Below are positions 1-64,000 of a stretch of DNA of 64,000 bases, in pieces; position 1 is the first letter of the stretch, and each line of letters opens with the position of its first letter. Under the pieces are notes generated by a model. The model was not told where the DNA came from, ran no database searches, and saw only the letters and a program-made list of their open reading frames with translations. The position numbers and the translations under genes were made by a program. This DNA comes from a virus. Location: positions 26,119-90,118 of IMG/VR virus record IMGVR_UViG_3300029882_000268; one strand, 5' to 3'.

Positions 1-306
1 TTCATTGGGGATTAACCCGTCACCCCCCATCGTCAGGTTATAGCCGTTCTCAGGTTTATGGGATTGATGCAGGATAATGAAGAAGGTCTCCATTTTACGG
101 AGTTCTTCCTTGGTCTTGGCTTGGTGCAAGACCTCGACGGTAAAAGCCTCTGCACCGTACTTGCGGATGGCGTTGTGAAAGTAGAATGGACTACCCCTGC
201 GGGCTCTGTACCGATGCTCTTTCCACCGACGATTAACGCTGGAGCCTTCCCACTTGCCGATGTAGACCTTGCCGTTGACCGTATTTGTAATGCGGTAAAC
301 AAGCAT
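1..306 (-). CDS. GIY-YIG homing endonuclease, partial (runs off the window)
   Basis: The minus strand is open from an ATG at 304-306 to the window edge, giving 102 codons without a stop. The N-terminus MLVYRITNTVNGKVYIGKW carries the GIY-YIG nuclease signature (Y...VYIGK), followed by RRWKEHRYRA and the catalytic-region pattern ETFFIILHQS, then a glycine-rich GYNLTMGGDG typical of the SegA/T4 family, just before NUMOD DNA-binding repeats usually begin. A GGAG box sits about 9 nt upstream of the ATG. It would cut DNA at a recipient allele and spread itself. It lies downstream of the tail-fibre genes on the same strand. The C-terminal DNA-binding part is outside the window. Confidence 0.85.
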   Translation of the reverse strand, partial: MLVYRITNTVNGKVYIGKWEGSSVNRRWKEHRYRARRGSPFYFHNAIRKYGAEAFTVEVLHQAKTKEELRKMETFFIILHQSHKPENGYNLTMGGDGLIPNE

Positions 307-321
307 TGCCAGACTCCAAAG

Positions 322-639
322 TTAGTCAGTGATCGGATCGTTAGGGTCGCCGCCAGTCTTTTCGTCTTCCTTCAGGACTGACTCAAGGGTCTTCATGTAG
401 TCTTCGTGATCCTCGAACGCCTGAGGATCGTGGGACTGCCCTGCGGCTGAGTCCTTTGCGTCCTTCTGTGCTACCTTGAGGCCTAGACGACCGAGTTCGC
501 CCTTGTAGAGCGAGTTCATTGCTGATGCGTCTGCTGCTGCGATTTTCTTTGCCATTTTAAGCTCCGAAGGGAGGAATACCCCCTGCAAAGGGGGACTGTA
601 GTTGAGTTTCGTTATACTTGCGAAGGTACGCTGTCTCAT
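322..639 (-). CDS. Small hypothetical protein
   Basis: A 105-residue protein of unknown function. Two starts are possible. The ATG at 637-639 is preceded by AAGGAAGG at good spacing, directly after the stop of the fibre gene; an internal ATG at 553-555 (MAKKIAAADASAMNS) has a weaker GGAG. The C-terminal half is charged and acidic (EDHEDYMKTLESVLKEDE) and ends DPNDPITD; no cysteines, signal peptide or membrane segment are seen. It sits between the fibre gene and a homing endonuclease on the same strand, so it is probably co-transcribed with the virion genes. I do not recognise the family. Confidence 0.6.
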   Translation of the reverse strand: MRQRTFASITKLNYSPPLQGVFLPSELKMAKKIAAADASAMNSLYKGELGRLGLKVAQKDAKDSAAGQSHDPQAFEDHEDYMKTLESVLKEDEKTGGDPNDPITD

Positions 640-650
640 GACGACCTTCC

Positions 651-2495
651 TTAAACGCTAAACATTACAACAGGCACGACTGGCTCTCCCCCGAACGAGA
701 ATGGCGTAATCGTGCCCAGAGTGGTGGGCATAACCCCACCGCCTGTGATTGCATTTGCGGCTGAACCAAATCGGACGGGTGGGACTGGAGACGAGTACGG
801 AAACGACCATTGATTCAGGAGGTTCGCCATCGAAGAGGAATCCTGATGGCTGAACACGGAACCGCCGTTTGAGGCATCGTAACTCCCCCACGCGAACCAG
901 TAAATTCCCGAAGGGAGAGTGACAGGCCCAACCGCAACCTGTTTAGTCCATTGGCTGTGATTTGACGTGTCGAGAAAATTTGCTCCCGCGTCAATCAGTT
1001 TCGTATTTCCATCCGCTGAGTAGAGAGCACACGTCATCCAACCGCCAGCACCCGAACCTGTGACCGTGGTAGCCGTGACGTGGGATATGACAAACTCAAC
1101 TTCGAGAATGACTTGGATTACATTCACGACATTGTTAGTGTGAATGCTTCCGCTAGTCCCAACTGTGCTATAGTCCTGACCGCCAAGAAACCAACCCAGT
1201 CCTGCTGTCTGGAACTTTGACCCACCACCTGCCGCCGTTTCCCACGCGGGTACACCTGCAACCACCGTCAATACTTGACCAGAAGTACCGATTGGTAGTC
1301 GCTCGGGGCCGAGCACGGCTGGGGAACCAGTCAAGCCCTCGTAGATCATATCCCCAACGGTGGTCATGGGGTTTGCAAAACCTGAACTCGGAACCGTAGC
1401 AACGAATTCAGTTCCGTTGAAAGTAAGGACAGCCCCAGTCGGTATTCCTGATGGTGGGGCGGTGATGGTGGTAGCAGTATTCATGGTAACGGCGGCGTTG
1501 GCTAGTGCCCGGCCTGCCAACGACCCACCGCCCAATGTAATCGACGAGACAGCGAGAATGTTACCCACAGTAACAGCACCCGGACCAATCGTTGTCCATG
1601 AGCTTCCAACGACCCAAACTACGTTAGCAGCTTGAGCACCATTGGCTAGTGTGATCGTTCCAGCAATAGCCTGAGTGATTGTCGAAGCGGTCGCGTAGAA
1701 TACGAACACAGCGTTCGGACTGCCCTGTGCATCAAGAATGATTGGTGTGCTGATTGCAAGGCTCGATCCACTCTTATAATTGCCCGCATAGTAGGTGCCA
1801 GTCGGAGCACCCGCTGAATGCTGGGTGCCCATGTCTGCTGTAGTGAGTGTCTGGATGAAGGTCAAACCTTCGTAATGAGTGATTGCCGTGTTGAGGTCCG
1901 TCAAGGCTTGAGATGCGACAGGCGAGATAACTGTCGTAGGCGGTGTCAAAGTCCATGGCGGGGTGCCTGCGGTGATGGTTGTGCCTCCGACATTTCCACC
2001 GCTGATGACCGTGCCCGCACCATCCGAGTTCGTGACCGTGGTTCCCAGTACGGCGTAAGTTGCTGCCGTAGCTAATTGCGTGGTGACGGGAGACGAAGGG
2101 CCTGAGGGAAGGGACACATCGGACAACGAAGCCAAAGTCGTAGTAGCCCAAGCTCCGTTATTAAAAATGTAAAGCGCGTTTCCGCTGCCCACAGCCCAAC
2201 CATTTTTCGGTGTGTAGTATTCCCATTCACCGCTTGGAACCGCTGGATTGTCGGTTGACCAGTAGGCGAGATTGTTAGCTTGAGCCGACCACACACCCGT
2301 AGGACTGCTTCCAATGATGTAGGAGTCTCCGTTGGCGGGGGACACGGGCGGTGTGTTCAACCCGACGCTGATAACGTTCGACTCAACGAGTGCCTGAAGC
2401 CCGCGCAGCAACGCTTCGCCTGCGGTGTAATAGCCGTCACCGAGGGCTGCGCTAACGAATAACTGCGGAATTTTGGGGCCGAAGTGGATGCTCAT
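651..2495 (-). CDS. Tail-fibre-like protein with DUF2793 and ice-binding-like (DUF3494) domains
   Basis: 614 residues. Residues about 45-120 (PANGDSYIIGSSPTGVWSA, then a WEYYTPKNGW block) match the DUF2793 module of phage tail proteins. Residues about 140-345 read like a DUF3494 ice-binding-fold beta-solenoid: the ATYAVLGTTVTNSDG start, the SGGNVGG and PTGTYYAG motifs, the hydrophobic NAVFVFYA strand, and the late SLAGRALANAAVTMNTAT strand are all present. The C-terminal 180 residues look like a beta-rich receptor-binding or jelly-roll domain. DUF3494 proteins bind ice or act as adhesins in bacteria; here it is probably an adhesion or spacer module of a fibre. Neighbours are other virion genes. 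Receptor binding is inferred; the domain calls rest on remembered motifs. Confidence 0.72.
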   Translation of the reverse strand: MSIHFGPKIPQLFVSAALGDGYYTAGEALLRGLQALVESNVISVGLNTPPVSPANGDSYIIGSSPTGVWSAQANNLAYWSTDNPAVPSGEWEYYTPKNGWAVGSGNALYIFNNGAWATTTLASLSDVSLPSGPSSPVTTQLATAATYAVLGTTVTNSDGAGTVISGGNVGGTTITAGTPPWTLTPPTTVISPVASQALTDLNTAITHYEGLTFIQTLTTADMGTQHSAGAPTGTYYAGNYKSGSSLAISTPIILDAQGSPNAVFVFYATASTITQAIAGTITLANGAQAANVVWVVGSSWTTIGPGAVTVGNILAVSSITLGGGSLAGRALANAAVTMNTATTITAPPSGIPTGAVLTFNGTEFVATVPSSGFANPMTTVGDMIYEGLTGSPAVLGPERLPIGTSGQVLTVVAGVPAWETAAGGGSKFQTAGLGWFLGGQDYSTVGTSGSIHTNNVVNVIQVILEVEFVISHVTATTVTGSGAGGWMTCALYSADGNTKLIDAGANFLDTSNHSQWTKQVAVGPVTLPSGIYWFAWGSYDASNGGSVFSHQDSSSMANLLNQWSFPYSSPVPPVRFGSAANAITGGGVMPTTLGTITPFSFGGEPVVPVVMFSV

Positions 2496-2534
2496 GGTTT
2501 AACCGTCCTCAAGTAAGAATTCGTTAGTCCTCGT

Positions 2535-3248
2535 TTAGACTACAGTGATGGTCGCGGTAACGGGGGCGAGACCAGCAATCGGGAGACCCAAATCGGCGTT
2601 TGTAGCGGTCGCAGGATAGCCATTCATCGTCAGGGTGATGGTGCCTAAAGCCAATCCGCTGCCCCAACTCACCCCCCACTGCTGACCCCATCCGGGTCCA
2701 AACACTATATCCAAAATGTATACGCCACTCGGTCCTAAGAGCATCGTATTAAGTCCATTTGTATCCGTTATGACGACTTGTGGTACACCCTCAGTCAACC
2801 ACAACAAAAATACGGAGTTAGGTACTGGTGAGCCAGCGATGTCATTAACAATGTTAGGATCGGCGACCAGCGACATGAACGGGCTTACAACGTCACCAGT
2901 GGGAATGTAGGTGGCAACCAGTGCAAATCCGGGTACAAATAGGGCGCTGACTGGCGACCCCGATAAAAATGCTACAAAAGGCGGGTTGGGCACGTGATGA
3001 ACGACTTGAACGAAGCCCTGAGGGTCTATGGCTTGAACCAGATATATCAGGTAGCGGTTGTTGGTTCCGTCGAACGCCCACGATTGCACGGTCTGAAGTG
3101 ACCCGTCCACGTAGATGCTCAGGTCGCGAGCGGGATTGAATGCACCAAGAGGTCCAATCTGCATGAACGGGCCAAAGTACGGCGAGTTCACTACAAGCTG
3201 AATTCTATTCGGGTACGGCCCGTTCGTGAGTGCCTGAACTATTTGCAC
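2535..3248 (-). CDS. Hypothetical virion protein, beta-rich
   Basis: 237 residues, no recognised family. The sequence is rich in Gly, Pro, Val and aromatic residues in short hydrophobic stretches (RIQLVVNSPYFGPFMQIGP, RYLIYLVQAIDPQGFVQVVHH), which suggests beta-sandwich folds, and there are no cysteines or charged linkers. It lies between the fibre-like gene and the SWIM-finger gene on the same strand, with only about 5 nt to the upstream gene, so it is almost certainly a member of the virion operon. A baseplate or fibre accessory role is plausible but inferred from position and composition only. Confidence 0.7.
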   Translation of the reverse strand: MQIVQALTNGPYPNRIQLVVNSPYFGPFMQIGPLGAFNPARDLSIYVDGSLQTVQSWAFDGTNNRYLIYLVQAIDPQGFVQVVHHVPNPPFVAFLSGSPVSALFVPGFALVATYIPTGDVVSPFMSLVADPNIVNDIAGSPVPNSVFLLWLTEGVPQVVITDTNGLNTMLLGPSGVYILDIVFGPGWGQQWGVSWGSGLALGTITLTMNGYPATATNADLGLPIAGLAPVTATITVV

Positions 3249-3252
3249 GTGG

Positions 3253-4278
3253 TTATTTGCCCTCTTCGCTTACGGCTAGTTCTTTTGCGCGGTCCTTAAC
3301 GTACTTCCAGACCTTTCGAAGTTTTTCCATGTATTCCGGTGATTTCTTTTCCTTCACGTGTTTTCTCTCAGTTTCCTCGTATGGCAAGCCCTGATGCAGA
3401 TGCGGCTCGCCCTTACGGTGCTTCTCTTCAATACTCTTCTGCTCGCTCTGATAAAGGTTCTGAATCGCTTCTTCCTCACCTTTTGGAGCGGGCTTCGGTG
3501 CTGGAGCGGGTGCTGGGGCAGGCTTCGGTTCTTCCTCGGCTGGCTCCGTCGATGGGTGATCGCGGTGCACCACGGGCTCTACCTGATCCTCCAGTTCCTC
3601 TTCGTGCATCAGGCGGGCTTCCTCCTGCTCACGCAGGGCTTCGTACAGCTTGTCCTGAACCTCCTTGTCCTTGACCTTCCTGATCTTCTCCAGTTCCTTC
3701 TTTTTCTTCATCTCCTCCTGTTTCTCTTGGAGGCGTTCGGGCGTCTTGTCCAGTTCGTCCTTCTTCTCCTGCATCGCCCGCTCGCGGAGAATCTTCACGA
3801 TGTTGTGTTGGACGGAAGGCAGGATGCGTTCGAACACCGCATGAACGTGTTTGCAGATAACGAAGTTCCCCCGGAGGTCAAGCTGCTCAGAAGGTGCCTG
3901 CAATTGCGGTCTAGGCGTCCCTAGCAGCCCATCTCGCTGATGGAGGTTCCACTGGGCACCCCAATACAAGAACGCGGGGCAGGAGCAGCTAATCTGCACA
4001 TCGAGGTCTTTCGCTTGGCTCGACTCCTGTACCTTTGTCGTGTCAAATTGAACGCGCACATCGTGCCCTGCTGGGTCTGAATCCTCCTTGTTGCACTTCA
4101 CGTTGTAGTGGAGGAACAGGGCTTTGGGGTTCGAATCGAGCAGCGATGGCGTGCATCCCGGGCGATACTTTTTCGAGAAGGCGTTCGTCTGGCGGACGAG
4201 ATCAGGCAGTGAAATCGCAGTCTTTACCCCGAATTTCACGTACAGCCTAGATAGGGGAATGGTGACAGTCACGCTCAT
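3253..4278 (-). CDS. SWIM-type zinc-finger protein with long charged C-terminus
   Basis: 341 residues. Residues about 95-150 contain CSCPAFLYWG, then ICKHVHAVF: a CxC-n-CxH arrangement like the SWIM zinc finger, which binds DNA or protein partners. The C-terminal half (about 170-341) is highly charged, with Lys/Glu coiled-coil stretches (DKEVQDKLYEALREQEE) and an Ala/Pro hinge (KPAPAPAPAPKPAPKGEEEA). Long plus-strand ORFs opposite it are antisense shadows of this charged region. It lies among virion genes and could be an internal or DNA-associated structural protein. The finger is visible; the role is not. Confidence 0.7.
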   Translation of the reverse strand: MSVTVTIPLSRLYVKFGVKTAISLPDLVRQTNAFSKKYRPGCTPSLLDSNPKALFLHYNVKCNKEDSDPAGHDVRVQFDTTKVQESSQAKDLDVQISCSCPAFLYWGAQWNLHQRDGLLGTPRPQLQAPSEQLDLRGNFVICKHVHAVFERILPSVQHNIVKILRERAMQEKKDELDKTPERLQEKQEEMKKKKELEKIRKVKDKEVQDKLYEALREQEEARLMHEEELEDQVEPVVHRDHPSTEPAEEEPKPAPAPAPAPKPAPKGEEEAIQNLYQSEQKSIEEKHRKGEPHLHQGLPYEETERKHVKEKKSPEYMEKLRKVWKYVKDRAKELAVSEEGK

Positions 4279-4312
4279 TTTAGACAGAAGCCCTCATCTG
4301 AGAAATTGAAAG

Positions 4313-4651
4313 TCAGTAGCCTAGCACGGAGTCATATCCCTCTCCGTAAAACACTATCTTCAAACGACTTAGACCGTCCCCGATGTAACCCAGTGAGATG
4401 AGGTTACGGACGACCCTCATTTTAACCAGCTTCCTGAACTCGGAAACTGTTTGATTGTCCTTCAGGCGATTGCAGTATTCGCAGGCGGGCAGGAGGTTCC
4501 ACTCGGCGTTCGGTCCACCTCGGCTGGCGGGCTTTGCATGGTCTACGGTGAGGTCACAAAGCTCGGCGGGAGCGTAACCACAGTACCAGCACCGCCCATC
4601 GCACTTGCGAACGGTCCTCCACCACTGGGTTTTGCGGGGCGTGCGGGGCAT
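4313..4651 (-). CDS. HNH endonuclease
   Basis: 112 residues forming a compact HNH nuclease: CWYCGYAP (first metal knuckle), LTVDHAKPASRGG (catalytic DH), NLLPACEYCNRLKDNQT (HNH Asn plus second CxxC knuckle). Length fits a free-standing HNH domain without a separate DNA-binding region. Its ATG at 4649-4651 overlaps the stop of the upstream gene by one base, so it is inserted seamlessly into the operon. It is likely a homing endonuclease, although a packaging-associated HNH role cannot be excluded because no terminase is visible nearby. Confidence 0.85.
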   Translation of the reverse strand: MPRTPRKTQWWRTVRKCDGRCWYCGYAPAELCDLTVDHAKPASRGGPNAEWNLLPACEYCNRLKDNQTVSEFRKLVKMRVVRNLISLGYIGDGLSRLKIVFYGEGYDSVLGY

Positions 4652-5130
4652 TACAGGTCTTTAGGCTTGAGACCGAGGCCGAGACGTTTACGCACCACCG
4701 GATCAGTGAGGTCCTCGCCGTCTTTGAGACCCATCCGCTCACGGAACTCCGGGTCATCCAGACTGACCTCGGTCGGCTGAGCTTTCTTCCGCTTCTGCTT
4801 AATCTCTTCCTGTGTCGGTTTTTGCGGTGTTGATGGGGTTTTTGGTAGGTCGGGCGTGAGCTTGGGATGGGAAAGCTTGAGCAACCTCGCGCACTCGGTG
4901 GGGTCAATCGGTCGCGGTTGGGGCTTCTCGATCACTTCTTCGGCGGATTTGTCCTTGACAAAGGCGCTCATACCCAGCGAGGACTGCTTCAGGGTCTTGA
5001 CGATCTGTCCATTGCGGTACACCGTGAGGCGCTGGGCGGTCGTATCGTGGACGAGAATGTCCCCGGCGTTGACTCGGAAGCTAAATTGAACAAAATTGAT
5101 CGGACTCTTGGCTACGTAGCTACGTTGCAT
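4651..5130 (-). CDS. Hypothetical protein
   Basis: 159 residues, family not recognised. The N-terminal ~50 residues (VAKSPINFVQFSFRVNAGD, then ILVHDTTAQRLTVYRNGQIV) look like a small beta domain; the C-terminal two thirds is Lys/Pro/Glu-rich (TPSTPQKPTQEEIKQKRKK) and probably disordered. The C-terminal RMGLKDGEDLTDPVVRKRLG holds two short similar segments (RMGLKDG, RLGLGLK). The start overlaps the 3' end of the upstream endonuclease VII-like gene by 11 nt, and the stop abuts the HNH gene. Position suggests a capsid-module protein. Confidence 0.65.
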   Translation of the reverse strand: MQRSYVAKSPINFVQFSFRVNAGDILVHDTTAQRLTVYRNGQIVKTLKQSSLGMSAFVKDKSAEEVIEKPQPRPIDPTECARLLKLSHPKLTPDLPKTPSTPQKPTQEEIKQKRKKAQPTEVSLDDPEFRERMGLKDGEDLTDPVVRKRLGLGLKPKDL

Positions 5131-5524
5131 CCTGCCTCCACTTACTTAAATACTCAATCGCCTTGTAAAATAAGGCCACATCATCTTTGAATGTGCCCAA
5201 AATGCGATTACACCGTCCGCACAGTAAATCTCGATTGATGCCCGTAGCGTGGTCGTGGTCTACGGCTAAAAGTATTACTTTTCCTCTTCGGGTTATTGTT
5301 TCTGGTTGCCCGCACAAAGCACACAGACCTTTTTGCTTTTCGAATTTTTGATTGTAGCCATCCAGCGACAATCCGAACTTTTTCTTCAGATAATATCGTT
5401 TCATGGTCTGTGGGTAGTAAACGCGATTGCGCTGATAATATTGCTTAGCGGATTCAGCGCACGCTTCGCACTTTGTTTTCCCGGGACGAGCGGGTCTAGT
5501 GCATGAACCACTGGCACATTGCAT
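5120..5524 (-). CDS. Endonuclease VII-type HNH homing endonuclease
   Basis: 134 residues with the recombination endonuclease VII layout: an N-terminal zinc knuckle (CASGSCTRPARPGKTKCEAC), a basic linker with KRYYLKKKFGLSLDGYNQ, then CALCGQPE, the catalytic VDHDHATG, and CGRCNRILGTFKDD. In T4 this fold resolves branched DNA; free-standing copies in phage genomes are usually homing endonucleases. A promoter-like GTATTAAG lies about 25 nt upstream of the ATG with GGAG before the start, so it may have its own promoter just downstream of the capsid-gene terminator. Confidence 0.88.
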   Translation of the reverse strand: MQCASGSCTRPARPGKTKCEACAESAKQYYQRNRVYYPQTMKRYYLKKKFGLSLDGYNQKFEKQKGLCALCGQPETITRRGKVILLAVDHDHATGINRDLLCGRCNRILGTFKDDVALFYKAIEYLSKWRQDAT

Positions 5525-5588
5525 ATATCCAAATATCTCCTCTACTTAATACTTGGATATTTGGTTATTATTGGGGAAAAAGGAAAAA

Positions 5589-5610
5589 GGGCTCGGATTG
5601 CTCCGAGCCC
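5589..5610 (-). terminator. Rho-independent terminator after the capsid gene
   Basis: On the minus strand a GGGCTCGG / CCGAGCCC stem with a short loop (gagcaat region) is followed by TTTTTCCTTTTT. It lies 27 nt past the capsid-gene stop and before the endonuclease promoter, so it would insulate high-level capsid transcription. Confidence 0.85.
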
Positions 5611-5636
5611 TAAGGTTAACCGCGACAACGAGAGGT

Positions 5637-6596
5637 TTAGTTCTCGCCGTAGTTGGCGGTCGCGTTGAAGCGGCCATTGACTGTGAGACGCTGGACACCT
5701 GATGGGTTGAACACCAAGAAGCCCAAGTTCTCGAAGATGCTGAAACCGATCTGACGGAGGTCAGGACGGTCGGCAGACATCACGGTCAACGGAATACGTT
5801 CTGGGATTACGCCGAGGAACTCAGCGTCCGCCAGAATGTAGATGCAGCCGTAGCCGACCTTACGAGACTGGAGGAGCGTTGCGCCCCAGAGATAGCCCAT
5901 GACGCCCGTCTTCAACAGCTTGCGCTGTGTTTCACGGTCGATGTTTTGCTGCGTCCACTTCAACAGGTCCGTGTAGTCACGCGGATTGAAGAAGATGAAA
6001 GCAACCGACAGATCGTGGCGTGCAACCTGACCAAAGCCGTCTGCCAACGAGTTGATGTCGATGGGAGCGTTGATGGCGATGTCGGGGTTGTAAACCGGAT
6101 CGTTGGGTGGGTGGCCGACTGCGCCTGCCGCAACACCGTCAAACAGGTTGAACACGTAACCATCTTCCGCTGCGCCTACTTCAGCCTTTGCGAGGTTGAG
6201 TGAACGAGCGACGAGATCGAAACGACGTTCCTTGATCTGCGTGATCGGAATCATCGGGTTGGACACGATTTCAAACGTCGGAACCGTGACGCGCTTTGGC
6301 TTGGTGACGCGCACGATGTCGCCGCCTTCTTCACCTACCACAAAGGCCTCAACGAAGGACGAGCCCGGGGTGGAACCCACGGTCATCGCGCTTACATCAA
6401 ATTCCTTATCGTAGATGGGCAGAGCGCCATCGGGAAGAGTTTCAACCATAAGAGCCTTGCGAGCAATGCTCATATAGTCACGACGACGACGGAGGGACGG
6501 TCCCAACGAAGCCGCAAGTTTCTGACGACCACCCGCAGTCTTGAGCAACTGTCCGAGCATAGCCGTCTGCTGTTGTGTACGAGAAAGGTTTGCCAT
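5637..6596 (-). CDS. Major capsid protein (HK97-fold, probable)
   Basis: 319 residues from the ATG at 6594-6596 (MANLSRTQQQTAMLGQLL), preceded by AAGGAG; a longer in-frame extension to 6752 is not needed. The pattern resembles capsid proteins of large myoviruses as I remember them: a basic N-arm (SLRRRRDYMSIARKAL), GALPIYDKEFDV, RVTVPTFEIVSNPMIPITQI, the helix FDLVARSLNLAKAEVGAAED, a HDLSVAFIFFNPRDYTDLL segment and a late IGFSIFENLGFLVFNPSG strand. It is followed by a strong terminator and preceded by a small virion gene, as expected for the most abundant protein. HK97 fold is inferred from this similarity. A structure prediction would settle it. Confidence 0.72.
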   Translation of the reverse strand: MANLSRTQQQTAMLGQLLKTAGGRQKLAASLGPSLRRRRDYMSIARKALMVETLPDGALPIYDKEFDVSAMTVGSTPGSSFVEAFVVGEEGGDIVRVTKPKRVTVPTFEIVSNPMIPITQIKERRFDLVARSLNLAKAEVGAAEDGYVFNLFDGVAAGAVGHPPNDPVYNPDIAINAPIDINSLADGFGQVARHDLSVAFIFFNPRDYTDLLKWTQQNIDRETQRKLLKTGVMGYLWGATLLQSRKVGYGCIYILADAEFLGVIPERIPLTVMSADRPDLRQIGFSIFENLGFLVFNPSGVQRLTVNGRFNATANYGEN

Positions 6597-6613
6597 GTTG
6601 TTCTTTTTCTCCT

Positions 6614-7183
6614 TTACAGTAACGACGCTACGCCGAGCCAAGCTTCGGTCGTGGTTGGAACGTGGGTGCAAATACCGACAGCGGGCGAAGCAGCGTGGCT
6701 GCGTGCCGCCGAGGTGTACTGTCCGATGTTCGCGGAAGTGGCGCAGCCACAATACAGATACGCACCGAGTGTGAACGCTGCGCTCGTATCATAGCAATTT
6801 CCGTCCGAGTTACCCACCATTCCCTGCCACATGGCACGGACAACGGGGGCTTTCTTGGAACCGGAAGGCCCAATAGCGCCAGCGAATTCGCCGCCGTTGT
6901 TGAGCAGAGTTGCGAAGGGAGTGCCAGCGTTTCCAGACCCATAGTAAGTCGCGTCCGTGTCGCATGGAGCGATGTTACCGATTTGTCCGAAAGCAGGTTG
7001 GTTGGGAGGTTGAATCGGGTATGCAGCGTTCGTGCTTGCACCAAGAATGGCTACAATCACGCCGCCGACGTATCCGCCAGCCTTCAACGTCTGTTGGTCA
7101 GTTCCCGGATCGCCAGTGAGGAATACCGCTGGGGTGCAGTTAACGGAATCGTTCTGACCCAGATAGTGTAATTTCACACTCAT
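6614..7183 (-). CDS. Small virion protein next to the capsid gene (decoration or head-fibre candidate)
   Basis: 189 residues from the ATG at 7181-7183 (MSVKLHYLGQNDSVNCTP), which has GGAG 9 nt upstream; a longer reading from 7303 would run through the leader. Composition is Gly/Ala/Ser/Thr-rich with almost no charged residues (TPFATLLNNGGEFAGAIG, AAFTLGAYLYCGCATSAN), typical of head decoration proteins or fibre shafts. It ends 17 nt before the capsid start, so the two are probably co-transcribed. Function is inferred from position and composition. Confidence 0.65.
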   Translation of the reverse strand: MSVKLHYLGQNDSVNCTPAVFLTGDPGTDQQTLKAGGYVGGVIVAILGASTNAAYPIQPPNQPAFGQIGNIAPCDTDATYYGSGNAGTPFATLLNNGGEFAGAIGPSGSKKAPVVRAMWQGMVGNSDGNCYDTSAAFTLGAYLYCGCATSANIGQYTSAARSHAASPAVGICTHVPTTTEAWLGVASLL

Positions 7184-7305
7184 TTTGGTTTCTCCAGTTT
7201 TGTGTACGAGAGTTTGATTATTCTTCCCAATCCGGCCTTTTGGGGGCTCAGGACTATAGGTTGAACGACTCTCACATAAGACATGCGTATCAAATTTTTT
7301 CACTA

Positions 7306-7337
7306 ACTAGCGATTTTTGTCGATTTGACCGTATTAA
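7306..7337 (+). promoter_or_regulatory. Promoter of the GIY-YIG gene, CCTAGC-class variant
   Basis: ACTAGCG at 7306-7312, exactly 19 nt, then TATTAA at 7332-7337. The spacing equals that of the four clearer copies near 33.9, 37.0, 44.7 and 55.75 kb. It is followed by a GAGAGG box and the ATG at 7351. Confidence 0.55.
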
Positions 7338-7350
7338 GTAGAGAGGTTTT

Positions 7351-8100
7351 ATGTTTGTCTATCTGGTAACCAGCTTGGTTGACGGGAAGATGTACATCGG
7401 CAAAACCGAAAAGACCATTCGAGGAAGATGGCGTGAACACCTGAAGAACGCAAAACAACCAAAGCGCCATCAAGAGTACCTGTACCGCGCTCTTCGCAAA
7501 CACGGCCCCGAAAATTTCCACGTGCAGCAATTAGCGAAAGCAACCACAACCGAAGAACTCAACCAACTTGAACAGTTATGGATTTTGCTTCTTAAAACCC
7601 TGTCGCCCGATGGCTACAACATGACGGCAGGCGGGGATGGCGTACCAGCAACGCCGGAAATACGTGAAAAATTACGCATAAAAGCATTGGGAAGAGTTTC
7701 AACGAAACGGCAAAGAGAGACCACCAGTCTGCTATTCAAAGGCAAACCCAAGCCCGCTACTCAACGCGCAAAAATAGCGGCAAGTTGGAATGATGACCGT
7801 CGTAACAAGATGAGCAAACTCTCCACAGCCGTCAACAAAATAGAAAACTCCAAGCTTAGAGATTTTACCTGTCCAGATTGCGGCACAGAATTTAAGCAAG
7901 TCGCCAAGGGTGTCTACGGCGGTCATCGACGCTTCTGCCTACATTACGGCGGATTGTACAAAGTCTGGTTAACATGGGAAGGGACTGTCGCTGAGTTTGT
8001 TGAACTCTATGGCGTCAATCGATCCACGGTGTATAACTGGAAAAACGAAAGAAATTTTGTGGTGTTTAGCACACCACCCCCATTGAGCCCATCGGCATAA
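7351..8100 (+). CDS. GIY-YIG homing endonuclease with NUMOD-type region and C-terminal zinc/HTH domain
   Basis: 249 residues. The nuclease domain spans about 1-95: FVYLVTSLVDGKMYIGKT (GIY-YIG), RGRWREHLKNA, catalytic-region Glu in ELNQLEQLWILLL, then GYNMTAGGDG. Residues about 100-150 hold NUMOD3-like Lys/Arg repeats. A C-terminal CPDCGTEF...FCLHYGG knuckle is followed by a helix-turn-helix (VAEFVELYGVNRSTVYNWK). It stands alone on the plus strand inside a minus-strand virion operon with its own promoter, and its last 35 nt overlap the 3' end of the convergent fibre gene: the hallmark of a recent mobile insertion. Confidence 0.92.
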   Translation: MFVYLVTSLVDGKMYIGKTEKTIRGRWREHLKNAKQPKRHQEYLYRALRKHGPENFHVQQLAKATTTEELNQLEQLWILLLKTLSPDGYNMTAGGDGVPATPEIREKLRIKALGRVSTKRQRETTSLLFKGKPKPATQRAKIAASWNDDRRNKMSKLSTAVNKIENSKLRDFTCPDCGTEFKQVAKGVYGGHRRFCLHYGGLYKVWLTWEGTVAEFVELYGVNRSTVYNWKNERNFVVFSTPPPLSPSA

Positions 8101-8704
8101 TTAAATTTGCGGGCAGTGCGGCAAAGAATGATACCGCAAGCTCGGCTCCACCATTGCCTCCCACGGTCCAACCCGAGTTACTAAGAGTTGCTGCCGTGGT
8201 TTGAATTTGATAGGCACTACAACCGACACCATAATCGTATCGGTTTTCGGGATTGGGATATGCTGGGTTCCATGGTGAACTCGCACCGACAGTTGGATAG
8301 GATGCCCCCGAATATGATTGTGTTGTAAAAAGCACCAATTCATTATCCACAGTCGGAGTCAAGCTGATGGCATACGCAGAGGAATACCAATAGCCAGAAT
8401 TGGTTTGATCGAGGGCGGACGTTGCGGCTACCCCGCTAAATTCCCAAATTGTACCGAACGTAGCGGGAAAACTTACGGTGTTCGACCCCGCCTTGCAATT
8501 CATGGCGTAGAAAATAGAGGCTGAACCAGACTGAATCGCCAAATCCCATGTGTTCCCTTGACCGTCTGATACACCGCTGGTGATACCCCCTGTGTAGGAT
8601 ATAAAAATGAGAAGATCACCAACAGTGTTGTTGCTTCCGTAGGTAAGACTTGAAGCTTGGGAACCGCCAGTTGTGCTCGTGTACTGTACCTCTGCGATTG
8701 ACAT
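8066..8704 (-). CDS. Beta-rich fibre protein, paralogue of the 61.6-kb gene
   Basis: 212 residues of a secreted-type beta domain: STTGGSQASSLTYGSNNTVG, GDLLIFISYTGGITSGVSDGQ, NTWDLAIQSGSASIFYAMNC, IWEFSGVAATSALDQTNSG. The same order (GNMLVAFAVAVG, ISDNIGNTY, GLYEFSGVSSATLDK) occurs in the product of 61637-62302, so the two are paralogues. I know this pattern from large extracellular proteins of soil bacteria. Here it is probably a fibre or receptor-binding component. The C-terminus overlaps the convergent homing endonuclease by 35 nt. Confidence 0.7.
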   Translation of the reverse strand: MSIAEVQYTSTTGGSQASSLTYGSNNTVGDLLIFISYTGGITSGVSDGQGNTWDLAIQSGSASIFYAMNCKAGSNTVSFPATFGTIWEFSGVAATSALDQTNSGYWYSSAYAISLTPTVDNELVLFTTQSYSGASYPTVGASSPWNPAYPNPENRYDYGVGCSAYQIQTTAATLSNSGWTVGGNGGAELAVSFFAALPANLIMPMGSMGVVC

Positions 8705-8716
8705 TATGCCGTCCCC

Positions 8717-9307
8717 TTATGCGTAGAAGAATAGTACATCGGAAGTTGCCGACGTGGAACCCGTTCGGGTCGTGGTGCAAGCAATGGTGATGCCCGTGCT
8801 CATAGCGATACCGAGATCAATCGCCTGAACTAGCCCAGCACCGTTCGTGCCTGATGCTGGAGCGGGGACAGGAATCACAAAGTCTGGAGTCGTAGTACCT
8901 ACTGTGACGTTCGTGCTGAGCTTGTTGAAGACCTGAACGTAACAAAGGGCCGACCCGTTGTTCATGATTGTCCAGCCGTAAATTTGCCCGGCCGAACCCT
9001 TAACCTGCTCTTTAGTGCTCGTTAATGAAGCAGAGTAGGGTAGACCCATACCACCCGAGGTTTCCGGGACTTGCTGCACAGCAACAGTTGCGGCAATACT
9101 CACGGGTTGAGTTGTCTGCCAGAAAGTTCCTGTGACTGCAACGGAGCCCGAGACGGCAACCGTCCACGATCCTGATTGTGTGACCGCGACCGTACCTGAT
9201 ACAGAAATGGCGTTCTCAACGTTGACGCCTATATTGCCTGAGCCGTCCTGATTGGTCGCGAGGGCGAATACGCCGCCTGCTTCGAGAATGATTGTGCTGA
9301 GTGACAT
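8717..9307 (-). CDS. Fibre or baseplate-wedge-like virion protein with SGSWTV repeats
   Basis: 196 residues. The N-terminal half has short imperfect beta repeats (NAISVSGTVAVTQSGSWTVA, VSGSVAVTGTFWQTTQPVSI) seen in many phage structural proteins of unassigned role; the C-terminal half (AGQIYGWTIMNNGSALCYVQ, VFNKLSTNVTVGT) looks like a compact beta domain. It is separated by 13 nt from the next minus-strand gene and belongs to the same operon. A tail or fibre role is inferred. Confidence 0.7.
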   Translation of the reverse strand: MSLSTIILEAGGVFALATNQDGSGNIGVNVENAISVSGTVAVTQSGSWTVAVSGSVAVTGTFWQTTQPVSIAATVAVQQVPETSGGMGLPYSASLTSTKEQVKGSAGQIYGWTIMNNGSALCYVQVFNKLSTNVTVGTTTPDFVIPVPAPASGTNGAGLVQAIDLGIAMSTGITIACTTTRTGSTSATSDVLFFYA

Positions 9308-9424
9308 GATGGACTCCTTACTGAAGTGACCCGTAAGCAGTGAATTAGTAACTCAGGAGGAATTTCCCAATGGGATTGGGTTATCGGGGAAATTTCACTT
9401 GCGATTTTCTAAGCCGCAGAAAAT

Positions 9425-9450
9425 AAAGCCTCAGTTTTATCCGAGGCTTT
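9425..9450 (-). terminator. Rho-independent terminator
   Basis: Minus-strand AAAGCCTCGG loop CTGAGGCTTT hairpin followed by ATTTTC, 22 nt past the stop of the small gene at 9473-9670. Confidence 0.75.
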
Positions 9451-9472
9451 GAATTTCACGACGTTGTTGAGA

Positions 9473-9670
9473 TTATGAAATCAGCTTTGGGTAGCTTTTC
9501 GAGCCTCGATAGAGAGCGCACGCTTTTATCAACAGAGCGTTGACTTCCTCAGAGACGGGCTCGTAGTGGGTGTCCCAGTAACCCAGTCCATAGCCTCTCC
9601 AGCACAGCAGACTGATGGTGTGGCTTAGCTTGGGGCGACCGCATTTGACACACCGGGGCTCAAAGACCAT
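9473..9670 (-). CDS. Small cysteine-containing hypothetical protein
   Basis: 65 residues: CVKCGRPKLSHTISLLCW near the N-terminus suggests one zinc knuckle. The ATG is preceded by GGTATAATGGGGG, so a -10-like TATAAT lies only a few bases upstream and the transcript would be nearly leaderless. A terminator follows the stop. Function unknown; divergent from the gene starting at 9702. Confidence 0.55.
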   Translation of the reverse strand: MVFEPRCVKCGRPKLSHTISLLCWRGYGLGYWDTHYEPVSEEVNALLIKACALYRGSKSYPKLIS

Positions 9671-9701
9671 CCCCCATTATACCACTACTCAAATCTTTAG
9701 T

Positions 9702-10238
9702 ATGGCGACACCTCCAGCGAAAATTCTAGCAGTGCAGATGCAGACCCCAGAGGTTATCCAACTGCCTACAGGCGGCGGGACGGAACAAACTGGATACCGA
9801 TGCATCCTCGCCGTCTCTTCCATCTTAGCTAAAGTTCAAACCACAGTCCTATTTGGCCGCGACCTGTACGGCATTGGTCTGATGAGCAACTTTCCTGAAG
9901 AACAAATCTTCCCGCGTTTCGTGAATTCGTTCAAGGACAGACCGTGGAAGTGGGCGCAGTTGAACGCGATTCCCAATCCCGCCGTCCCATACCCACAGCA
10001 GCTTCCTCCCGCGCAGCCTCCCGTCGCCACGGGTGTCATCACCGTTCTGAACTCCGGTTGGGATGCCATGTTCGGGTACTGGATCGAGTTCAAGGGCAAC
10101 TACTGGCTGCATTTTCCCCTGTTTAAGGATTGGGCGAGCCTCGTTATTCGTGACGGCCCAAACTACAAAGGGTTCCAGCCATCCGTGGGCTCAGGACGAG
10201 GCGGCTCGGGGTCTGGATCGGGAAATTGTAATTGCTAG
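9702..10238 (+). CDS. Hypothetical protein with Pro-rich middle and Gly/Ser tail
   Basis: 178 residues from the ATG at 9702 (MATPPAKILAVQMQTPEVI); an upstream in-frame ATG would overlap the divergent gene. The middle holds PYPQQLPPAQPPVATGVITV, then an aromatic domain (GWDAMFGYWIEFKGNYWLHF), and the tail is GSGRGGSGSGSGNCNC. No Shine-Dalgarno box is clear. A hairpin follows the stop. The family is not recognised; a flexible Gly/Ser tail ending in two cysteines is unusual. Confidence 0.6.
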   Translation: MATPPAKILAVQMQTPEVIQLPTGGGTEQTGYRCILAVSSILAKVQTTVLFGRDLYGIGLMSNFPEEQIFPRFVNSFKDRPWKWAQLNAIPNPAVPYPQQLPPAQPPVATGVITVLNSGWDAMFGYWIEFKGNYWLHFPLFKDWASLVIRDGPNYKGFQPSVGSGRGGSGSGSGNCNC

Positions 10239-10242
10239 AAAA

Positions 10243-10270
10243 TGAAGGGGCCGCTTTTAGGCGACCCCTT
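10243..10270 (+). terminator. Hairpin terminator (weak)
   Basis: AAGGGGCCGC, loop TTTTA, GGCGACCCCTT with one mismatch, directly after the stop at 10238. The T tract is poor. It could serve both convergent genes. Confidence 0.5.
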
Positions 10271-10295
10271 TGGTGATGCACTCGGTTGAGATTGA

Positions 10296-10610
10296 TTACT
10301 CGTCGTCGCCAAATACGGCGCGACTAATTTCGTCGGGGCCGTAAAAGGCTTTCTTTCGCGGAGGGTAGACACATACGCCCCATGGTGTCATACTTCCACT
10401 GAGGATCGTATCTGGGTGAGACCCCGTGCCGGGTAAAATAAAGGCCCCGAAATGGGCGTACCAATCACCCTCGGGTACATCGGGGTTGCTGGCTCTCCAC
10501 TCGACAAACTTGGCAACATCCGCATCAGTGGCTTTCGAGGCACGCCTCTCCTCTAGAATTCGTTGGTGGAATTTCTTCCGATCAATTGAATTCCAATTGA
10601 TTTTCGGCAT
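10296..10610 (-). CDS. Hypothetical protein ending FGDDE
   Basis: 104 residues, no known family. N-terminal helix is basic (DRKKFHQRILEERRASKATD), followed by WYAHFGAFILPGTGSHPDTI. The last residues, ISRAVFGDDE, match the tail of the scaffold-like protein at 10923-13121 (IATALFGDDE). The genes are close and on the same strand, which suggests a shared C-terminal peptide with a common binding partner or processing step. Confidence 0.65.
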   Translation of the reverse strand: MPKINWNSIDRKKFHQRILEERRASKATDADVAKFVEWRASNPDVPEGDWYAHFGAFILPGTGSHPDTILSGSMTPWGVCVYPPRKKAFYGPDEISRAVFGDDE

Positions 10611-10618
10611 GAGGAGTT

Positions 10619-10813
10619 CTAGACCCCGAAGATCAATCGGTCGAGTTCTGCGTACACGGAGTTCTGCTCTGGCGAGCCCTCGGTAGTAGCCGCAAGACGA
10701 TCATATAGGTCGGTAATTTGCTTCTGCAAAGGAGCAGAAGCGGGAGCACTTGAAGACGTTCGTCCCATCGCTGTTCCAGCCGCAGGGGACATCAACATCG
10801 TTGTCTTGTCCAT
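10619..10813 (-). CDS. Small hypothetical protein with own promoter
   Basis: 64 residues from the ATG at 10811-10813 (MDKTTMLMSPAAGTAMG); AAGGTGGAG precedes it. The second half is helical (LQKQITDLYDRLAATTEGSP) and ends ELDRLIFGV, loosely like the FGDDE tails of its neighbours. CAGTATTAAG lies about 25 nt upstream as a -10-like element, just after the terminator of the scaffold-like gene. Confidence 0.6.
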   Translation of the reverse strand: MDKTTMLMSPAAGTAMGRTSSSAPASAPLQKQITDLYDRLAATTEGSPEQNSVYAELDRLIFGV

Positions 10814-10869
10814 AATCTCCACCTTATTTATCTTAATACTGCTTTTCCTTCTTGTCTAGTCTAAAATTG

Positions 10870-10905
10870 AAAAGGGGCAAGGGTTGTGTAAACCCCTGCC
10901 CCTTC
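10870..10905 (-). terminator. Rho-independent terminator after the scaffold-like gene
   Basis: Minus-strand AAGGGGCAgGGGTT, loop tacac, AACCCtTGCCCCTT followed by TTCAATTTT: a long stem with one bulge, about 18 nt past the stop at 10923. Confidence 0.85.
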
Positions 10906-10922
10906 AATCATGTTGCAAAGGA

Positions 10923-13121
10923 TTACTCGTCGTCGCCGAACAGCGCAGTGGCGATGTCAACGGGCTTCGGTGAGGCTACGACCGGGCGGACACGCTTGAT
11001 GCTGCCCTTCGGGTCTGCCTTGGCTGCGGTTTTTGCGGCTGCGGACTTCGGAGACTGCAACTGAGGAACCGCATCCTGAGGAGTGCGCTTTGCGCCCTGC
11101 TCTTCAGGCTTGATATCCTTCATTGCTTCCACGAAGAGGTCCTCGTCGTGGTCAGACTCGTTGTCGCGGTCTTCCGCACCGGCCTCGTTCTGCTTCAGCT
11201 TGTTGGCAACTTCGCCAGTAAACGATTCCAGAACGTCAAAGCCTTCAACGTTCATTGCAACCTTCTCTTCGGAAGCAATGAGGCTGTAAAGTGGATCGGC
11301 GTCAGAGCCCTGCATATCGAAATAGCTCTCGATACTGGCTACCTGCATACCGCTGTCGTCAAGCACAGATTCCATGCCTGCGGCAGATGTTGGGGCGAAG
11401 AAGCTGTCGCCGTCATCGGCTGCCTGATGCTCGTCGCCTTCGTTGGCAAGTGACGCGGCTTTGTCTTCCATCTCGTCCTGATCGAACACAGACGAAAGGT
11501 CAAGCTCTTCCTCGGAAGGCTCACCCTCTTCAAGAGCGAGAGGAACTTCCTCTTCGTTCTCTTCAAGGATTTCCTGCTCAAGGGCCTTGACAGCCTCGTT
11601 GACTTCCTCGATCTTTTCCTGAACGACCATCTTCTTCTCGTCGGTCAGAATTGCGCCTGCTTCGTCAGCGGGAGCTTCTGCATCCATCGGAGGAGCGTCC
11701 AGCCCTGCATCGCCTGCGGGAGCGGCCATATCCATCGGTGGGGCATCGCCTGCGGGTGCGTCAATCGGCGCATCCATTGGCGGCTCATCGGCCTTCTTTG
11801 CCTTGGCAGCAACGGCTTTGGCAGAGGCGCACTTGCATTCGCCTTTGCACTTGTCGCACTTCTTCTCAGCAGCCTTCTTGTCGGAAGCGGACTTGCAGCT
11901 ATCGCAGCCAGCACACTTCTCGCCGTCCTTGCACTTCGCGTTCTTCGCGGATGCGGACTTGCCGTCGCTGAGGTTCACGGTCTGACCCGGCTTCTCACCA
12001 GCGTCGGGACGTTCGGCAGCCTTAGCTGCGTCCATTTCCTTCGGCTCGGAGTGAGTGCCGCCGCCGCATCCACGACCGTCGTTGTACGTATCGGTCTGCG
12101 GACCAGCGTCCTTGCGGTCATCGGCCTTCTTCGAGGTAGCCGACTTCGCGTCACCCTTGATTTCCTTTTCGACAGCCGAACGCTCGGACTTCAGAACGGA
12201 CGGGTCCTCAAGGAGATCATTGAGTTCGACTTTGTGGACTTCTTTGAATTGTTCGGCGACCTTGGAGTAGTGGGCGTTGATCGCGGTTTGACGGAGGGCA
12301 GCAACGAGAGCTTTGGTGTCGTTACCTTGGAGCAGCGAAGAGGCGAATGCCTGACGCTTTTCGACGGGGGCACCCGGAAGCATCGTATTGGCGATTGTAT
12401 ACGCCGCAGCGGTGCGAACCTGTGCTTCCCTCTTGATCGTCTCGCGCTTCGTTTTCAGTTCTGCAAGCTTCTCTTTCAAGTTCGAGGGCTTGGTAGCTGT
12501 AGGAGTTGCCATGGTTGAGCCTTCCTTTTTCATCTCGGGAGAGGCAGAATTGCCCCTCTTTTGAGAGGTTTGATAGTTATTTTTCTTGTTTACTGCGGAT
12601 TTTGCGCTCGCCATAGGAGGTTCCAAGGCAGGTGCAGGTGCTTCTGGTGGGGCTGCTGGTGCGTCTAGTGCCGCATCTGGGGCTGGGGCGGCTTCTGGAG
12701 CCACGTCGCCCGCTGGTGCTGCTAAAGCGTCGGGAGCAGGGGGTGGAGCTAGGGGATCGCCCAACGGGGCTCCCATATCTGGACCTACGCCCATACCCGG
12801 CTCGACGGCATCGCCGCCAGCGATATTGGCGATTTCTGAGTCGAGGCCGTCCAACTGGGACCGAATGCCTTCCGACCACTGTCCGCCCTTCAGTTTCTCC
12901 CATTCGGAGATAAACTGAACGCCTTCGCGCATCGTGCGAATCTCTTCTTCAAGCTCTTCGCGCTTCGCGGTGAGGAGGTCAAATTCGGGGGTCGCGGGAA
13001 GATCGGAGGGGATACCGGAGTCCAGACCCATGATCTGGTCGTCAATAGCGTCTAAATCCGCCTGTTTGCGGCTGAGTGCCGCTTTTGCGGCTGCGAGCTT
13101 CGATTTCGTTTGGTTTGCCAT
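10923..13121 (-). CDS. Large acidic scaffold-like head protein with internal start
   Basis: 732 residues, low-complexity and acidic. An N-terminal coiled coil (KLAAAKAALSRKQADLDAID) is followed by an Ala/Pro/Asp linker, a helical region (about 205-320), a Cys-rich cluster (CAGCDSCKSASDKKAAEKKC, then CDKCKGECKC) likely to bind metal, and an acidic tail with EEEVPLALEEGEPSEEELDL. It ends LFGDDE. Its ATG overlaps the stop of the protease gene (13121), the usual protease-scaffold pairing. A strong AAGGAAGG sits before an in-frame ATG at 12510-12512, so a nested 529-residue product may also be made. Scaffold or core role is inferred from composition and context. Confidence 0.6.
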   Translation of the reverse strand: MANQTKSKLAAAKAALSRKQADLDAIDDQIMGLDSGIPSDLPATPEFDLLTAKREELEEEIRTMREGVQFISEWEKLKGGQWSEGIRSQLDGLDSEIANIAGGDAVEPGMGVGPDMGAPLGDPLAPPPAPDALAAPAGDVAPEAAPAPDAALDAPAAPPEAPAPALEPPMASAKSAVNKKNNYQTSQKRGNSASPEMKKEGSTMATPTATKPSNLKEKLAELKTKRETIKREAQVRTAAAYTIANTMLPGAPVEKRQAFASSLLQGNDTKALVAALRQTAINAHYSKVAEQFKEVHKVELNDLLEDPSVLKSERSAVEKEIKGDAKSATSKKADDRKDAGPQTDTYNDGRGCGGGTHSEPKEMDAAKAAERPDAGEKPGQTVNLSDGKSASAKNAKCKDGEKCAGCDSCKSASDKKAAEKKCDKCKGECKCASAKAVAAKAKKADEPPMDAPIDAPAGDAPPMDMAAPAGDAGLDAPPMDAEAPADEAGAILTDEKKMVVQEKIEEVNEAVKALEQEILEENEEEVPLALEEGEPSEEELDLSSVFDQDEMEDKAASLANEGDEHQAADDGDSFFAPTSAAGMESVLDDSGMQVASIESYFDMQGSDADPLYSLIASEEKVAMNVEGFDVLESFTGEVANKLKQNEAGAEDRDNESDHDEDLFVEAMKDIKPEEQGAKRTPQDAVPQLQSPKSAAAKTAAKADPKGSIKRVRPVVASPKPVDIATALFGDDE

Positions 13122-14023
13122 TAGCGTATTAGTCTCCCGTGCAGGTCCGCGTTCATTAAAGCATCACCTAAATCAAGGGTTTCGAATTCATCATTTCCAC
13201 TGGCAATTTTTGCTATCTTCCCAGCGGTCGATGACTTGGTGTACTTGGTGCGTGGTCCGACCCACTCTTCAGCCACGGTATTGCGCTTCGCGGCACCCGG
13301 GAAAGCCGGGGTAGCAACCCACGACGCTTCCACGAACTTCACGCCGCCGTTAGCCATTGTCTTGTGTCCGCAAAGCTCAGCCACGCGGCGAGCAATGCCG
13401 TCGTCGTCCGTAAGGAACATGCCCTTCTGGTACGACAGGTGGTTGCAGTAGGTGTTTTGATCGGTTACGCGAGCACCGCAATAGCTGCAAATAACGAGGT
13501 CCGTCACGCAGCCCATTGAAAGGTACTTGACCTTCTCGCTGCGAATGTCATTGATGAGCTTCTCGTGTCCGAGGTCCGTGGCAACAAGGATATCGCAGAA
13601 ATAGACCCACACGGAGCCGTCACCATTGAGCTTGATCTTGCGGAGGATGGCGTCGAGGATGTGCCCCTTCGCGTACTTGGAATTCTGGAAGTGCTCTACG
13701 AAGTTGAAGGCACCAACAAAACTACTGTGGCTGAGCTTCAGAACTTCATTCGTCCATGCGTCGTCGTTGTTGTTGACGAGGTGAGCGCATTCCGGCTTGA
13801 TGAGGTAATCGTAGGGGTCGGCCTCGACCATAACGCTCGCCATAATGGTGCAGTGCGACAACAGGTATTTCGATGTGTCGGCGGACTTGCGGAAGGTTTG
13901 CGCGGCGGCTGTACCCGAGGCGGACTTCTGCCCAAACACGTGCTTTCCGTGCAGCTTGATCCAGTCCTCGGGGGCGATGACTGGTTCCTGCAAAGCGGCA
14001 TTTGCTATCTTCGTAAAGGGCAT
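13121..14023 (-). CDS. Prohead maturation protease with zinc-ribbon insert
   Basis: 300 residues from the ATG at 14021-14023 (MPFTKIANAALQEPVIAPED), preceded by AGGAACTCT. The order FVEHFQNSKYAKGHILDAIL, WVYFCDILVATDLGHEKLIN, KVKYLSMGC parallels prohead proteases of large myoviruses, where the Ser of an LSxG motif is the nucleophile. Right after it comes CSYCGARVTDQNTYCNHL and a later LCGH, a zinc-ribbon-like insert, then FVEASWVATPAFPGAAKRN. It should cleave scaffold and capsid precursors inside the prohead. Next to the scaffold-like gene with a stop/start overlap. Catalytic residues are assigned by analogy. Confidence 0.7.
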   Translation of the reverse strand: MPFTKIANAALQEPVIAPEDWIKLHGKHVFGQKSASGTAAAQTFRKSADTSKYLLSHCTIMASVMVEADPYDYLIKPECAHLVNNNDDAWTNEVLKLSHSSFVGAFNFVEHFQNSKYAKGHILDAILRKIKLNGDGSVWVYFCDILVATDLGHEKLINDIRSEKVKYLSMGCVTDLVICSYCGARVTDQNTYCNHLSYQKGMFLTDDDGIARRVAELCGHKTMANGGVKFVEASWVATPAFPGAAKRNTVAEEWVGPRTKYTKSSTAGKIAKIASGNDEFETLDLGDALMNADLHGRLIR

Positions 14024-14049
14024 AGAGTTCCTATTTAAGAGGGCTGTAG

Positions 14050-15705
14050 TTAGTAAAAGCTCCCGCAGGTAAGGCATTCCTGCAAGCTTACCCCACCGTC
14101 TGTACCGTCCTCGACGGGTTTCCCCTTCGTACTCTTACAGTTAGGGCACTTCAATCCCTCATAGACTTCAATCGATCCCTGCTTGGAATAGGCCGAAATG
14201 TAGTAGTTCTCAGTGAAAGCTCCACCGACCTCATCCCACAGTTCGTCCATGCTCATACCTGCATCCTGAGCCTCTTGCTGCATGGCGGCGTCCAGCATGA
14301 ACGCATCCTTGGCTTCGGCTTTCATGCTGTCAACTTTGTCCAAGTAAAATTCGTTTGCCTGATCGTCCGAGGCGGCGGTCTTGTCATCTTTCACGCCATC
14401 CATCACGCCTTCCATTACCTCGTCTTGCACCTGTTCATCGAGGTGCCGACGCACATCGTCACGAGGTGGGAGAAACTTCGGCGTCTCGTGAATGCCAACC
14501 AGTGCCGTCTTTGCGGCTGCGGTTTTATCATCTTCGTCATCTTCGATGTCCACGCTTGGGTCGTTCGGGGTGCCGCCCGGAGGCGTGCCCGTGCCATAGG
14601 TCTTGGTGACAGCCGCCTCTTTCGGGGCGGATTTCTTCTTGATTTCTTCCCCAGTCTTCGGGTCGTACAAATGCCAGCCTTCCGGCCAATCATCGGGGAG
14701 AGTTGCTTCGCTTTCTTCCGCAGCGTTGACACCAATCTGATCGCCAACCCCCGCGTTTTCGAGAGTTTTCTGAGCCTGCATCACTTCGTCATCGGAAGGC
14801 TCTGGCGGTGCTTCGGGCTGTTTCCCAGTAGCATTATCGACTTTATTTTCGAACACAGCGTGGGGAGACGGACGAATAGCGCCCGTCTTATCCTGACCGA
14901 GTTGCTTCTTCAAAGCTCTATGAAAATCTTCGGCAGACGCGATATGCTTGAGTTGGTCAACGGGGCACTCCGATTCAACTTTCCCGTTCCTCAGGTACGA
15001 AACGTTCCCAGTCTTGGGATTAAACGAAAGCCGCTCACTGTTCCCCCTGAACCACAACGTAGTTCCGTCCGTAACGTGTCCCCCATAGCGGAACCCACTA
15101 CCTGCGGCAACGGCATTGATCTTCTCTTCGGTAGGCGAAAATTGATCGGACATGGGATCACTCTCCTTGAAGAATGTTGCATCACTGGGATCGACTGGGG
15201 CTGGAGCACTGGGCATCGAGGTGACGTGCGGGTTGTCCTCGTCACTTGAGAATCGACGCGCTTTGCCATTCTTGTACTCTTCGGCGAACTGGCGTAAGTC
15301 GGCGGCGGTCATCTGGGCGCAGCCCTGAATGTCTTGGCTCGAAGGAATCTTAGCGAGCACGTCGAGGGCTGTCAGAGCGCGGTTTAACGCCTCATCATAT
15401 TCAGCGGGCTGAGTCTCTTCGTGCAGTTCCCTGTCTTGCTGTCCCTCTTGCTCTAACTCGCGATAGAAGTCGTCGTCGTTGTCGGCGGTCTTGCCAGTTT
15501 TACCGAGTTCGATGGACAGGAGATCGGCGGGAATACCGTCTTGAAGCGCACCACCCTCATTCTCAGTGGAGCCGCGACCCGCGTAATCCTTGCCGTTTTG
15601 GGTAGAGTAACCGGGGTCAGAGTGGTGCTGATGCTCAGCGTAATCGGGCTCGTTGATTTGTTCAAACCAAGGGTCGAGAGCTTTCTTTCGAAAAAGAGGG
15701 TTCAT
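14050..15705 (-). CDS. Large acidic virion-associated protein beginning MNPLFRKK
   Basis: 551 residues, family not recognised. It starts MNPLFRKKALDPWFEQ, the same opening as the product of 55781-57226 (MNPLFQKKTNDD). The body is acidic and low in complexity; about residues 190-270 read like a small beta domain (GFRYGGHVTDGTTLWFRGN), and the C-terminus has a zinc ribbon (LKCPNCKSTKGK...QECLTCGSFY). Position just upstream of the protease gene suggests an internal head protein. The ATGA overlap with the upstream HNH gene (15702-15705) shows tight coupling. Confidence 0.65.
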   Translation of the reverse strand: MNPLFRKKALDPWFEQINEPDYAEHQHHSDPGYSTQNGKDYAGRGSTENEGGALQDGIPADLLSIELGKTGKTADNDDDFYRELEQEGQQDRELHEETQPAEYDEALNRALTALDVLAKIPSSQDIQGCAQMTAADLRQFAEEYKNGKARRFSSDEDNPHVTSMPSAPAPVDPSDATFFKESDPMSDQFSPTEEKINAVAAGSGFRYGGHVTDGTTLWFRGNSERLSFNPKTGNVSYLRNGKVESECPVDQLKHIASAEDFHRALKKQLGQDKTGAIRPSPHAVFENKVDNATGKQPEAPPEPSDDEVMQAQKTLENAGVGDQIGVNAAEESEATLPDDWPEGWHLYDPKTGEEIKKKSAPKEAAVTKTYGTGTPPGGTPNDPSVDIEDDEDDKTAAAKTALVGIHETPKFLPPRDDVRRHLDEQVQDEVMEGVMDGVKDDKTAASDDQANEFYLDKVDSMKAEAKDAFMLDAAMQQEAQDAGMSMDELWDEVGGAFTENYYISAYSKQGSIEVYEGLKCPNCKSTKGKPVEDGTDGGVSLQECLTCGSFY

Positions 15706-16157
15706 GAAAACTGCTCCAAGTATACAACCGCTTCTTTGAGAAGTTGTAGACTGTCTCTAAAGTGTCCTAAAGCCAAATTACACGTCCTACACAATAGGCC
15801 ACGCACTTGCCCCGTCTCGTGATCGTGGTCAATACAGGACGCCGAATTATTACAAGACGGTAGGTAGCACTTCCCGTCTTGAGCATCCCACATCTCCTTG
15901 TATTGCTCTGGAGTCAATCCGTATTGTTCGACTCTCAAACGAAGTGCGTTTTCTTGTCGCCATTTTCGGCGAGTAGCTCGATACTTGGGCGAGCTTTCTT
16001 TAGCGTAGTTCGTTCGATTCCTTTTGTTAATGCATTCCTTGCAGTAGACGGCAAAGCCATTTCGACGAGGATCGCCGCATCTGTTAAACCTCTTGTGCAA
16101 TTTCCACTTTTTACAACCGTTACACCACTTTTTCGTGCTCGTTATTTTGCGGTTCAT
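15702..16157 (-). CDS. Endonuclease VII-type HNH homing endonuclease
   Basis: 151 residues: WCNGCKKWKLHKRF and YCKECINKRN form the N-terminal zinc knuckles; YGLTPEQYKEMWDAQDGKCY, then CIDHDHETGQVRGLLCRTCN carry the nuclease core with the catalytic DHDH. Length and order fit phage endonuclease VII-like homing enzymes. It overlaps the next gene by 4 nt (ATGA), so it is inserted without breaking the operon. Confidence 0.9.
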   Translation of the reverse strand: MNRKITSTKKWCNGCKKWKLHKRFNRCGDPRRNGFAVYCKECINKRNRTNYAKESSPKYRATRRKWRQENALRLRVEQYGLTPEQYKEMWDAQDGKCYLPSCNNSASCIDHDHETGQVRGLLCRTCNLALGHFRDSLQLLKEAVVYLEQFS

Positions 16158-16195
16158 CCTATTAAAGAGCGCAAAAGCCTAAAAACAAAGCAAAA

Positions 16196-16217
16196 GGGCG
16201 ACTCTTTCGAGTCGCCC
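16196..16217 (-). terminator. Rho-independent terminator after the tRNA
   Basis: Minus-strand GGGCGACT, loop CGAAAG, AGTCGCCC followed by TTTTGCTTTGTTTTT. It lies between the tRNA at 16291-16378 and the HNH gene and would end the tRNA transcript. Confidence 0.85.
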
Positions 16218-16290
16218 CTTCTAATGCCTTCAAACTTTGAAGACACGCCTTGGGAAGATTGTGGACAGACAAGCCCTTGGGAAAACAGAT

Positions 16291-16378
16291 TGGCGGAAAG
16301 CACCGGGGTTGAACCGGGCAGGTTACCCTGCTACACCTTCCCAAGGCGCATCTATTAACCGCAATAGCACTGCTTTCC
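16291..16378 (-). tRNA. Class II tRNA-like gene, anticodon loop reads GGG
   Basis: 88 nt with encoded CCA. Acceptor stem GGAAAGC / GCTTTCC with G73; anticodon stem GCGCC / GGTGT around the loop TTGGGAA (U33, anticodon GGG); a long variable arm GCAGG-GTAA-CCTGC; T arm with TTCAACC. A GGG anticodon decodes the Pro codon CCC, but the long variable arm and G73 are serine-tRNA features. The D arm is irregular. A GAGTATTATG element lies about 25 nt upstream and a terminator downstream, so it is a separate transcription unit. Identity uncertain: Pro by anticodon, Ser by body. Confidence 0.7.
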
Positions 16379-16452
16379 GCAGATACGCCTTGTCCGTCTT
16401 ATTCATAATACTCAGCTTTTGGAGAAAAGTCCAGACCGTTCTCCAGAATTCG

Positions 16453-17118
16453 TTAGGTGCTGTAGAGGAGTGAACGTCCCGTGGCATCGCCCTTGTTGAG
16501 ACCTGCGTCAAGGAACTCGCCGTAGACAGAGCCAGCGACATCGAAAATGTCGGTGACGGTAACGGTGCAATCTTCAGTGACGGCGGCGGTGTCAACCGTG
16601 AACGCCGTGTTGTAAGACTCCATCCAGCAACCTTCATACACTGTCGCCACGGCAAGCAAGCCGGGGTTGCCAGTGTTGTTCAAACCACCTTCGTTTGGAA
16701 TGTCAGCCAGAGTTGCCTGCCCGACGTTCGGGTCTTCAGTTGCAAGCTGGGAGAATACAATCTCCTGCTTGATATCGAACGGCCAGCGGTGATGCTTGAG
16801 GGAGCGGACAGCACCGCTCACGCCCGCCTTGTAGCCGACGACCTGCATGAGGTTCGCCAGATACAGACAGGTACGAGTGATTGAGATGCTGAGCGGCTGA
16901 GTCACGCCGGGAACGAGTTCCGCGACCTGATCGCCGTAGCCGAGGCCGCGAACCGCATCGACAGTCTTCGATTCTGAGTATGTGAAGGACGAGGTTACGC
17001 CCAGCTTTACGAACTTGCCGACATCAACGGCATCCGTAAAGATTTTGAACCGAGACGAGATTACAGTCTCAGTGTTGGGTGATGTACCCTGCCGATATAC
17101 GTATCCACCTTCGGACAT
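16453..17118 (-). CDS. Tail tube protein (probable)
   Basis: 221 residues. SSRFKIFTDAVDVGKFVKLG, SSFTYSESKTVDAVRGLGYG and AELVPGVTQPLSISITRTCL resemble tail tube proteins of large myoviruses, in which an early beta hairpin and a VPG-T turn precede a long strand. Length fits (gp19-like tubes are 150-230 residues). The upstream leader has GGGAGG before the ATG. The sheath gene lies a few genes away in the same operon. The assignment rests on remembered patterns, not on a search. Confidence 0.6.
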   Translation of the reverse strand: MSEGGYVYRQGTSPNTETVISSRFKIFTDAVDVGKFVKLGVTSSFTYSESKTVDAVRGLGYGDQVAELVPGVTQPLSISITRTCLYLANLMQVVGYKAGVSGAVRSLKHHRWPFDIKQEIVFSQLATEDPNVGQATLADIPNEGGLNNTGNPGLLAVATVYEGCWMESYNTAFTVDTAAVTEDCTVTVTDIFDVAGSVYGEFLDAGLNKGDATGRSLLYST

Positions 17119-17412
17119 GTTTGCCTCCCACCTTAAAAAGGGGTTTCTACACTACAATTGCGAAATCCAGAAAACTGAAATTACAACTCGGGGAACGTAA
17201 CTACCTTCGTTCCAATTCATCGCTCGTAACCTTAACGGACCTAAGGCAGTGAAATTCACCACACGATGACCCAGCGTTTTTCGTTCCCCGAATCTTCGCG
17301 AGCCGAGCATTCACCTCGGTGCTTACAAGCGGCTATTCAATTTGCCACTCATCCCGTACTGACCCACAGGCGGCTTTACCCGGTTAGTGGGGATTTCTGG
17401 ATGCTCGCAAAC
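17119..17412. other. Intergenic region without a recognisable gene
   Basis: About 290 nt between two minus-strand genes. I see one hairpin (CCGAG...CTCGG near 17301-17320), no tRNA, no ORF with a ribosome-binding site and no clear terminator. It is long for this compact genome, so an untranslated leader or a small RNA is possible. Confidence 0.5.
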
Positions 17413-18879
17413 TTATTCAGCCGAAGCTACCAGCGCCAAGCCCCTGAAAGAAGACTTCTTATTACCCTTCTCCCGGACCTTCGCAGCCGCTTCTTCGGAC
17501 TCTTCCTGCATGACCTGCTTGTTCAAGGTCTTGACGGCCTCATCAGCCATCGCACCTGCGCGGAAGATACTCTCTACAAACTCGCGAACTGGACGGCTAT
17601 CGTTCACCGTGCAGATCGACTTGGCGTCAAGGTAGGTCTGTTTTAGTTCCTGACCCAGCCTTTCCGCCTCCTTTACAGCTTTTTGAGCCGTCATCTCGCC
17701 AGCTAATTTGATCGGGAGCGTCGTCGTAGGACGATCCAGATGGGCGGGAGCTTCATCAATCTTGCTGTGTGCTTCGCCGATTTCTGGTGTACGTCCACCA
17801 GATTCGGTCACATCGCCTGTTGACTGATCCCACGAGAAGAAACCAGCGGCGGCGAACTTTGCGATGACCTGATGAGCGGCTCGGAGAGCGCCCTTCTTGT
17901 CACCCTTGTTGTAGCTGGCCCACGCCACGGCGTAAGGGTTGTCTACGTTCTCGTTCTTGAGTGCCTTCACCTGATCTTCACGACCCGGAGGAGCCACAGC
18001 GACCTTCTCGGCTGCCACGAACCTCAGACCACCGAAGGATGCTTCCTTCTTGTCGTCCTTCTTTTCGTCCTTCTTGCCGAACGGAGGAGCTTGCTTACCA
18101 CCGAAATCGCCGCCCTTCTTTGAAGAGGCGACTACGCCGGGAGCGGCAGGAGCAGGAGCGGCCTCAACTGGGCGCTGTTGGAGCTTCCCAGCCAGATTCT
18201 CAACGGCTGCCTGTACGTCCTTGTCCTGTTCGAAACCTTCGAGGCTGGTCAGCTTCTTCACCAGATCGGCGAGGAAGTCGGACGGCAGCTTGGCGAAGAG
18301 AGCATCAAGCGATCCACCGCCAGCGGCGGGGGCTGCGGGTGCGGCGGCAGGGGGAGCGACTGGAGGAGCGTCGGGCTGTGCTTCCTTTTTCTTTGCGGCA
18401 AGACGGGGAACTTCGGCTTTTTCAGGAGCCTTGGGGTTGCCCTGTTCGTCACGGTCAGTCGTGTATGCGTCATTGCCAGCGGCGGATGTCTTCTCATCGG
18501 AAGCCATCTGCGGCTGGGCGGCGGGAGCCTGTACTGGTGCCTTCTGAGTTACTTGTGCGGGACGTTGTTCCCTGCGCTTGGTTGCGATCATATCTACCTC
18601 ATTCTTGGCTTGACGTGCCACTTCAGGCAGAACGGCATCGTCGAAATAATCTTCGACACTCATTGCGCCTTCGGACTGCATCTGGTCTGGCTGGCTGTGA
18701 AGCAGCGTGTCCAAATGCTTTACGGCTTGTTCCAACTGCTGGTCGTTCTTACCTTCGGCTTGAAGAGCATTGAGGACGGATTTCCCGATGTTAACCGCAT
18801 CCTGCGCCGTCTCAACGGACAAGAGAATGGTTGACTTCTTTGTCTGTGCCGCTTTGCGTTGTTCCATCAACTTGCTCAT
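17413..18879 (-). CDS. Ala/Lys-rich head or internal virion protein
   Basis: 488 residues, family not recognised. N-terminal helix (KAAQTKKSTILLSVETAQDA), then a low-complexity Ala/Pro/Gln linker, a helical segment (LFAKLPSDFLADLVKKLTSL), and two copies of one short motif: EASFGGLRFVAAEK near residue 275 and SSFRGLALVASAE at the very C-terminus. Repeats ending in such peptides may be protease cleavage sites. Long plus-strand ORFs opposite are shadows of the low-complexity part. Starts with AGAGGATAGCG before the ATG, downstream of the small gene at 18890. Confidence 0.6.
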   Translation of the reverse strand: MSKLMEQRKAAQTKKSTILLSVETAQDAVNIGKSVLNALQAEGKNDQQLEQAVKHLDTLLHSQPDQMQSEGAMSVEDYFDDAVLPEVARQAKNEVDMIATKRREQRPAQVTQKAPVQAPAAQPQMASDEKTSAAGNDAYTTDRDEQGNPKAPEKAEVPRLAAKKKEAQPDAPPVAPPAAAPAAPAAGGGSLDALFAKLPSDFLADLVKKLTSLEGFEQDKDVQAAVENLAGKLQQRPVEAAPAPAAPGVVASSKKGGDFGGKQAPPFGKKDEKKDDKKEASFGGLRFVAAEKVAVAPPGREDQVKALKNENVDNPYAVAWASYNKGDKKGALRAAHQVIAKFAAAGFFSWDQSTGDVTESGGRTPEIGEAHSKIDEAPAHLDRPTTTLPIKLAGEMTAQKAVKEAERLGQELKQTYLDAKSICTVNDSRPVREFVESIFRAGAMADEAVKTLNKQVMQEESEEAAAKVREKGNKKSSFRGLALVASAE

Positions 18880-18889
18880 CGCTATCCTC

Positions 18890-19324
18890 TTAAATTGTTG
18901 TATCTATAAGCGTCGGCACCAGCATCTTCTGCCGCAAAATGTTCATCGACTGCTGAATACGCGATGTCATAACTGAGTACCAAGCTTCCGCTGCTTCGCT
19001 CGGGTTCAGCGTGACACAATCCAACTCGCCCTGAATCGGTGCTGGCTGATTCGGGTTCGACTTAGTTGGCAGAGCCAGCATAAAGCGTGCCGTCTTCGAA
19101 CTCATCTGCGTCGTGATCCCCACAATTATGTCAGTGGCGGGGAACAAGAACGTAAACGCAGGGTTCAACGGGTCTTGAAATGTTCCTGCAAGGTTCACTT
19201 GCGGATCACCGAAGGCCGCGATATTCGCTTTGTCGCTCGCATCAGTCGGATCACCAACAAACGTGGCTATTAGCTTCACGCTGATGATGCCGTTCGCCTG
19301 TGATACCTGCGGATGTAGTTGCAT
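18890..19324 (-). CDS. Hypothetical virion protein
   Basis: 144 residues, not recognised. GIISVKLIATFVGDPTDASD and FTFLFPATDIIVGITTQMSS suggest a beta sandwich; the C-terminus is helical (AWYSVMTSRIQQSMNILRQK). It abuts the endonuclease gene with a one-base overlap and lies between the sheath and tube genes, so a tail-completion or tube-linked role is likely but inferred. Confidence 0.65.
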   Translation of the reverse strand: MQLHPQVSQANGIISVKLIATFVGDPTDASDKANIAAFGDPQVNLAGTFQDPLNPAFTFLFPATDIIVGITTQMSSKTARFMLALPTKSNPNQPAPIQGELDCVTLNPSEAAEAWYSVMTSRIQQSMNILRQKMLVPTLIDTTI

Positions 19325-19758
19325 TATGCCACTGCTCCTAATGTCTTTTGAAATTTTCGCAAGTACGTCTCAAGCTGGTGTAAGCGTTCGATGGAATCCT
19401 TCACCATACCTAAAGCCACGTTGCACGGGGTGCATAGAATCCCGCGTATTTCATCCGTTTCATGGTTATGGTCTATCGCCCACCCCTTTTTACTTCCGGG
19501 TTCGGTGTTGCCACAACTGGCGCACGTTCGACCTTGTGATTCAAAAATACGTTCTCGTTCTTCCAACGAGATGCCGTATACACGTTTAGTACGTAGTCTC
19601 TTATCTTGCATCAAAACAGCATCCCTTGTTTCAGGGCTATCCCTACGGATTTTATTCTGGGTGTGCTGACACGACCTGCACCAAGCTTGAAACCCAGACC
19701 GCCTGCGATTGTCTCGATTGCACTCGTCAATTGTCCCGCATTTTGTACAAACTGCCAT
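19324..19758 (-). CDS. Endonuclease VII-type HNH homing endonuclease
   Basis: 144 residues: CTKCGTIDECN and WCRSCQHTQN zinc knuckles, YGISLEERERIFESQGRTCA, then CGNTEPGSKKGWAIDHNHET (catalytic DHNH) and CTPCNVALGMVKDS. Ends a few nt after the sheath-gene stop and overlaps the next start by one base. Standard layout for the family. Confidence 0.9.
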   Translation of the reverse strand: MAVCTKCGTIDECNRDNRRRSGFQAWCRSCQHTQNKIRRDSPETRDAVLMQDKRLRTKRVYGISLEERERIFESQGRTCASCGNTEPGSKKGWAIDHNHETDEIRGILCTPCNVALGMVKDSIERLHQLETYLRKFQKTLGAVA

Positions 19759-19767
19759 GTATCCCCT

Positions 19768-22700
19768 TTATGATAGTTGGGTTTGAACAATGAACGTGAC
19801 CGACACATACAAGAGACAGAACATCGGCTTGAAGGTGACGGTAACGTCGGCCTGTGTCGGATCGGTCGGGTCTTGCACAACCGACAAGTTCTGGTAACCG
19901 CTGATGATCTGCTGGTTAACCAAGGACGACAGGCGGGCGTTGCAGACCACCTGAATGTCGGTAACAAGCGAGTCGAGCAGCTTGCGACCGATGAACTGGT
20001 TGAGGTCGGAACGGAACACCTGCGAAACGTAGTCCGAGATCGTGGTGACTGTCGGCTCGCTGGTGAGCGGGTTCGACGGGTCAGTGGTCTTGTAGTGACG
20101 GATGAGCAGGGCACCGTTGTTGTTCAACAGGTCCGTCAAGCCATCTGACGCCATCGCGTCCAGCGTTGGGTCGTCGTAAACCACGAGCAAGCGGCTGAAG
20201 CCGACCAAGTTCTGGAACGTGAGGGACTGTGCCACATCGTTCGATGGGTTTGCGTTCAAGCCCATCATGGCGGCTGCCATGAATTCGCCACTTACCGCGT
20301 ATTCCACCGCCACACCCGTGTTCGGGTCGGTGATGAGGATACCTGCGACTGGGGCACCGATTGCGATCATACGCTGATTCAACAGACCGCGAGCGTTTGC
20401 ACGCATCGTGCTTGGCGTCTGGAACTGATCGTAGCCGACGAAGCCGATTGCCTCGCCCTTGTAGCGAATGTTCGCCATGGTGGTCAACTGACGGCTCAAG
20501 AACTGGTGAACAGTCGGGTCAGTGCTCAGCGGGCAGATGATGTTTGCTTTCTGGTTGGTGCCCGGGAGGTTCATGGTGAGCGTCTGGATTGCGTTCATGA
20601 AGTCCTGCGAAGTTCCCTGATTGGTGCCGGGAACCACTGGGACTTGGATGACGCCGAAGGTCTGCACGCCGTTCGCGGCCATCAACTGGATGCCGAGAGA
20701 GACGCGGTTGACCGTGTTCGGAGTACCGTAGATGGCGTAAGCAACCTTTGGGTCGGTGTAAAGATGAATCGCGTAATCAGCCGCAGTCTTCGCGGTCGTG
20801 TACGAGACGTAGTAGAACTCACCGATGCTCGGGTCGTTGCCGCTCTTGTTGAACGTGCTGATAATCACGGAGTCGCCAGCGGTCGAACCGAAGTTCGAGA
20901 TGACCGTGGTGTCGAGACCCTGAATTGCGATCAGGTTGTTCGCCTGTGCTGGGGCAATGCCGGGTGTACCAGCGTTGCGGACGGCAGCGTTTGCGCCTGT
21001 TGCGTCAGCGTACACGTTGAAGATGAGTTTGTCGCCGGGTTCGAAGTTGTAAGCTGATGGAATGTTCGGCACACCGTAACCTGCGTGGTCGGTGGGATTG
21101 ACAACCGTCACACGGAACCCAGTTGCAAGGTCCTCATAGGTCTGGTCGAGGTAGCCGATGTTGTTCAGCGAGCCCGAACCCTTCGAGTTGGGCGAAGAGA
21201 CCGTATAGCTGTGCGTGACGGGGGAGGTGATTGCGTTGGTGCCGCCAGACAAATTCGTAGCGCCCGTGATTGCGGCGTTGCCTGAGGTCGTACCAGACGC
21301 GGTGCAAAGAATCTGCCCACCATCAATCGTTTCGCCCGATGGGAACAAAGCTGCAATCGCGGCGAGGGACAGGGGCGTGCCAGCCCAGCTTGAGTAGATG
21401 GTAACGATGTCACCATTGATCGATACTGGGTCGGCATTCAGGTCCGTAGCGTCAATCACGATTTGGACGAGGTTGCCGCCGATACCCGGGGTGGTCGCAT
21501 GGAACGTCAGCGTGCCGGGACCGAACGACAGTGCCAGACTTGCTTGAACAGCGGGAACGATAGTCGCGTTGCCGTCGTTCTTGAAGGTCAGGGTAACTGT
21601 TTCATCAACCGCTGCACCTGCCTGAGCCTGTGCATCGGAGAAGTCGTTCGGGTAAACCACGCCCGTGTCTTGGAACGGCCCATTCTGAGCAACAGTGCTG
21701 GCGGCTAGGTTAAATTCCACAAGCGGAGCAACGCGGTCAAGCTCATCGGTGATGATGAACGTACCGTTGCCCGCGTATCCCGGGTTGACAACCGTGACGC
21801 TATACTGATGGTCAGCCAACTGGCTGCGGTAGTACGAAGCGTACACGTTGCTGCCCGACGCTGGGGGATTGTACAGGGTCACAAGCTGGTTTGCACCAGA
21901 GAGAGTAGCCACACGTACAGCGCCCGCAAGGAAAGCTTCCAGCGGATCGGAGCCGACGTAAACCTGAACCAACGCAGGATTGTCGGTCGTGACGCTGAGT
22001 CCGCTACCATCCACTGGTACATCGGGGAGGGTGAAGACCGTGTTCTTGCCGTTTACAGCGCCCGCGAGCGGACGGAGATAAACTTGATCGTCCCTCAGTG
22101 CGGTGGTGATCTCAGCGGCGGTGAAGTTCGCGGATTCGCCAGCGGCGGATTGACCGATAGCCGAGGATACCGAGGCACCCCAGTTGATGGTCTGGACTGT
22201 GGAGCCATCGGGAGCAAGGATGCTGCCGAGAACGTAGTCCGTCCCCTGAACAAAGTCCGCACGATTCGGGCCGAGACCGACCTGAGTGATGGAGGAAATG
22301 TTCTGACCGGGAAGCAGATCATACGTGTTCTGCCACGAGTTGAAGTAATATTGGATCGTGAAGGACGTGGTAGTTCCGCCCAACGCGACTGGCGCGGAGA
22401 CGGGCGAAGCCAGCGTGAAGGTCCCCGCCGCACCATTCAAGGATGCGACTGCGACGTTGTTGCCGTTCACCTGAACGATGACCTTGGTTACGTCGGTCGT
22501 GACCACGCCGCCGTTGGTCCCATCTACGATGGGGGTGTGGGCGGTTTTGAATACTGTGTTGCTGTTGCCGCCAACGCCGCCCGTGAATGGCGTTGCACCT
22601 GCGCTCACCGTCAGCGGAGCAGTGAGGTTGCCCGTGGTCGTTGTGACCGTCAGGTAGCCGCCGTCGAGCGTCGGAATACCTGCGTTGACGAGGCTGACGA

Positions 22701-23433
22701 GACTGGCAAGGGTACGGGTGCCGCTCGGTCCATTGATGTTGATCGTGATGGCATCGGTGCCTGCACCACCAACCGCCTGAGCGTCTGGGACAGGCGAGGG
22801 GCTGGAAACGAACTGGAGGGTAACGAGGTTACCTGTCTGGCCGGGGGTCGAGAGACCCAACACAACCGTCTGGTTTCCCGGAGGCGAGCCGCCGCCGTCA
22901 AGCACAGTCAGAGTTGCCGTGCTCGGAATCTGTGGCAGAAGATTTTCTGGGACATTGTACGGAGCCACACCACCGATGCCGATGAACGTGTCACCGCGCT
23001 TGAAGAAGTAAGTGATGAGGATTTCGTAGCCCGTGGGGATGATGAGTTGCGTTGTGAACGTACCCGTTGCGCCGTTCAGTGAAATCACTGTTACGGGAAC
23101 GATGTTACCGTTCTGGTCAATCGACTCAACCTGAACGTCGGCGGGGTTGTTCGAAATCACGCCCTTGCCAGTACCGTCCGTGACCGGGAAAAAGCTGGTC
23201 TGGAATGTGCGGGTCAACCCTGTGACTTGGTTCGAAATGTTCTCGCTGACCGACTGGTCATCCTGAACTGAGGAGGAACCACGGAACAACTCAACGTTGT
23301 TGTTGCTGAAAAACTGTTGACCTTCACCGATAATCACGGGAATACGGGCAGTCCCCAGCGTAGGAGCCGCGTTGGTTTGCAGAACTACTTGAGTGTAGAC
23401 GCCCGGTGGTGCGTAGGATGTGAACAGTGCCAT
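19768..23433 (-). CDS. Tail sheath protein, very long
   Basis: 1221 residues, well above the roughly 400-700 of most sheaths. The N-terminus (FTSYAPPGVYTQVVLQTNAA) and C-terminal domain (NPSNDVAQSLTFQNLVGFSR, ... SDYVSQVFRSDLNQFIGRKL, ... VNQQIISGYQNLSVVQDPTD) are diagnostic of contractile sheath proteins. The extra length is in the middle: repeated Gly/Thr/Val beta modules (VTVISLNGATGTFTTQLIIP and VAVASLNGAAGTFTLASPVS are one pair), probably surface-exposed immunoglobulin-like decorations. GAGGG precedes the ATG. It proves a contractile-tailed virion. Expected to form a cylinder round the tube and contract on infection. Confidence 0.92.
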   Translation of the reverse strand: MALFTSYAPPGVYTQVVLQTNAAPTLGTARIPVIIGEGQQFFSNNNVELFRGSSSVQDDQSVSENISNQVTGLTRTFQTSFFPVTDGTGKGVISNNPADVQVESIDQNGNIVPVTVISLNGATGTFTTQLIIPTGYEILITYFFKRGDTFIGIGGVAPYNVPENLLPQIPSTATLTVLDGGGSPPGNQTVVLGLSTPGQTGNLVTLQFVSSPSPVPDAQAVGGAGTDAITININGPSGTRTLASLVSLVNAGIPTLDGGYLTVTTTTGNLTAPLTVSAGATPFTGGVGGNSNTVFKTAHTPIVDGTNGGVVTTDVTKVIVQVNGNNVAVASLNGAAGTFTLASPVSAPVALGGTTTSFTIQYYFNSWQNTYDLLPGQNISSITQVGLGPNRADFVQGTDYVLGSILAPDGSTVQTINWGASVSSAIGQSAAGESANFTAAEITTALRDDQVYLRPLAGAVNGKNTVFTLPDVPVDGSGLSVTTDNPALVQVYVGSDPLEAFLAGAVRVATLSGANQLVTLYNPPASGSNVYASYYRSQLADHQYSVTVVNPGYAGNGTFIITDELDRVAPLVEFNLAASTVAQNGPFQDTGVVYPNDFSDAQAQAGAAVDETVTLTFKNDGNATIVPAVQASLALSFGPGTLTFHATTPGIGGNLVQIVIDATDLNADPVSINGDIVTIYSSWAGTPLSLAAIAALFPSGETIDGGQILCTASGTTSGNAAITGATNLSGGTNAITSPVTHSYTVSSPNSKGSGSLNNIGYLDQTYEDLATGFRVTVVNPTDHAGYGVPNIPSAYNFEPGDKLIFNVYADATGANAAVRNAGTPGIAPAQANNLIAIQGLDTTVISNFGSTAGDSVIISTFNKSGNDPSIGEFYYVSYTTAKTAADYAIHLYTDPKVAYAIYGTPNTVNRVSLGIQLMAANGVQTFGVIQVPVVPGTNQGTSQDFMNAIQTLTMNLPGTNQKANIICPLSTDPTVHQFLSRQLTTMANIRYKGEAIGFVGYDQFQTPSTMRANARGLLNQRMIAIGAPVAGILITDPNTGVAVEYAVSGEFMAAAMMGLNANPSNDVAQSLTFQNLVGFSRLLVVYDDPTLDAMASDGLTDLLNNNGALLIRHYKTTDPSNPLTSEPTVTTISDYVSQVFRSDLNQFIGRKLLDSLVTDIQVVCNARLSSLVNQQIISGYQNLSVVQDPTDPTQADVTVTFKPMFCLLYVSVTFIVQTQLS

Positions 23434-23511
23434 GGGTTTTCCCTCTTAAAATTGACTTCAATCTAGGAGACTGGAAGTCGATTTCTCTCGTTAATCTAAG
23501 ATTTTCAGCCC

Positions 23512-23850
23512 TTACTTTCCGTTTGTCGGAACAAAATCGAGCGGCCTATTGTGGGCTTTGTACTCGTCTTGTCCAACCTTCGTCAGTGCGGGTTTACCGC
23601 TTTCCTTGCGAACCTTGTCGCGAACTTCTTGCCGCTTGTTGATGCGATCCCATCGTTTCTCAGCGTCACGCCCGATTACAACATCCAAAGAAGCCTGACC
23701 CATACCACTCGTCGCTACATACGGTGCATAGATCGTTTGTTCGCACCGCTTACCGCACTTCGGACATTTCTTATAGCTCGGCTGCTCCCCTATCGGGCAA
23801 AGATGCTCCAGAACGAGGTCGCAGTCGTGGCATTTGAATTCATAAGTCAT
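23512..23850 (-). CDS. FmdB-like zinc-ribbon protein
   Basis: 112 residues. MTYEFKCHDCDLVLEHLCPI, then CPKCGKRCEQTIYAPYV: the two CxxC knuckles of the FmdB/CxxC small zinc-ribbon family, with Y-E-x-x-C at the start. The remainder is basic and helical (EKRWDRINKRQEVRDKVRKE). Such genes are common in phage structural operons without an assigned role; DNA or protein binding is likely. Confidence 0.75.
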   Translation of the reverse strand: MTYEFKCHDCDLVLEHLCPIGEQPSYKKCPKCGKRCEQTIYAPYVATSGMGQASLDVVIGRDAEKRWDRINKRQEVRDKVRKESGKPALTKVGQDEYKAHNRPLDFVPTNGK

Positions 23851-23905
23851 TGAAAACTCCCCAGAAAACGTCTCTGATTGTGGCTTCTAAAGTCCATTTT
23901 TCCGC

Positions 23906-25945
23906 TTACACATAACTCGGGATGAACATCGTCGCACCGAATGCCTCTACCCGTGGCGTGGCTTGGAGGTTTCCACCCCAGCTACCTACCGTGGGCTTGT
24001 TGACAATCTCGAAGCTGACCAATCTCGTCACCAGCGGCTTGTATACCTTCCAGTCTGCGGAAGCCGTCACGGTCACGTTGTAGATGTAGTTTGACGCCGT
24101 ACCCGATGCGTCACGGGCTTCGCCCACGTAGTCGCGAGTCGCCTCGAAGATCGTTAAGCCGTCCGCCTCCACGTTCTTGCGGCTAGTGATAAGGAGGTGC
24201 TGCTTAATCATCTCGGCCAGATCGGATGAGGTCTGAAGGTCGTTGGACTTGATCTCCAACGTGAAAGTCAGGTTCTCCTTTGATCCGTATACTTGGTAAG
24301 TCTCTGTTAATGAAGGACTTATGATGATTGCCGACTGATCGCCGACGACGGCTATGTCACCAAACGCCAACCACAAACCCGGGAAAACGTAGGCTCGATT
24401 GCCGTTTTGGTCGAGCAGCGGCTTCCCAGCCGAGGTCTGGACAACCCCCACCAGTGAACTCGGATCGGCATCAGCTACCCACTCGGCGGATACGGGGCTC
24501 CACTTACCTTCTTGATTCGGATCGGGCTTCGCCCACTCGATTGTCATAGGATCGACGATCACTAAGCTGTTGATTTCCCATTTCTTGGCGATAGCCTTAA
24601 ACGTGCCCGCGTCGATACGGATGTCGTACCGATACGTGTCCCCCGGCTGAAGCAGGACGGGAAGTGTGATCGTGCCATCGGAGTTCACGGTCGGATCGGT
24701 GAAGTTCCCTTGCGTGGTGTGGATGAACACCTGATTCGGAGCCAAACTCTGACTCGGCAGCATTCCGATGTTGATGATGTTTTCGGGATTGACGGGCGGC
24801 GTCGTGTAGGGGTTGAGCTTCGCTATCATGTTCGCCGTGATGGTACTCCCGGGCGGCGACTGGGACGCAAGCTGGATGTACTGGGGGCTGCCATAAAAGC
24901 GGAAGTCGATGCCGGGGCGAAGCTGATAGCCGTTCTGATCGGTGAAAGTCACCGTCACGTACTGGCCTGAAATGCCCAGAACCTCTTGTCCGCCTACGGT
25001 GGACTTGCAAATCAACTCGGTGACCGGCCGCTCGTACCAGTAATCGGTGTTGGGATTGAGCGCGGTGCCGTTAGAGAAGGTAAGCCAAAGCTGGGTGCAC
25101 GGGTTGATGAGGGTGATCGTGCCGCCGAACGACGAGTTCATGGCATTGAAAGCCACGGCTAAGCCCGTTGACGGGTCCGTCGCTATCAGCGTGTTCAAGT
25201 CTACTAGCTGGGACACTTGGGTTACGGCGGTGCCCGTGTCGTTACTGAGGTTGGTGTAGTTTGGGCCGAGGAAGTTTGCTGTAAATTGTGACGGGCTGGC
25301 GTTCAAAATCGTCACCGTTTGCCCATTCAAAAAGGGTTCCACAGCGCCATCGAGGGTCACTTTCATTCCCGCCTGAAAATTGTTAGTAGCTAAAACGGTG
25401 AGTATACCTGCTTGCGGCGGCGAAGCCACGGACCCTTTGATCGACGTACCCGTAATGTTTGCTGTCAAGGTGACTGGGGTTGGGTCTACAATGTTCGGGC
25501 GGAATGTAACCACCGAACCCATCGCCTCGCCCTGACCTTTGCCTTCGACCCAGATGTATTTCTGAACAGTCAAGCCGATGTCGCGAGTCTCCTCGCTCAC
25601 ATAGTCGATGTTCATGTAATAGACGCCCGCTTGGGGAGTCTTTTGCGTGGGGTCAACCTCTTTCGTCCATTCGACGAAGAGACCGTCCTTGTCGGCTACC
25701 TTACAAAGGATGGCTCGACCACGCTGGGTGCACATGTAGTAATCGAAGGATAATCTGTTTCCAGAGGTGGTGACAGTCTTGACGATGACCTGAAGGTCTT
25801 TCCACCGCAGAGCAGTCGTGGGATTGCTCATGGCGGGGATAGTCACATCGCCCAGAGCGTTGCGGAACCTTGGGTTCTTCTCAACAATTGGACGGATGAG
25901 TCGTTGCAGATACGCAACTAAGTTCGCGCCTGTGAGATCAATCAC
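23906..25945 (-). CDS. Large virion protein, baseplate or neck candidate
   Basis: 679 residues, not recognised. An N-terminal helix (LVAYLQRLIRPIVEKNPRFR) is followed by beta-rich modules including NNFQAGMKVTLDGAVEPFLN and EVLGISGQYVTVTFTDQNGY. Near the end TLTEIKSN-like helical sequence precedes a C-terminal beta domain. Location between sheath and connector-like genes suggests a baseplate or neck component. Inferred only. Confidence 0.65.
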   Translation of the reverse strand: MIDLTGANLVAYLQRLIRPIVEKNPRFRNALGDVTIPAMSNPTTALRWKDLQVIVKTVTTSGNRLSFDYYMCTQRGRAILCKVADKDGLFVEWTKEVDPTQKTPQAGVYYMNIDYVSEETRDIGLTVQKYIWVEGKGQGEAMGSVVTFRPNIVDPTPVTLTANITGTSIKGSVASPPQAGILTVLATNNFQAGMKVTLDGAVEPFLNGQTVTILNASPSQFTANFLGPNYTNLSNDTGTAVTQVSQLVDLNTLIATDPSTGLAVAFNAMNSSFGGTITLINPCTQLWLTFSNGTALNPNTDYWYERPVTELICKSTVGGQEVLGISGQYVTVTFTDQNGYQLRPGIDFRFYGSPQYIQLASQSPPGSTITANMIAKLNPYTTPPVNPENIINIGMLPSQSLAPNQVFIHTTQGNFTDPTVNSDGTITLPVLLQPGDTYRYDIRIDAGTFKAIAKKWEINSLVIVDPMTIEWAKPDPNQEGKWSPVSAEWVADADPSSLVGVVQTSAGKPLLDQNGNRAYVFPGLWLAFGDIAVVGDQSAIIISPSLTETYQVYGSKENLTFTLEIKSNDLQTSSDLAEMIKQHLLITSRKNVEADGLTIFEATRDYVGEARDASGTASNYIYNVTVTASADWKVYKPLVTRLVSFEIVNKPTVGSWGGNLQATPRVEAFGATMFIPSYV

Positions 25946-25982
25946 GGTTAAATCCCTCTGTTATTGCAACAGAAAGTCCGTT

Positions 25983-26504
25983 TTACCAACCGCCCGAACC
26001 ACCACGGTTCGGATGGCCTGTAGACAGATCGTCCACAGCGCCGAAGTCTTCGTGATCGACGATGGTGACGGGCTGTGCGTCGTAATTGACGCCCGGAGGA
26101 GGCGGTGGAACCGTCTGCTGGATAGGCTCGATCCACTGGTCAATGGAGCGGCGAACGTCGTAAACGCTAACCTGAGCGTGAATGCGTGGATACCAGCGGT
26201 TCTCGATTTCAACCTGACCACGGTAGTCGTAGCCCAAAATCCACCACTGGCTGCCGTCATGTGCTTGGAAGATCGCACCCGGCATCATGTAGGCGAAGAA
26301 AACTTCATCACCTTCGATAGGCGACAGGGGGTTAGGCATGAGCAAGTTGCCCGGATTTGGAGCAAACTGAGCGAAGGTAGAGGTACGGAAGTCGTCAGGG
26401 TCACCGACCATCTTCTGGAGTTCGGGGTTCCCGTTCGGCAGGTCTTCTTCGGTCAGGATACGAGCGGTCTTGGCGACCGCGCTTGCTAGTGCGTTTGCGT
26501 CCAT
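25983..26504 (-). CDS. Hypothetical virion protein
   Basis: 173 residues, not recognised. AYMMPGAIFQAHDGSQWWIL and YDYRGQVEIENRWYPRIHAQ form an SH3-like beta pattern; the tail has a proline run (QTVPPPPPGV) and ends GGSGGW. Same operon as its neighbours (38-33 nt spacers). Possible head-tail joining or baseplate protein. Confidence 0.65.
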   Translation of the reverse strand: MDANALASAVAKTARILTEEDLPNGNPELQKMVGDPDDFRTSTFAQFAPNPGNLLMPNPLSPIEGDEVFFAYMMPGAIFQAHDGSQWWILGYDYRGQVEIENRWYPRIHAQVSVYDVRRSIDQWIEPIQQTVPPPPPGVNYDAQPVTIVDHEDFGAVDDLSTGHPNRGGSGGW

Positions 26505-26537
26505 GGTATGCCCTCTAAATAGGTCTCCGAAAGTCCG

Positions 26538-27905
26538 TTAAGTTTGGATTTTTCCAAACGTTGGAGTACGTCCAATCGGGATGTTGGGGTTCTCCCAGTC
26601 CTTGCCCGGGACAGTGCGCGGGTCAAAGATGGGCTCGCCGCTGCCCGTGGGATTCGGGCCACCTGATGGTCCTTTGTTCCCGATAAACGGACCCGCTTCG
26701 CCATCATTTGGATCGGGACGGACGACCGGGTTGTAGATCGTGGGTAGGCCAGTATTGATCGGGATCAAGTACCGCGTATCCCCTTCATCCAAAAGGGATG
26801 ACATGAACTCCTGCTGGAGGAGGATACCTCTCGGGTTCTTGGAAACCACGTTATTGATGACCAACCGCTCCGCGTTGCGACGAACGATCAGATCACCAGC
26901 CTGAATGATGGGGGTGGGACCGAGGTAGCTGCGGGAGTCTCTGGTCACCTTCCTGCCGCCTTCGTTGAGTTCCACACTCATTGCGGTGTCGGGAGAGATG
27001 TAGATGAAGTCGTAAGGACCGTAGTAGCCGCCCACGATACCCACGCCGAAGCAGGATGGGCACGTGCTGCGGGCTTGACCCAACCCAGTCTCGGAGCAAC
27101 CACAGAGCTTCCCACGAGTCTTTTTGAACATCAGGTAAGCGGGCTCACCCACTTCTTCGAAAATCCACTGGTTACGGCGGACCATCTCCTGATACTCCCA
27201 CGTGATCTTGTCAACTTCCATCGTGTTGACGATCATCGAATCTCTTTCACCCGGCTTGTGGAGTTCGCCATTTTCTCCCACGGGTACAATCGTGTAAAAG
27301 GTCCTGACCATCGACTCGTAAATCTCTACGAAGTTGTGGAGCTTCTTGTATCTGACTTGAAACTTCTGCACCCCAGAATAGTCAGCCTGCCACACCACAC
27401 CATCCGACTTCAGCGGGTAAGCACTCACCGCACCACCGAGGGGCAGCGTGTTGTCCATCTGTAGCCAAATGGTTTTGTCCAGCCCGGACACCTGAGCGGG
27501 TTTGAACTCCTGCCCGTCGAGGATGACAGTAATGATGAGGGAGCCATTGGGTCCGTAGGGGCTATTTGCCAGCACTGGGCGACCCTGTACCACATCGGAG
27601 TACGGGAAATCGGGGATGCGGAAAACCCAACTGCCCTGACCGCGATTTATGGATGACCCGTTATAGGGCGTGCCTCGTGCGAGCCAATCCTTAGGTTCAA
27701 TCGTGTAGAGCACCTCTTCGAGAGCCGACTGGTCCCGATAGAAATGTCCGGGCCAAGGGTATGAGTTGAGCTTCACCCAGTTGGTGGGATAGTCAAAAGC
27801 GCGGTAGATGTTGTAGCCCTTCTTGCCTTGACGGTCGTCATCCACCCACCACAGATCGCGGCTGCCGACGTAGCTCGAATTCATCACCAGCAGATTAGTT
27901 ATCAT
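26538..27905 (-). CDS. Virion protein with DnaJ-like zinc knuckles
   Basis: 455 residues. About residue 265 has CGCSETGLGQARSTCPSCFG, a CxC...CxxCxG arrangement like the DnaJ cysteine-rich zinc region, within an otherwise beta-rich, Trp-rich sequence (WVKLNSYPWPGHFYRDQSAL). Related zinc knuckles occur in virion proteins of some large phages, to my memory. C-terminal ~60 residues are Pro/Gly-rich and flexible. Probably a neck or baseplate protein; position-based inference. Confidence 0.65.
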   Translation of the reverse strand: MITNLLVMNSSYVGSRDLWWVDDDRQGKKGYNIYRAFDYPTNWVKLNSYPWPGHFYRDQSALEEVLYTIEPKDWLARGTPYNGSSINRGQGSWVFRIPDFPYSDVVQGRPVLANSPYGPNGSLIITVILDGQEFKPAQVSGLDKTIWLQMDNTLPLGGAVSAYPLKSDGVVWQADYSGVQKFQVRYKKLHNFVEIYESMVRTFYTIVPVGENGELHKPGERDSMIVNTMEVDKITWEYQEMVRRNQWIFEEVGEPAYLMFKKTRGKLCGCSETGLGQARSTCPSCFGVGIVGGYYGPYDFIYISPDTAMSVELNEGGRKVTRDSRSYLGPTPIIQAGDLIVRRNAERLVINNVVSKNPRGILLQQEFMSSLLDEGDTRYLIPINTGLPTIYNPVVRPDPNDGEAGPFIGNKGPSGGPNPTGSGEPIFDPRTVPGKDWENPNIPIGRTPTFGKIQT

Positions 27906-28071
27906 TCAAACGTCCTTCCAAATTTTTCTTCAGCCACGCGGAAACCTTTTCGATGGTCTCTTCAACGCTGTCAACGCACAGGCGACCCGAATGGAATTGG
28001 GGATTGTCTGTAATCGTGATGTGCAGACTTGGATACTCCGTGTGCCCCTGATACATTGCGATCTTCTTCAT
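27895..28071 (-). CDS. Small hypothetical protein
   Basis: 58 residues from the ATG at 28069-28071 (MKKIAMYQGHTEYPSLHITI), overlapping the next gene by 11 nt. It has a beta-hairpin followed by a helix (SVEETIEKVSAWLKKNLEGR). No recognised family. Kept because of coding overlap on both sides. Confidence 0.5.
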   Translation of the reverse strand: MKKIAMYQGHTEYPSLHITITDNPQFHSGRLCVDSVEETIEKVSAWLKKNLEGRLNDN

Positions 28072-28072
28072 G

Positions 28073-29026
28073 TTAACCAAGCAGCCAGCGTTGCTGGCGC
28101 AAGCCCACGCTCATCGGACGGTTGGCTGTCACGAGTGGAGCCATCGTGTTGAACTGTGTCATGTACGAATCGCCTAAGCCGCCGTACAGATCGGCCTTAT
28201 TGATATCCAAGCTCACACCGTTCAGTGAGTAGCTGAACTGATCGGCTGCCCAGCGGTTGCCTTCCTGCTTAAGACAGAGCCCAGCGGCACCGAGGGCGGC
28301 GATGCGACCCCAATCCAACGGGATCGTGTCAAGCGTGTAGTTGTAGACGTTCATCGGGTTGTACCAGTTCAACATGCTGATCGCCATGTCCAGTTGCATC
28401 AAAATTTCCGCATCCAACCAGATGTAGCCTACGCGAGTGTTGTAACCTGCGACCACACGGCTCGGCGTCGGCGGGCGGAAGTGGTAATTACGGTCGGGGT
28501 TCGTATCCGACAAGAGCGTGCGGACGTACATCACCGCCTTGGCAAACATGGCGGGGGTAGTCATCCCAGAATTGACAATGGACTCTGGAACGGCGATGAT
28601 AACCGATGGGGCTTCGAATCCCGGGTTGGTTGGGTCAATGCCCTGAACAACGAATACTTCGACCACGGTGTCCAGCGGGCAGTCGGGATACATCTGGATG
28701 TTCCACACCAGACGGTAGACGCCCTTCCACGTGGTGGGAATGGTGATCGGCACGTAGTATGCGCCCTGCGACACGCGGGTGGGAATCGCCTGCGGGCAGC
28801 CAGCAAGCTGCACGTTCTCTTGCGGCAACGGAGGTCCGCCAGCCATGTTCTGGGGCTGGTGCAGGTCGTACTCATACGCCTGCGTGACCTTCATGGGTAT
28901 CTGATCGGTGACGTGGAAAATCGTGTAGTTGATGAGAGTGGGGTCCACCAAAGCCCCTGTCGCATCCCGTACTAGGATGCTGAGGTTACTTGCTCCCAAC
29001 GTCATGCCTTGAGTGAACGTGACCAC
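28073..29026 (-). CDS. Hypothetical virion protein (neck or connector candidate)
   Basis: 317 residues, not recognised. An N-terminal beta sandwich (ATGALVDPTLINYTIFHVTD, GVYRLVWNIQMYPDC) is followed by a helical half (LDAEILMQLDMAISMLNWYN, RIAALGAAGLCLKQEGNRWA). This beta-then-helix layout and its place between tail and head genes fit a head-tail connector. One-base overlap with the HNH gene. Confidence 0.65.
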   Translation of the reverse strand: MVTFTQGMTLGASNLSILVRDATGALVDPTLINYTIFHVTDQIPMKVTQAYEYDLHQPQNMAGGPPLPQENVQLAGCPQAIPTRVSQGAYYVPITIPTTWKGVYRLVWNIQMYPDCPLDTVVEVFVVQGIDPTNPGFEAPSVIIAVPESIVNSGMTTPAMFAKAVMYVRTLLSDTNPDRNYHFRPPTPSRVVAGYNTRVGYIWLDAEILMQLDMAISMLNWYNPMNVYNYTLDTIPLDWGRIAALGAAGLCLKQEGNRWAADQFSYSLNGVSLDINKADLYGGLGDSYMTQFNTMAPLVTANRPMSVGLRQQRWLLG

Positions 29027-29598
29027 TATGCACCTACCTGTTTACGATGGGTTTCCACCCAGTTTTTCTGAGGCAGGATGCGGCGAAGCACGGGGCTCAA
29101 CTCCATCATGTCCTCATAAGAGAGATAGTTATTCTTAATTCGATTGCAAACGATACAGGCGACGACGCAGTTCTCTTTTGAATACCCCAAAGCGTTGTTT
29201 TTTCGATCAAGGTTTGTGCGGGCGTTTCCCCTTCCTTGATTGTGATCCGTCCATAAAATAGTCGAGCCGCAATAATGGCATTCGGCGATTTGGGTAAACT
29301 CCAAAAACTCTTCGTATGTCAGCATCACGGTCAGACCGCGCTTGGAGGAGATGTGGCGCAGTCTGTTCAGCAGCCACTCAAACGGGCGTTTGCGGAGACC
29401 CCTCTTGCGTGGAAGGATGGCTTGAATCCCGTCACGGCTGCAACAAGACCGACAGAACCCTCCGTGGGTCGGCAGTTTGCTCGGGTCAATCCAGAGGTCC
29501 TTTCCGCAACCCGCACAGCGGTACAGACACATGGTTTTGTTCTGCTTTCCCTGCGGGCGAAGTTCCATTCGAACGGCATCTGTGATTTGCAAACTCAT
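29026..29598 (-). CDS. HNH homing endonuclease
   Basis: 190 residues. CAGCGKDLWIDP and FCRSCC knuckles, a basic helical linker (RKRPFEWLLNRLRHISSKRG), then CHYCGSTILWTDHNQGRG, NLDRKNNALGYSKENCVVAC, CNRIKNNYLSYEDM: the core of a wider HNH family with the D-x-K-x-x-x-G-Y signature. It ends the minus-strand virion block and is divergent from the plus-strand gene at 29642. Confidence 0.85.
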   Translation of the reverse strand: MSLQITDAVRMELRPQGKQNKTMCLYRCAGCGKDLWIDPSKLPTHGGFCRSCCSRDGIQAILPRKRGLRKRPFEWLLNRLRHISSKRGLTVMLTYEEFLEFTQIAECHYCGSTILWTDHNQGRGNARTNLDRKNNALGYSKENCVVACIVCNRIKNNYLSYEDMMELSPVLRRILPQKNWVETHRKQVGA

Positions 29599-29641
29599 GG
29601 ATTCTCTCTAGAGAAGAGTTCAAAAGTCAGTATTCATAAAT

Positions 29642-30214
29642 ATGAGCTTTGGACCGAGCAAAATCGCAGCGGACATACGACAGCTTCATGCCGCTTTGAC
29701 CGTCAGAGGGATGTTGAACTGGGCGACCGACCCAAATCTGTCGATGTTCGCAACGGCGATCTTCACTCGTCTTCAATATCTTGATAACAAACAAATTACG
29801 AAGGAGAACGTGCCCTCGCTCCTACCGCAGGTCGGCCCGAGGAAGAAATATCCGAAGATCAGCCGCGTTTTGCAGGGCGCTGACGATCTTGATTGTGTCC
29901 CTGCAACGATAGCGTGTCTGACGGGCAGCACATTGATTGAGGTTTTGGAGGCAGTGAAGAACGATGCGATTGGTGGTGCGGATAAGTTCGCCTACGACAA
30001 GGGCATGAGGCTGATAGACATGGTGCAAGAGCCTGAACTTGGGAGACGATATTTGGCTCTTGTGGTTGGCGGCAACGAGGAGAAACCCGGCCACGCCACG
30101 GTCTTAGATTACGACGGTACGTTTGTGGACCCGTCACCCTTCCTCGCGGATCGCATCCCTTTCGACATCTACCCACTCCCGTTTATCGTCTTCGCCGAGG
30201 TCGATTATGTTTGA
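29642..30214 (+). CDS. Papain-like (C39-type) cysteine protease fold protein
   Basis: 190 residues. DDLDCVPATIACLTG carries a Cys at the start of a helix as in C39/papain-like peptidases; the matching His and acidic residue are in GHATVLDYDGTFVDPS. The N-terminal third is helical. It could process a phage or host peptide, but no substrate is suggested. CAGTATTCATAA lies 8 nt before the ATG, so the leader is very short. Triad assigned by pattern. Confidence 0.65.
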   Translation: MSFGPSKIAADIRQLHAALTVRGMLNWATDPNLSMFATAIFTRLQYLDNKQITKENVPSLLPQVGPRKKYPKISRVLQGADDLDCVPATIACLTGSTLIEVLEAVKNDAIGGADKFAYDKGMRLIDMVQEPELGRRYLALVVGGNEEKPGHATVLDYDGTFVDPSPFLADRIPFDIYPLPFIVFAEVDYV

Positions 30215-30266
30215 TTCAGTTATGACAACCATAGATAAGGAAACATTTCAAAAGGAAGGCTCCAAC

Positions 30267-30413
30267 ATGGCAAATCACATTTCTGAACTTCCCCTTGGCG
30301 CGAGTACGGGCACTTCTGCGAAGAAGATAGAGGCTAAACCCGTTGATAACGCGGCTTGGGTTCAACTCGGGCGGATGCTCTCACCCTTGAAGATCAGGGT
30401 GCGACGTTCCTAA
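30267..30413 (+). CDS. Very small hypothetical protein
   Basis: 48 residues from the ATG at 30267 (MANHISELPLGASTGTSAKK), which has AAGGAAGG 7 nt upstream. An in-frame ATG at 30208 overlapping the previous stop is the alternative start. Basic C-terminus (SPLKIRVRRS). Function unknown. Confidence 0.5.
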   Translation: MANHISELPLGASTGTSAKKIEAKPVDNAAWVQLGRMLSPLKIRVRRS

Positions 30414-30436
30414 CAAATCTACTTGGGGACAAGCGA

Positions 30437-31027
30437 ATGGTGCTTTTCAATTTGTGCGGGGGTCCGGGAGCGGGAAAGACCACATTTGGATACTATCTGG
30501 CGTATCGGCTTAAAAAGGCGGGGGTTAGGGCGGATTTGCTGTACGAGCCCGCCCGTGATCTCATCTACGGCGGCGTACCCAACACGGTGCCGCCACAACT
30601 TCTCGACAACCAAATCCTCATGGTCGGACAGACCTATGAGCGGGTGCTGCGGCTCCAGCGGCACGGCTTCGAGGCGGTCGTAAGCGACTCCCCCATCATC
30701 CAGTGCCTACTTTACTGCAAGGGTCACATCTACTACGACAACCTCAAAAAGGCCATCCGCGATATCGAACCAAATTTCGATACCTTTAACGTCTTCATCC
30801 ATCCGCGACCCGGAAGTTACGACCCCGAGTCCCGCACGCAGCGGACGGAGGCGGACGCACGGGCTCTCGACACAACTGTGCGCGATCTAGTTGGGGATTT
30901 TTGGTTGGAGATTAACTGGGATCAGGAGAGTCTTCTGGGGGATCGGGCTGTAGAGCTAGTTCTTTCCACTCGGCAATCTCTTCCGGCGTCGGCGGCTTCT
31001 TCCACCAAGGCTCCTTCACGGGAGTGA
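30437..31027 (+). CDS. P-loop kinase / AAA_28-like ATPase
   Basis: 196 residues from the ATG at 30437, with GGGGAC 7 nt upstream. MVLFNLCGGPGAGKTTFGYY is a Walker A (GGPGAGKT); AVVSDSPIIQ fits a Walker B with following Ser; then FNVFIHPRPGSYDPESRTQR, reminiscent of a kinase lid. The family includes NadR-like nucleoside kinases, but no substrate can be read. Could relate to the NAD or nucleotide genes nearby. The last 116 nt overlap the convergent gene 30912-31271. Confidence 0.7.
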   Translation: MVLFNLCGGPGAGKTTFGYYLAYRLKKAGVRADLLYEPARDLIYGGVPNTVPPQLLDNQILMVGQTYERVLRLQRHGFEAVVSDSPIIQCLLYCKGHIYYDNLKKAIRDIEPNFDTFNVFIHPRPGSYDPESRTQRTEADARALDTTVRDLVGDFWLEINWDQESLLGDRAVELVLSTRQSLPASAASSTKAPSRE

Positions 31028-31271
31028 CGTACTTCCCATCAACGGGAAGCTCGGTGAGGCAAAGAGAACAAGTCGGAGGTTCAGGGTCAACTTCACCTTC
31101 CGCGAGAAATGCCTTGTACAAATCCACGAGCGTGTCGTCGTGGCCGTGCTTCATGCAGTAGATGGAATTCCACACGTGAACGATGGCGTGTTTGAGCCAT
31201 TCGGGTGCCCAAGGTATCCAGCCGTGTTTCCAGCCGTAGCAGAAGTAGCCATCATGGAGCACCAGCCCCAT
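30912..31271 (-). CDS. Hypothetical protein, convergent overlap with ATPase
   Basis: 119 residues from the ATG at 31269-31271 (MGLVLHDGYFCYGWKHGWIP), 8 nt after the upstream stop. CSLCLTELPVDGKYVTP suggests a single CxxC knuckle; the tail is PDPPEDSPDPS. Unusual 116-nt antisense overlap with the ATPase 3' end; both reading frames look coding. Confidence 0.55.
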   Translation of the reverse strand: MGLVLHDGYFCYGWKHGWIPWAPEWLKHAIVHVWNSIYCMKHGHDDTLVDLYKAFLAEGEVDPEPPTCSLCLTELPVDGKYVTPVKEPWWKKPPTPEEIAEWKELALQPDPPEDSPDPS

Positions 31272-31278
31272 CTTGTGT

Positions 31279-31689
31279 CTACGTCTCCAGCCAGCCCTCT
31301 TTGAGTTCTTGGTCGGTGAATTCATACGTTTCAGATCGAATCTTGCTGTTAAGCCGATACCCCATCATCTCGGAATAGTGGTGTCGTCTATGTTTCAGGT
31401 ATTTCAGATTTCGCTGCCAGTGCAAGTGTGGGCGTTTTGTTTCTTCCGAGGCGACAGACCATTCTTCGTTTGTTAAGGAAGCTGGTTTGATCTCTTCCAA
31501 TCGCTGCATCGCGTGGACGAAACATTGCTCCAAGAAAACGCCCAGCGAGCGGGCAAGGCCCGCATCCGTGTGTTCGTCACTCAACGGAAAGCGAGTTCGC
31601 AGTTCGTTGAACAACGGACCAACGGTATCGTTGAACCGCATGATGGGCAGTAGGAATTCCTCAGCGGGCAGTTTGATTGGCGAGGACAT
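31279..31689 (-). CDS. Hypothetical protein
   Basis: 136 residues, helical (FNDTVGPLFNELRTRFPLSD; ARSLGVFLEQCFVHAMQRLE). Rich in His/Arg in the middle (WQRNLKYLKHRRHHYSEMMG). Overlaps the upstream gene by 29 nt. Not recognised. Confidence 0.6.
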   Translation of the reverse strand: MSSPIKLPAEEFLLPIMRFNDTVGPLFNELRTRFPLSDEHTDAGLARSLGVFLEQCFVHAMQRLEEIKPASLTNEEWSVASEETKRPHLHWQRNLKYLKHRRHHYSEMMGYRLNSKIRSETYEFTDQELKEGWLET

Positions 31690-31966
31690 TTTTAGCGTGT
31701 TCTCCGACGATGCCGATCAACCACTGTGCTGCCAAGAGATCGCCCTGCGTTTTCTTGTTGGTGCTGATGATGCCCACGGGCTCAATTTCGTACTGCGCGG
31801 GAACCTTCTTACGGGCCGCGTCGGTTGCTTCAAACATGTAGTTGACGACCTCAAGCCCACCCTTTAGGTGCTTGGCGACGATCTTGAGATTGGGGTCGTT
31901 GGATTTGCGGAGCGTGGCTGCCGCTTTGCGGATCAGTTCGGATTGCTTCTTTGTCAGTTTTCTCAT
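31661..31966 (-). CDS. Hypothetical basic helical protein
   Basis: 101 residues: MRKLTKKQSELIRKAAATLR, then NLKIVAKHLKGGLEVVNYMF. Highly basic N-terminus. Not recognised; small early-type gene. Confidence 0.6.
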   Translation of the reverse strand: MRKLTKKQSELIRKAAATLRKSNDPNLKIVAKHLKGGLEVVNYMFEATDAARKKVPAQYEIEPVGIISTNKKTQGDLLAAQWLIGIVGEHAKNVLANQTAR

Positions 31967-31969
31967 AGA

Positions 31970-32314
31970 TTAACCATGTGCTTGTATTGTATCAGGCGCA
32001 TGGTTTGCTGGCAAGGCTCTTCCCATCTGGGATATTTGGGCGCTGGCGGCGGAATACTCGGGTACGTCGCCGTTCTGTTTGAGCTTCAAGTCCTCGTATG
32101 GGCGGGTGACACGCTCGTCGAACTCAGCCATTGCCTTCTGGAGGACGCCCGCGACGGAATTGATGTTACCGTAGTCGATGCCCTTATCGAGGAGCCACTG
32201 CATGAAAAGGCGAGTAATGGCGTAGTTGAGATCGCCCGGGCTGTGAAGCTGCTCGGCGAGCGGGGTGATGAAGGGGTCAATGGCCTCGCGGCTAGACTCG
32301 TGAATGTACGGCAT
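31970..32314 (-). CDS. Conserved phage hypothetical protein
   Basis: 114 residues with a pattern I know from many phages: GDLNYAITRLFMQWLLDKGI, then INSVAGVLQKAMAEFDERVT and RPYEDLKLKQNGDVPEYSAA. Such proteins often sit near nucleotide-metabolism genes. Molecular role unknown. Confidence 0.7.
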   Translation of the reverse strand: MPYIHESSREAIDPFITPLAEQLHSPGDLNYAITRLFMQWLLDKGIDYGNINSVAGVLQKAMAEFDERVTRPYEDLKLKQNGDVPEYSAASAQISQMGRALPANHAPDTIQAHG

Positions 32315-33059
32315 GGGTTACCTCCTCAGGCAGAGAGACTTCCAGAATGAGGCTCCACGCGATTACGCAGTAGCCCAACAAATCCTTGATCGCGTCCGCC
32401 TTCGGTTCGTAGTTTGCTGTCCTGCCCAGAGCACTCAATTGGGCGTAGCGAGCCATCTTGTCCCAAATGCGAGGGACGGTGCCTTGTAGCCCGTGGCGGC
32501 GGAAGCTCTCGCCGTAGTCGGCGGTCTTGCTCAGGAGGGTCTCCGTGATCTTTTGAATTTTGAACTGCACCATCGGCAGGAGATCGACCATGCCTTCTTT
32601 GGTTGGGGCTCCCTTGATTACTCCATCTTCGAGTAGGCACATGACCGCCGAGATGTACACCATGAAGTGCAAGGTCTGCTCGATCATTTGGAGCATCCCC
32701 TGCGACCATTGTGCGAGTGGAGTCTCGCGGTAGCCGTCGCCCACACCTTCGAGGATGTAGTAGTGATACATCCATTGGAGGAACAACGCTTCTTGGTTAT
32801 AGTGGTAGTCTGGAGGCAGTGCCTCGGCGAGGATGGCAGCGTTGGGAGTAGTATCAACAGGCTTCCCACGGATGATCGCGTGTCCAGTGAAACCTGAGGC
32901 GAGTAGCTGTTCGTTAGTTTGAAGCCCCCGAGCAACTAACTCGGTATCAATCATTTCAGGGAGCGCCAAGAGTGATTTACGCCACTCGTAATCACGTATC
33001 ACAAAGAGGCCGGTGCGGACTTCTTGCCAGAAAGGAGAGCCTTTGAAAATGTCGTCCAT
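32292..33059 (-). CDS. DUF1599-like (nucleotide modification-associated) protein
   Basis: 255 residues from the ATG at 33057-33059. Two halves: residues 1-100 and 165-255. The latter has KTADYGESFRRHGLQGTVPR, IWDKMARYAQLSALGRTANY and DAIKDLLGYCVIAWSLILEV, the K-x-x-DYG...R-x-x-DK-x-R...D-x-L-x-D-L pattern of DUF1599 / Nmad1-type proteins linked to modified-base metabolism. CAGTATTTATAGTC directly precedes the ATG, giving an almost leaderless transcript. Links to the hypermodification genes near 57-59 kb by family, not by position. Confidence 0.65.
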   Translation of the reverse strand: MDDIFKGSPFWQEVRTGLFVIRDYEWRKSLLALPEMIDTELVARGLQTNEQLLASGFTGHAIIRGKPVDTTPNAAILAEALPPDYHYNQEALFLQWMYHYYILEGVGDGYRETPLAQWSQGMLQMIEQTLHFMVYISAVMCLLEDGVIKGAPTKEGMVDLLPMVQFKIQKITETLLSKTADYGESFRRHGLQGTVPRIWDKMARYAQLSALGRTANYEPKADAIKDLLGYCVIAWSLILEVSLPEEVTHAVHSRV

Positions 33060-33061
33060 GA

Positions 33062-33097
33062 CTATAAATACTGCGATTTTGGGTATTAAACAGTAGC
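33062..33097. promoter_or_regulatory. Divergent promoter pair with GTATTW -10 elements
   Basis: Within 38 nt between two divergent ATGs lie CAGTATTTATAG on the minus strand and GGTATTAAACAG on the plus strand, each 8-11 nt from its start codon. Transcripts would be nearly leaderless. This is one of many GTATTA-type sites in the window. Confidence 0.5.
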
Positions 33098-33478
33098 ATG
33101 GCGAAAAAGAGATCGCACCCCGTAGAGGCACCCAAGCCGAGGCCTGTCCAAACGGAAGAACCCGTCGAGGTCCACGTATCAGTACCGCGAACAGGGTTCC
33201 CCGAACGGTTCAAGGTTTACGTCAACAGAAACGGACAGCAGACCGAGAACAGCTACTCGCAGACGCAGATGGAAGGACTCTACGAGCAGGCGTGTGCTTT
33301 GAGCACGACGAGTGGGCTGGCGAACTGTCACACGTGGGTGGAAGGCTTGAAGATCGACTATGCCGCCGCCGTGTGGATCATGGACATCATGGAGTACCGG
33401 GGGAGGGTTAAACCTATCGTGTACAAAGACGGGGTAGCCGAATCCAGCGAACCCCGAAAGTTTACTGCGTCTTCCTAA
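33098..33478 (+). CDS. Hypothetical protein
   Basis: 126 residues. N-terminal 35 are Lys/Pro/Glu-rich (SHPVEAPKPRPVQTEEPVEV); the rest is a compact mixed domain (YEQACALSTTSGLANCHTWV). Not recognised. Convergent with the TonB-C-like gene; the last 17 nt overlap. Confidence 0.6.
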   Translation: MAKKRSHPVEAPKPRPVQTEEPVEVHVSVPRTGFPERFKVYVNRNGQQTENSYSQTQMEGLYEQACALSTTSGLANCHTWVEGLKIDYAAAVWIMDIMEYRGRVKPIVYKDGVAESSEPRKFTASS

Positions 33479-33872
33479 ACTTTACCCGACCTTCCGCACT
33501 CGTAGGTGCGCCGTTGCACTTACCGGGACGAAACCTCCATCCGCGCATGGCTTGCAGTACGGCTCGGACATCAGGATCGTTTACAGAGCCCTCCAGCACG
33601 AACGGGCTGTACACCGCACCATCCCACCCCACGATAAAGTCCACCACCACGAGAGATGGGCCGTTCAACAGCGGGTTCGGCGTGTTCACTGGCGTTGGAT
33701 TGACCGTATCGTAGCAGGCGGCAAGCCCGCTGCGGTCGCCGTAGCCTGTGTTGGCTACGGTTTTGTACTCTTCGATGCGGCTGACGAACCCAAAATTGGG
33801 AGTTCGTGGGGCTGGTGTCTGAGCTTGAGCGACCATCGACAACAGCAAAACGGCGATAAATGAGTGAGCCAT
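33462..33872 (-). CDS. Secreted TonB C-terminal-domain-like protein
   Basis: 136 residues. A signal peptide (MAHSFIAVLLLSMVAQAQ, cleavage likely after AQA) is followed by a domain with SLVVVDFIVGWDGAVYSPFV, GSVNDPDVRAVLQAMRGWRF and RPGKCNGAPTSAEGRVKFRK, the TonB_C pattern (V-x-F-x-V-x-x-DG ... WRFxP). Unlike energy-transducing TonB there is no N-terminal membrane anchor or Pro linker, so a free periplasmic domain is predicted. It could compete with host TonB at receptors used by other phages, an inference. Its start codon lies inside a 13-bp inverted repeat. Confidence 0.7.
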   Translation of the reverse strand: MAHSFIAVLLLSMVAQAQTPAPRTPNFGFVSRIEEYKTVANTGYGDRSGLAACYDTVNPTPVNTPNPLLNGPSLVVVDFIVGWDGAVYSPFVLEGSVNDPDVRAVLQAMRGWRFRPGKCNGAPTSAEGRVKFRKTQ

Positions 33873-33897
33873 GAGGCTATTCTACCTCATGGCTCAC
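33864..33897. repeat. 13-bp inverted repeat over the start of the TonB-C-like gene
   Basis: GTGAGCCATGAGG and CCTCATGGCTCAC flank 8 nt. On the minus strand one arm contains the ATG of the TonB-C-like gene and the loop holds the -10 TAGAAT. It may be an operator, or an RNA hairpin hiding the start codon of read-through transcripts coming from the NadV gene. Confidence 0.75.
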
Positions 33898-33914
33898 GAA
33901 TTCAGCTAGGAATT
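33879..33914 (-). promoter_or_regulatory. CCTAGC-class promoter of the TonB-C-like gene
   Basis: Minus strand AAATTCCTAGCT (core at 33904-33910), 19 nt, TAGAAT at 33879-33884. Same element and spacing as at 37.0, 44.7 and 55.75 kb. Confidence 0.65.
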
Positions 33915-33934
33915 TCCCCAACAGAATCAACTAC

Positions 33935-35371
33935 TTATGCGTACACTTCCAACGGCACTTCCGCAAGCTGCCGAATTTCAGGGAATTTCTGGAACCGCAG
34001 GACCTCGCCGTTCAGGTACGCTGGTTCAAGAATGTCAAACGGGTAGCCCATCTTGCCGTCACCCCTGTACTGCATGGAGTGATAGCCGCCCTGCTGGTCG
34101 TCCAGAAGGGCCTGCCGCCCGCGCTTCGATGCCTTGCCGGGATCGGTGATCGGGTCTTTCCAGATTTCAATCTGCTGACCGTTGATGACAGCGTTGCAGC
34201 ACTTGATTGCAACCTTCTGCGTATCTCGGTTCAATTTCTGGAGCAGCCCACCACCCATACCAAACACGATGTTGGCTGCGGACCACTTGGCGTCCTTCAT
34301 TGCCTGCAAAATCTTGCGGATGCCGTAGTGGTCGATGCCGTCGCCCCAGAGGACGCCGACGCAAGGCGGAAGCAGCTTGTAGCCGTTGCTCGTCTCGCGG
34401 ATGCCGAACTTCTCGCCCAGAATTTCCAGCACGCGAAGAGTGATCGCTACTGGATCACCGGAGTCGGGACGGACCACAACCTTGCCGTTACGGTTGCGGA
34501 TGCGTTCGCGATACGTGCCGCCGATGATGTTGGCAGTGAAGTTGAAAATGTCGTAGGAATCGCCAACGAGGGAGAGAATACCCGTGGGCACTTCATCCAG
34601 TGCGTTCTCGACAAACTTTGATTCGTACTCACGGCCCCACATAGTGGTGACGGAGTGCTCAGACGCGAATACGGAGTAACCCGGCATTTCGCCGCCGAAC
34701 TTCCCGAATCCGTAGAACTGCTCGATGTAGTCAATTCCGGGCAGTGTGTCCGTGCCTTGGAAGTTGACAAGGTGAGCCGCAGCACCGATACCCATTTGCT
34801 CGACGCAAGTGACGCCGCGACCGCCGAAATCGTGAAGCTGATACGGCAACGTGGAGAAATCATCAGCCGTCTCCGCGAGGAACTCAGCGAGGATTTGCTT
34901 GGTATAGCGAGACCGCGTGACGACAGCCGAGGGATACCACACGTGCTCCAGAATTGTTTCCGTCCAGCCCGGAACCCACGCACATTGATCGCAGGTGTTC
35001 TTCATCGTCCACATGACGTTCTTCACGGGGATCGGGAGACCTTCCTTGACCGCACGGATGTCCAGCGGTAGGTAGCCGCCATGTGCGTTGATGACGTGCC
35101 GCCAGCCTTCCTTGTTGAAGGCGCGGTCGTTCATGAAGTGCAGGCCCGCTTTGTACTCCGCTTCCTCAACATCAGTCAGCGTAGCGAACTTGCCCTCGAT
35201 GTTGCGGATCATGTTGCCCTGCAAATCGAACAGGACGGTGTACGGGTACTCGCCGCCGCGAGCCTCATAGTAATACAGCATTTCCGTGGTGCCCGGAACG
35301 ATGAACCGCCAGTGACCGACCTTGTAGCTGTCAGTCTTATGTAGTGGACGCGGTTTGAATGGACGTGGCAT
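33935..35371 (-). CDS. nadV: Nicotinamide phosphoribosyltransferase
   Basis: 478 residues, the usual NAMPT length. KPRPLHKTDSYKVGHWRFIV, YYYEARGGEYPYTVLFDLQG, HDFGGRGVTCVEQMGIGAAA, VNFQGTDTLPGIDYIEQFYG and VVRPDSGDPVAITLRVLEIL are the conserved family blocks. It makes NMN from nicotinamide and PRPP. Its start overlaps the 3' end of the NadM-Nudix gene by 35 nt, so the two are translationally coupled. Together they form the two-enzyme route (Nampt plus NMNAT) by which some phages rebuild NAD+ after NAD-depleting defences. Confidence 0.95.
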   Translation of the reverse strand: MPRPFKPRPLHKTDSYKVGHWRFIVPGTTEMLYYYEARGGEYPYTVLFDLQGNMIRNIEGKFATLTDVEEAEYKAGLHFMNDRAFNKEGWRHVINAHGGYLPLDIRAVKEGLPIPVKNVMWTMKNTCDQCAWVPGWTETILEHVWYPSAVVTRSRYTKQILAEFLAETADDFSTLPYQLHDFGGRGVTCVEQMGIGAAAHLVNFQGTDTLPGIDYIEQFYGFGKFGGEMPGYSVFASEHSVTTMWGREYESKFVENALDEVPTGILSLVGDSYDIFNFTANIIGGTYRERIRNRNGKVVVRPDSGDPVAITLRVLEILGEKFGIRETSNGYKLLPPCVGVLWGDGIDHYGIRKILQAMKDAKWSAANIVFGMGGGLLQKLNRDTQKVAIKCCNAVINGQQIEIWKDPITDPGKASKRGRQALLDDQQGGYHSMQYRGDGKMGYPFDILEPAYLNGEVLRFQKFPEIRQLAEVPLEVYA

Positions 35372-36278
35372 TTTGTGCCTCCTTGAATTTCTTGAGATAA
35401 TTCTGCAACATGACGAGAAGCTCCATGTGTTCCACCATCATGTCAAATGCCGTGAGTTTATCGAGACGGAACCAGCGAACATCCTTCACGTCGTCCTTCG
35501 CCACGGCCCCCATGTTACTGACACGTCCTGCGTAGAATGCGGTCAGCACGCTGCGGTCGGCAACACGGTAACGCCAGTCGTCGATGATGGCGGACCCGAT
35601 GTACTCTTGGTCAATCAGGTCGCAGCCCGTCTCTTCAATGGCTTCGAGCCGAGCGTTCTTTTCGATGTTGCCCTTTCGAGCTTCAACGTGCCCGCCTGCG
35701 AATCGCCATTTGTTTTCACCGGGCTTTTGAGCGAGAAGAACCTCGCTACGGTCATAGCTCAGGATGGCGATATCGACCATCATAAGCGTTACAGGCCACA
35801 GATGGTGAATAGCGTAGATCATGCCCGCACGGAAATCGGAAGATTCGAGCACCTTATCAGAATGTTCCTTGCGGTTAGCCGTTGCACTAATGGAGGCATC
35901 AACGGAGAGAGCCAATTCAACAGGCTTGAATCTGCCGTGGTAGTGCGGGACAAAAGAGTCGCGTCCGCCGTACAGTGTAACGTCGGCGAAATCGGCACAC
36001 GAGGAAATGGCGTAATCCAGTTGCTCGCTCCAAGACTCATCGTCTCGGGTATCGCGGAGTGGGAGCACGATGAACTCGGGGAATTTGGCTTGGATCATAG
36101 CCTTCCGCGTCGGGAAGTCCAGAGGGTGGTTCTGTGTGAGACTTGCGGGTGCCACACCGACGAACACGATTACAGTTTTGTGATTCCGTCGAACCTGACG
36201 GAATAGCTCCATGTGCCCTTCGGTTAAATCGGTGACTTGGAACCGTCCGACGATGACGCCGTAGCTCGGTTTAATCAC
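35337..36278 (-). CDS. nadM: Bifunctional NMN adenylyltransferase / Nudix hydrolase
   Basis: 313 residues, GTG start. N-terminal NadM-type nucleotidyltransferase (1-170): GVIVGRFQVTDLTEGHMELF with the HxxH-type site partly altered (EGHMEL), FPTRKAMIQAKFPEFIVLPL, and a C-terminal ISATANRKEH matching ISxT-x-x-R. C-terminal Nudix domain (180-300): the Nudix box is GHVEARKGNIEKNARLEAIE, then ETGC. It converts NMN to NAD+, while the Nudix half may hydrolyse ADP-ribose derivatives. GTGA overlap with the upstream gene. Substrate use of the Nudix half is inferred. Confidence 0.93.
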   Translation of the reverse strand: MIKPSYGVIVGRFQVTDLTEGHMELFRQVRRNHKTVIVFVGVAPASLTQNHPLDFPTRKAMIQAKFPEFIVLPLRDTRDDESWSEQLDYAISSCADFADVTLYGGRDSFVPHYHGRFKPVELALSVDASISATANRKEHSDKVLESSDFRAGMIYAIHHLWPVTLMMVDIAILSYDRSEVLLAQKPGENKWRFAGGHVEARKGNIEKNARLEAIEETGCDLIDQEYIGSAIIDDWRYRVADRSVLTAFYAGRVSNMGAVAKDDVKDVRWFRLDKLTAFDMMVEHMELLVMLQNYLKKFKEAQNATSIQTASTT

Positions 36279-36583
36279 TTTGTTGGCTCCTGTTCTTTTG
36301 ATGCTTTCAGGTCGGCGAGAGGCACATTTTCTTTCACGCCGAATCGCGGTTTACGGTTGGCCTTGTGCATTTCTGTGTTGCGTATAAGGCAGGTCTCGGC
36401 TTCGAGTATGGTGACGGAGCCGATCATCTCGTGAGCAATCTGACGGAGAGGGTAACCTTCCACCAGATACTTTTCCATGATCGGTCTGAGAGCACTTAGG
36501 GATTCGTCAAAGAGGCGGTTGCCTTCCTCGGTGCTCACTTCCCAATCATTATAGAGACTTCGGTTTGGTACTTTCGCTTCCAT
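36275..36583 (-). CDS. Hypothetical protein
   Basis: 102 residues from the ATG at 36581-36583, with GAGGAC 7 nt upstream. Helical, with ALRPIMEKYLVEGYPLRQIA and SVTILEAETCLIRNTEMHKA. Precedes the NAD genes in the operon through a GTGA overlap. Not recognised; it could be a small partner of the NAD pathway or unrelated. Confidence 0.6.
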   Translation of the reverse strand: MEAKVPNRSLYNDWEVSTEEGNRLFDESLSALRPIMEKYLVEGYPLRQIAHEMIGSVTILEAETCLIRNTEMHKANRKPRFGVKENVPLADLKASKEQEPTK

Positions 36584-36746
36584 TGAGTGCGTCCTCAATC
36601 ACTTTCATGCGGCGTTGCTGCTCCGCGTTCGACAGGAAATTTGGCATTCGCACGCTCATTCTACCGTCTGGCGTGTCCATGTAAAACTCGGTCGTCCACC
36701 GTTCGGTGTCCATGACCTGTTCAGCCTGCGTGTAGCCTTTAGCCAT
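36549..36746 (-). CDS. Small hypothetical protein
   Basis: 65 residues (MAKGYTQAEQVMDTERWTTE, FYMDTPDGRMSVRMPNFLSN). Overlaps both neighbours slightly. Not recognised. Confidence 0.55.
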   Translation of the reverse strand: MAKGYTQAEQVMDTERWTTEFYMDTPDGRMSVRMPNFLSNAEQQRRMKVIEDALNGSESTKPKSL

Positions 36747-36975
36747 TAGGGAAGAGTTCCTTCTCCAAGTCTGATGCGACGATGGGGTTGTTCAGGCGAA
36801 ACGAACAGACCGAATCCCACCGTTCTTGCAGGATGATGGCCTGTTTCCGCTTAAACTCTGGCAACCCGTTTTCGTATTTCAGACCATGGAGAAAATTCGC
36901 CATCTGAGTTCCGATGAAATCGAGACGGCTGACCTGCGAGCGTTTCGCCCGCTTCTTAGCGACGGCTGTTGGCAT
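36739..36975 (-). CDS. Small basic protein, first gene of the NAD operon
   Basis: 78 residues with a very basic N-terminus (MPTAVAKKRAKRSQVSRLDF). GGAGGGG precedes the ATG, and the CCTAGCC-class promoter at 36994-37029 is immediately upstream, so this gene, 36549-36746, 36275-36583, nadM and nadV are likely one operon. Function unknown; a nucleic-acid-binding role is possible. Confidence 0.65.
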   Translation of the reverse strand: MPTAVAKKRAKRSQVSRLDFIGTQMANFLHGLKYENGLPEFKRKQAIILQERWDSVCSFRLNNPIVASDLEKELFPNG

Positions 36976-36993
36976 TGTACCCCTCCGTAGACT

Positions 36994-37029
36994 ATTCTAC
37001 CTAGTGTACACTGATTTCGGCTAGGAATC
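36994..37029 (-). promoter_or_regulatory. CCTAGCC-class promoter of the NAD operon
   Basis: Minus strand ATTCCTAGCCGAA (CCTAGCC at 37019-37025), 19 nt, TAGAAT at 36994-36999. It overlaps the last codons of the helicase gene. Confidence 0.65.
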
Positions 37030-39940
37030 TAGAGGGTTTTAGCATAATTACGTTGGGGGAGTCGGGCTGCTGGTACATGGCGGGGACGCACAAATTGAGG
37101 TAGTCCCGTGCCCGCGTGCAAGCTACGTAAAACAAACGTCTTTCTTCTTCAATCTCGTCCTCAGACCCCATGGAGAACTTGTGGGGAAGGGAGCTTTCCA
37201 CGACGTTTGCCACGTAGACCCGCTTCCATTCGAGCCCCTTGGCGCTGTGGATAGTGCTGATGGTGACCGCGCCTGACTCGTCATCATCCTTCGGGCGATC
37301 AAGCGTAAGCTGGAAAATAATGTCCTCGGCGGTCATCTTGTTGTCGGCGACCATCCCCTCAAGAAGCTGGGCGAACCGATCCAAATTTTCGAGTTTGGTT
37401 TTAACCTTGTTGCTGTCTCTTTTGTACTTCTCGGCAAGGTAGGTCGTATACTGGGTCAGGGCGAGCGTCCGTTCCAGCATAGCAACTGGGTCTTCACCAA
37501 ACTGGGATATGAGCCTGACGATCCCGCCGAACGATGCTATCTTGGCGTTCTTGTCGCCCTCCGCTGCGGCGATCAGATCACCATCATGTTTGTCGTTGGC
37601 GATGGCACGAATCTTTTCCAATGCCACTTCGCCACACCCCCTACGCGGCACGCTTGCAGCCCGCACGAATGCCATGAAATCCCTATGGTTGGTCGCCAGC
37701 CTCATATACGACAGTACGTCTCGCACTTCTTCGGTCTGCAAAAGCCCCCGCCCGCCGCGCACGACATACGGGATTTTGCGTCTCACCAACTCAGCTTCAA
37801 TGTCACGAATCTGAATCGCCGCCCGAACTAAGATGCAGTTCTCACGGTAGGAGATCGGCCTAGCCGCCGACTCTCGGGGTTTTACCCCATTGGCAACAGA
37901 AGCGGCGTCACGCAGGAACTTCTCGTTGTCCTTGTAGATTTCAATGGCGATCTCGGATGCAATGTCTCGCGACATCGTACCCCGGATGATCTCGATTTTG
38001 CCCTTCTCCCCGTTCAAACCACGCCAACTTTCCATCTTGAGCGGGATGGTACGGGTCATCTTGTTCTGAATCGCATTCGCCATGTCCACGATTTTTTGAC
38101 CGCTGCGGTGGTTACGGGCAATTCGATATAGCTTGGGCTGAACGCCCCGCCAGTTCTCGCTGAAGTCCTTCAGGATTTGCGGCACGGCACCGTTGAACCC
38201 GTAGATCGAGTTCCCCACTACGATGCCGTCTACAACGTAAGTATGGTCTTTTTCAACGTCCAGCGAATACACCAGTCCTTCGTATGGCATTTGCGGCATG
38301 ACGAGTATTGGGGTTGACTGATTATTTCCTTCGATAGGAACGTAGACTTGAAGACCCGCACGAACTAAAATCTGAACGTTTGCGGCTGCGGTTTTGAAGT
38401 ACCCCCGCCAGTTATGGTTGTACTGACGTTGGTTTTCCGACCACCGCACCATGGAAGGACACTCCCATAGCAAGCGGAATGCTTTCAAACACGCCCAACC
38501 ACTGCCGCCCTTTCCTTCTCGCCGACGATCCTCAAAAGGCAGAACAGCCGTGAGTGAACCACTTGTTGGAGATGACGCTTCTACGGTCGCAGTTTGTAGA
38601 CTCTGAAAAATATCGAGACGCTCTAAATCAGCCTCGAAACATGTCTGAGGGATTCCGTAATAACACGAAACGATCTCTTCAAGTTTCCGCGCTTCTCTCT
38701 TAGAGTCCTTAACCGCGAGTACCCAACCTTTATCAGCTTTCTCCTGACGCATCCGAGCCGTCAATCCGAAAGCATGATTGTTGCGCTTCAACTTCGCCAT
38801 ACCGACTCTGAAACCGAAGTTTTCACGCCACATGAGATAGACGATGTATTTACCACTCGTCTCCGAACCGAGACGTACCCACAATTGATGATTGGGAGTG
38901 ACACGGGTCTGCTTTCCGTCCCCAGTGCAGACCTTAAGAAGAATTCCTTTGTATGGTCTAGATGCGACCTTAATCTTCCTACCGATTTTATAGGTTCGTT
39001 GGTCTTTCCGTGTCCATGATTCCGCCAATTCACCATCAACTAGCGTCGAAATGTCTTTTTCCACCCACTCAGAAGGCGTCCAAGGTTTTCCATATCCGTT
39101 CGGTTTATGCCCAGATACTTTGATTTTCACCACTGAACCGGGAGGTTGACATTGGCTCATGTCGCCGACGACGTAGATGTTCATGTTGCTGGGGGCAAGC
39201 AGCGAGTTGACGAACTCCCACTGTACGGGGTTCGTATCCTGAGCTTCATCCATCAGGACGTGATCCCACATCGCTTGAATAGCCCCACGCCACTTCGCGT
39301 CCCTGCGGAATCGTCGCACAGTCAGGTGCAACATGTCGTCGAAATCCACGACCGAATTCCGAGCCTTTTCCTCTTCGTACAGTTTCCACAGACACAATTC
39401 GGTCTCACCCATCGCATGGTAGCCGCCGTGCATTACCTCGGCTTCCGCTGCGATCTCTTCCGTGTAGTCACTCATGAAACCAACACCACGGGCTCGGTGA
39501 AATGAGATGTTCTCCAAGACACGCCACGGATTGGTGTCCGTGATCTTGCCCCGCTCGATGATCTTCTTCATCATCTGGCTCTGATCGTAATCGTCGAGTG
39601 GGGATACCCTGTCTTTTAATTCGCATTCGCCCTCGACACTAAAGGCTGGCGGATTCTTACGGATGGCACCCAGAGCGAGGGAGTGGATTGTCGAGACACG
39701 GGGGTTCAGAAGCGGGGTATCGTTTGTATCGAGCCCCAAGCGGGTTAGGAGTTCGCCTGCGGCTTTGTTGGTAAACGTCACCGCGCAAATACGCTTTGGG
39801 ACGACGCCCTTTTTATCCATCAAATGGCGAACACGCTCGGTGAGCACGCGAGTCTTGCCGCTGCCCGCGCCTGCGATCAAGCAAGCGGGTTCGTTGAGCG
39901 GATGTTCGACCGCGAGCGTCTGTTCTTCATTTAGCTGCAT
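37001..39940 (-). CDS. UvrD/PcrA-family DNA helicase interrupted by an intein
   Basis: 979 residues, about 665 after intein removal, as expected for the family. Walker A AGAGSGKT (23-30), motif Ia FTNKAAGEL, motif II DEAQD (231-235), motif III GDMSQ/SIYGF split by the intein between residues 263 and 578, motif V region VTISTIHSAKGLEWKRVYV, motif VI VACTRARDYLN. SF1A helicases translocate 3'-5' on ssDNA in repair and replication restart. The intein (264-577) lies in motif III, so splicing is needed for activity. The stop overlaps the promoter for the NAD operon. A single-start operon with 39931-40149 upstream. Confidence 0.93.
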   Translation of the reverse strand: MQLNEEQTLAVEHPLNEPACLIAGAGSGKTRVLTERVRHLMDKKGVVPKRICAVTFTNKAAGELLTRLGLDTNDTPLLNPRVSTIHSLALGAIRKNPPAFSVEGECELKDRVSPLDDYDQSQMMKKIIERGKITDTNPWRVLENISFHRARGVGFMSDYTEEIAAEAEVMHGGYHAMGETELCLWKLYEEEKARNSVVDFDDMLHLTVRRFRRDAKWRGAIQAMWDHVLMDEAQDTNPVQWEFVNSLLAPSNMNIYVVGDMSQCQPPGSVVKIKVSGHKPNGYGKPWTPSEWVEKDISTLVDGELAESWTRKDQRTYKIGRKIKVASRPYKGILLKVCTGDGKQTRVTPNHQLWVRLGSETSGKYIVYLMWRENFGFRVGMAKLKRNNHAFGLTARMRQEKADKGWVLAVKDSKREARKLEEIVSCYYGIPQTCFEADLERLDIFQSLQTATVEASSPTSGSLTAVLPFEDRRREGKGGSGWACLKAFRLLWECPSMVRWSENQRQYNHNWRGYFKTAAANVQILVRAGLQVYVPIEGNNQSTPILVMPQMPYEGLVYSLDVEKDHTYVVDGIVVGNSIYGFNGAVPQILKDFSENWRGVQPKLYRIARNHRSGQKIVDMANAIQNKMTRTIPLKMESWRGLNGEKGKIEIIRGTMSRDIASEIAIEIYKDNEKFLRDAASVANGVKPRESAARPISYRENCILVRAAIQIRDIEAELVRRKIPYVVRGGRGLLQTEEVRDVLSYMRLATNHRDFMAFVRAASVPRRGCGEVALEKIRAIANDKHDGDLIAAAEGDKNAKIASFGGIVRLISQFGEDPVAMLERTLALTQYTTYLAEKYKRDSNKVKTKLENLDRFAQLLEGMVADNKMTAEDIIFQLTLDRPKDDDESGAVTISTIHSAKGLEWKRVYVANVVESSLPHKFSMGSEDEIEEERRLFYVACTRARDYLNLCVPAMYQQPDSPNVIMLKPSRFLAEISVH
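38210..39151 (-). other. Intein in helicase motif III
   Basis: 314 residues, starting Cys264 (CQPPGSVVKIKVSG) and ending GLVYSLDVEKDHTYVVDGIV, then VGN before Ser+1. Block B is TRVTPNHQLWV. The penultimate residue is Gly where most inteins have His. The middle lacks LAGLIDADG motifs; KYIVYLMWRENFGFRVG faintly recalls a GIY-YIG core. Exteins rejoin as GDMSQ-SIYGF, a perfect motif III. Confidence 0.9.
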
Positions 39941-40149
39941 TTTAGGGCGTAGTAATTTGGGTCGGTTTGCTCTTCTTCGGACAGCTTATCAATCTCCCAT
40001 CGGCCACGCGGGTCGGTGCCAAGAAGTCCACGGTTAGCCGCACGGATGATTTCACGGTCGGCGGGGGTGAATGACGCATAGCGACTCATGATGTCCAGAA
40101 TGGTCATCAGGGCTTGGCGGGGTTCTTCTACTTCGGATTCGCGAATCAT
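39931..40149 (-). CDS. Small hypothetical protein
   Basis: 72 residues (ALMTILDIMSRYASFTPADR; EIIRAANRGLLGTDPRGRWE). GGAGGAG precedes the ATG. Overlaps the helicase start by 10 nt and the phosphatase stop by 4 nt. Not recognised. Confidence 0.6.
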   Translation of the reverse strand: MIRESEVEEPRQALMTILDIMSRYASFTPADREIIRAANRGLLGTDPRGRWEIDKLSEEEQTDPNYYALKCS

Positions 40150-40937
40150 GATCTCCTCCAGAGAATGGCCGTCACGTTGTCACCCGTAGGGATGCTGACG
40201 GCGTAATCGACGAGTTCCTTGGCGTTGACATCCTGCTCTTCGATCATCTTAACGATATCGAGGAGCATCTGCACTCCAGATTCATCGTGCCCCGGGGATA
40301 GCAACCCGTCCGATCCTACCAGAACCCACCCACCCAAATCAACCGTATAGACCTCAGGCTGGCGGCAGAGAATCTTACCCAGATCGCGGTCACCGAAAGC
40401 ACGGCTCATCTGCAACCCATGCCCCTCAGGGCCGTAGCAGATGTAGCCGTTCTGGGAATAGTACCCGCCGCGTGCCTGAGCCGCTGCACGTTCCGCCATG
40501 TTAGTGCGGACGTTGTGTTCAGGGCTGACATGAAATGTCCCATCTGGTTGCTGCACGATCACCGGGGAATCGCCGAGGATGGCTACGTGGACCTTGGTTT
40601 CTTTCCCCGTGTTAGCCTTGGGGATGAAGGCAATGCTCATGGTAGACCCGCACTCCATGTTGGAAGTAAGCATGTCGAATTTGTCGAAGAGTTCCTTGAA
40701 CAGAAAATCGGGACTCTTCTCGGGGGAGAAGACAGAATCCCAAACCTCGCAGAACTTGCTCTCCAGTTCGATAGCGCACGCTGCGTCACCATGACCGTCC
40801 ATAACGACCATTATGAGGCCCTCTTCGGCAGAGATCATCAGATGGCGGTCTTCCTGATAGCCGCGCATTCCTTTATTCGCGGCACCCGTCAACACCAGAG
40901 GGCGGTTAACCGCCTGTTTGCTCTTACGCTTACTCAT
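40146..40937 (-). CDS. PP2C-family Ser/Thr protein phosphatase
   Basis: 263 residues with all PP2C motifs in order: GMRGYQEDRH (1), VVMDGHGDAA (2), GSTMSIAFI, VAILGDSPV, SRAFGDRDLG, VLVGSDGLLSPGHD (8) and GDNVTAILW (11). Metal-binding aspartates are all present, so it should be active. It would dephosphorylate Ser/Thr-phosphoproteins in the cell; host kinase-based defence is a possible target, but that is inference. A PP2C gene in a phage is uncommon to my knowledge. The start overlaps the stop of the upstream cysteine-rich gene. Confidence 0.92.
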   Translation of the reverse strand: MSKRKSKQAVNRPLVLTGAANKGMRGYQEDRHLMISAEEGLIMVVMDGHGDAACAIELESKFCEVWDSVFSPEKSPDFLFKELFDKFDMLTSNMECGSTMSIAFIPKANTGKETKVHVAILGDSPVIVQQPDGTFHVSPEHNVRTNMAERAAAQARGGYYSQNGYICYGPEGHGLQMSRAFGDRDLGKILCRQPEVYTVDLGGWVLVGSDGLLSPGHDESGVQMLLDIVKMIEEQDVNAKELVDYAVSIPTGDNVTAILWRRS

Positions 40938-41503
40938 TAGTCTCTCTTTTTCTTCATGCTGGCGAGCTTCTTGGAAATGAGTTTGATTTCCTTTAGCTCT
41001 TTTGCGTGAGCGGCATTAGCTTCGTCACAGACGTGGCACGGCTTGCCGCATTGATTCTTGGGGTCTTTCTGGTGCTCAGCAAATCGGACTTCCATCTCAG
41101 CAACCATCTTGCAGGCTTCGCAGCACTTGGAGATGTCTTCCTTGGTGCCAGCGTTAGGATTTCCCTCTTTACGCCAGACATCGTGCTCCCGCTTGAGCTT
41201 GCGATTGTACGTCATCCAGTCGGGATAATCCTTGGGGACGAATGGAACCTCGCCCGCAGCCTCTAGAGCCAGCAGGAAATAGCGCATCTCCGACGTGTTC
41301 GCCATGGCCTCGACGCGGCTGTGGCACGGGCAACCGCAATCATTCACGTCTGGGTTGTTGAAATAGGTGATACAGCAAGCGCAATCGTAAGCCCCGCCCC
41401 ACTCACTGTCGGCGGAATTGCCCTTCCAGCAGAATATCCAACGCCACTTGTGGTTGTGCAGAATCTTTTCGAGGATTAAGCCTTGCTTGGTCCGGTTTCT
41501 CAC
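40937..41503 (-). CDS. Cysteine-rich hypothetical protein
   Basis: 188 residues from a GTG at 41501-41503 that overlaps the previous TGA (GTGA) with AGGAG 7 nt upstream; the longer ATG reading would overlap the preceding gene by about 50 nt. CACCITYFNNPDVNDCGCPC and CCEACKMVAEMEVRF, then CGKPCHV make at least three metal-binding clusters. Coiled, basic C-terminus. Not recognised. Confidence 0.65.
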   Translation of the reverse strand: MRNRTKQGLILEKILHNHKWRWIFCWKGNSADSEWGGAYDCACCITYFNNPDVNDCGCPCHSRVEAMANTSEMRYFLLALEAAGEVPFVPKDYPDWMTYNRKLKREHDVWRKEGNPNAGTKEDISKCCEACKMVAEMEVRFAEHQKDPKNQCGKPCHVCDEANAAHAKELKEIKLISKKLASMKKKRD

Positions 41504-41772
41504 GCGGTAGCTCCTATATTCCAATACTGGATTTGCAGGCTCATTACGCACAGATTTTCAGGTAGGCCGAACTCCCCTCCACGGGTCATATACGCCACGG
41601 TCGCCAGAACGTGCCGCCCCGTATGCCGCCCCGTTTTCGGGTCCCACTCCAGCAGCATCAACTCGTCGCCCTCTTGAAAGTTGCGGTCGTTGACTCGAAG
41701 TTCGTACCGTTTGCTACCTGCGAGGATGGCACAGAACTGCTTCGGCCAAGTTTTCAGGTCGTGTCGTTGCAT
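41500..41772 (-). CDS. DUF3850 (ASCH/PUA-like) protein
   Basis: 90 residues from the ATG at 41770-41772 (MQRHDLKTWPKQFCAILAGS). The pattern KTWPxxF...RYELRVNDRNFQEGDELML and EWDPKTGRHTGR is diagnostic of DUF3850, a PUA/ASCH-like fold probably binding RNA or modified nucleic acid. TGGTATTATC lies 10 nt before the start. Confidence 0.88.
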   Translation of the reverse strand: MQRHDLKTWPKQFCAILAGSKRYELRVNDRNFQEGDELMLLEWDPKTGRHTGRHVLATVAYMTRGGEFGLPENLCVMSLQIQYWNIGATA

Positions 41773-41796
41773 AGTTGATAATACCACAAAAGTAAA

Positions 41797-41820
41797 CCCC
41801 CCGCCGAAGCTGGCGGGGGG
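41797..41820 (-). terminator. Rho-independent terminator
   Basis: Minus strand CCCCCCGCC, loop AGCTTC, GGCGGGGGG, then TTTACTTTTG; placed 22 nt past the stop at 41842 and before the DUF3850 promoter. Confidence 0.85.
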
Positions 41821-41841
41821 TCGGGGAGGACTGTGACTCGG

Positions 41842-42606
41842 TTAGTTCCCGTCGAACATCTTGCTGCAAGCGGCTTTCATGATCTCGCAGTTTTGATCGA
41901 GGATCGGCTTGCCGTCCGGCCCGATTACCGGGTTCTGGCACGCCGCAGGAATTTCTTTGAGGCAGGAATTCACGTCGCCGTACAGGACCGCAAGCTGCGC
42001 TCGGATTGCCTTTTCTCTGGCGAGGTTGGCGTCGTAGTCGGCTTTGAGTTGCGTCATGTCCGCCTTCCACTGCGCGATGTTGGTCTGGTTGTTCTGCCAG
42101 ATTTGATCCAGCTTGGATTTGGTCGCGTCAAGATTCGGACGCTGCTGATCCAGTCTGGCGTTCGCTTGGTCAATCTGAGACTGAGCCTGAGCTAACTGTG
42201 CTTTGTTGGCATCCAACTGATTCGCCTCTGCGTTGTACCCGGCGCACGAACCGTCATGGTTATACTCGATGCACTGGTGAGAGTTGTGCTGTGCCAAACG
42301 CTCTTGGTAGTTCTGGATCGACGGGTTCAGCAACTCTTGCTGGCGGTTGGCCTCGCCCTGCTGTTGGTTGAAGGTGTTGAGGTCTTGCGTGTACTGATCG
42401 TTGTACTTGGTGTAGGCGTCCACCGCGAACTTGATCTCGTCCTTTTTCTCGGTCAGGGCGTCGTACCGCTTCTCCATCGGCACATAAGCCTGCTGAACGT
42501 TGCTCAGTTCATCCTTGAGACTGGCGATCTGGGCGGACTTGTCTTGAGCGAACAAAGATACTGAGAGCAGAAGAACTGCGAGGAGCAAAAACGACTTGGT
42601 TTTCAT
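41842..42606 (-). CDS. Exported coiled-coil protein
   Basis: 254 residues from the ATG at 42604-42606. Signal peptide MKTKSFLLLAVLLLSVSLFA, mature N-terminus QDKSAQ. Most of the rest is Gln/Asn-rich coiled coil (KYNDQYTQDLNTFNQQQGEA; NPSIQNYQERLAQHNSHQ). Two Cys pairs (CIEYNHDGSC; CLKEIPAAC) suggest disulfides. Co-located with another secreted protein; the terminator downstream ends the unit. It is not a recognised spanin. Confidence 0.7.
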   Translation of the reverse strand: MKTKSFLLLAVLLLSVSLFAQDKSAQIASLKDELSNVQQAYVPMEKRYDALTEKKDEIKFAVDAYTKYNDQYTQDLNTFNQQQGEANRQQELLNPSIQNYQERLAQHNSHQCIEYNHDGSCAGYNAEANQLDANKAQLAQAQSQIDQANARLDQQRPNLDATKSKLDQIWQNNQTNIAQWKADMTQLKADYDANLAREKAIRAQLAVLYGDVNSCLKEIPAACQNPVIGPDGKPILDQNCEIMKAACSKMFDGN

Positions 42607-42665
42607 GGTTTCCATTCTGCTCTTAGATTTAAGGGGTGGAATGAGCAATTCCGCCCCCTATGGAC

Positions 42666-44186
42666 TTAGTTCGACGAAGGAACCAGCGTGATCTCGACGG
42701 TGCGAGTATCGCCGCTGCCGACTTCGGTCTTGAGCTTACCCGAAGGTACGCCACTCGTGATGAACTGCTGTTTCACGCGGTTCGCACGGGTTACAGGCAG
42801 GAGAGCATCTTCCGAGGGGTTCTTGTTCCCACGAAGGACGATCACATACCCGGGGTGGAGTTTCAATTCCGCCACAGCCGCAGCGATCATTTCCTTGCAG
42901 ACCGATGTCGGCCGCGAAGGATCGACGATAGCCGCATCGCCGCCCTTAGGCACGCACTGAGTCTTGCTGGCGAAGGTGCAGATGCCAACAGGGATGCTCT
43001 CAGTGATGACGGGGGTCGCTACTACAGGCACCGCCACTGGAGCCGCTGTCGGCTGCTGTGGGATCACGATGAACGTCGGCTGCGGAGCCACTGGAGGAGC
43101 GGGCGGTACGACAACTGGAGGAGCATCGATCATCTCGTGCGCCATGCAGTCTTCCACCGTAACATCAGCGTCCTTAGCGATACGCTTAGAGGCGGCAACT
43201 TTGACCTTGCAGCCAGCCAATCGTTCGTTCATGGAGTCGAAAGAACGAGCCAGTTCGAGCATTTGGCAGTTCTTGTCAACCTTGCTGCCGCCGAGGGCGA
43301 AGCCGAACGCCGCACCCTGTCCACCCGCCTCGTAGCCCTTCAAACAGGGCGACGTTGGGATGGTCGTCGGAGCATACGCCGTGGGCACCGGAATCTTCGG
43401 GGCCGCGATGTTGTTCGTGGTGTTGTTCGAGTTGCTGCCGTTGCCGTTCGCTTGGTTTGAAGCGGACGACTGATTGGCATTGGTCGAAGAGTTCGATTGC
43501 GTCTGGTTGGACGAAGCCGAAGTCTGGTTGTTCGAACCGTTACCGTTGGCGTTGGACGTACCGCCGTTCGCGGTATTGGTATTCGTGTTGGACGAGTTGC
43601 CCGAGTTCGACAACTTGTTCGTGGACGTAATCACTGGAGCCACGGTCGTGTTCACGTTGTTCGTGTTCTTGACCGTAGAGTTGCCCGAGCCGCTTACTGA
43701 GCCGCCCGCTCCACCTGCACCGCCAGCCCCACCCGCACCACCTGTCGCGGAAGAGTTGCCGCTGTTGGACACGCCAGACTTGGACGAAGAATTTCCGCCT
43801 GTGGCGTTTCCACCAGTGGCAGTGCTGGACGAAGAACCGCCGTTAGCGGTCTGTCCCTGTGACTGTCCCTGTCCCTGAGACTGACCCTGAGTCTGTCCCT
43901 GTTGGTTGGTGTTGTTGTTGGTGTTGGAATTCGTGTTCGTATTCGTGGTCGAAGACCCGCCGCCCGTGGTCTTCTTGGGCACCGTGCAAACGTAGTAGTC
44001 GCCCTTGATACCTTCCGAACCTGTACCGAGGAACCACTGACCATCACCGTCACCAGCCGAGCCGCCCGGATTGACTGGGCCTACGTCAACACGCGATGCC
44101 AGAGGATCGGAACAATTCCACGCGAACGCGGAAGCAGAGAGGAGGATGGTTACGACGAAGGCGAGAGAGAAACGCTTGAGATTCAT
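42666..44186 (-). CDS. Exported Asn/Ser/Gly-rich protein with OmpA-like C-terminus
   Basis: 506 residues. Signal peptide MNLKRFSLAFVVTILLSASA-FA. A long low-complexity region (about 80-260) of Asn, Thr, Ser, Gly, Gln (QGQTQGQSQGQGQSQ) follows, then a conserved block CLKGYEAGGQGAAFGFALGG and NCQMLELARSFDSMNERLAG, and a C-terminal OmpA-like pattern (VIVLRGNKNPSEDALLPVTR, ANRVKQQFITSGVPSGKL). Such a protein could sit at the host cell envelope, as a receptor mask or lysis helper; both are inferred. AAAGGAAAAGG precedes the ATG. Confidence 0.65.
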   Translation of the reverse strand: MNLKRFSLAFVVTILLSASAFAWNCSDPLASRVDVGPVNPGGSAGDGDGQWFLGTGSEGIKGDYYVCTVPKKTTGGGSSTTNTNTNSNTNNNTNQQGQTQGQSQGQGQSQGQTANGGSSSSTATGGNATGGNSSSKSGVSNSGNSSATGGAGGAGGAGGAGGSVSGSGNSTVKNTNNVNTTVAPVITSTNKLSNSGNSSNTNTNTANGGTSNANGNGSNNQTSASSNQTQSNSSTNANQSSASNQANGNGSNSNNTTNNIAAPKIPVPTAYAPTTIPTSPCLKGYEAGGQGAAFGFALGGSKVDKNCQMLELARSFDSMNERLAGCKVKVAASKRIAKDADVTVEDCMAHEMIDAPPVVVPPAPPVAPQPTFIVIPQQPTAAPVAVPVVATPVITESIPVGICTFASKTQCVPKGGDAAIVDPSRPTSVCKEMIAAAVAELKLHPGYVIVLRGNKNPSEDALLPVTRANRVKQQFITSGVPSGKLKTEVGSGDTRTVEITLVPSSN

Positions 44187-44290
44187 ATTCTTTTCCTTTT
44201 CCTTTTCAAATTACGGTGGTTACAATGAATATATTACTGCTGGTTGTGTAATTCCACTATAGCACGTTAGTGGGGTGGACAACAAATCAC

Positions 44291-44671
44291 TTAAACCCGG
44301 ACGATTTTCGGGCTGTCAATCCCCTTCGTCGCGTTCCGAGTGCAGACCACAAGCTGGGCGTCATTGACGATCTGCTTGTAATCGTAGGCGGAATGGTCGG
44401 TCAGGATGACCACAGCATCGTACTGCCCAAGATTGTGGAGGGTTTGGCTGACTCCGAGACGAAGCTGACCTTGGGAAAAGTCCAACTGGTCCGGTTGGAA
44501 GGAGCCGTAACGATTGCCGACCTTGTTGTCTGGCGCATCGCCATGCTAGGCAAACCATGTAGAGGTATCGAGCTTACCAGTAGCGAAGTTGTCGCTGAAC
44601 GCTGGCGCTTGAGAAAATGCGGTGCCTACGAGCAGTACCAGTAGGGGAAAAATGGCAAATCGTGCTTTCAC
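44291..44671 (-). pseudogene. Decayed chimera: exported lectin-like start joined to NDP-sugar dehydrogenase end
   Basis: Frame from the GTG at 44669-44671 (GAGGAG 6 nt upstream, CCTAGCC-class promoter behind). It encodes a signal peptide (MKARFAIFPLLVLLVGTAFS, reading GTG as M) and QAPAFSDNFATGKLDTSTWF, like the start of concanavalin/GH16 proteins, then an in-frame TAG at 44546-44548. The open frame continues with GSFQPDQLDFSQGQLRLGVS and then YDAVVILTDHSAYDYKQIVN, VVCTRNATKGI, the extreme C-terminus of UDP-sugar dehydrogenases. No dehydrogenase body is present. It looks like two host gene ends fused and inactivated; suppressed reading is an unlikely alternative. Confidence 0.7.
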
Positions 44672-44689
44672 AGTGTTCTCCTCGTCCCC

Positions 44690-44725
44690 ATTATACCGAA
44701 GGGGATTACGCTTTGGCTAGGAATT
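44690..44725 (-). promoter_or_regulatory. CCTAGCC-class promoter
   Basis: Minus strand AATTCCTAGCC (core 44715-44721), 19 nt, TATAAT at 44690-44695, then GAGGAG and the GTG of the decayed chimera. Best match of the class. Confidence 0.75.
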
Positions 44726-44812
44726 TTAGAACTTGATTGATGGCTGAAAATGATGATGTCAGTCACATTCAAAATTCTACCACAAAAACACGATCTTGTG
44801 TATACTCATCAA

Positions 44813-45645
44813 ATGGGCTGCCTCAACGACGAAGGTCAATTCTCGCACTGGTTCGGCAACATCCATTTGAGCGGGCCGTGCAACCGCTCCTGCTATTTTG
44901 CATCGGGCAGCACATGATGGCGCTCGATAAAGAGAACAATCTAAACCAGATTCCCAAGAACATCGGCAAGTTCCTCCGCGAGTGCATGGACAGGAACGTG
45001 CGGGAAATCTGCATGACAGGCACCAACACCGACCCCCTGCTTTACAAGAAGACGTTTGAACTGCTGGACTACATCCGCTACATCATGAACAACAAGGTCC
45101 CCCTCGCCATCCGCACGAATGCCGTGCTGTATGATCGGAACACGTTTGGCTCCTACGACAAGGCCAGCATCACCATCTGCTCTTTCGATCCCGAGATTTA
45201 CGTGAAAATGATGGGCAGCGGCAAGCCGCCCGACCTCGCTACGATCCTCAGTAACCACCCGAACATGGATATCAAGATCAACGTGGTTATGGGGCCTGAG
45301 AACGTGGGCGGCGGGGACATCTTCAAAACACTGGAAACCTTACAGGGGATGAACGGCCGCCGCGGCAATCTGCGGGAGCCCTACGGTCAGCCGCACATCG
45401 GCGACCCGCTGGCGAAATCACCAGCGACGTATGTCAAGCAGGTGTTGGGGATGCCGTCTTACGACTGGGGCGGGTTGAGCGTCACGTATTGGGACGTGCA
45501 TTACGTGGAAGTCGAGAGCGTCAATCTGTACGCCAACGGGAAGGTCAGTATCACCTACCCGATTACGAAGGGACACGATCCGAGCGGCACCGTGCTGCCG
45601 CAGGTGTTCTTCCCGGGTGGGAGGATTCACGAGCAATGGCTATAA
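44813..45645 (+). CDS. Radical SAM protein needing a -1 frameshift
   Basis: Frame 1 from the ATG at 44813 reads MGCLNDEGQFSHWFGNIHLS, GPCNRSCYF and stops. Stepping back one base at TAT-TTT (44894-44899) reads on as CIGQHMMALDKENN and gives the radical SAM signature C-N-R-S-C-Y-F-C (CX3CX2C) for the 4Fe-4S cluster. The following frame, about 249 residues, has VREICMTGTNTDPLLYKKTF, FGSYDKASITICSFDPEIYV and a C-terminal domain ending GGRIHEQWL. Either programmed -1 frameshifting, a real lesion, or a base error (4 instead of 5 T). Substrate unknown. Starts after TTGTGTATACT. Confidence 0.8.
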
Positions 45646-45683
45646 AACTGGACTTTTGAAGGCATTAGCAATTGGAGATTTCC

Positions 45684-46259
45684 ATGAAATTCGTCCCGCT
45701 CGCCCTCGTTGTATTGTTCGCCTCGCTCGCCTTCGGTCAGACCGCTGCCCCAAAGACACCCGCAGCCCCGCCAGCCGCTACTGCGCCCGCCCCAACTGCA
45801 CCAGAACAGACGGCGGCTCAGCCTATCTTTGAAGCGGGTGGACTCGATGGTCTCTGCCAGTCAGGGCTCAATAATCACTACAATCTCGAAGAGGGGCACA
45901 TCTTTGGGACCAACAACCCCACGGAGTCACTGGCTCTCTCGAACGCTTCCGCGTGTATCGGCTACATCACTGGCTGGGAACATGCGATAAGCGGGGCATT
46001 TATCACTGAGGACAACAGACTGTGGTTCGTTGAGGTTAGCGAGGAATTCAACGTGACCGCTGCGGCTAATCTCTTACACGAGTTCCTCAAAAAGAACCCG
46101 GATGCCCGCACGGTGCCGTCGCCTTTGGTTTTATTGAATGTTGCGGTGGAGGCGAAGGTCGCTAGGGTATCGCCTGTTGACATCAGAAGTTTTCAGCCAG
46201 ATAAACCGCAGAACGAAGAACAAGCTCCCGCACCGCCTGTCCTTAAAAGCAAATCGTAA
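45684..46259 (+). CDS. Exported Rap1a/Tai-like protein
   Basis: 191 residues from the ATG at 45684 with TTGGAG upstream. Signal peptide MKFVPLALVVLFASLAFG, Ala/Pro linker (KTPAAPPAATAPAPTAPE), then CQSGLNNHYNLEEGHIFG, NASACIGYITGWEHAISGAF and NVTAAANLLHEFLKKNPDAR, the Rap1a immunity-like pattern (C-x-GYI-x-G...hhxxhP). Proteins of this fold bind T6SS-type toxins or act in the periplasm. A role in protecting the infected cell is speculative. Follows the radical SAM gene by 38 nt. Confidence 0.65.
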   Translation: MKFVPLALVVLFASLAFGQTAAPKTPAAPPAATAPAPTAPEQTAAQPIFEAGGLDGLCQSGLNNHYNLEEGHIFGTNNPTESLALSNASACIGYITGWEHAISGAFITEDNRLWFVEVSEEFNVTAAANLLHEFLKKNPDARTVPSPLVLLNVAVEAKVARVSPVDIRSFQPDKPQNEEQAPAPPVLKSKS

Positions 46260-46709
46260 TTACTGAAGGCCGAGCGCCTTCTTCTCAACAGCTACGCGGT
46301 TCAGCGCACGCTGGAGGTCGCCACACGCAGCCTGATAGCCGTGGTTCGGCTGGAACCCACACAACCACCAACTCATCGCTTTACCCCACAGTTTGCCTTC
46401 GAGTGACGCACGCCAAGAGTGTGCGCTCATGGTTTCGTCGTTCTGACCGTTCATGAAAGTGACGTTCAGGAAAATGTCGAATGCGTCAAGCCAACGGTGA
46501 ATGCGTCCTTCCAGATTGGTTTTCGCCATAGCAATGACGATGTTCTCTGGGGTCTGTGGCATGGAGTTCGATGTGCCCCGAATGTGGTGCCACAGACGGA
46601 ACAATAGGCTGACGATGACGAGACCAGTCGCGGCGGCGAGGTAGATTTCCCCGCCTAAAATGAATTTGTGGATAAGGGTCATGCTCATACCCAAGAAACG
46701 GGTAGTCAT
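46260..46709 (-). CDS. Membrane protein of a phage family
   Basis: 149 residues if started at 46707-46709; start codons at 46687 or 46682 are alternatives and none has a clear Shine-Dalgarno. One membrane helix (EIYLAAATGLVIVSLLFRLW) is followed by a soluble tail with NDETMSAHSWRASLEGKLWG and a short conserved end. I recall this tail from phage genes near lysis cassettes. Topology probably one-pass. It converges on the Rap1a-like gene with stops adjacent. Confidence 0.55.
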   Translation of the reverse strand: MTTRFLGMSMTLIHKFILGGEIYLAAATGLVIVSLLFRLWHHIRGTSNSMPQTPENIVIAMAKTNLEGRIHRWLDAFDIFLNVTFMNGQNDETMSAHSWRASLEGKLWGKAMSWWLCGFQPNHGYQAACGDLQRALNRVAVEKKALGLQ

Positions 46710-46715
46710 GAGATT

Positions 46716-46801
46716 TGGCTGGGAAGGAGGGACTCGAACCCCCACGCCTTTCGGCACTGGTTTCAAAGACCAGCGCGTCTACGCAGTTTCGCCACTTCCC
46801 A
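46716..46801 (-). tRNA. Class II tRNA with UUG anticodon loop
   Basis: 86 nt with encoded CCA. Acceptor TGGGAAG / CTTCCCA (U1-A72) and G73; D region AAACTGCGTAGA; anticodon stem CTGGT / ACCAG, loop CTTTGAA (anticodon UUG); long variable arm GCC-GAAA-GGC; T arm GGGGG-TTCGAGT-CCCTC. U1-A72, G73 and UUG are glutamine features, but the body and long arm resemble Leu/Ser tRNAs. Lies 5 nt from the conventional tRNA-Gln. Confidence 0.75.
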
Positions 46802-46806
46802 ATATT

Positions 46807-46881
46807 TGGCTACCCCGCAGGGATTCGAACCCCGATCATCTGCTCCAAAGGCAGAGGTCCTAACCGTTAAACGACAGGGCA
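46807..46881 (-). tRNA. tRNA-Gln(UUG)
   Basis: 75 nt: acceptor TGCCCTG / CGGGGTA with G73, CCA encoded, anticodon arm TCTGC-CTTTGGA-GCAGA, T arm TTCGAAT. Conventional class I. U1-A72 fits Gln. Confidence 0.9.
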
Positions 46882-46962
46882 ACAAGTGATTTCCTCATCA
46901 CATTCGATTGATTTGTATCGAGAATGTGACGTGGGACGCACTTTTTACTGTACGAATCGATC

Positions 46963-47047
46963 TGGAGCTACCGGGGAGACTCGAACTCCCGTGGGGTTTC
47001 CCCGCCGCATTACAGGTGCGGTGCTGTCGCCGCTGAGCCACAGTAGC
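46963..47047 (-). tRNA. Class II tRNA-Thr-like (UGU), C33
   Basis: 85 nt: acceptor GCTACTG / CGGTAGC, T73, CCA encoded. Anticodon stem CCGCA / TGCGG, loop CCTGTAA, so C33 instead of U33 and anticodon UGU. Long variable arm GGGG-AAA-CCCC. T arm GGGAG-TTCGAGT-CTCCC. T73 is shared with the other two Thr tRNAs here. Confidence 0.75.
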
Positions 47048-47057
47048 AAAACTTTTG

Positions 47058-47102
47058 TAGGCGTCTTTCCGCCTAAACTTTTCTTAGGCGCTTATCCGCC
47101 TA
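47058..47102 (-). terminator. Tandem hairpins TAGGCG...CGCCTA
   Basis: Two near-identical hairpins (TAGGCG, 6-nt loop, CGCCTA) in a row after the gene at 47100-47432, each followed by an A/T-rich run (AAGAAAAGTTT; CAAAAGTTTTG on the minus strand). Probably a double terminator or tRNA-processing spacer. Confidence 0.6.
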
Positions 47103-47432
47103 GCAACACGGGCCATGGATCGAATGCTCCGATCCGAGAGCCCGTTCAAGATCAGGAATGGAATCGCAACACGTGTAGCATTCACAATTCTTCGGGTGAT
47201 CCTTCACCCACTCCTTCAAATCCCACAATGCTTGTTCGGCGGCATCGTGAAGCGATAGGACAACCACAGGCTCGGGCTCATCGTAACCAAGGCCGCGAAC
47301 TGGCCTTTTGTCATCCGTCACCACAAAAGTTACGGTGCTGCCGACCTTCACCATCTTCTGAATAATGTGAGGGTGGGCAAAAAAATCCACCTTGTTCTCG
47401 AACGACTCGTTGCACATTTCACAGTTGTACAT
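47100..47432 (-). CDS. Hypothetical protein with C2H2-like N-terminus
   Basis: 110 residues from the ATG at 47430-47432 with AAGGAG upstream. MYNCEMCNESFENKVDFFAH, then PHI: a C2H2-like zinc finger. A second Cys cluster near the end (NCECYTCCDSI). Sits between tRNA genes. Role unknown. Confidence 0.65.
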   Translation of the reverse strand: MYNCEMCNESFENKVDFFAHPHIIQKMVKVGSTVTFVVTDDKRPVRGLGYDEPEPVVVLSLHDAAEQALWDLKEWVKDHPKNCECYTCCDSIPDLERALGSEHSIHGPCC

Positions 47433-47491
47433 GCTGTTCTCCTTGAACCACCTCATTGTGCCGCACGACGATTCTGGGCCATATCTAATTT

Positions 47492-47566
47492 TGGAGCCCA
47501 TGACCGGGGATGATCCGGTGTCGATTGCTTACCAAGCAATTATTCTACCTGTTGAACTACACGGGC
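47492..47566 (-). tRNA. tRNA-Thr(GGU)
   Basis: 75 nt: GCCCGTG / CATGGGC, T73, CCA; anticodon arm ATTGC-TTGGTAA-GCAAT. T loop ATCATCC departs from TTCRANY. Its 5' end overlaps the 3' end of the HNH gene by 27 nt. Confidence 0.88.
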
Positions 47567-48193
47567 ACGTTTTGCTGCTCGAATATGGGTCAAGTTTTCA
47601 TCTTTAGCCCATTGTAGGACGGTCATGTGGCTCACGCCTAGCTTTTGACCGAGTTCTCTATAGTCATTGCCATCGAGCATTACCATCAATTCTTCGCGAG
47701 GAGGCCGACTGTACTTACGCATCGCCGCCCCGTTCTTTCTTCCGATGCCCTTGCCTCGACACTCTATACAGTATTTCTGTACTCCTGATACCCGAGATCG
47801 ATTGAGGTGGAATTTGTCGAGTGCAAGGAAACATTTACAACCTAAACACCAAGACATCCCCTCAGGTGCGGCGTTTATCTTTGCCCAGTATTGCTTGATA
47901 CTTTCTCGTTGCGCTTCTGGATTTCGTCGTGCCGCTTTACCATTACAGGTGCGGTGCGAAAAAGCGATATTGTTCAAATCCCAAAACAAATCGGAGGATT
48001 CGTCAAGCCAAGCTTTCTTGTGGTCTACCGAAAACTCTTCGACTGTTTCAATTCGCTTACCACAGCGAAAACATGCATCTCGACAAAGCTCCTGTGCCAT
48101 GCGAAGTAAGAGTTGAGCCCACAAACGGTTTCGTGCCGCACCGTACGATATACCCAACTGTTCTTTTATTTTTCGTGCGGTATTGCTGCTCAT
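47540..48193 (-). CDS. HNH homing endonuclease with C-terminal HTH, between tRNA genes
   Basis: 217 residues. N-terminal CFRCGKRIETVEEFSVDHKK (zinc knuckle plus catalytic DH), NNIAFSHRTCNGKAARR, a second zinc pair (WCLGCKCFLALDKF; YCIECRGKG), and a C-terminal helix-turn-helix (YRELGQKLGVSHMTVLQWAK). The coding 3' end runs into the tRNA-Thr(GGU) gene, as if inserted next to or targeting tRNA sequence. GGGTATTAAC lies 8 nt before the ATG, just past tRNA-Thr(CGU). Confidence 0.88.
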   Translation of the reverse strand: MSSNTARKIKEQLGISYGAARNRLWAQLLLRMAQELCRDACFRCGKRIETVEEFSVDHKKAWLDESSDLFWDLNNIAFSHRTCNGKAARRNPEAQRESIKQYWAKINAAPEGMSWCLGCKCFLALDKFHLNRSRVSGVQKYCIECRGKGIGRKNGAAMRKYSRPPREELMVMLDGNDYRELGQKLGVSHMTVLQWAKDENLTHIRAAKRARVVQQVE

Positions 48194-48213
48194 AACAGTT
48201 AATACCCAATTTT

Positions 48214-48288
48214 TGGAGCCTCCGACCGGGAACGATCCGATATCTTCGGTTTACGAAACCGACGTTCTGCCAGTTGAACTACAGAGGC
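48214..48288 (-). tRNA. tRNA-Thr(CGU)
   Basis: 75 nt: GCCTCTG / CGGAGGC, T73, CCA; anticodon arm TCGGT-TTCGTAA-ACCGA. T loop ATCGTTC, again not TTCRANY, as in the GGU tRNA. Confidence 0.88.
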
Positions 48289-48294
48289 AACCTT

Positions 48295-48540
48295 TTAGTG
48301 TTTCGCATTCGTCCGAGGGCCTTTACGTTCCCACTGCGGCAAATTCTTGCCCCCGACAAACGCCGCGATGCCGGGGAACCTCTCGCAATAACTCGCGATC
48401 AACGCACAATCCTTCTCATGCATCCGCAGGTTCCCACCCGCCTTGACTCCGCACGCTCCGCATGGTCGCTCGTCTGTTGTACCCATACATGGGTCTTTAA
48501 GTACCCTAAACGCCCCATATATGGGTACGTTATGCCACAT
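48295..48540 (-). CDS. Small hypothetical protein
   Basis: 81 residues if started at 48538-48540, or 63 from an ATG at 48484-48486. CGACGVKAGGNLRMHEKDC has paired cysteines and a His. Two palindromes (ACCCATACATGGGT at 48481-48494 and CCCATATATGGG at 48515-48526) lie at the alternative starts. Not recognised. Confidence 0.5.
   Translation of the reverse strand: MWHNVPIYGAFRVLKDPCMGTTDERPCGACGVKAGGNLRMHEKDCALIASYCERFPGIAAFVGGKNLPQWERKGPRTNAKH
48481..48526. repeat. Two palindromes ACCCATACATGGGT / CCCATATATGGG
   Basis: Two related dyads about 34 nt apart inside the 5' part of the small gene 48295-48540. They look like two half-operators for a dimeric regulator. Confidence 0.6.
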
Positions 48541-48548
48541 TACAAAAT

Positions 48549-48625
48549 TGGTACGCGGAGAGGGATTCGAACCCCCAAATGACCACGCTAATCAGGCGTG
48601 CGCTTTACCAGTTGGCTATCCGCGC
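48549..48625 (-). tRNA. tRNA-Ile(GAU)
   Basis: 77 nt: GCGCGGA / TCCGCGT, A73, CCA encoded; anticodon arm CACGC-CTGATTA-GCGTG; T arm TTCGAAT. Confidence 0.92.
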
Positions 48626-48676
48626 TCAAAAACTTTCCGAGGTAGGCGTGAACAGACGCCTCGTTCCTTCGCAGTA

Positions 48677-48810
48677 TGCTGCCCCCAGCGGGATTCGAAC
48701 CCGCGTTTCCAGATAGGCAATGACTCGGGTATTCTAGTATTCCCCTGCCCCGTTCTAGAATTGGGGCGCGTCACCACTTACTGGCGTCTTAGCCGCTAGA
48801 CGAAGGGGGC
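48677..48810 (-). tRNA. tRNA-like gene with about 59-nt insertion
   Basis: 134 nt. Acceptor GCCCCCT / TGGGGGC (one T.T mismatch), D arm GTCT / AGAC, T arm GCGGG-TTCGAAT-CCCGC. Anticodon stem CCAG / CTGG encloses 66 nt instead of 7. The insertion folds into a closing helix (GTGGTGAC / GTCATTGC) with two hairpins whose loops, containing TTCTAG and CTAGAA, can pair with each other. CCA is not encoded (GCA). Either an intron or a broken or recombined tRNA. The anticodon cannot be read. Confidence 0.6.
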
Positions 48811-48824
48811 TCATTGAAGAGACC

Positions 48825-48965
48825 CTACTGCTCCTCGTCAAAATACGCTTCGTCACAGTCCGTGCAGTAATGGTAGTTCGGCTGCTCTTCGTCCGTGACG
48901 TAATTGTGCCCGTACATCTGGCAGGAAGTCCACGTTGAGAAATCTGTTTCCAGTTGCTCTTCCAT
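48825..48965 (-). CDS. Very small zinc-knuckle protein
   Basis: 46 residues from the ATG at 48963-48965, GAGGAGGC upstream: MEEQLETDFSTWTSCQMYGH, YHYCTDCDEAYF. Acidic, one CxxC plus an extra Cys. Lies between two tRNA genes. Confidence 0.6.
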   Translation of the reverse strand: MEEQLETDFSTWTSCQMYGHNYVTDEEQPNYHYCTDCDEAYFDEEQ

Positions 48966-48983
48966 GATAGCCTCCTCAAAATT

Positions 48984-49074
48984 TGGTGGGCGAGGATGGA
49001 ATCGAACCACCGACCTCCTGTGGCGTAGCCCTTGCGGACGTTGCACAGGCGCTCTAACACTGAGCTACTCGCCC
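48984..49074 (-). tRNA. tRNA gene with 16-nt anticodon-loop insertion
   Basis: 91 nt. All parts pair well: GGGCGAG / CTCGCCC with A73 and CCA, D arm GCTC-AGTGTTA-GAGC, anticodon stem CCTGT / ACAGG, T arm GGTGG-TTCGATT-CCATC. The anticodon loop is 23 nt (GCAACGTCCGCAAGGGCTAC + GCC), 16 more than normal, with an internal GTCC-GCAA-GGGC hairpin. The otherwise intact cloverleaf argues for a small intron. Ala/Val-like body; anticodon cannot be assigned. Confidence 0.7.
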
Positions 49075-49075
49075 A

Positions 49076-49150
49076 TGGAGCCCGCTGAAGGAATCAAACC
49101 TCCGACCTCTCCGTTAAAAACGGAGTGCTCTAACACTGAGCTAAGCGGGC
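49076..49150 (-). tRNA. tRNA-Lys(UUU)
   Basis: 75 nt: GCCCGCT / AGCGGGC, T73, CCA; anticodon arm CTCCG-TTTTTAA-CGGAG; T loop TTTGATT. One nt separates it from the previous tRNA. Confidence 0.9.
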
Positions 49151-49161
49151 CTTACAAAACT

Positions 49162-49291
49162 TGGTGGACACCCGAGGGATCGAACCTCTGGCGAATGCAG
49201 ATTACTCACGCGGTACTCATCGCGACATTTCCCGTGCTTTCAGTCAGCCGTACTTGGCTCTGCAAGCTGCTGGCGGGGTTCTTATGTGTCC
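49162..49291 (-). tRNA. tRNA-like gene with large insertion
   Basis: Acceptor 3' strand GGTGTCC with A73-CCA at 49162 pairs, except one position, with GGACACA at 49291 (a second GGACACA at 49313 is an alternative 5' end). T arm GAGG-TTCGATC-CCTC. TGCAG and CTGCA can form the anticodon stem, enclosing about 60 nt. The D arm is unclear. Probably an interrupted tRNA, possibly degenerate. Confidence 0.5.
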
Positions 49292-49317
49292 CGTTTCCAA
49301 ACCAGCGTGTGTCCATG

Positions 49318-49363
49318 TGCTCTTAAGAGCATCTTAAATCACTTAAAGTGCTCTCAAGAGCAT
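49318..49363. repeat. Pair of palindromes TGCTCTTAAGAGCA / TGCTCTCAAGAGCA
   Basis: GTGCTCTTAAGAGCAT and GTGCTCTCAAGAGCAT are near-identical dyads about 31 nt apart between two tRNA genes, with ACTTAAAGT between. They could be operators, processing hairpins or the remains of a duplicated terminator. Confidence 0.65.
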
Positions 49364-49368
49364 AAACT

Positions 49369-49450
49369 TGGCACGCGGGGAAGGACTCGAACCTTCGACC
49401 TCCGAAGCTTGCGCCCCGGCGCTCTGTAACCCCAACTGAGCTACCCGCGT
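49369..49450 (-). tRNA. tRNA gene with 8-nt anticodon loop (GCA?)
   Basis: 82 nt: ACGCGGG / CCCGCGT, G73, CCA; D arm GCTC-13 nt-GAGC; anticodon stem CCGGG / TTCGG with two G.U pairs around GCGCAAGC, an 8-nt loop. If GCA is the anticodon it is Cys-type with C33. GAGTATTAAAAG lies upstream as a -10-like element at the head of the array. Confidence 0.65.
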
Positions 49451-49492
49451 ATGGTGGGCAGGGACGCCTTGCAGCAATCCCCACCCAAACTT

Positions 49493-50122
49493 TTAATACT
49501 CGCCGCTATCGGCAGAGCCGTTCTTAAATCGAATGCCCCAGCCGCCGCGCCAATAAACCTCAATCGTCTGGTTCCAACCGTGCTCTTGACGGTCGCAAAC
49601 ACTAGGCCAGAACTCGTACTCTTTGCCTTCGTTATCGAGACGTTTCCCCTTCGGCAATTCTGGAAGCGGATCGTCCACGTGCAGATTCTCTTCCCAGAAC
49701 TTGTCTGCCGAGTATCGGATGTCGCCGTCGCCGTCACGAATCTCCTCAGCCTTCTTCTTTGCCCAACGGTAGAATCCGCTCATCGCAACTTTCTTTATGA
49801 CATCACGCGATGCCTGCCTCGTCTTGTTGTCGGACTCGATGTATCTCTCTGCGGAGCCGCCAAGCTCACTGTAATCGACCTTGAACTCTGGGTCGCCCCA
49901 GATTTGCTCAGTGATAGACGACGGGCAGATGTTCACCTTCCAGCCATTCGAGGTGTACTTACCGCCGACAACGTAGCCCTCGGCGTCACGCTCAAGCACT
50001 TGCAGACGACCGTCCCAGTACGCCTGCGCTGCGTACACGCTTTCGATGTCAGCGTTGTGTACGCACGCCTCGGCTTCGGGGTCTTCCTCTTGCAACAGAC
50101 GAATGAGTTCTTTAACTTTCAC
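49493..50122 (-). CDS. Hypothetical protein
   Basis: 209 residues. N-terminus VKELIRLLQEEDPEAEACVH follows a common small-domain pattern (KELI..L...DPdaeV); the middle is helical (RQASRDVIKKVAMSGFYRWA). Overlaps the upstream PTH2-like gene by 11 nt. Role unknown. Confidence 0.7.
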   Translation of the reverse strand: MKVKELIRLLQEEDPEAEACVHNADIESVYAAQAYWDGRLQVLERDAEGYVVGGKYTSNGWKVNICPSSITEQIWGDPEFKVDYSELGGSAERYIESDNKTRQASRDVIKKVAMSGFYRWAKKKAEEIRDGDGDIRYSADKFWEENLHVDDPLPELPKGKRLDNEGKEYEFWPSVCDRQEHGWNQTIEVYWRGGWGIRFKNGSADSGEY

Positions 50123-50498
50123 AGGGCACCGCCTCCGGGTATCTAGGCACGATCATTTGAATTGGTGCAGGGGCAACGTCATTTCTCCACAACCGATAGT
50201 TGGAGAGGCAACGGCGCTGCTCCTGCGTGAGCGGGTAGGTCGCAACTGCGGTCAACCCGAGGTTATCATCGGGCTCATAGAACACTTCATGGCCGATGGT
50301 ATTGTCATTTAACTTGTTGATAACACGGAATAAAGCTGCCTTGTCGGGGACCCCGATGAGGACCATTGAAGGAATCTCTAATGGATCGCTCTGTTGATAT
50401 TGCTGTGCCATTTGGTAAACCGCGTGACAAGACTGGACTAATTGTTGTGCGACAGTTATCGCAGAATCTTGTCTAACGAATATGTATATGTGGGTCAT
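50112..50498 (-). CDS. PTH2-like peptidyl-tRNA hydrolase
   Basis: 128 residues from the ATG at 50496-50498. IYIFVRQDSAITVAQQLVQS, CHAVYQMAQQYQQ; PSMVLIGVPDKAALFRVINK; FYEPDDNLGLTAVATYPL: order and spacing match the PTH2 fold (VR-D...G-x-x-x-AQ-x-x-HA; LKV...; EPD...T-x-hA-x-P). PTH2 enzymes recycle peptidyl-tRNA after drop-off. Close to the tRNA array and tmRNA. The Lys-rich site of archaeal PTH2 is not obvious, so activity is uncertain. Divergent from an HNH gene. Confidence 0.65.
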   Translation of the reverse strand: MTHIYIFVRQDSAITVAQQLVQSCHAVYQMAQQYQQSDPLEIPSMVLIGVPDKAALFRVINKLNDNTIGHEVFYEPDDNLGLTAVATYPLTQEQRRCLSNYRLWRNDVAPAPIQMIVPRYPEAVPCES

Positions 50499-50522
50499 GA
50501 TACACCCCCACAGGAGAAATTC

Positions 50523-51176
50523 ATGCAATGGGGCACGTTTTCAAGATTGAACCCTGAGTGGTTCGCCTCCGTAATAACCGACGCCGCATCAGTTCCGGAA
50601 GTTTTACGAAAAATGGGACTGACCAACCAAACCAACAATCGAAAAGCCTTCTGGAAAAAAGTCAGTGAGATAGGGATTAACGCCGAACATTTACGAGTGC
50701 CCTCTGGTAAAATGCCGCCAAGAACCGCCGAGCACGGATTGAAACTCAGTGCTGCAAAATTAGGGATTAGCCTCGAAGAACGCCGACGTATGGCCGCTGA
50801 GAACCTACGTTGGTGCACATTCCACAAAGAAGCGGTCCCTGTCAGCCTGTTCAAGAACGAGCGCCAGCGAAGTTGTAATGCTTGCCTGCTCGCCGAACGA
50901 CTCTGGAATTTCTGGAAGCTCCCTCTAGAGTGGTTCTTAAACAAATTCAAAGAACAAGGTAGCACCTGTGCTATTTGTAGAATGGGAATTCCACCAGAAA
51001 ATTTTGTTGTGGACCATGACCATAAACACTGCGAGCGGGGGTGCGCTAAATGTGCGAGAGGGTTGCTATGTGAACGCTGTAATATTGCATTGGGCTGGTT
51101 GGAAATACTTAAGAAAACACCTGAAATGATGGATAGTGCGGAGAAATACCTAGCGAAGTACGGTGGTTGCTGCTGA
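50523..51176 (+). CDS. Endonuclease VII-type HNH homing endonuclease
   Basis: 217 residues, AGGAGAAATTC before the ATG. N-terminal HTH-like region (FASVITDAASVPEVLRKMGL), basic linker, then CTFHKEAVPVSLF / CNACL knuckle, CAICRMGIPPENFVVDHDHK (catalytic), CAKCARGLLCERCNIALGWL. Plus strand in a minus-strand region; its 3' end lies next to an orphan start context (AGGAGC-ATG with only 8 codons) near 51207. Confidence 0.9.
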   Translation: MQWGTFSRLNPEWFASVITDAASVPEVLRKMGLTNQTNNRKAFWKKVSEIGINAEHLRVPSGKMPPRTAEHGLKLSAAKLGISLEERRRMAAENLRWCTFHKEAVPVSLFKNERQRSCNACLLAERLWNFWKLPLEWFLNKFKEQGSTCAICRMGIPPENFVVDHDHKHCERGCAKCARGLLCERCNIALGWLEILKKTPEMMDSAEKYLAKYGGCC

Positions 51177-51270
51177 CTGACCTACAGATCGCCGATTGCC
51201 TTACGCATGTGAGTAGCTCCTAAAGACATAATACCAGTAGTTGGAAAATTTGCAACAACTATTTTTCGAA

Positions 51271-51414
51271 TTATTTTTTGCCCTCGTCGATGGCCTCTTT
51301 CGCGAAGGAACACACGATCACCACGGCGATAATAATCGAGCCGCAGATAAGCCGCAGAAGTTCAAGCGGGTGCCACGCCAACCACAGTGCTCTACTTAGC
51401 CCAGAATTTTTCAT
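51271..51414 (-). CDS. Small membrane protein
   Basis: 47 residues from the ATG at 51412-51414 with GGAGG upstream. One hydrophobic helix (LELLRLICGSIIIAVVIVCS), then KEAIDEGKK. One-pass inner-membrane peptide; a holin or signalling role cannot be decided. Confidence 0.6.
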   Translation of the reverse strand: MKNSGLSRALWLAWHPLELLRLICGSIIIAVVIVCSFAKEAIDEGKK

Positions 51415-51649
51415 GCCGTTCCTCCGCAGGAATATGGCGTGGTGTGGTGTCCAAATGGATAACGCCGATGTGGACATCGCCCGCCTGATAAGTGTTCATC
51501 ATTCCCGGGCGATCATCATCACCCATACCGAATGGGTCTTCGTATCCCCAGAAACGTGCGAATGCATACGCAGTCTTGCTGTCCGAGAACAGCCGGAATT
51601 TCTCGATGTACTCAGGCTCGTTGTGTCGAATCACCAACCATGCGTCCAT
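51392..51649 (-). CDS. Small hypothetical protein
   Basis: 85 residues (MDAWLVIRHNEPEYIEKFRL), GGAGG 6 nt upstream of the ATG at 51649. Mixed alpha/beta with PFGMGDDDRPGMMNTYQAGD. TAATG overlap with the upstream gene. Confidence 0.6.
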   Translation of the reverse strand: MDAWLVIRHNEPEYIEKFRLFSDSKTAYAFARFWGYEDPFGMGDDDRPGMMNTYQAGDVHIGVIHLDTTPRHIPAEERHEKFWAK

Positions 51650-51930
51650 TAGCAACCTCCACCATTGTTGAACACGATCTCATCCGCGATGCACAACCAA
51701 TTCTTTGCGAGAGGTGCATCGAAACTATCGTCCAGCGGAGCAACGCGAACATACCTACGACCGAGGCGAACTCCCAAATTGTGTGGAGCGAGTTGTCTTC
51801 GCATTCTGCGAACTTCAACGTAAGTCTTCGGACGGTCATAGATCATGCTGGGATAGCCAAGCTCGTGCTCGATCACCTTTCCCACAGTGACTATGTTCCG
51901 CTTTTTCACTTCAGCATGTCGTTGAGCCAT
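51649..51930 (-). CDS. Small basic hypothetical protein
   Basis: 93 residues, basic (EVRRMRRQLAPHNLGVRLGR). Ends VFNNGGGC. Overlaps the upstream small gene by 25 nt. Not recognised. Confidence 0.6.
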   Translation of the reverse strand: MAQRHAEVKKRNIVTVGKVIEHELGYPSMIYDRPKTYVEVRRMRRQLAPHNLGVRLGRRYVRVAPLDDSFDAPLAKNWLCIADEIVFNNGGGC

Positions 51931-52064
51931 TGCTTGTCCTTCTCGGTGAACTCTGCGGACTTGTCGGGTCTGTCGGAGAGGGGCACGACATTCAACCCCG
52001 CCGCGACCGGATCGTAGTCGAACAGAAAACAGGAGCCTAGTGGGTCGTAACCGTCACTTGCCAT
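51906..52064 (-). CDS. Very small hypothetical protein
   Basis: 52 residues (MASDGYDPLGSCFLFDYDPV ... DKQWLNDMLK), too short for common ORF thresholds. Its ATG is inside the 3' end of the upstream gene and its stop overlaps the next start, the tiling typical of this region, which supports it. Confidence 0.6.
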   Translation of the reverse strand: MASDGYDPLGSCFLFDYDPVAAGLNVVPLSDRPDKSAEFTEKDKQWLNDMLK

Positions 52065-52434
52065 GCTTCGTCAACTCCCCTCGGTACTCTTTCATAAACG
52101 GGTAGGCCCAATCGTGACGGCTCATCCCAATTTGGTCGGCGTGAATCCACAGTCCGAGAGTCACGTTCGCGCTCTCATCATGCACGTCAACCGATTCCGT
52201 AAAAACTGGATGCCGCTTCAGTTGGATTTCACCCTCCCAAAGGAGTGTACCCTCAGGATTGAAAATCTTCAGATAGTCGCCGTCATCGAGGCAATGCAGC
52301 CCATCGTATGACCATCGGGGGTGCGGCCAATTCTCAGTCGGCGGCTGAATGAACCGCTCATCCTGAATCGCCCAGTACCCGCCTTCTGTTCCCGTCTCAC
52401 TATACAGGAACAGCGTCCCCTTGATCGTCTCCAT
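52054..52434 (-). CDS. Hypothetical protein
   Basis: 126 residues from the ATG at 52432-52434 (METIKGTLFLYSETGTEGGY), AAGGAAG upstream. Beta-rich: YWAIQDERFIQPP, GDYLKIFNPEGTLLWEGEIQ. Not recognised. Confidence 0.65.
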   Translation of the reverse strand: METIKGTLFLYSETGTEGGYWAIQDERFIQPPTENWPHPRWSYDGLHCLDDGDYLKIFNPEGTLLWEGEIQLKRHPVFTESVDVHDESANVTLGLWIHADQIGMSRHDWAYPFMKEYRGELTKHGK

Positions 52435-53203
52435 GATCTTCCTTTTTGCAGGAACACAGATGGCAGCAATCATATTCCTGACCGAGCTTATCGATGTGTT
52501 CCAAGAAATGCTCGTGCAGTTCGCAGTAGGTATCGTGGTCTTTCGCCTTGGCGTGGAACGCCTCGATGCGAACCTTGACGCTTTCTTCCAGTTCAGGCGC
52601 AACGAGTACGGCGGTCGGAGCCACGAACTGCTCCATCGACTGTTTCTCCCGCTCCTGATCTTCCTCGGTCATCGGGTCGTTAGGTTTCATTTCCCATGGA
52701 CGATCTTGTGGCTTGCCGGAATAGTGATGGAAGTCAACGCCTTCTAAGCGAAGCCGCTCTTCCTCTGGCGTACCTTCGGGCGCGGATACCTGAGAATCAG
52801 ATTCCAGACCGAGGTCTTTCACGAAAGTTTCATTCTCTACCGAAATGTCGTAACCAAGTTCGTACAGCTTGGACTTGTCGATCTTCTTGATGACCTCGAC
52901 AGTGCCGCCCTCTTCCGATATTACTCGCACGCCGCTGACTCTGTGCGTGTCGGGCCCTGTCATTACGGATTGGTGGATGCCGAACTTGAGTTTCTTCTTG
53001 AGAGTATCGGCGTCATCTTTACCGAGGTCGGGGTTGGAGACTTCGCCCGTGGTGAGGCTGAGGCGGTCAATGGACTGCATCGGGGTGCGCTGTATTCCTA
53101 TGGCATCCTGATACTCGCGGAGCAATGCCGCGTCCGTGGGATCGAGGAGATCGGGGTTAGTCTCCTGCTTCTTTTTGAACCACTCCCAAAATTTGAGATT
53201 CAT
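52400..53203 (-). CDS. Hypothetical protein with C-terminal Cys cluster
   Basis: 267 residues. Begins MNLKFWEWFKKKQETNPDLL, then acidic low-complexity stretches and DYDISVEN-like mixed region; ends CCHLCSCKKEDHGDDQ, a likely metal site. Not recognised. AGGAGAAGC precedes the ATG. Confidence 0.65.
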   Translation of the reverse strand: MNLKFWEWFKKKQETNPDLLDPTDAALLREYQDAIGIQRTPMQSIDRLSLTTGEVSNPDLGKDDADTLKKKLKFGIHQSVMTGPDTHRVSGVRVISEEGGTVEVIKKIDKSKLYELGYDISVENETFVKDLGLESDSQVSAPEGTPEEERLRLEGVDFHHYSGKPQDRPWEMKPNDPMTEEDQEREKQSMEQFVAPTAVLVAPELEESVKVRIEAFHAKAKDHDTYCELHEHFLEHIDKLGQEYDCCHLCSCKKEDHGDDQGDAVPV

Positions 53204-53483
53204 GCTTCTCCTAAAATTCGCCTCGGCCGTGGAGTTCCGTTCCCGTCACCACGGCTCAACCGCCTGACCACCGCCGACGCCTCAGCCTATTCCTGAAACC
53301 AAGGAGGGCCTAGTTCGCTTTCGACCCATCGCGGTGCTTACGGTGTGCTTGCGAACCGACCACGGAGGGCACCAGCAACCCTTTGATCCATGGCAAAGTC
53401 AGATGCACTCGCGGGAATACTTTCGGAATCAGAAACGACTGCTGCCCGCGACCACCGAGGCTCATGCTATCTATGGATAATAC
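53204..53483. other. Intergenic region without a recognisable gene
   Basis: 280 nt upstream of the gene 52400-53203. Several G/C-rich possible stems on the minus strand (for example GCCGTGGTGACGGG near 53235), no ORF with a start and ribosome-binding site. It could be a structured leader RNA. Nothing assigned. Confidence 0.45.
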
Positions 53484-53705
53484 TTACTTTTTTGGGATTT
53501 CGTCAGTCCAAAGTGCGCCGAGGGCGTGGAGGATGATCTGGTCCTGTTCGGTCAGGTTTTCGGGATGGACAAGGATATCGTAGGCGTAGAAAATGTTGGT
53601 GTTTTTGGTGAGGCACCACGAAGCGTGGCGGACAATGCCCAAACAGTGCTCACAGGCCGCACCGCCGTGGCGATTTACTTGGTAGACGGGACTGATTTGG
53701 CCCAT
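53484..53705 (-). CDS. Small hypothetical zinc-knuckle protein
   Basis: 73 residues. VNRHGGAACEHCLGIVRHAS-WC gives a CxxC plus His/Cys cluster, then YAYDILVHPENLTEQDQIIL. Not recognised. Divergent from an HNH gene. Confidence 0.6.
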   Translation of the reverse strand: MGQISPVYQVNRHGGAACEHCLGIVRHASWCLTKNTNIFYAYDILVHPENLTEQDQIILHALGALWTDEIPKK

Positions 53706-53783
53706 TGGGATTTCCTCTTACCATAGAGTTTGATAATCGAGTTTTTACTTACTATCAGTATTATGTATTAGAGGTAGTAAATC

Positions 53784-54353
53784 ATGCCGAAATTTGGACC
53801 GATGTCAAAAACGCACAAACGAAAAATCAGTGAGGCAAACAGGGGAGTTCCGAAGTCCGTAGATCACAAAATTCTTCTGACAATCATCGGCAATCAATTG
53901 GAACAACACGGAATCACCGTCGAAATCTACAAACAGAAGCTCGCCGATGGGTTGCGGTGGTGTCACGGGCACGGCGCTTTCATGCCCGAAACTTTATTCG
54001 GAACTGCTAAACACGGAAATCGGTGTGAGGAATGTCGTAGTAAGTATGAATTCTCTCGCAAACACCATTTGCCGTGGGCGTGGTATGAACAAAAACTAAT
54101 TGAGCAAGATGGCGGATGTGGACTCTGTGGTGGACCTCCAACGAAACGGAAGGGGCGGCGAGTTCCGCTATTCGATCTCGACCATGACCATGCTTGTTGT
54201 TCTGGGGATAGGTCGTGTGGACGATGCGCTCGCGGTCTCTTGTGTAGTCGGTGTAATTTTGTTTTAGGCTGGATTGAAAAGGATTTGACTCGGCTCAATT
54301 TGCTGGAAAAGATTACTACGTATCTTGAGAAATACTCTCATTCTTTCCAATAA
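53784..54353 (+). CDS. Endonuclease VII-type HNH homing endonuclease
   Basis: 189 residues: NUMOD3-like N-terminus (MSKTHKRKISEANRGVPKS), CHGHGAFMPETLFG/CEECRS knuckles, CGLCGGPPTKRKGRRVPLFD, DHDHACCSGDRSCGRCARGL, CSRCNFVLGWIE. Preceded by CAGTATTATG and GAGG. Last 16 nt overlap the convergent gene 54338-55291. Confidence 0.9.
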   Translation: MPKFGPMSKTHKRKISEANRGVPKSVDHKILLTIIGNQLEQHGITVEIYKQKLADGLRWCHGHGAFMPETLFGTAKHGNRCEECRSKYEFSRKHHLPWAWYEQKLIEQDGGCGLCGGPPTKRKGRRVPLFDLDHDHACCSGDRSCGRCARGLLCSRCNFVLGWIEKDLTRLNLLEKITTYLEKYSHSFQ

Positions 54354-55291
54354 ACTCCTCCACTCGGCAGGTCGTAGGAGTTGCCGTCATAACGGGACAG
54401 GAAGTGCTGCCAGCCATCGGCTGCAACTGCTTCTTCTGCCGCTGCGTTAATGTCGATCCCAGCGATCACAATTGCCTGCTTGATGCCGTCCGCGTCCCCA
54501 TAGATTTCCTGCATGTACTGCACGGGATAGCGGAGGAGTTCGGTGACTTTCTCTTCGAGCCAATCCTCGGAAGGTTCGGTCTCTTCTTGAATGGGCTCGC
54601 CAGCCGAATCGTATTCGCCGTCGTCTTCTTCCTCGCCCTCAGCGTTGTAGCGGACGAGTTCTTCGCCCCCACCGGGCTCCCACCCATAGGAATCTGGAGA
54701 TTGACGGATGCCTTCTTCCACGTCCGACCACAGGTCGTTGCGGAGGCGCTCTTCGTTGATGTGGCTTTGGAGCCAGTCCTGATTGAAAAGTTCGGGCTGG
54801 TCGCTTAGATCGCTGCGGACTTGTTCAAGGGCGATACGCTCGGGGGTGTCATCGTTGGCTGCAATGATGTAGCCAGCAACCGTACAGGTGCCATCGGAGT
54901 TATCCGTGACATCCACGCTGTAGTCGTCGTAATCGAACTTTTCGGCTTCCAAGAATTCAATGACCGCCGTGACCAGATCGTCGTCGCCTAGTTCAGTCTC
55001 AAGAGCTTCGCGCACGCGAGCGGCCTTGGCTTCAGGGGTTTCCTCAACCTCTTCCTCTTCGACTTCCTCTACGGGAGCGACAGGGGGTGCTGCTGGGTTG
55101 GCTGGCTGTACGGGTTGAGCGGGGGCGGCTGGGTCAGCTTGGGCAGCGGGTTCATCACGCTGGATTGGGTCGCCGGGGGCGGCATTCTTCTTCGCTTCAT
55201 ACTCGGCAACAACGTCCAGAGCCGCCTTCTTGATGCCGCGTGCTTTGAAGCCTACGGCTGCGGTAATTGCTTCCTGAATTTTGTCTGCCAT
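54338..55291 (-). CDS. Acidic hypothetical protein
   Basis: 317 residues: N-terminal helix (ITAAVGFKARGIKKAALDVV), Ala/Pro linker (QADPAAPAQPVQPANPAAPP), acidic stretch (VEEVEEEEVEETPEAKAARV), then mixed domains including YSVDVTDNSDGTCTVAGYII. C-terminal IDINAAAEEAVAADGWQHFL. Not recognised. Downstream of the tmRNA on the same strand but separated by its terminator. Confidence 0.65.
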   Translation of the reverse strand: MADKIQEAITAAVGFKARGIKKAALDVVAEYEAKKNAAPGDPIQRDEPAAQADPAAPAQPVQPANPAAPPVAPVEEVEEEEVEETPEAKAARVREALETELGDDDLVTAVIEFLEAEKFDYDDYSVDVTDNSDGTCTVAGYIIAANDDTPERIALEQVRSDLSDQPELFNQDWLQSHINEERLRNDLWSDVEEGIRQSPDSYGWEPGGGEELVRYNAEGEEEDDGEYDSAGEPIQEETEPSEDWLEEKVTELLRYPVQYMQEIYGDADGIKQAIVIAGIDINAAAEEAVAADGWQHFLSRYDGNSYDLPSGGVYWKE

Positions 55292-55340
55292 AAAAGTGCC
55301 CCTATACTAGCCTTTGAAATTCAAATTGTCAACCAGAAAC

Positions 55341-55362
55341 AAAAATGCCCGCTTGCGCGGGC
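55341..55362 (-). terminator. Terminator of the tmRNA gene
   Basis: Minus strand GCCCGC-GCAA-GCGGGC followed by ATTTTTGTTT, about 50 nt past the tag stop codon. Confidence 0.88.
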
Positions 55363-55365
55363 TCT

Positions 55366-55731
55366 CTTGCCGTGTTGAGGAACAGACCCACGGGGTCTGT
55401 GCTACGCAATTAAGCGTGAGCAGCCATTGCCTTTGGAGCAGTAGCGTTTATGTTTTTGAATGGAGTTTAACGAGGAATCATCCTTCCCTCGGATCGCTGG
55501 CTGCCATCCCATACCGTCTTCATCGAAACCGGGACAGGCCCATAATGTCGGGTGTGTTTGGTCAATGCTCAAACCTACTGGTGGAGCACTCACCGAAACA
55601 CGCCCGAAGGTTACTTCGGATATGGTGGACCTGAGGGGAGTCGAACCCCTGTCTGAAAATCAGTACCAGTGCCTTTTATCCACCCGAGACCACCCATTGA
55701 AGGGTCAGGTTCGGTATGGACTTACGACCAT
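55366..55731 (-). ncRNA. ssrA: Circularly permuted two-piece tmRNA
   Basis: In transcription order the acceptor half comes first: TTTTCAGAC, T arm AGGGG-TTCGACT-CCCCT, CAGGTCC, A73, CCA ending at 55623. The coding half starts 81 nt later at 55541 with GGGCCTGTCCCGGTTTCGAT, the tmRNA 5' signature (GGG...TGGTTTCGA); GGGCCTG pairs with CAGGTCC over 7 bp. GATTCCTCGTTAAA parallels the CCTCG-TAAA block of E. coli tmRNA. ACATAAAC precedes a resume codon GCT at 55443-55445; the tag reads ATAPKAMAAHA, stop TAA at 55410-55412. A hairpin (ACAGACCC/GGGTCTGT) and a terminator follow. Own CCTAGCC-class promoter. The spacer would be excised. Expected to rescue stalled ribosomes. Confidence 0.87.
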
Positions 55732-55738
55732 CTATTAC

Positions 55739-55774
55739 ATGATACCCGAAGTCAGAGGATTTTGGCTAGGAAAT
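55739..55774 (-). promoter_or_regulatory. CCTAGCC-class promoter of the tmRNA
   Basis: Minus strand ATTTCCTAGCC (core 55764-55770), 19 nt, TATCAT at 55739-55744. Start expected near 55731, about 20 nt before the acceptor half can begin to fold. Confidence 0.65.
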
Positions 55775-55780
55775 TCGAAA

Positions 55781-57226
55781 TTAGTCGCCGAACGCCTGAG
55801 TGAAGGAGTGGAGGCCGTCAAATCCCAGCCGGGTTTCCAGCACGTTTTGGGGCTCCTCGTCGAACATGTCCGTCTTGGCGACCTTGCCGTCCTTGAAGAA
55901 CACCTTGAGCCACGTGCCGTCGCCCGCGTATTCCGTGTTGCGGGAGTAGATCACCCAGCCGTTACCTTTGCCGTCCTCGGAGAACGACCGTTTCTCCATC
56001 AGGTTAGCGACCTGTTCCTCGATTGTACCACCTTCGTATTGGCTCGGATCAGCCTTGGCGTGCTTGAGCAACTCGTTGTCTGGCTGGGGCACCTTCTCCC
56101 ACAATTGGCTGCCCTCTTCGTCTTGATTCAAGGCGACGTTGCTGCCCTGATTGTCGTCGCGGAACCGCTTGGCATCCTCGGGGGAGAAAAAGCCTCTCTT
56201 GGGGAGTCCTCCCCTAACAGCGGCGTCGGTCGCCAGATCGTGCAGAATCCACGTGGCGGCATCGTTGCCTACAAGCTCGTTCAGGGCGTCGTAACGGCTC
56301 ATGAGCGACCGCGAGCCCGCGTAGGGTCCCTTGGTCTCAGTCTTCGGGTGCTCCTTGATCCACTTGTCGAGGTCCGCCGTGGTCTTAATACCGAGGCTCC
56401 GCAGCTTGGCGACAGCCTCACGGGTGCCTTGGCTGCCAGCCCGCTTGCTGTTCATCTTGGAAAAGGGCATAGCCTGCGGCTCGGGCACGCCGGGTTGACG
56501 CTCTGGGCGGCACTGCCAGCCGATCCACTTACCCTTGGAGGCGGCGATCTGAGGACCGTAGAATTCGCAGACGATATCTGCGCTGACTTCCATCTCGGCC
56601 TCGTTTCCGAATGAGAAATACGCTACGTGCTGTTCGTCATCCGTCGCCACGTCAAAGTCCCGCATACCCGCGTTGGCGAGGGTGTGGGCTACTTGATGGG
56701 CATACTCCTGCGGCACTCCCCAGCTTGTGGCTGGTACGAAACCGCTGATCTTACGCCGCGTAGCGACCCTCTCAGATGCGTATTGCGGCTTATTAGGAGC
56801 CCGCTGTGGGGTTTGAGGCTGGGTTGGACCCATCTGGGGCTTCTTGGGTTGCTGCCCCTTGGGGAACATGATACGGCTCTGCTCCTGTGCGCTGCCCTGC
56901 GCGGGCGGGCAGGACATGTGGGATTCCATACCGCCTTCCCATGAGATCGTCTCCCCCTGCTGGATGGGCTGTTTGCACTTGTAGCAGGTCTGCTGTCCCT
57001 GATCCATGCTGAGTGGTGCGCCTGCACCGTCTTTTTGGAGCAAAGGGTTCTGGGAAGCCATACGAACAGGCTCGACGATCTTCTCATCCTCAGCCGGGGC
57101 GACAGGCGGTGGTGGGGCGACCCTTTTGGTCGCTGGATCAAGCATATCCCCTTGCTCGTTATCATCTTGCGGCAGGATGATGGGGTCTTGATCGTCGTTT
57201 GTCTTTTTCTGGAAAAGCGGGTTCAT
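55781..57226 (-). CDS. Virion-associated protein beginning MNPLFQKK
   Basis: 481 residues. Opens MNPLFQKKTNDDQDPI, like the 551-residue protein at 14050-15705, and repeats the motif internally (ASQNPLLQKDGAGAP). CYKCKQPIQQGETISWEGGM and SHMSC form a zinc site (about 85-110). The middle (RKISGFVPATSWGVPQEYAH) and the C-terminal part (WVIYSRNTEYAGDGTWLKVF, FKDGKVAKTDMF) are compact domains. Internal or packaged protein suggested by the shared N-terminus. Not recognised. Confidence 0.65.
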   Translation of the reverse strand: MNPLFQKKTNDDQDPIILPQDDNEQGDMLDPATKRVAPPPPVAPAEDEKIVEPVRMASQNPLLQKDGAGAPLSMDQGQQTCYKCKQPIQQGETISWEGGMESHMSCPPAQGSAQEQSRIMFPKGQQPKKPQMGPTQPQTPQRAPNKPQYASERVATRRKISGFVPATSWGVPQEYAHQVAHTLANAGMRDFDVATDDEQHVAYFSFGNEAEMEVSADIVCEFYGPQIAASKGKWIGWQCRPERQPGVPEPQAMPFSKMNSKRAGSQGTREAVAKLRSLGIKTTADLDKWIKEHPKTETKGPYAGSRSLMSRYDALNELVGNDAATWILHDLATDAAVRGGLPKRGFFSPEDAKRFRDDNQGSNVALNQDEEGSQLWEKVPQPDNELLKHAKADPSQYEGGTIEEQVANLMEKRSFSEDGKGNGWVIYSRNTEYAGDGTWLKVFFKDGKVAKTDMFDEEPQNVLETRLGFDGLHSFTQAFGD

Positions 57227-57285
57227 CGGAAAAAAGGCCCTCAGTAATAGAGTCGAAAGCGAAGAGATTGTGGTATTATTGAAAG

Positions 57286-58116
57286 ATGAGAGTCGAAGCC
57301 CTTTTCGCGTGGATCACCGAACGGCACGCGATCTACGAAGCCAAGAACGCCGGATATCCGAAACCTTGGACAGAGGACCCCATCCTGAGGGCCTACCGTT
57401 TCTGCAACGTCTACCGCGAACTCGACAAGGTGACGCAGTGGATCGCCGAACACTGGCGTGATAATCACTACGATAGCCCCGAGGTATGGTTTGCGATGAC
57501 GGTCGCCCGCCTCGTGAACTGGCCCGACACGCTCGAAGAGCTTGGCTACCCTGTCCCGTTTGACCCGATGCATTTCATCGAAGTGCTCGAACGCCGCAAG
57601 CAGGCGAAAGAGAAGGTTTTTACGGGCGTCTACATCGTACCCGCGAAAGCGGGGTTCTCATCCAAGGCGAGATACATCGCCAGCGAAGTTCTCAATCCGA
57701 TGTGGTGCCAGCGCAACGACATCACCGAGTCCGCACACAGCCTCGCGGACTTCCACAAGCAATTGATGAAGTATAACGGCATGGGCAGCTTTCTTGCGGG
57801 GCAGGTCGTGTGTGACACGAAGTACACCAAGTTGCTTGTGAACAGCGTGGATTGGATGGAGTGGGCGTGTTCGGGTCCGGGCAGTAAGCGCGGATTGAAC
57901 CGTGTCATGAACTACCCCGTGGATCAGGTTTGGCAAGAGTCGATGTGGTTGGACACGATGCTCGACCTGCGGCGGCAGATCAAACCGTTAGTCGCCAACG
58001 TGGGGATGCCGGAAATCCACATGCAGGACCTCCAGAACTGCCTTTGTGAGTTCGATAAGTATGAGCGGGTGCGGTTAGGTGAGGGCAAGCCGCGTAACGG
58101 CTACCCGGGAATCTAG
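57286..58116 (+). CDS. 5-hmdU DNA kinase-type / thymine-hypermodification helical-domain protein
   Basis: 276 residues. FAWITERHAIYEAKNAGYPK, PWTEDPILRAYRFCNVYREL, DKVTQWIAEHWRD is the hallmark N-terminus of the family that includes alpha-glutamyl/putrescinyl thymine pyrophosphorylase and the hmdU-kinase helical domain, involved in thymine hypermodification of phage DNA. WFAMTVARLVNWPDTLEELG and GMGSFLAGQVVCDTKY follow. Mg-kinase motifs are not present, so this is the helical module. GGTATTATTG lies 8 nt before the ATG. Would protect phage DNA from host nucleases. The precise base is unknown. Confidence 0.8.
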   Translation: MRVEALFAWITERHAIYEAKNAGYPKPWTEDPILRAYRFCNVYRELDKVTQWIAEHWRDNHYDSPEVWFAMTVARLVNWPDTLEELGYPVPFDPMHFIEVLERRKQAKEKVFTGVYIVPAKAGFSSKARYIASEVLNPMWCQRNDITESAHSLADFHKQLMKYNGMGSFLAGQVVCDTKYTKLLVNSVDWMEWACSGPGSKRGLNRVMNYPVDQVWQESMWLDTMLDLRRQIKPLVANVGMPEIHMQDLQNCLCEFDKYERVRLGEGKPRNGYPGI

Positions 58117-58346
58117 CTGGCGGGGGCGGCTTTGCTGGGCTTCGCCGTTTCCTCTTCGGGAAGCATGAATCTCGACGCCCAATCCCGGCCGATGTGCCAG
58201 TGATCCCCACAGGAGAACACTTTAAGCAGCCGCCACGTACTGCCCCCGCGTCTCATCCCCCACAACGCGACTTTGCCCAACTCGTCATCCGCTTCTTTTT
58301 GCGAGGCAAATTTTCTATGCTCTGAACACCGTCTGTGTCGCTGCAT
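58113..58346 (-). CDS. Small hypothetical protein
   Basis: 77 residues, basic (MQRHRRCSEHRKFASQKEAD), with Trp/His-rich middle (CGDHWHIGRDWASRFML). GGTATTATG and GGAAGGAG before the start. Convergent 4-nt overlap with the kinase-like gene. Confidence 0.6.
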   Translation of the reverse strand: MQRHRRCSEHRKFASQKEADDELGKVALWGMRRGGSTWRLLKVFSCGDHWHIGRDWASRFMLPEEETAKPSKAAPAS

Positions 58347-58392
58347 AAAATCTCCTTCCTACATAATACCCCAGATTTGGTATTAAGAGAAT

Positions 58393-59571
58393 ATGGAAAT
58401 TCCGTCACTTTACCTTGAATTCGTCTCGGCGGGCGACCCCCGCTTCACGAAGGTGCGAGCAACTCACTACATTTCCTCGTTTTCCCTTGAGGAGCAGCGA
58501 TGCTTCACCGCCGAAGAACGGATTGGTCGTGGACTAAAGTTTGGCGACCGAGGGCAGCAAATACACTTCCTGATCTGGTACAACGGCGAGATCGCGGGAA
58601 TTATTTCGGGTGGTGGGGGAGTGAAGTGCACGGCGGCTCGGGACAAATTCTTCGGCGTTGACAACAAAGAGATGCGTAAGCGGATGAACCGCTGGCTGAA
58701 TGGCATCGTGGACAACACGGTCTATTGCCTGACGAATCACGAGAAGGGGCTTTTCGGGCGTGTGTTGTCGATGTGGGAGAAAACAGTTTCGGTTGTGTGG
58801 CAGGACATCTACGGCTTCCCCGTTTACGGCTATGAAACATTTATCGAGCCCGATCCTACGGTTGGTCGCGGCGATGGTCGAGGCTACCTTGACACGGGCT
58901 GGACTTTTGTCGGCAAGACAGCGGGCAAGGCCGTGGGACACCCGAAGGGAACGGGCATAAATCAGGTGGATGGCAAGTCTACTCGACAGTACGGCGATAC
59001 GACGCCGAAGAACACGTTCTGCAAATGGCGAAAAGGTTTCAACAAAGTGGTTGAAGGTGAGTACGCCTCTTCGTGGAAGGGCAAGACCACGGAAGAAAAG
59101 TACATCGCCAAACACAAGACCCGGATTCGGAAGTCGTACATCGGCAAGAAACTCTGGACAGTCGGCGACGTGGTTATCATCGATGGCGAGATGCGTCAGC
59201 CGCTCGCGGATTTCCTGATCTGGCAGGCGCAACAGGCGCTCACGCCTGCCCTGCTCACCCCTGAATACAGGAAGCAGTCCGATGGTCAGCACAAGACGTT
59301 CGGTCACTGCTACACCGTAACCGAATTCCTATACCATCAGTGGGGCAGGACCCGAGGGTACAAACCACAAGTAGTCCGGGTGCCCGAAGCGAATAACACG
59401 ACCCACTGGTATCTCAAGCACCCGAAGACCGGGCACATTGTTGACGGAACCAAAGAGCAGTTCGAATTCAAGAACATTCATATCCCATACGAAAATGGGA
59501 GAGGCTCTGGTTTCCTAACCAAAGACCCCTCCCATCGTGCTCAAGAGTTAGCGCGAGCCGCCGCCGTTTAG
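58393..59571 (+). CDS. Mom-like GNAT domain fused to a C/H/D-type domain
   Basis: 392 residues. N-terminal half: QIHFLIWYNGEIAGIISGGG, RDKFFGVDN, NGIVDNTVYCLTNHEKGLFG, RVLSMWEKTVSVVWQDIYGF and YGYETFIEP fit the Mom-like acyltransferase group that modifies phage DNA bases. C-terminal half (about 275-392): FGHCYTVTEFLYHQWGRTRG, NNTTHWYLKHPKTGHIVDGT, with Cys, His and Asp in a papain/transglutaminase-like order. The neighbouring hmdU-type gene supports a DNA modification role. The fusion partner's substrate is unknown. GGTATTAAGAG sits 8 nt before the ATG. Confidence 0.65.
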   Translation: MEIPSLYLEFVSAGDPRFTKVRATHYISSFSLEEQRCFTAEERIGRGLKFGDRGQQIHFLIWYNGEIAGIISGGGGVKCTAARDKFFGVDNKEMRKRMNRWLNGIVDNTVYCLTNHEKGLFGRVLSMWEKTVSVVWQDIYGFPVYGYETFIEPDPTVGRGDGRGYLDTGWTFVGKTAGKAVGHPKGTGINQVDGKSTRQYGDTTPKNTFCKWRKGFNKVVEGEYASSWKGKTTEEKYIAKHKTRIRKSYIGKKLWTVGDVVIIDGEMRQPLADFLIWQAQQALTPALLTPEYRKQSDGQHKTFGHCYTVTEFLYHQWGRTRGYKPQVVRVPEANNTTHWYLKHPKTGHIVDGTKEQFEFKNIHIPYENGRGSGFLTKDPSHRAQELARAAAV

Positions 59572-60530
59572 CTGCCAGCCTTCGCCGATCTCGCTTTTTC
59601 GAGGCGGTCGATTTGGGTGTTGGCACGTTCCAACGCACCTTCCCAAAGCGTTACTAAGGCCTTGGCTTCGTCAAGGTGGTGCTGCGTGATTTCGCGGAAC
59701 GTCTTCGCCGACAATGGCGTCTTGTTCTCGAAATCCGAAGTCGCCAGCGTACCTTGCGCCGACAGGGTATACCATGTGAAGTTTCCATCGGCATATTGCT
59801 TGCTGCGAGGCGAGAGCTTCTGCTTGTTCTTCAAGGCGTTGAGAGCCGCAGTTTTAGCCCCACGACGTGTCGGGTCCGAAAGGTCCTTGACGTACTTTTC
59901 GGGCAACCCGTAGCGTTCCACGATGCGGTTGTAATTCACGGGCTTCTTCGCATCGGTGAGCACCTTGACTTCCTGACGGGCCGCACCCAACTGTTGCTGC
60001 GTCCGAATGCCCTTCGCCTTCACGTAGAGCTTCTCGATACGCCACTTTTTCAAGCCGAGGGGAGACAGGGCGTCGATGACCTGTTCCTTGGTGTAGTTCT
60101 CGTCCACGTAATACTGGACGTTGAACAGGTAATCTTCATCCTTGAGACCGCGCTGGCGGGTCTTCAAGTGGTCCTTGGAGATGGCGTAGGTGCGAACCTT
60201 GAGTTGGTCGTCAACATCCAGTCTGTCGAAATTCGGGATGTCGCTGTAGACCTCGACGGGAATCTTGGGGTCATCTTCGCCGAGAAGAATCTGGAGTGCG
60301 CGGGCGAAGTTACGACCGACAACGAGCACGTAGTCGCCAGTGACTTCGATGGGGAACTTGAGGAGTACGTCGAGAGCCTCATCCTTGTCTTTGAATGAGG
60401 GCAGGAGTTCTTTCGTGACAAACTCTGGGTCCTGTGAACCTTCTGCACGAGTGTCCAGATTATGCTTCAACTGCGAATACGGAACCTCGATTTTCTTGCG
60501 GTCTGTAAAATCAAACTCTTTTCGACTCAT
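59568..60530 (-). CDS. ParB-like protein
   Basis: 320 residues. The N-terminal 90 residues resemble a ParB/Srx nuclease-like domain: KIEVPYSQLKHNLDTRAEGS, then EVTGDYVLVVGRNFARALQI (compare V-x-x-Y-x-L-V-x-G-x-R-x-x-A). The rest is helical and basic, with a possible HTH (YNRIVERYGLPEKYVKDLSD). AGGAGG precedes the ATG. Could be a DNA-binding regulator or a partition-like protein. Confidence 0.55.
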   Translation of the reverse strand: MSRKEFDFTDRKKIEVPYSQLKHNLDTRAEGSQDPEFVTKELLPSFKDKDEALDVLLKFPIEVTGDYVLVVGRNFARALQILLGEDDPKIPVEVYSDIPNFDRLDVDDQLKVRTYAISKDHLKTRQRGLKDEDYLFNVQYYVDENYTKEQVIDALSPLGLKKWRIEKLYVKAKGIRTQQQLGAARQEVKVLTDAKKPVNYNRIVERYGLPEKYVKDLSDPTRRGAKTAALNALKNKQKLSPRSKQYADGNFTWYTLSAQGTLATSDFENKTPLSAKTFREITQHHLDEAKALVTLWEGALERANTQIDRLEKARSAKAGS

Positions 60531-60767
60531 AACCTACCTCCTAGCCGCGTTGGTGCGGCACCCCATATTTGTACTGCTTCCATTCTACCACAACTATTTG
60601 ATTCCCGCAAGCTCCTCGAAGGTCACAGCGTTCACCTTCTCAGCTTTTGCAGTTTGAATTTGAAAGGCTCACTTCTGGTGCTATTATACCGGAAAATCAG
60701 AAAAATGTTTAGCTTTTTTCCGAAATTATTTTTGGGAGTCTATTGACATTTCGATCAGGATGGTGTA
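60531..60767. other. Leader region of the ParB-like gene
   Basis: About 240 nt. Minus-strand GGTATAAT (60685-60692) and GGTAGAAT (near 60591) are candidate -10 boxes for the ParB-like gene. A ten-codon frame (VTFEELAGIK) with GAAGGTG before a GTG near 60635 could be a leader peptide. No other gene seen. Confidence 0.45.
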
Positions 60768-60840
60768 TGGAGCGGGGAGGTTGGGATCGAACCACCGTAA
60801 ACCGATTGGGTCGGCTGCTCTACCGCTAAGCTATCCCCGC
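60768..60840 (-). tRNA. tRNA-Trp(CCA), C33
   Basis: 73 nt: GCGGGGA / TCCCCGC, T73, CCA; anticodon stem AGCCG / CGGTT, loop ACCCAAT (C33, anticodon CCA). T stem has one bulged A. CAGTATTAAACC ends about 2 nt before the mature 5' end, so promoter and tRNA are nearly adjacent. Confidence 0.8.
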
Positions 60841-60855
60841 ATGGTTTAATACTGA

Positions 60856-61002
60856 TTAGGAGTCGGTATCCGGGTCGTCGTCGGTCTTCTTTTTCTTCTT
60901 CCGCCGCTTGCGGTCTTCCAGCACTTCGTCAAGCTCTTCCGTGGTGCAGACGACGCTATCCTCTTCGTTAACCTTCGCCGTGAATCGTTTGAAGAATGGC
61001 AT
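60856..61002 (-). CDS. Very small basic/acidic protein
   Basis: 48 residues: MPFFKRFTAKVNEEDSVVCT, then LDEVLEDRKRRKKKKKTDDD. Its ATG abuts the stop of the virion gene at 61003. Too short for common ORF thresholds. Function unknown. Confidence 0.6.
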   Translation of the reverse strand: MPFFKRFTAKVNEEDSVVCTTEELDEVLEDRKRRKKKKKTDDDPDTDS

Positions 61003-61632
61003 TTAGAACGCCAGCACCCAACTGATGATTACGTTAACACCGGGTGGGAGGACGAGGGGCGGCAGCGTCAAGTAATTGATGAGCACCACCGAATTCGCTG
61101 GGCCCGGAGGAACGGCAATTGGATTGAAATATGGAGCCGTGAGCATCTGTGTGGCGGTAGACGGCGGATTAGTGCCAAAGGTGCCGCCGCCGATTAAGCC
61201 CATCTCGCGGATACCCTGCGTGATGTTGTCGGTCGTAGCATTGATCGTGGTCTGGAAATCGACCATGGTGCTGAGTACGGATAAAGGATTCTGATTGAGG
61301 TCAACGAAGTTGACTTTGGATAATGGCTTACGTAAGAACTCGGCGATCAGGGCTGTCTGGGTGGGTGCGGGGTCGGGCTGCGTCTCGGGAGCCCACTGGG
61401 ATGACCCTGCACCAAGGGCAAGTCCCCACACGCCGTACAGGGGTTCGTGACCCTGTTGATACGGCGGGTTCGGGTCGTTGGGGAATACGTTCGCCATAAG
61501 GCGAGCAAATAGGAATTTCACAACGTTTACTATTACGTTGTGAGCCTCGTACAGGGTTTCGCCCGTGTCTTCCCGCGTGACACGAACGTTTACTTTCGGC
61601 CTATACTGCGCGAAATCCTCTCTGTATTTCAT
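61003..61632 (-). CDS. Hypothetical virion protein
   Basis: 209 residues. VNVRVTREDTGETLYEAHNV, then IVNVVKFLFARLMANVF and GVWGLALGAGSSQWAPE: a pattern I associate with tail/baseplate-wedge or fibre-base proteins in large phages, unnamed. C-terminal NSVVLINYLTLPPLVLPPGV, beta-rich. Leads the last virion block with the paralogous fibre gene. Confidence 0.65.
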   Translation of the reverse strand: MKYREDFAQYRPKVNVRVTREDTGETLYEAHNVIVNVVKFLFARLMANVFPNDPNPPYQQGHEPLYGVWGLALGAGSSQWAPETQPDPAPTQTALIAEFLRKPLSKVNFVDLNQNPLSVLSTMVDFQTTINATTDNITQGIREMGLIGGGTFGTNPPSTATQMLTAPYFNPIAVPPGPANSVVLINYLTLPPLVLPPGVNVIISWVLAF

Positions 61633-61636
61633 AGCT

Positions 61637-62302
61637 TTATGAGAATATCCCCGCGATCACTCCCCAGTAGGTTCCCGATGAAGCGTTGTTGTGAAACCCG
61701 TACTGGTTATTGTGAGTCCCCGAATCCACTCCCCAAGCATCGGTGTACAGATTAGAGAGCCCTGAATCAAGCTGATTGTTTCCGATAGCCATGGAGGGGT
61801 TAGATGTGGGTTCAGCCGTTTCGCCCGAAGTCCCGCCATCGACAAGCTGTGCGACTACTATGAGTTCCCCCGAATTCGTTTCCATTACTTTCGTAGTAAG
61901 GGCGTTTCCCGCATTCGTTCCAGTTCCCACGGCATACTTGTCGAGGGTTGCGGAGCTAACACCACTAAATTCATACAACCCCAAAAACTCGATGCCATTC
62001 GCTCCTGTACTCGCCGCAGCGGTCACGATTGTATTTCCTGTGGTCGCACTTGCCACGTACCACATCGTGATAGAGTAAGTGCTTTCACCCGAAGTAGTGG
62101 GAAGCTGGACTGAGCCCACCTTCGTGTAGGTATTGCCGATGTTGTCCGATATCGTAGCGGTAGGGGTAGCTCCACTATTGCCTACCGCGACTGCGAAAGC
62201 GACCAGCATATTGCCTGTGGCGGGGTGAGAGGCGTATGTTGCGGAGAGACTCGACGTAATCGGATCGATGTAGGCGACTGTGTTCTGTACTTTAGTTGGC
62301 AT
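61637..62302 (-). CDS. Beta-rich fibre protein, paralogue of the 8.1-kb gene
   Basis: 221 residues: KVQNTVAYIDPITSSLSATY, HPATGNMLVAFAVAVGNSGA, ATISDNIGNTYTKVGSVQLP, GLYEFSGVSSATLDKYAVGT. Shares order and motifs with the product of 8066-8704. CAGTATTAAACC and GGGGG lie before the ATG. Likely a receptor-binding or fibre component. Confidence 0.7.
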   Translation of the reverse strand: MPTKVQNTVAYIDPITSSLSATYASHPATGNMLVAFAVAVGNSGATPTATISDNIGNTYTKVGSVQLPTTSGESTYSITMWYVASATTGNTIVTAAASTGANGIEFLGLYEFSGVSSATLDKYAVGTGTNAGNALTTKVMETNSGELIVVAQLVDGGTSGETAEPTSNPSMAIGNNQLDSGLSNLYTDAWGVDSGTHNNQYGFHNNASSGTYWGVIAGIFS

Positions 62303-62354
62303 GAAACCCCCTATGGTTTAATACTGTAATCAAGTTGCAAGATTTTGCAAATTT

Positions 62355-62990
62355 TCATCTTACTTCCAGCCCGTACACTGCGGGTTTCGGTTCAAAAAAT
62401 AGTAATCCCTTTACTGCGGCCCACCGTTTACGGACACACCAAGAGTTGAACTCGGGGGTTCGGTGTTTATGAGCCTCGGACATCTTCCTTCTTGTATTTA
62501 ACGAAGCTTTTCTATCAACCGCCCACAGTCGAATTTTCTCTCTGGCTGCGTCAGATGGACGCCCCGGAATAAACGCTCCTTGCTTAAGAGCTAGGAATCC
62601 GTTTTTCTGTAAATTGCTACGTCCTTCTGGGGTTTGAACACGCCGTTTGGCTGATGCGGACATATTGCGTTTAGCCTCATCGGACTTGTCCCTGTTAAGC
62701 CCCTTTTGGTTAATCCAATCGAACCCACCCTTACCGCCTTTTCGCAAATTGTAACATAGCGGGTTGTCCCTATGCTGCTGGACGACCTCTTCTTCTTTAT
62801 GGAAGGCGGATTCCGCATCTTCGAAGGTGAAAAGGATTTCTTTTTGAAAATTACTCACCCCGTATTTCGCTACCGCTCTACGAATCAACGTTCCCGAACC
62901 GAGGTAGGCATCATGGGGGTTACTGGTGCGATGAACACCGATGTAGTATCGATTCGTCACGGCATTCGTGATTTTATAGACTGTATACAT
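62355..62990 (-). CDS. GIY-YIG homing endonuclease (SegA/B-like)
   Basis: 211 residues: MYTVYKITNAVTNRYYIGVH (GIY-YIG), DAYLGSGTLIRRAVAKYGV, FEDAESAFHKEEEVVQQHRD (catalytic Glu), CYNLRKGGKGGFD, then NUMOD3-type repeats (KSDEAKRNMSASAKRR, ... NTRRKMSEAHKHRTPE). Its start abuts the next gene's stop. Confidence 0.92.
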   Translation of the reverse strand: MYTVYKITNAVTNRYYIGVHRTSNPHDAYLGSGTLIRRAVAKYGVSNFQKEILFTFEDAESAFHKEEEVVQQHRDNPLCYNLRKGGKGGFDWINQKGLNRDKSDEAKRNMSASAKRRVQTPEGRSNLQKNGFLALKQGAFIPGRPSDAAREKIRLWAVDRKASLNTRRKMSEAHKHRTPEFNSWCVRKRWAAVKGLLFFEPKPAVYGLEVR

Positions 62991-62992
62991 GG

Positions 62993-64000
62993 CTAAAGAG
63001 TGATTTTCCCCGCGTTCTCGTCCTGACCACCCTCAGGTTCTAATACGCCGTTTTCGTCGCTTTCCTCGGGCTCTTCGGGTTCAGGATCAGGAATATCCCC
63101 CTCGCTTAGAAGGTGCCAACGGTAACGATTCTTCGGGATGGGGTAATTCAAATAGCGCAACGAGGCGATATTCGGACGCCCGGGGAATGGTCCGACGATC
63201 CGTCCGTCCATGAGCTTTACCAGCCAGTCGCCAGCGTCACCCGAATACAAAGCCGTATCGAGCCCCGCCGTCGCTGATGGTCTGTAGATACGACCGTCGA
63301 TTGTGATCGTTCCGGGAATGCCGTCCACCGCAAGATAGCGCATTTCGTGTTCATTATCCAGCGTGACTGCGTTAGTAAATTCCGCAGAGCCCTGCTTCTT
63401 GACCAAGTTGAGCAGCTTGTTCTTGAACTGTGGGCCGAGCGGGAGCGTGCCCGATGGCTTACCCAATTGATCGTACACCACAACGAACAGCGGCTTAGGC
63501 TGTGTTTTGAGTGAGCGACCTCTGTATTGGCGGATGACCCGAGCCACGTCACTTGTAGTAGGCTTGCAGGGCTTCTCCACCGAGAGATCAATCTTGCGGT
63601 ACTTCGGTGGACGCTTAATCGTCTTGCCTGCGGTGACCACATGATTCTGTGTTTCGTTTACGAATGATTGCGGCAGGTTGAATGTGCCGTGATATGTCTT
63701 GATGAAATCGTCCTCGGTCAACTCCCCCGTGGTCTTGTCGGTGTCCGTCTCCCTGCTCATCCCCTTGTAGCAATTGAGCACGGTGCTGTAGATTTGAACG
63801 ATCACTTCCTGCTGATAGTCCATCACGAGCATGAAGTTCGCAACCTCGTCGCAGAGGACGTGGATCGCCTCAGCCAAAAGTTCACTCATGGCTTGGGGCT
63901 GATTCTCCACCAGCGGCAAGGTCATGGAAAACACAGTAAAATTGGGAATTCCGAGGTCTAGATTCAGGGTCACACGAGGGTTCTGGTCACGAATGACGTT
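62993..64000 (-). CDS. Hypothetical virion protein, 5' end beyond window
   Basis: At least 326 residues. A GTG at 63971-63973 can start it, but the frame stays open to the window edge (NVIRDQNPRVTLNLDLGIPN), so it is probably longer. Domains: helical N-terminal part (MSELLAEAIHVLCDEVANFM), a middle with RVIRQYRGRSLKTQPKPLFV, and a beta region (AVDGIPGTITIDGRIYRPSA), acidic C-terminus (PDPEPEEPEESDENG). Not recognised. Confidence 0.65.
   Translation of the reverse strand, partial: NVIRDQNPRVTLNLDLGIPNFTVFSMTLPLVENQPQAMSELLAEAIHVLCDEVANFMLVMDYQQEVIVQIYSTVLNCYKGMSRETDTDKTTGELTEDDFIKTYHGTFNLPQSFVNETQNHVVTAGKTIKRPPKYRKIDLSVEKPCKPTTSDVARVIRQYRGRSLKTQPKPLFVVVYDQLGKPSGTLPLGPQFKNKLLNLVKKQGSAEFTNAVTLDNEHEMRYLAVDGIPGTITIDGRIYRPSATAGLDTALYSGDAGDWLVKLMDGRIVGPFPGRPNIASLRYLNYPIPKNRYRWHLLSEGDIPDPEPEEPEESDENGVLEPEGGQDENAGKITL

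Follow-up and report, generated by a model that had tools for sequence, protein, structure and literature searches.

The locus at 55347–55731 on the minus strand of the DNA analysed here raises the question of whether a phage encodes its own circularly permuted (two-piece) tmRNA and, if so, whether the peptide tag of this RNA is still a full signal for degradation. The window, i.e., the whole stretch of 64,000 nucleotides, comprises positions 26119–90118 of a 90,118-base virus record, and is contained at 99–100% identity in a 186-kb record (G002). A preliminary description of the sequence had proposed that the phage carries a permuted tmRNA of its own and that its tag is altered, and both points are well supported. 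ARAGORN calls a permuted tmRNA (tmRNA*) at 55319–55719 on the minus strand with the tag ATAPKAMAAHA, and the Rfam family RF04321 (tmRNA_permuted) matches 55416–55684 with 61.4 bits, above its gathering cut-off of 47; by both methods, the gene is a phage-encoded tmRNA gene of the two-piece type. ARAGORN made no tmRNA call when given 40 copies of the window simulated with a first-order Markov model (2.56 Mb in total), and the folding energy of 55330–55719 lies 5.0 SD below that of 100 shuffles.

The form of the gene was settled by gene order and not by an Rfam model alone, because RF04321 and the one-piece model RF00023 cross-hit both ways: RF00023 passes on a permuted phage gene (L204, 52.3 bits), and RF04321 passes on some one-piece acidobacterial genes (L360–L372). 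In the window, the acceptor half with its encoded CCA lies upstream of the 5′ half, which is the order that defines the permuted form. The positions assigned earlier hold, with the encoded CCA ending at 55623, the 5′ end of the coding piece at 55541, 81 nt separating the two, and a 7-bp acceptor stem, GGGCCTG/CAGGTCC, that includes a G3–U70 wobble. This wobble is the alanine identity pair. Of the three older clade models, proposed at the same time as a check, the best, beta_tmRNA (RF01850), reaches 45.2 bits and remains under its cut-off of 84; it is RF04321 and ARAGORN that call the permuted form. The gene resembles the betaproteobacterial two-piece tmRNA in acceptor stem, T arm and segment order, however, it matches only model positions 77–166 of 331. 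A host-like one-piece tmRNA at 55347–55731, named in the preliminary description as the finding that would speak against its reading, was considered and rejected; RF00023 is absent from the window's matches over cut-off, and on the G002 copy of the gene it scores 29.0 bits, short of its cut-off of 47.

All parts of the locus lie on the minus strand and are given here in the order of transcription. A promoter-like site, TAGCCA-18 nt-TATCAT (55739–55768; 9 of 12 matches), precedes the acceptor piece. The earlier claim that the gene has its own promoter is supported in part. A box similar to the −10 element (TATCAT, 55744–55739) is seen by eye at a comparable position in 11 of 14 rows, the window included (it is not evident in L354, L211 and L435), but the −35 element is weak in the window; a good −35 was found by eye in L207, L208 and L434. 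Three promoter-like sites occur in 55200–55850, compared with a shuffle average of 0.6. The acceptor piece (55623–55731), transcribed first, carries the upstream helix strands, the T arm (55634–55650) and the acceptor 3′ strand CAGGTCC (55627–55633), followed by an A and the encoded CCA. The intervening segment of 81 nt (55542–55622) separates the CCA from the coding piece and, by analogy with known permuted tmRNAs, would be expected to be removed. Across 14 genes measured, this segment ranges from 4 to 81 nt; in L208 and L434 the encoded CCA is followed after only 4 nt by the 5′ acceptor strand, which leaves almost no intervening segment.

The coding piece (55366–55541) starts with the 5′ acceptor strand GGGCCTG (55541–55535) and continues with a TTCGATG segment, a possible upstream pseudoknot, the tag frame and a downstream pseudoknot. 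The resume codon (as chosen by ARAGORN), the tag reading frame and its stop are all present, and the frame of 11 codons plus TAA (55445–55410; TAA at 55412–55410) encodes ATAPKAMAAHA, as had been described. After the tag, an H-type pseudoknot (55370–55399) is predicted from the hairpin CAGACC-CCGTG-GGTCTG (55399–55383) and the strand CACGG (55374–55370). The locus ends with a candidate intrinsic terminator at 55337–55362, GCCCGC-GCAA-GCGGGC ATTTTTGTTT. The hairpin stem of the terminator claimed earlier is thus present (55362–55347), but the site alone is no better than chance, because a single terminator-like site was found and shuffles average 0.9. A similar hairpin with a T run follows the tag in all eight AHA rows compared.

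The pairing of GGGCCTG with CAGGTCC is stable among relatives, as anticipated, with every pair of the acceptor stem formed in each of 10 distinct rows (the window, the phage Tunturi_5 and eight other phage contigs). In the acceptor and T stems together, 120 of 120 cells are paired and both bases vary in 9 of the 12 pairs. The covariation score, a statistic that ignores kinship and rests on rows cut and set in register by hand, is 0.61; none of 500 shuffles reached this value, and slid versions gave 0.07–0.13. The pair-type count was matched by 2 of 500 shuffles. Three pairs never vary, and among them is G3–U70, found in 10 of 10 rows. L211 and L435, in which the T loop is shorter, are outside this count, as are L209 and L358, which are the same as the window in those stretches; a first count over nine rows with L211 had given a score of 0.63. 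The downstream pseudoknot behaves similarly: its hairpin is 100% paired in 7 distinct rows, the hairpin loop pairs with a CACGG or CACC strand downstream, and both bases vary in 7 of the 11 pairs. Among the five loop pairs, one switches between CG and GC (4:3), and another is broken in four of the seven rows. With the same limits of kinship and hand-set register, the score of 0.73 was reached by none of 500 shuffles and slid versions gave at most 0.17; two weaker measures were matched by 3 and 1 of 500 shuffles. This count leaves out L434 (loop one base longer), L206, L207 and L211 (3′ parts that look alphaproteobacterial by eye) and L204. Visual inspection suggests the upstream pseudoknot in five of seven rows.

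The window's phage is a myophage, as judged from its tail sheath gene, and has a PHROG major head protein, with 160 capsid relatives among 169 matched IMG/VR stretches. The nearest named phage by capsid is Tunturi_5 of Tunturiibacter psychrotolerans (69% identity), an Acidobacteriota jumbo phage that has matches for 20 of the 62 window ORFs (≥120 aa, E value of 1e-6 or better). These relationships of the capsid and the ORFs make an acidobacterium the likely host. At the nucleotide level, named phages gave only matches of 36–38 bases for the gene and none for 40000–64000. Among other features of the window are genes for a nicotinamide phosphoribosyltransferase (33935–35371) and a cytidyltransferase/NUDIX-like protein (35337–36278), possibly a phage NAD-salvage pair, a homing endonuclease-like gene (phrog_314; 62355–62990), and a tRNA gene at 49372–49450 that scores 47.2 bits with Rfam and has no ARAGORN call, all on the minus strand. 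Of the 80 capsid relatives kept, 46 virus records were searched with RF04321, which passes in 10 of them and in 8 of the 11 records longer than 150 kb; each of the three others above that length (G005, G033, G040) may be a fragment.

Tunturi_5 (PP885688.1, L354) itself carries a permuted tmRNA gene at 157899–158195 (RF04321, 86.4 bits), in the space that separates ORF218 from ORF219, for which no feature is annotated. The phage was described with the use of tRNAscan-SE, and the main text of that paper mentions neither tmRNA nor ssrA (PMC11924767). The two genes share the permuted form and the same pseudoknot after the tag. They differ in that the Tunturi_5 gene is not called by ARAGORN, has a tag frame of about 34 residues ending in RAFAMAA (read by hand, with the start codon assumed), and lies between other flanking genes. 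In the window, the neighbours are a 481-aa gene upstream (55781–57226) and a 317-aa gene downstream (54338–55291), both on the minus strand and without a PHROG match, the latter preceded by a promoter-like site of its own, TTGACA-17-TAGTAT (55332–55304). The upstream protein has a homologue immediately before the tmRNA in 5 of 17 loci searched (L227, L228, L230, L231, L232), and the downstream protein has one after it in 8 of the 17 (L206, L228–L232, L437, L439); no homologue of either was found in the tmRNA region of Tunturi_5.

The permuted form is not in itself new to phages. The phage tmRNAs known to the preliminary description were one-piece, but two-piece ones are already published: PMC9004378 counts 133 distinct structures of phage tmRNAs, 53 of them two-piece, and a 2025 database is stated to hold 79 bacteriophage sequences (PMC11915505). 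In IMG/VR, ARAGORN called tmRNA* in at least 117 of at least 120 stretches matched by a permuted-tmRNA pattern. Among the marine phages with two-piece tmRNAs, the Methylophilales phage Melnitz is also a myophage with a permuted ssrA, and this tmRNA was reported as not found in its host (PMC9004378). However, the Melnitz gene clusters with alphaproteobacterial ones and carries a glutamine riboswitch (PMC9004378), whereas for the window's gene beta_tmRNA is the best older model (below cut-off), no riboswitch exceeds the gathering cut-off of Rfam anywhere in the 64-kb window, and the tag ends in AAHA. Two phages with a related capsid protein, phage G and Mycobacterium phage Tonenili, likewise carry a tmRNA, but theirs are one-piece in the standard order, with RF00023 over cut-off and RF04321 not. 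Neither model has a match over cut-off in LR745208.1 or Gordonia phage Pupper, which are capsid- or sheath-related.

The tmRNAs of the probable host group are of the other form. RF00023 exceeds its cut-off in 52 of 60 genomes of the Tunturiibacter family and falls below it in 8. A search of 396 Acidobacteriota genomes with RF04321, with stricter filters and 5 candidates scored per genome, gave matches in 128, over cut-off in 13. A permuted gene was sought among the best 30 RF04321 loci of the 128 matching genomes (one per genome, 13 over cut-off and 17 below) and all were one-piece, 28 by ARAGORN and two by RF00023 (L368, and L386, which is cut at a contig end). Altogether, 61 loci from 58 genomes were examined (L359–L419; three genomes were hit by both searches) and 61 of 61 are one-piece, 59 by ARAGORN and two by RF00023; 30 of these were found with the one-piece model, so that they do not test the form, and 31 with the permuted model. 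Beside its one-piece gene, L405 has a spurious permuted call by ARAGORN. The ssrA of Acidobacteriaceae, the likely host family, has one-piece form with tags such as AEPQFALAA, found in Edaphobacter lichenicola M8UP30, and ANQQMAYAA, and 57 of the 59 ARAGORN tags of the host group end in Ala-Ala, the two others looking wrong-frame. Judged by gene sequences, the permuted form in the phages mismatches that of the acidobacterial genes examined. Phages are reported to acquire ssrA fragments upon integrating there (PMC9004378), and the locus might accordingly be a captured piece of a host gene or a decaying copy without function; this is highly improbable given the one-piece form of the best 30 loci, and is already contradicted by parts that are all intact and covary across divergent phages. 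As far as the literature searched extends, in the text of it that was accessible, neither an AHA tag nor a permuted tmRNA in Acidobacteriota phages has been reported, and to that extent what is new is the occurrence of the gene in phages of Acidobacteriota, its difference in form from the tmRNAs of the host group, and the conservation of the AHA ending.

The tag of the window's gene ends in His-Ala and not in the Ala-Ala of the ssrA degron. Within the phage group, ARAGORN gives three tags with AHA, ATAPKAMAAHA, AEAPKAFAAHA and ANAPKAMAAHA, besides ATAPKALAMAAAA, VTAPKAMAMAAAA, DTENITANAPKAMAMAAAA, ATAPLAMAAAA, AAPREMAFAAAA and ANSNVALPIAA; ATAPKAFAAAA (L435) and ATAKPLAMAAAA (L211) have no ARAGORN tag and were read by hand with start codons assumed. 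The ending AAAA is found in the relatives L206, L207, L208, L434, L435 and L436. With a back-translated pattern for APKAxAAHA-stop, AAHA was found in eight viral contigs with three peptides, seven of them called as such by ARAGORN and the eighth, L358, inspected in full. Among four distinct nucleotide variants of the AHA gene, 8 of the 11 sites that vary fall on third codon positions (P = 0.009, binomial with one-third), and in the last four tag codons 4 of 4 changes are synonymous, all at third positions. At the level of the sequences compared, the AAHA ending is conserved, and its frame is kept by third-position and synonymous changes. By contrast, 70 of 79 distinct tags from at least 117 viral permuted tmRNAs end in AA and one, that of the window, in HA among the matches listed, a sample of IMG/VR contigs in which bacterial sequences may be included and one or more of the tags look wrong-frame.

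The preliminary description suggested that rescued proteins might be spared from ClpXP. This is a fair inference, however, a weakened degron fits better than the lack of one, as changing the penultimate tag alanine raises KM for E. coli ClpXP with little effect on Vmax in the data given in PMC7652416. AHA should therefore be a weaker and not an absent ClpXP signal, with histidine at a residue whose change weakens recognition in E. coli, the source of the ClpX data; the probable host group here is Acidobacteriota. The tag might, however, still be a full degron, for ClpXP or for Lon, FtsH or ClpAP, with AHA a neutral variant of a working two-piece tmRNA. This is quite possible, although it falls short of being probable: the last residue is still alanine, the tag is alanine-rich, and tags vary in capsid-related phages (QVA at the end in phage G, ALV in Tonenili), but the synonymous changes that preserve AAHA in four nucleotide variants and the rarity of HA among viral tags weigh against it. 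It may also be that AHA is due to drift, or is a signal for another protease.

We favor a weakened degron, in which the penultimate alanine of an AAAA tag would have become histidine in the window's phage and some relatives. In a capsid tree of 17 rows, in which 6 of 13 inner branches have support below 80, the window groups with G002, G005 and G009 (97/96), and G021, which has an AHA tag, with G026, which has AAAA, at 83/95. Because the support for the latter pair is only 83/95, a single Ala-to-His change and a transferred cassette both fit. G021 (L210) looks chimaeric by eye, with an acceptor half like those of G015 and L207 (AAAA tag) and a tag and 3′ pseudoknot like the window's, and is likely to have a recombined tmRNA cassette. 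Furthermore, the tmRNAs of the phage group may come from more than one source, since L211 passes the alphaproteobacterial tmRNA model (66.7 bits, cut-off 50).

A search for SmpB in 20 related phage records, of which all except Tunturi_5 are possibly fragments, gave no match, and function of the tmRNA would for this reason depend on a host SmpB that is used to one-piece tmRNA. The same result would fit a decoy that occupies SmpB and ribosomes of the host and acts chiefly by inhibiting trans-translation there, a role suggested in print for the tag-less molecule of phage DS6A, with inhibition in E. coli reported (PMC11915505, PMC4131195). We regard a decoy as very unlikely, because, unlike in DS6A, the tag frame is under purifying selection and is followed by a pseudoknot, and a decoy needs neither.

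A different cause for the presence of the tmRNA would be a need to clear ribosomes driven past UAG stops by an amber suppressor tRNA of the phage itself. G002 encodes a tRNA with anticodon CUA, a possible amber suppressor (L446:16626–16700, outside the window; 51.2 bits with RF00005), as do L227, L229 and L434, and in the 90-kb record UAG terminates 16 of the 92 ORFs picked. Since UAG readthrough would make non-stop ribosomes, there is a possible tie of the CUA tRNA to the tmRNA; such a need is nevertheless unlikely to explain the gene, as Tunturi_5 has the tmRNA, yet no CUA tRNA among its 42 ARAGORN calls. Amber recoding of the 90-kb record was considered and rejected, with ORFs picked under the standard code covering 92% of it.

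We consider it probable that the locus is a working phage two-piece ssrA that rescues ribosomes with host SmpB and adds a weakened degron. A single transcript would be cut into a CCA-ended acceptor piece and a coding piece that stay associated through the 7-bp acceptor stem. Once alanine has been attached via G3–U70, the tmRNA would enter stalled ribosomes with the help of the host's SmpB and add alanine followed by ATAPKAMAAHA, and the phage would keep ribosomes cycling when infection leaves mRNA broken or read beyond the stop. Histidine in place of alanine at the penultimate position would weaken delivery to ClpXP, with slower destruction of rescued proteins and a protease that is less loaded.

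A more far-reaching proposal, which we hold to be rather doubtful, is that large Acidobacteriota phages replaced the one-piece tag-and-destroy tmRNA of the host by a two-piece "tag-and-spare" tmRNA whose AAHA ending escapes ClpXP; if true, rescue during infection would neither clog the protease nor cost the phage its proteins. Related phages with like tags that differ at a residue read by ClpX would offer a natural test of separating ribosome rescue from proteolysis, and the Tunturi_5 isolate and its cultured host make the rescue part testable in the laboratory. Since the genes examined in the phylum are one-piece, the permuted form would not simply be a mark of host lineage.
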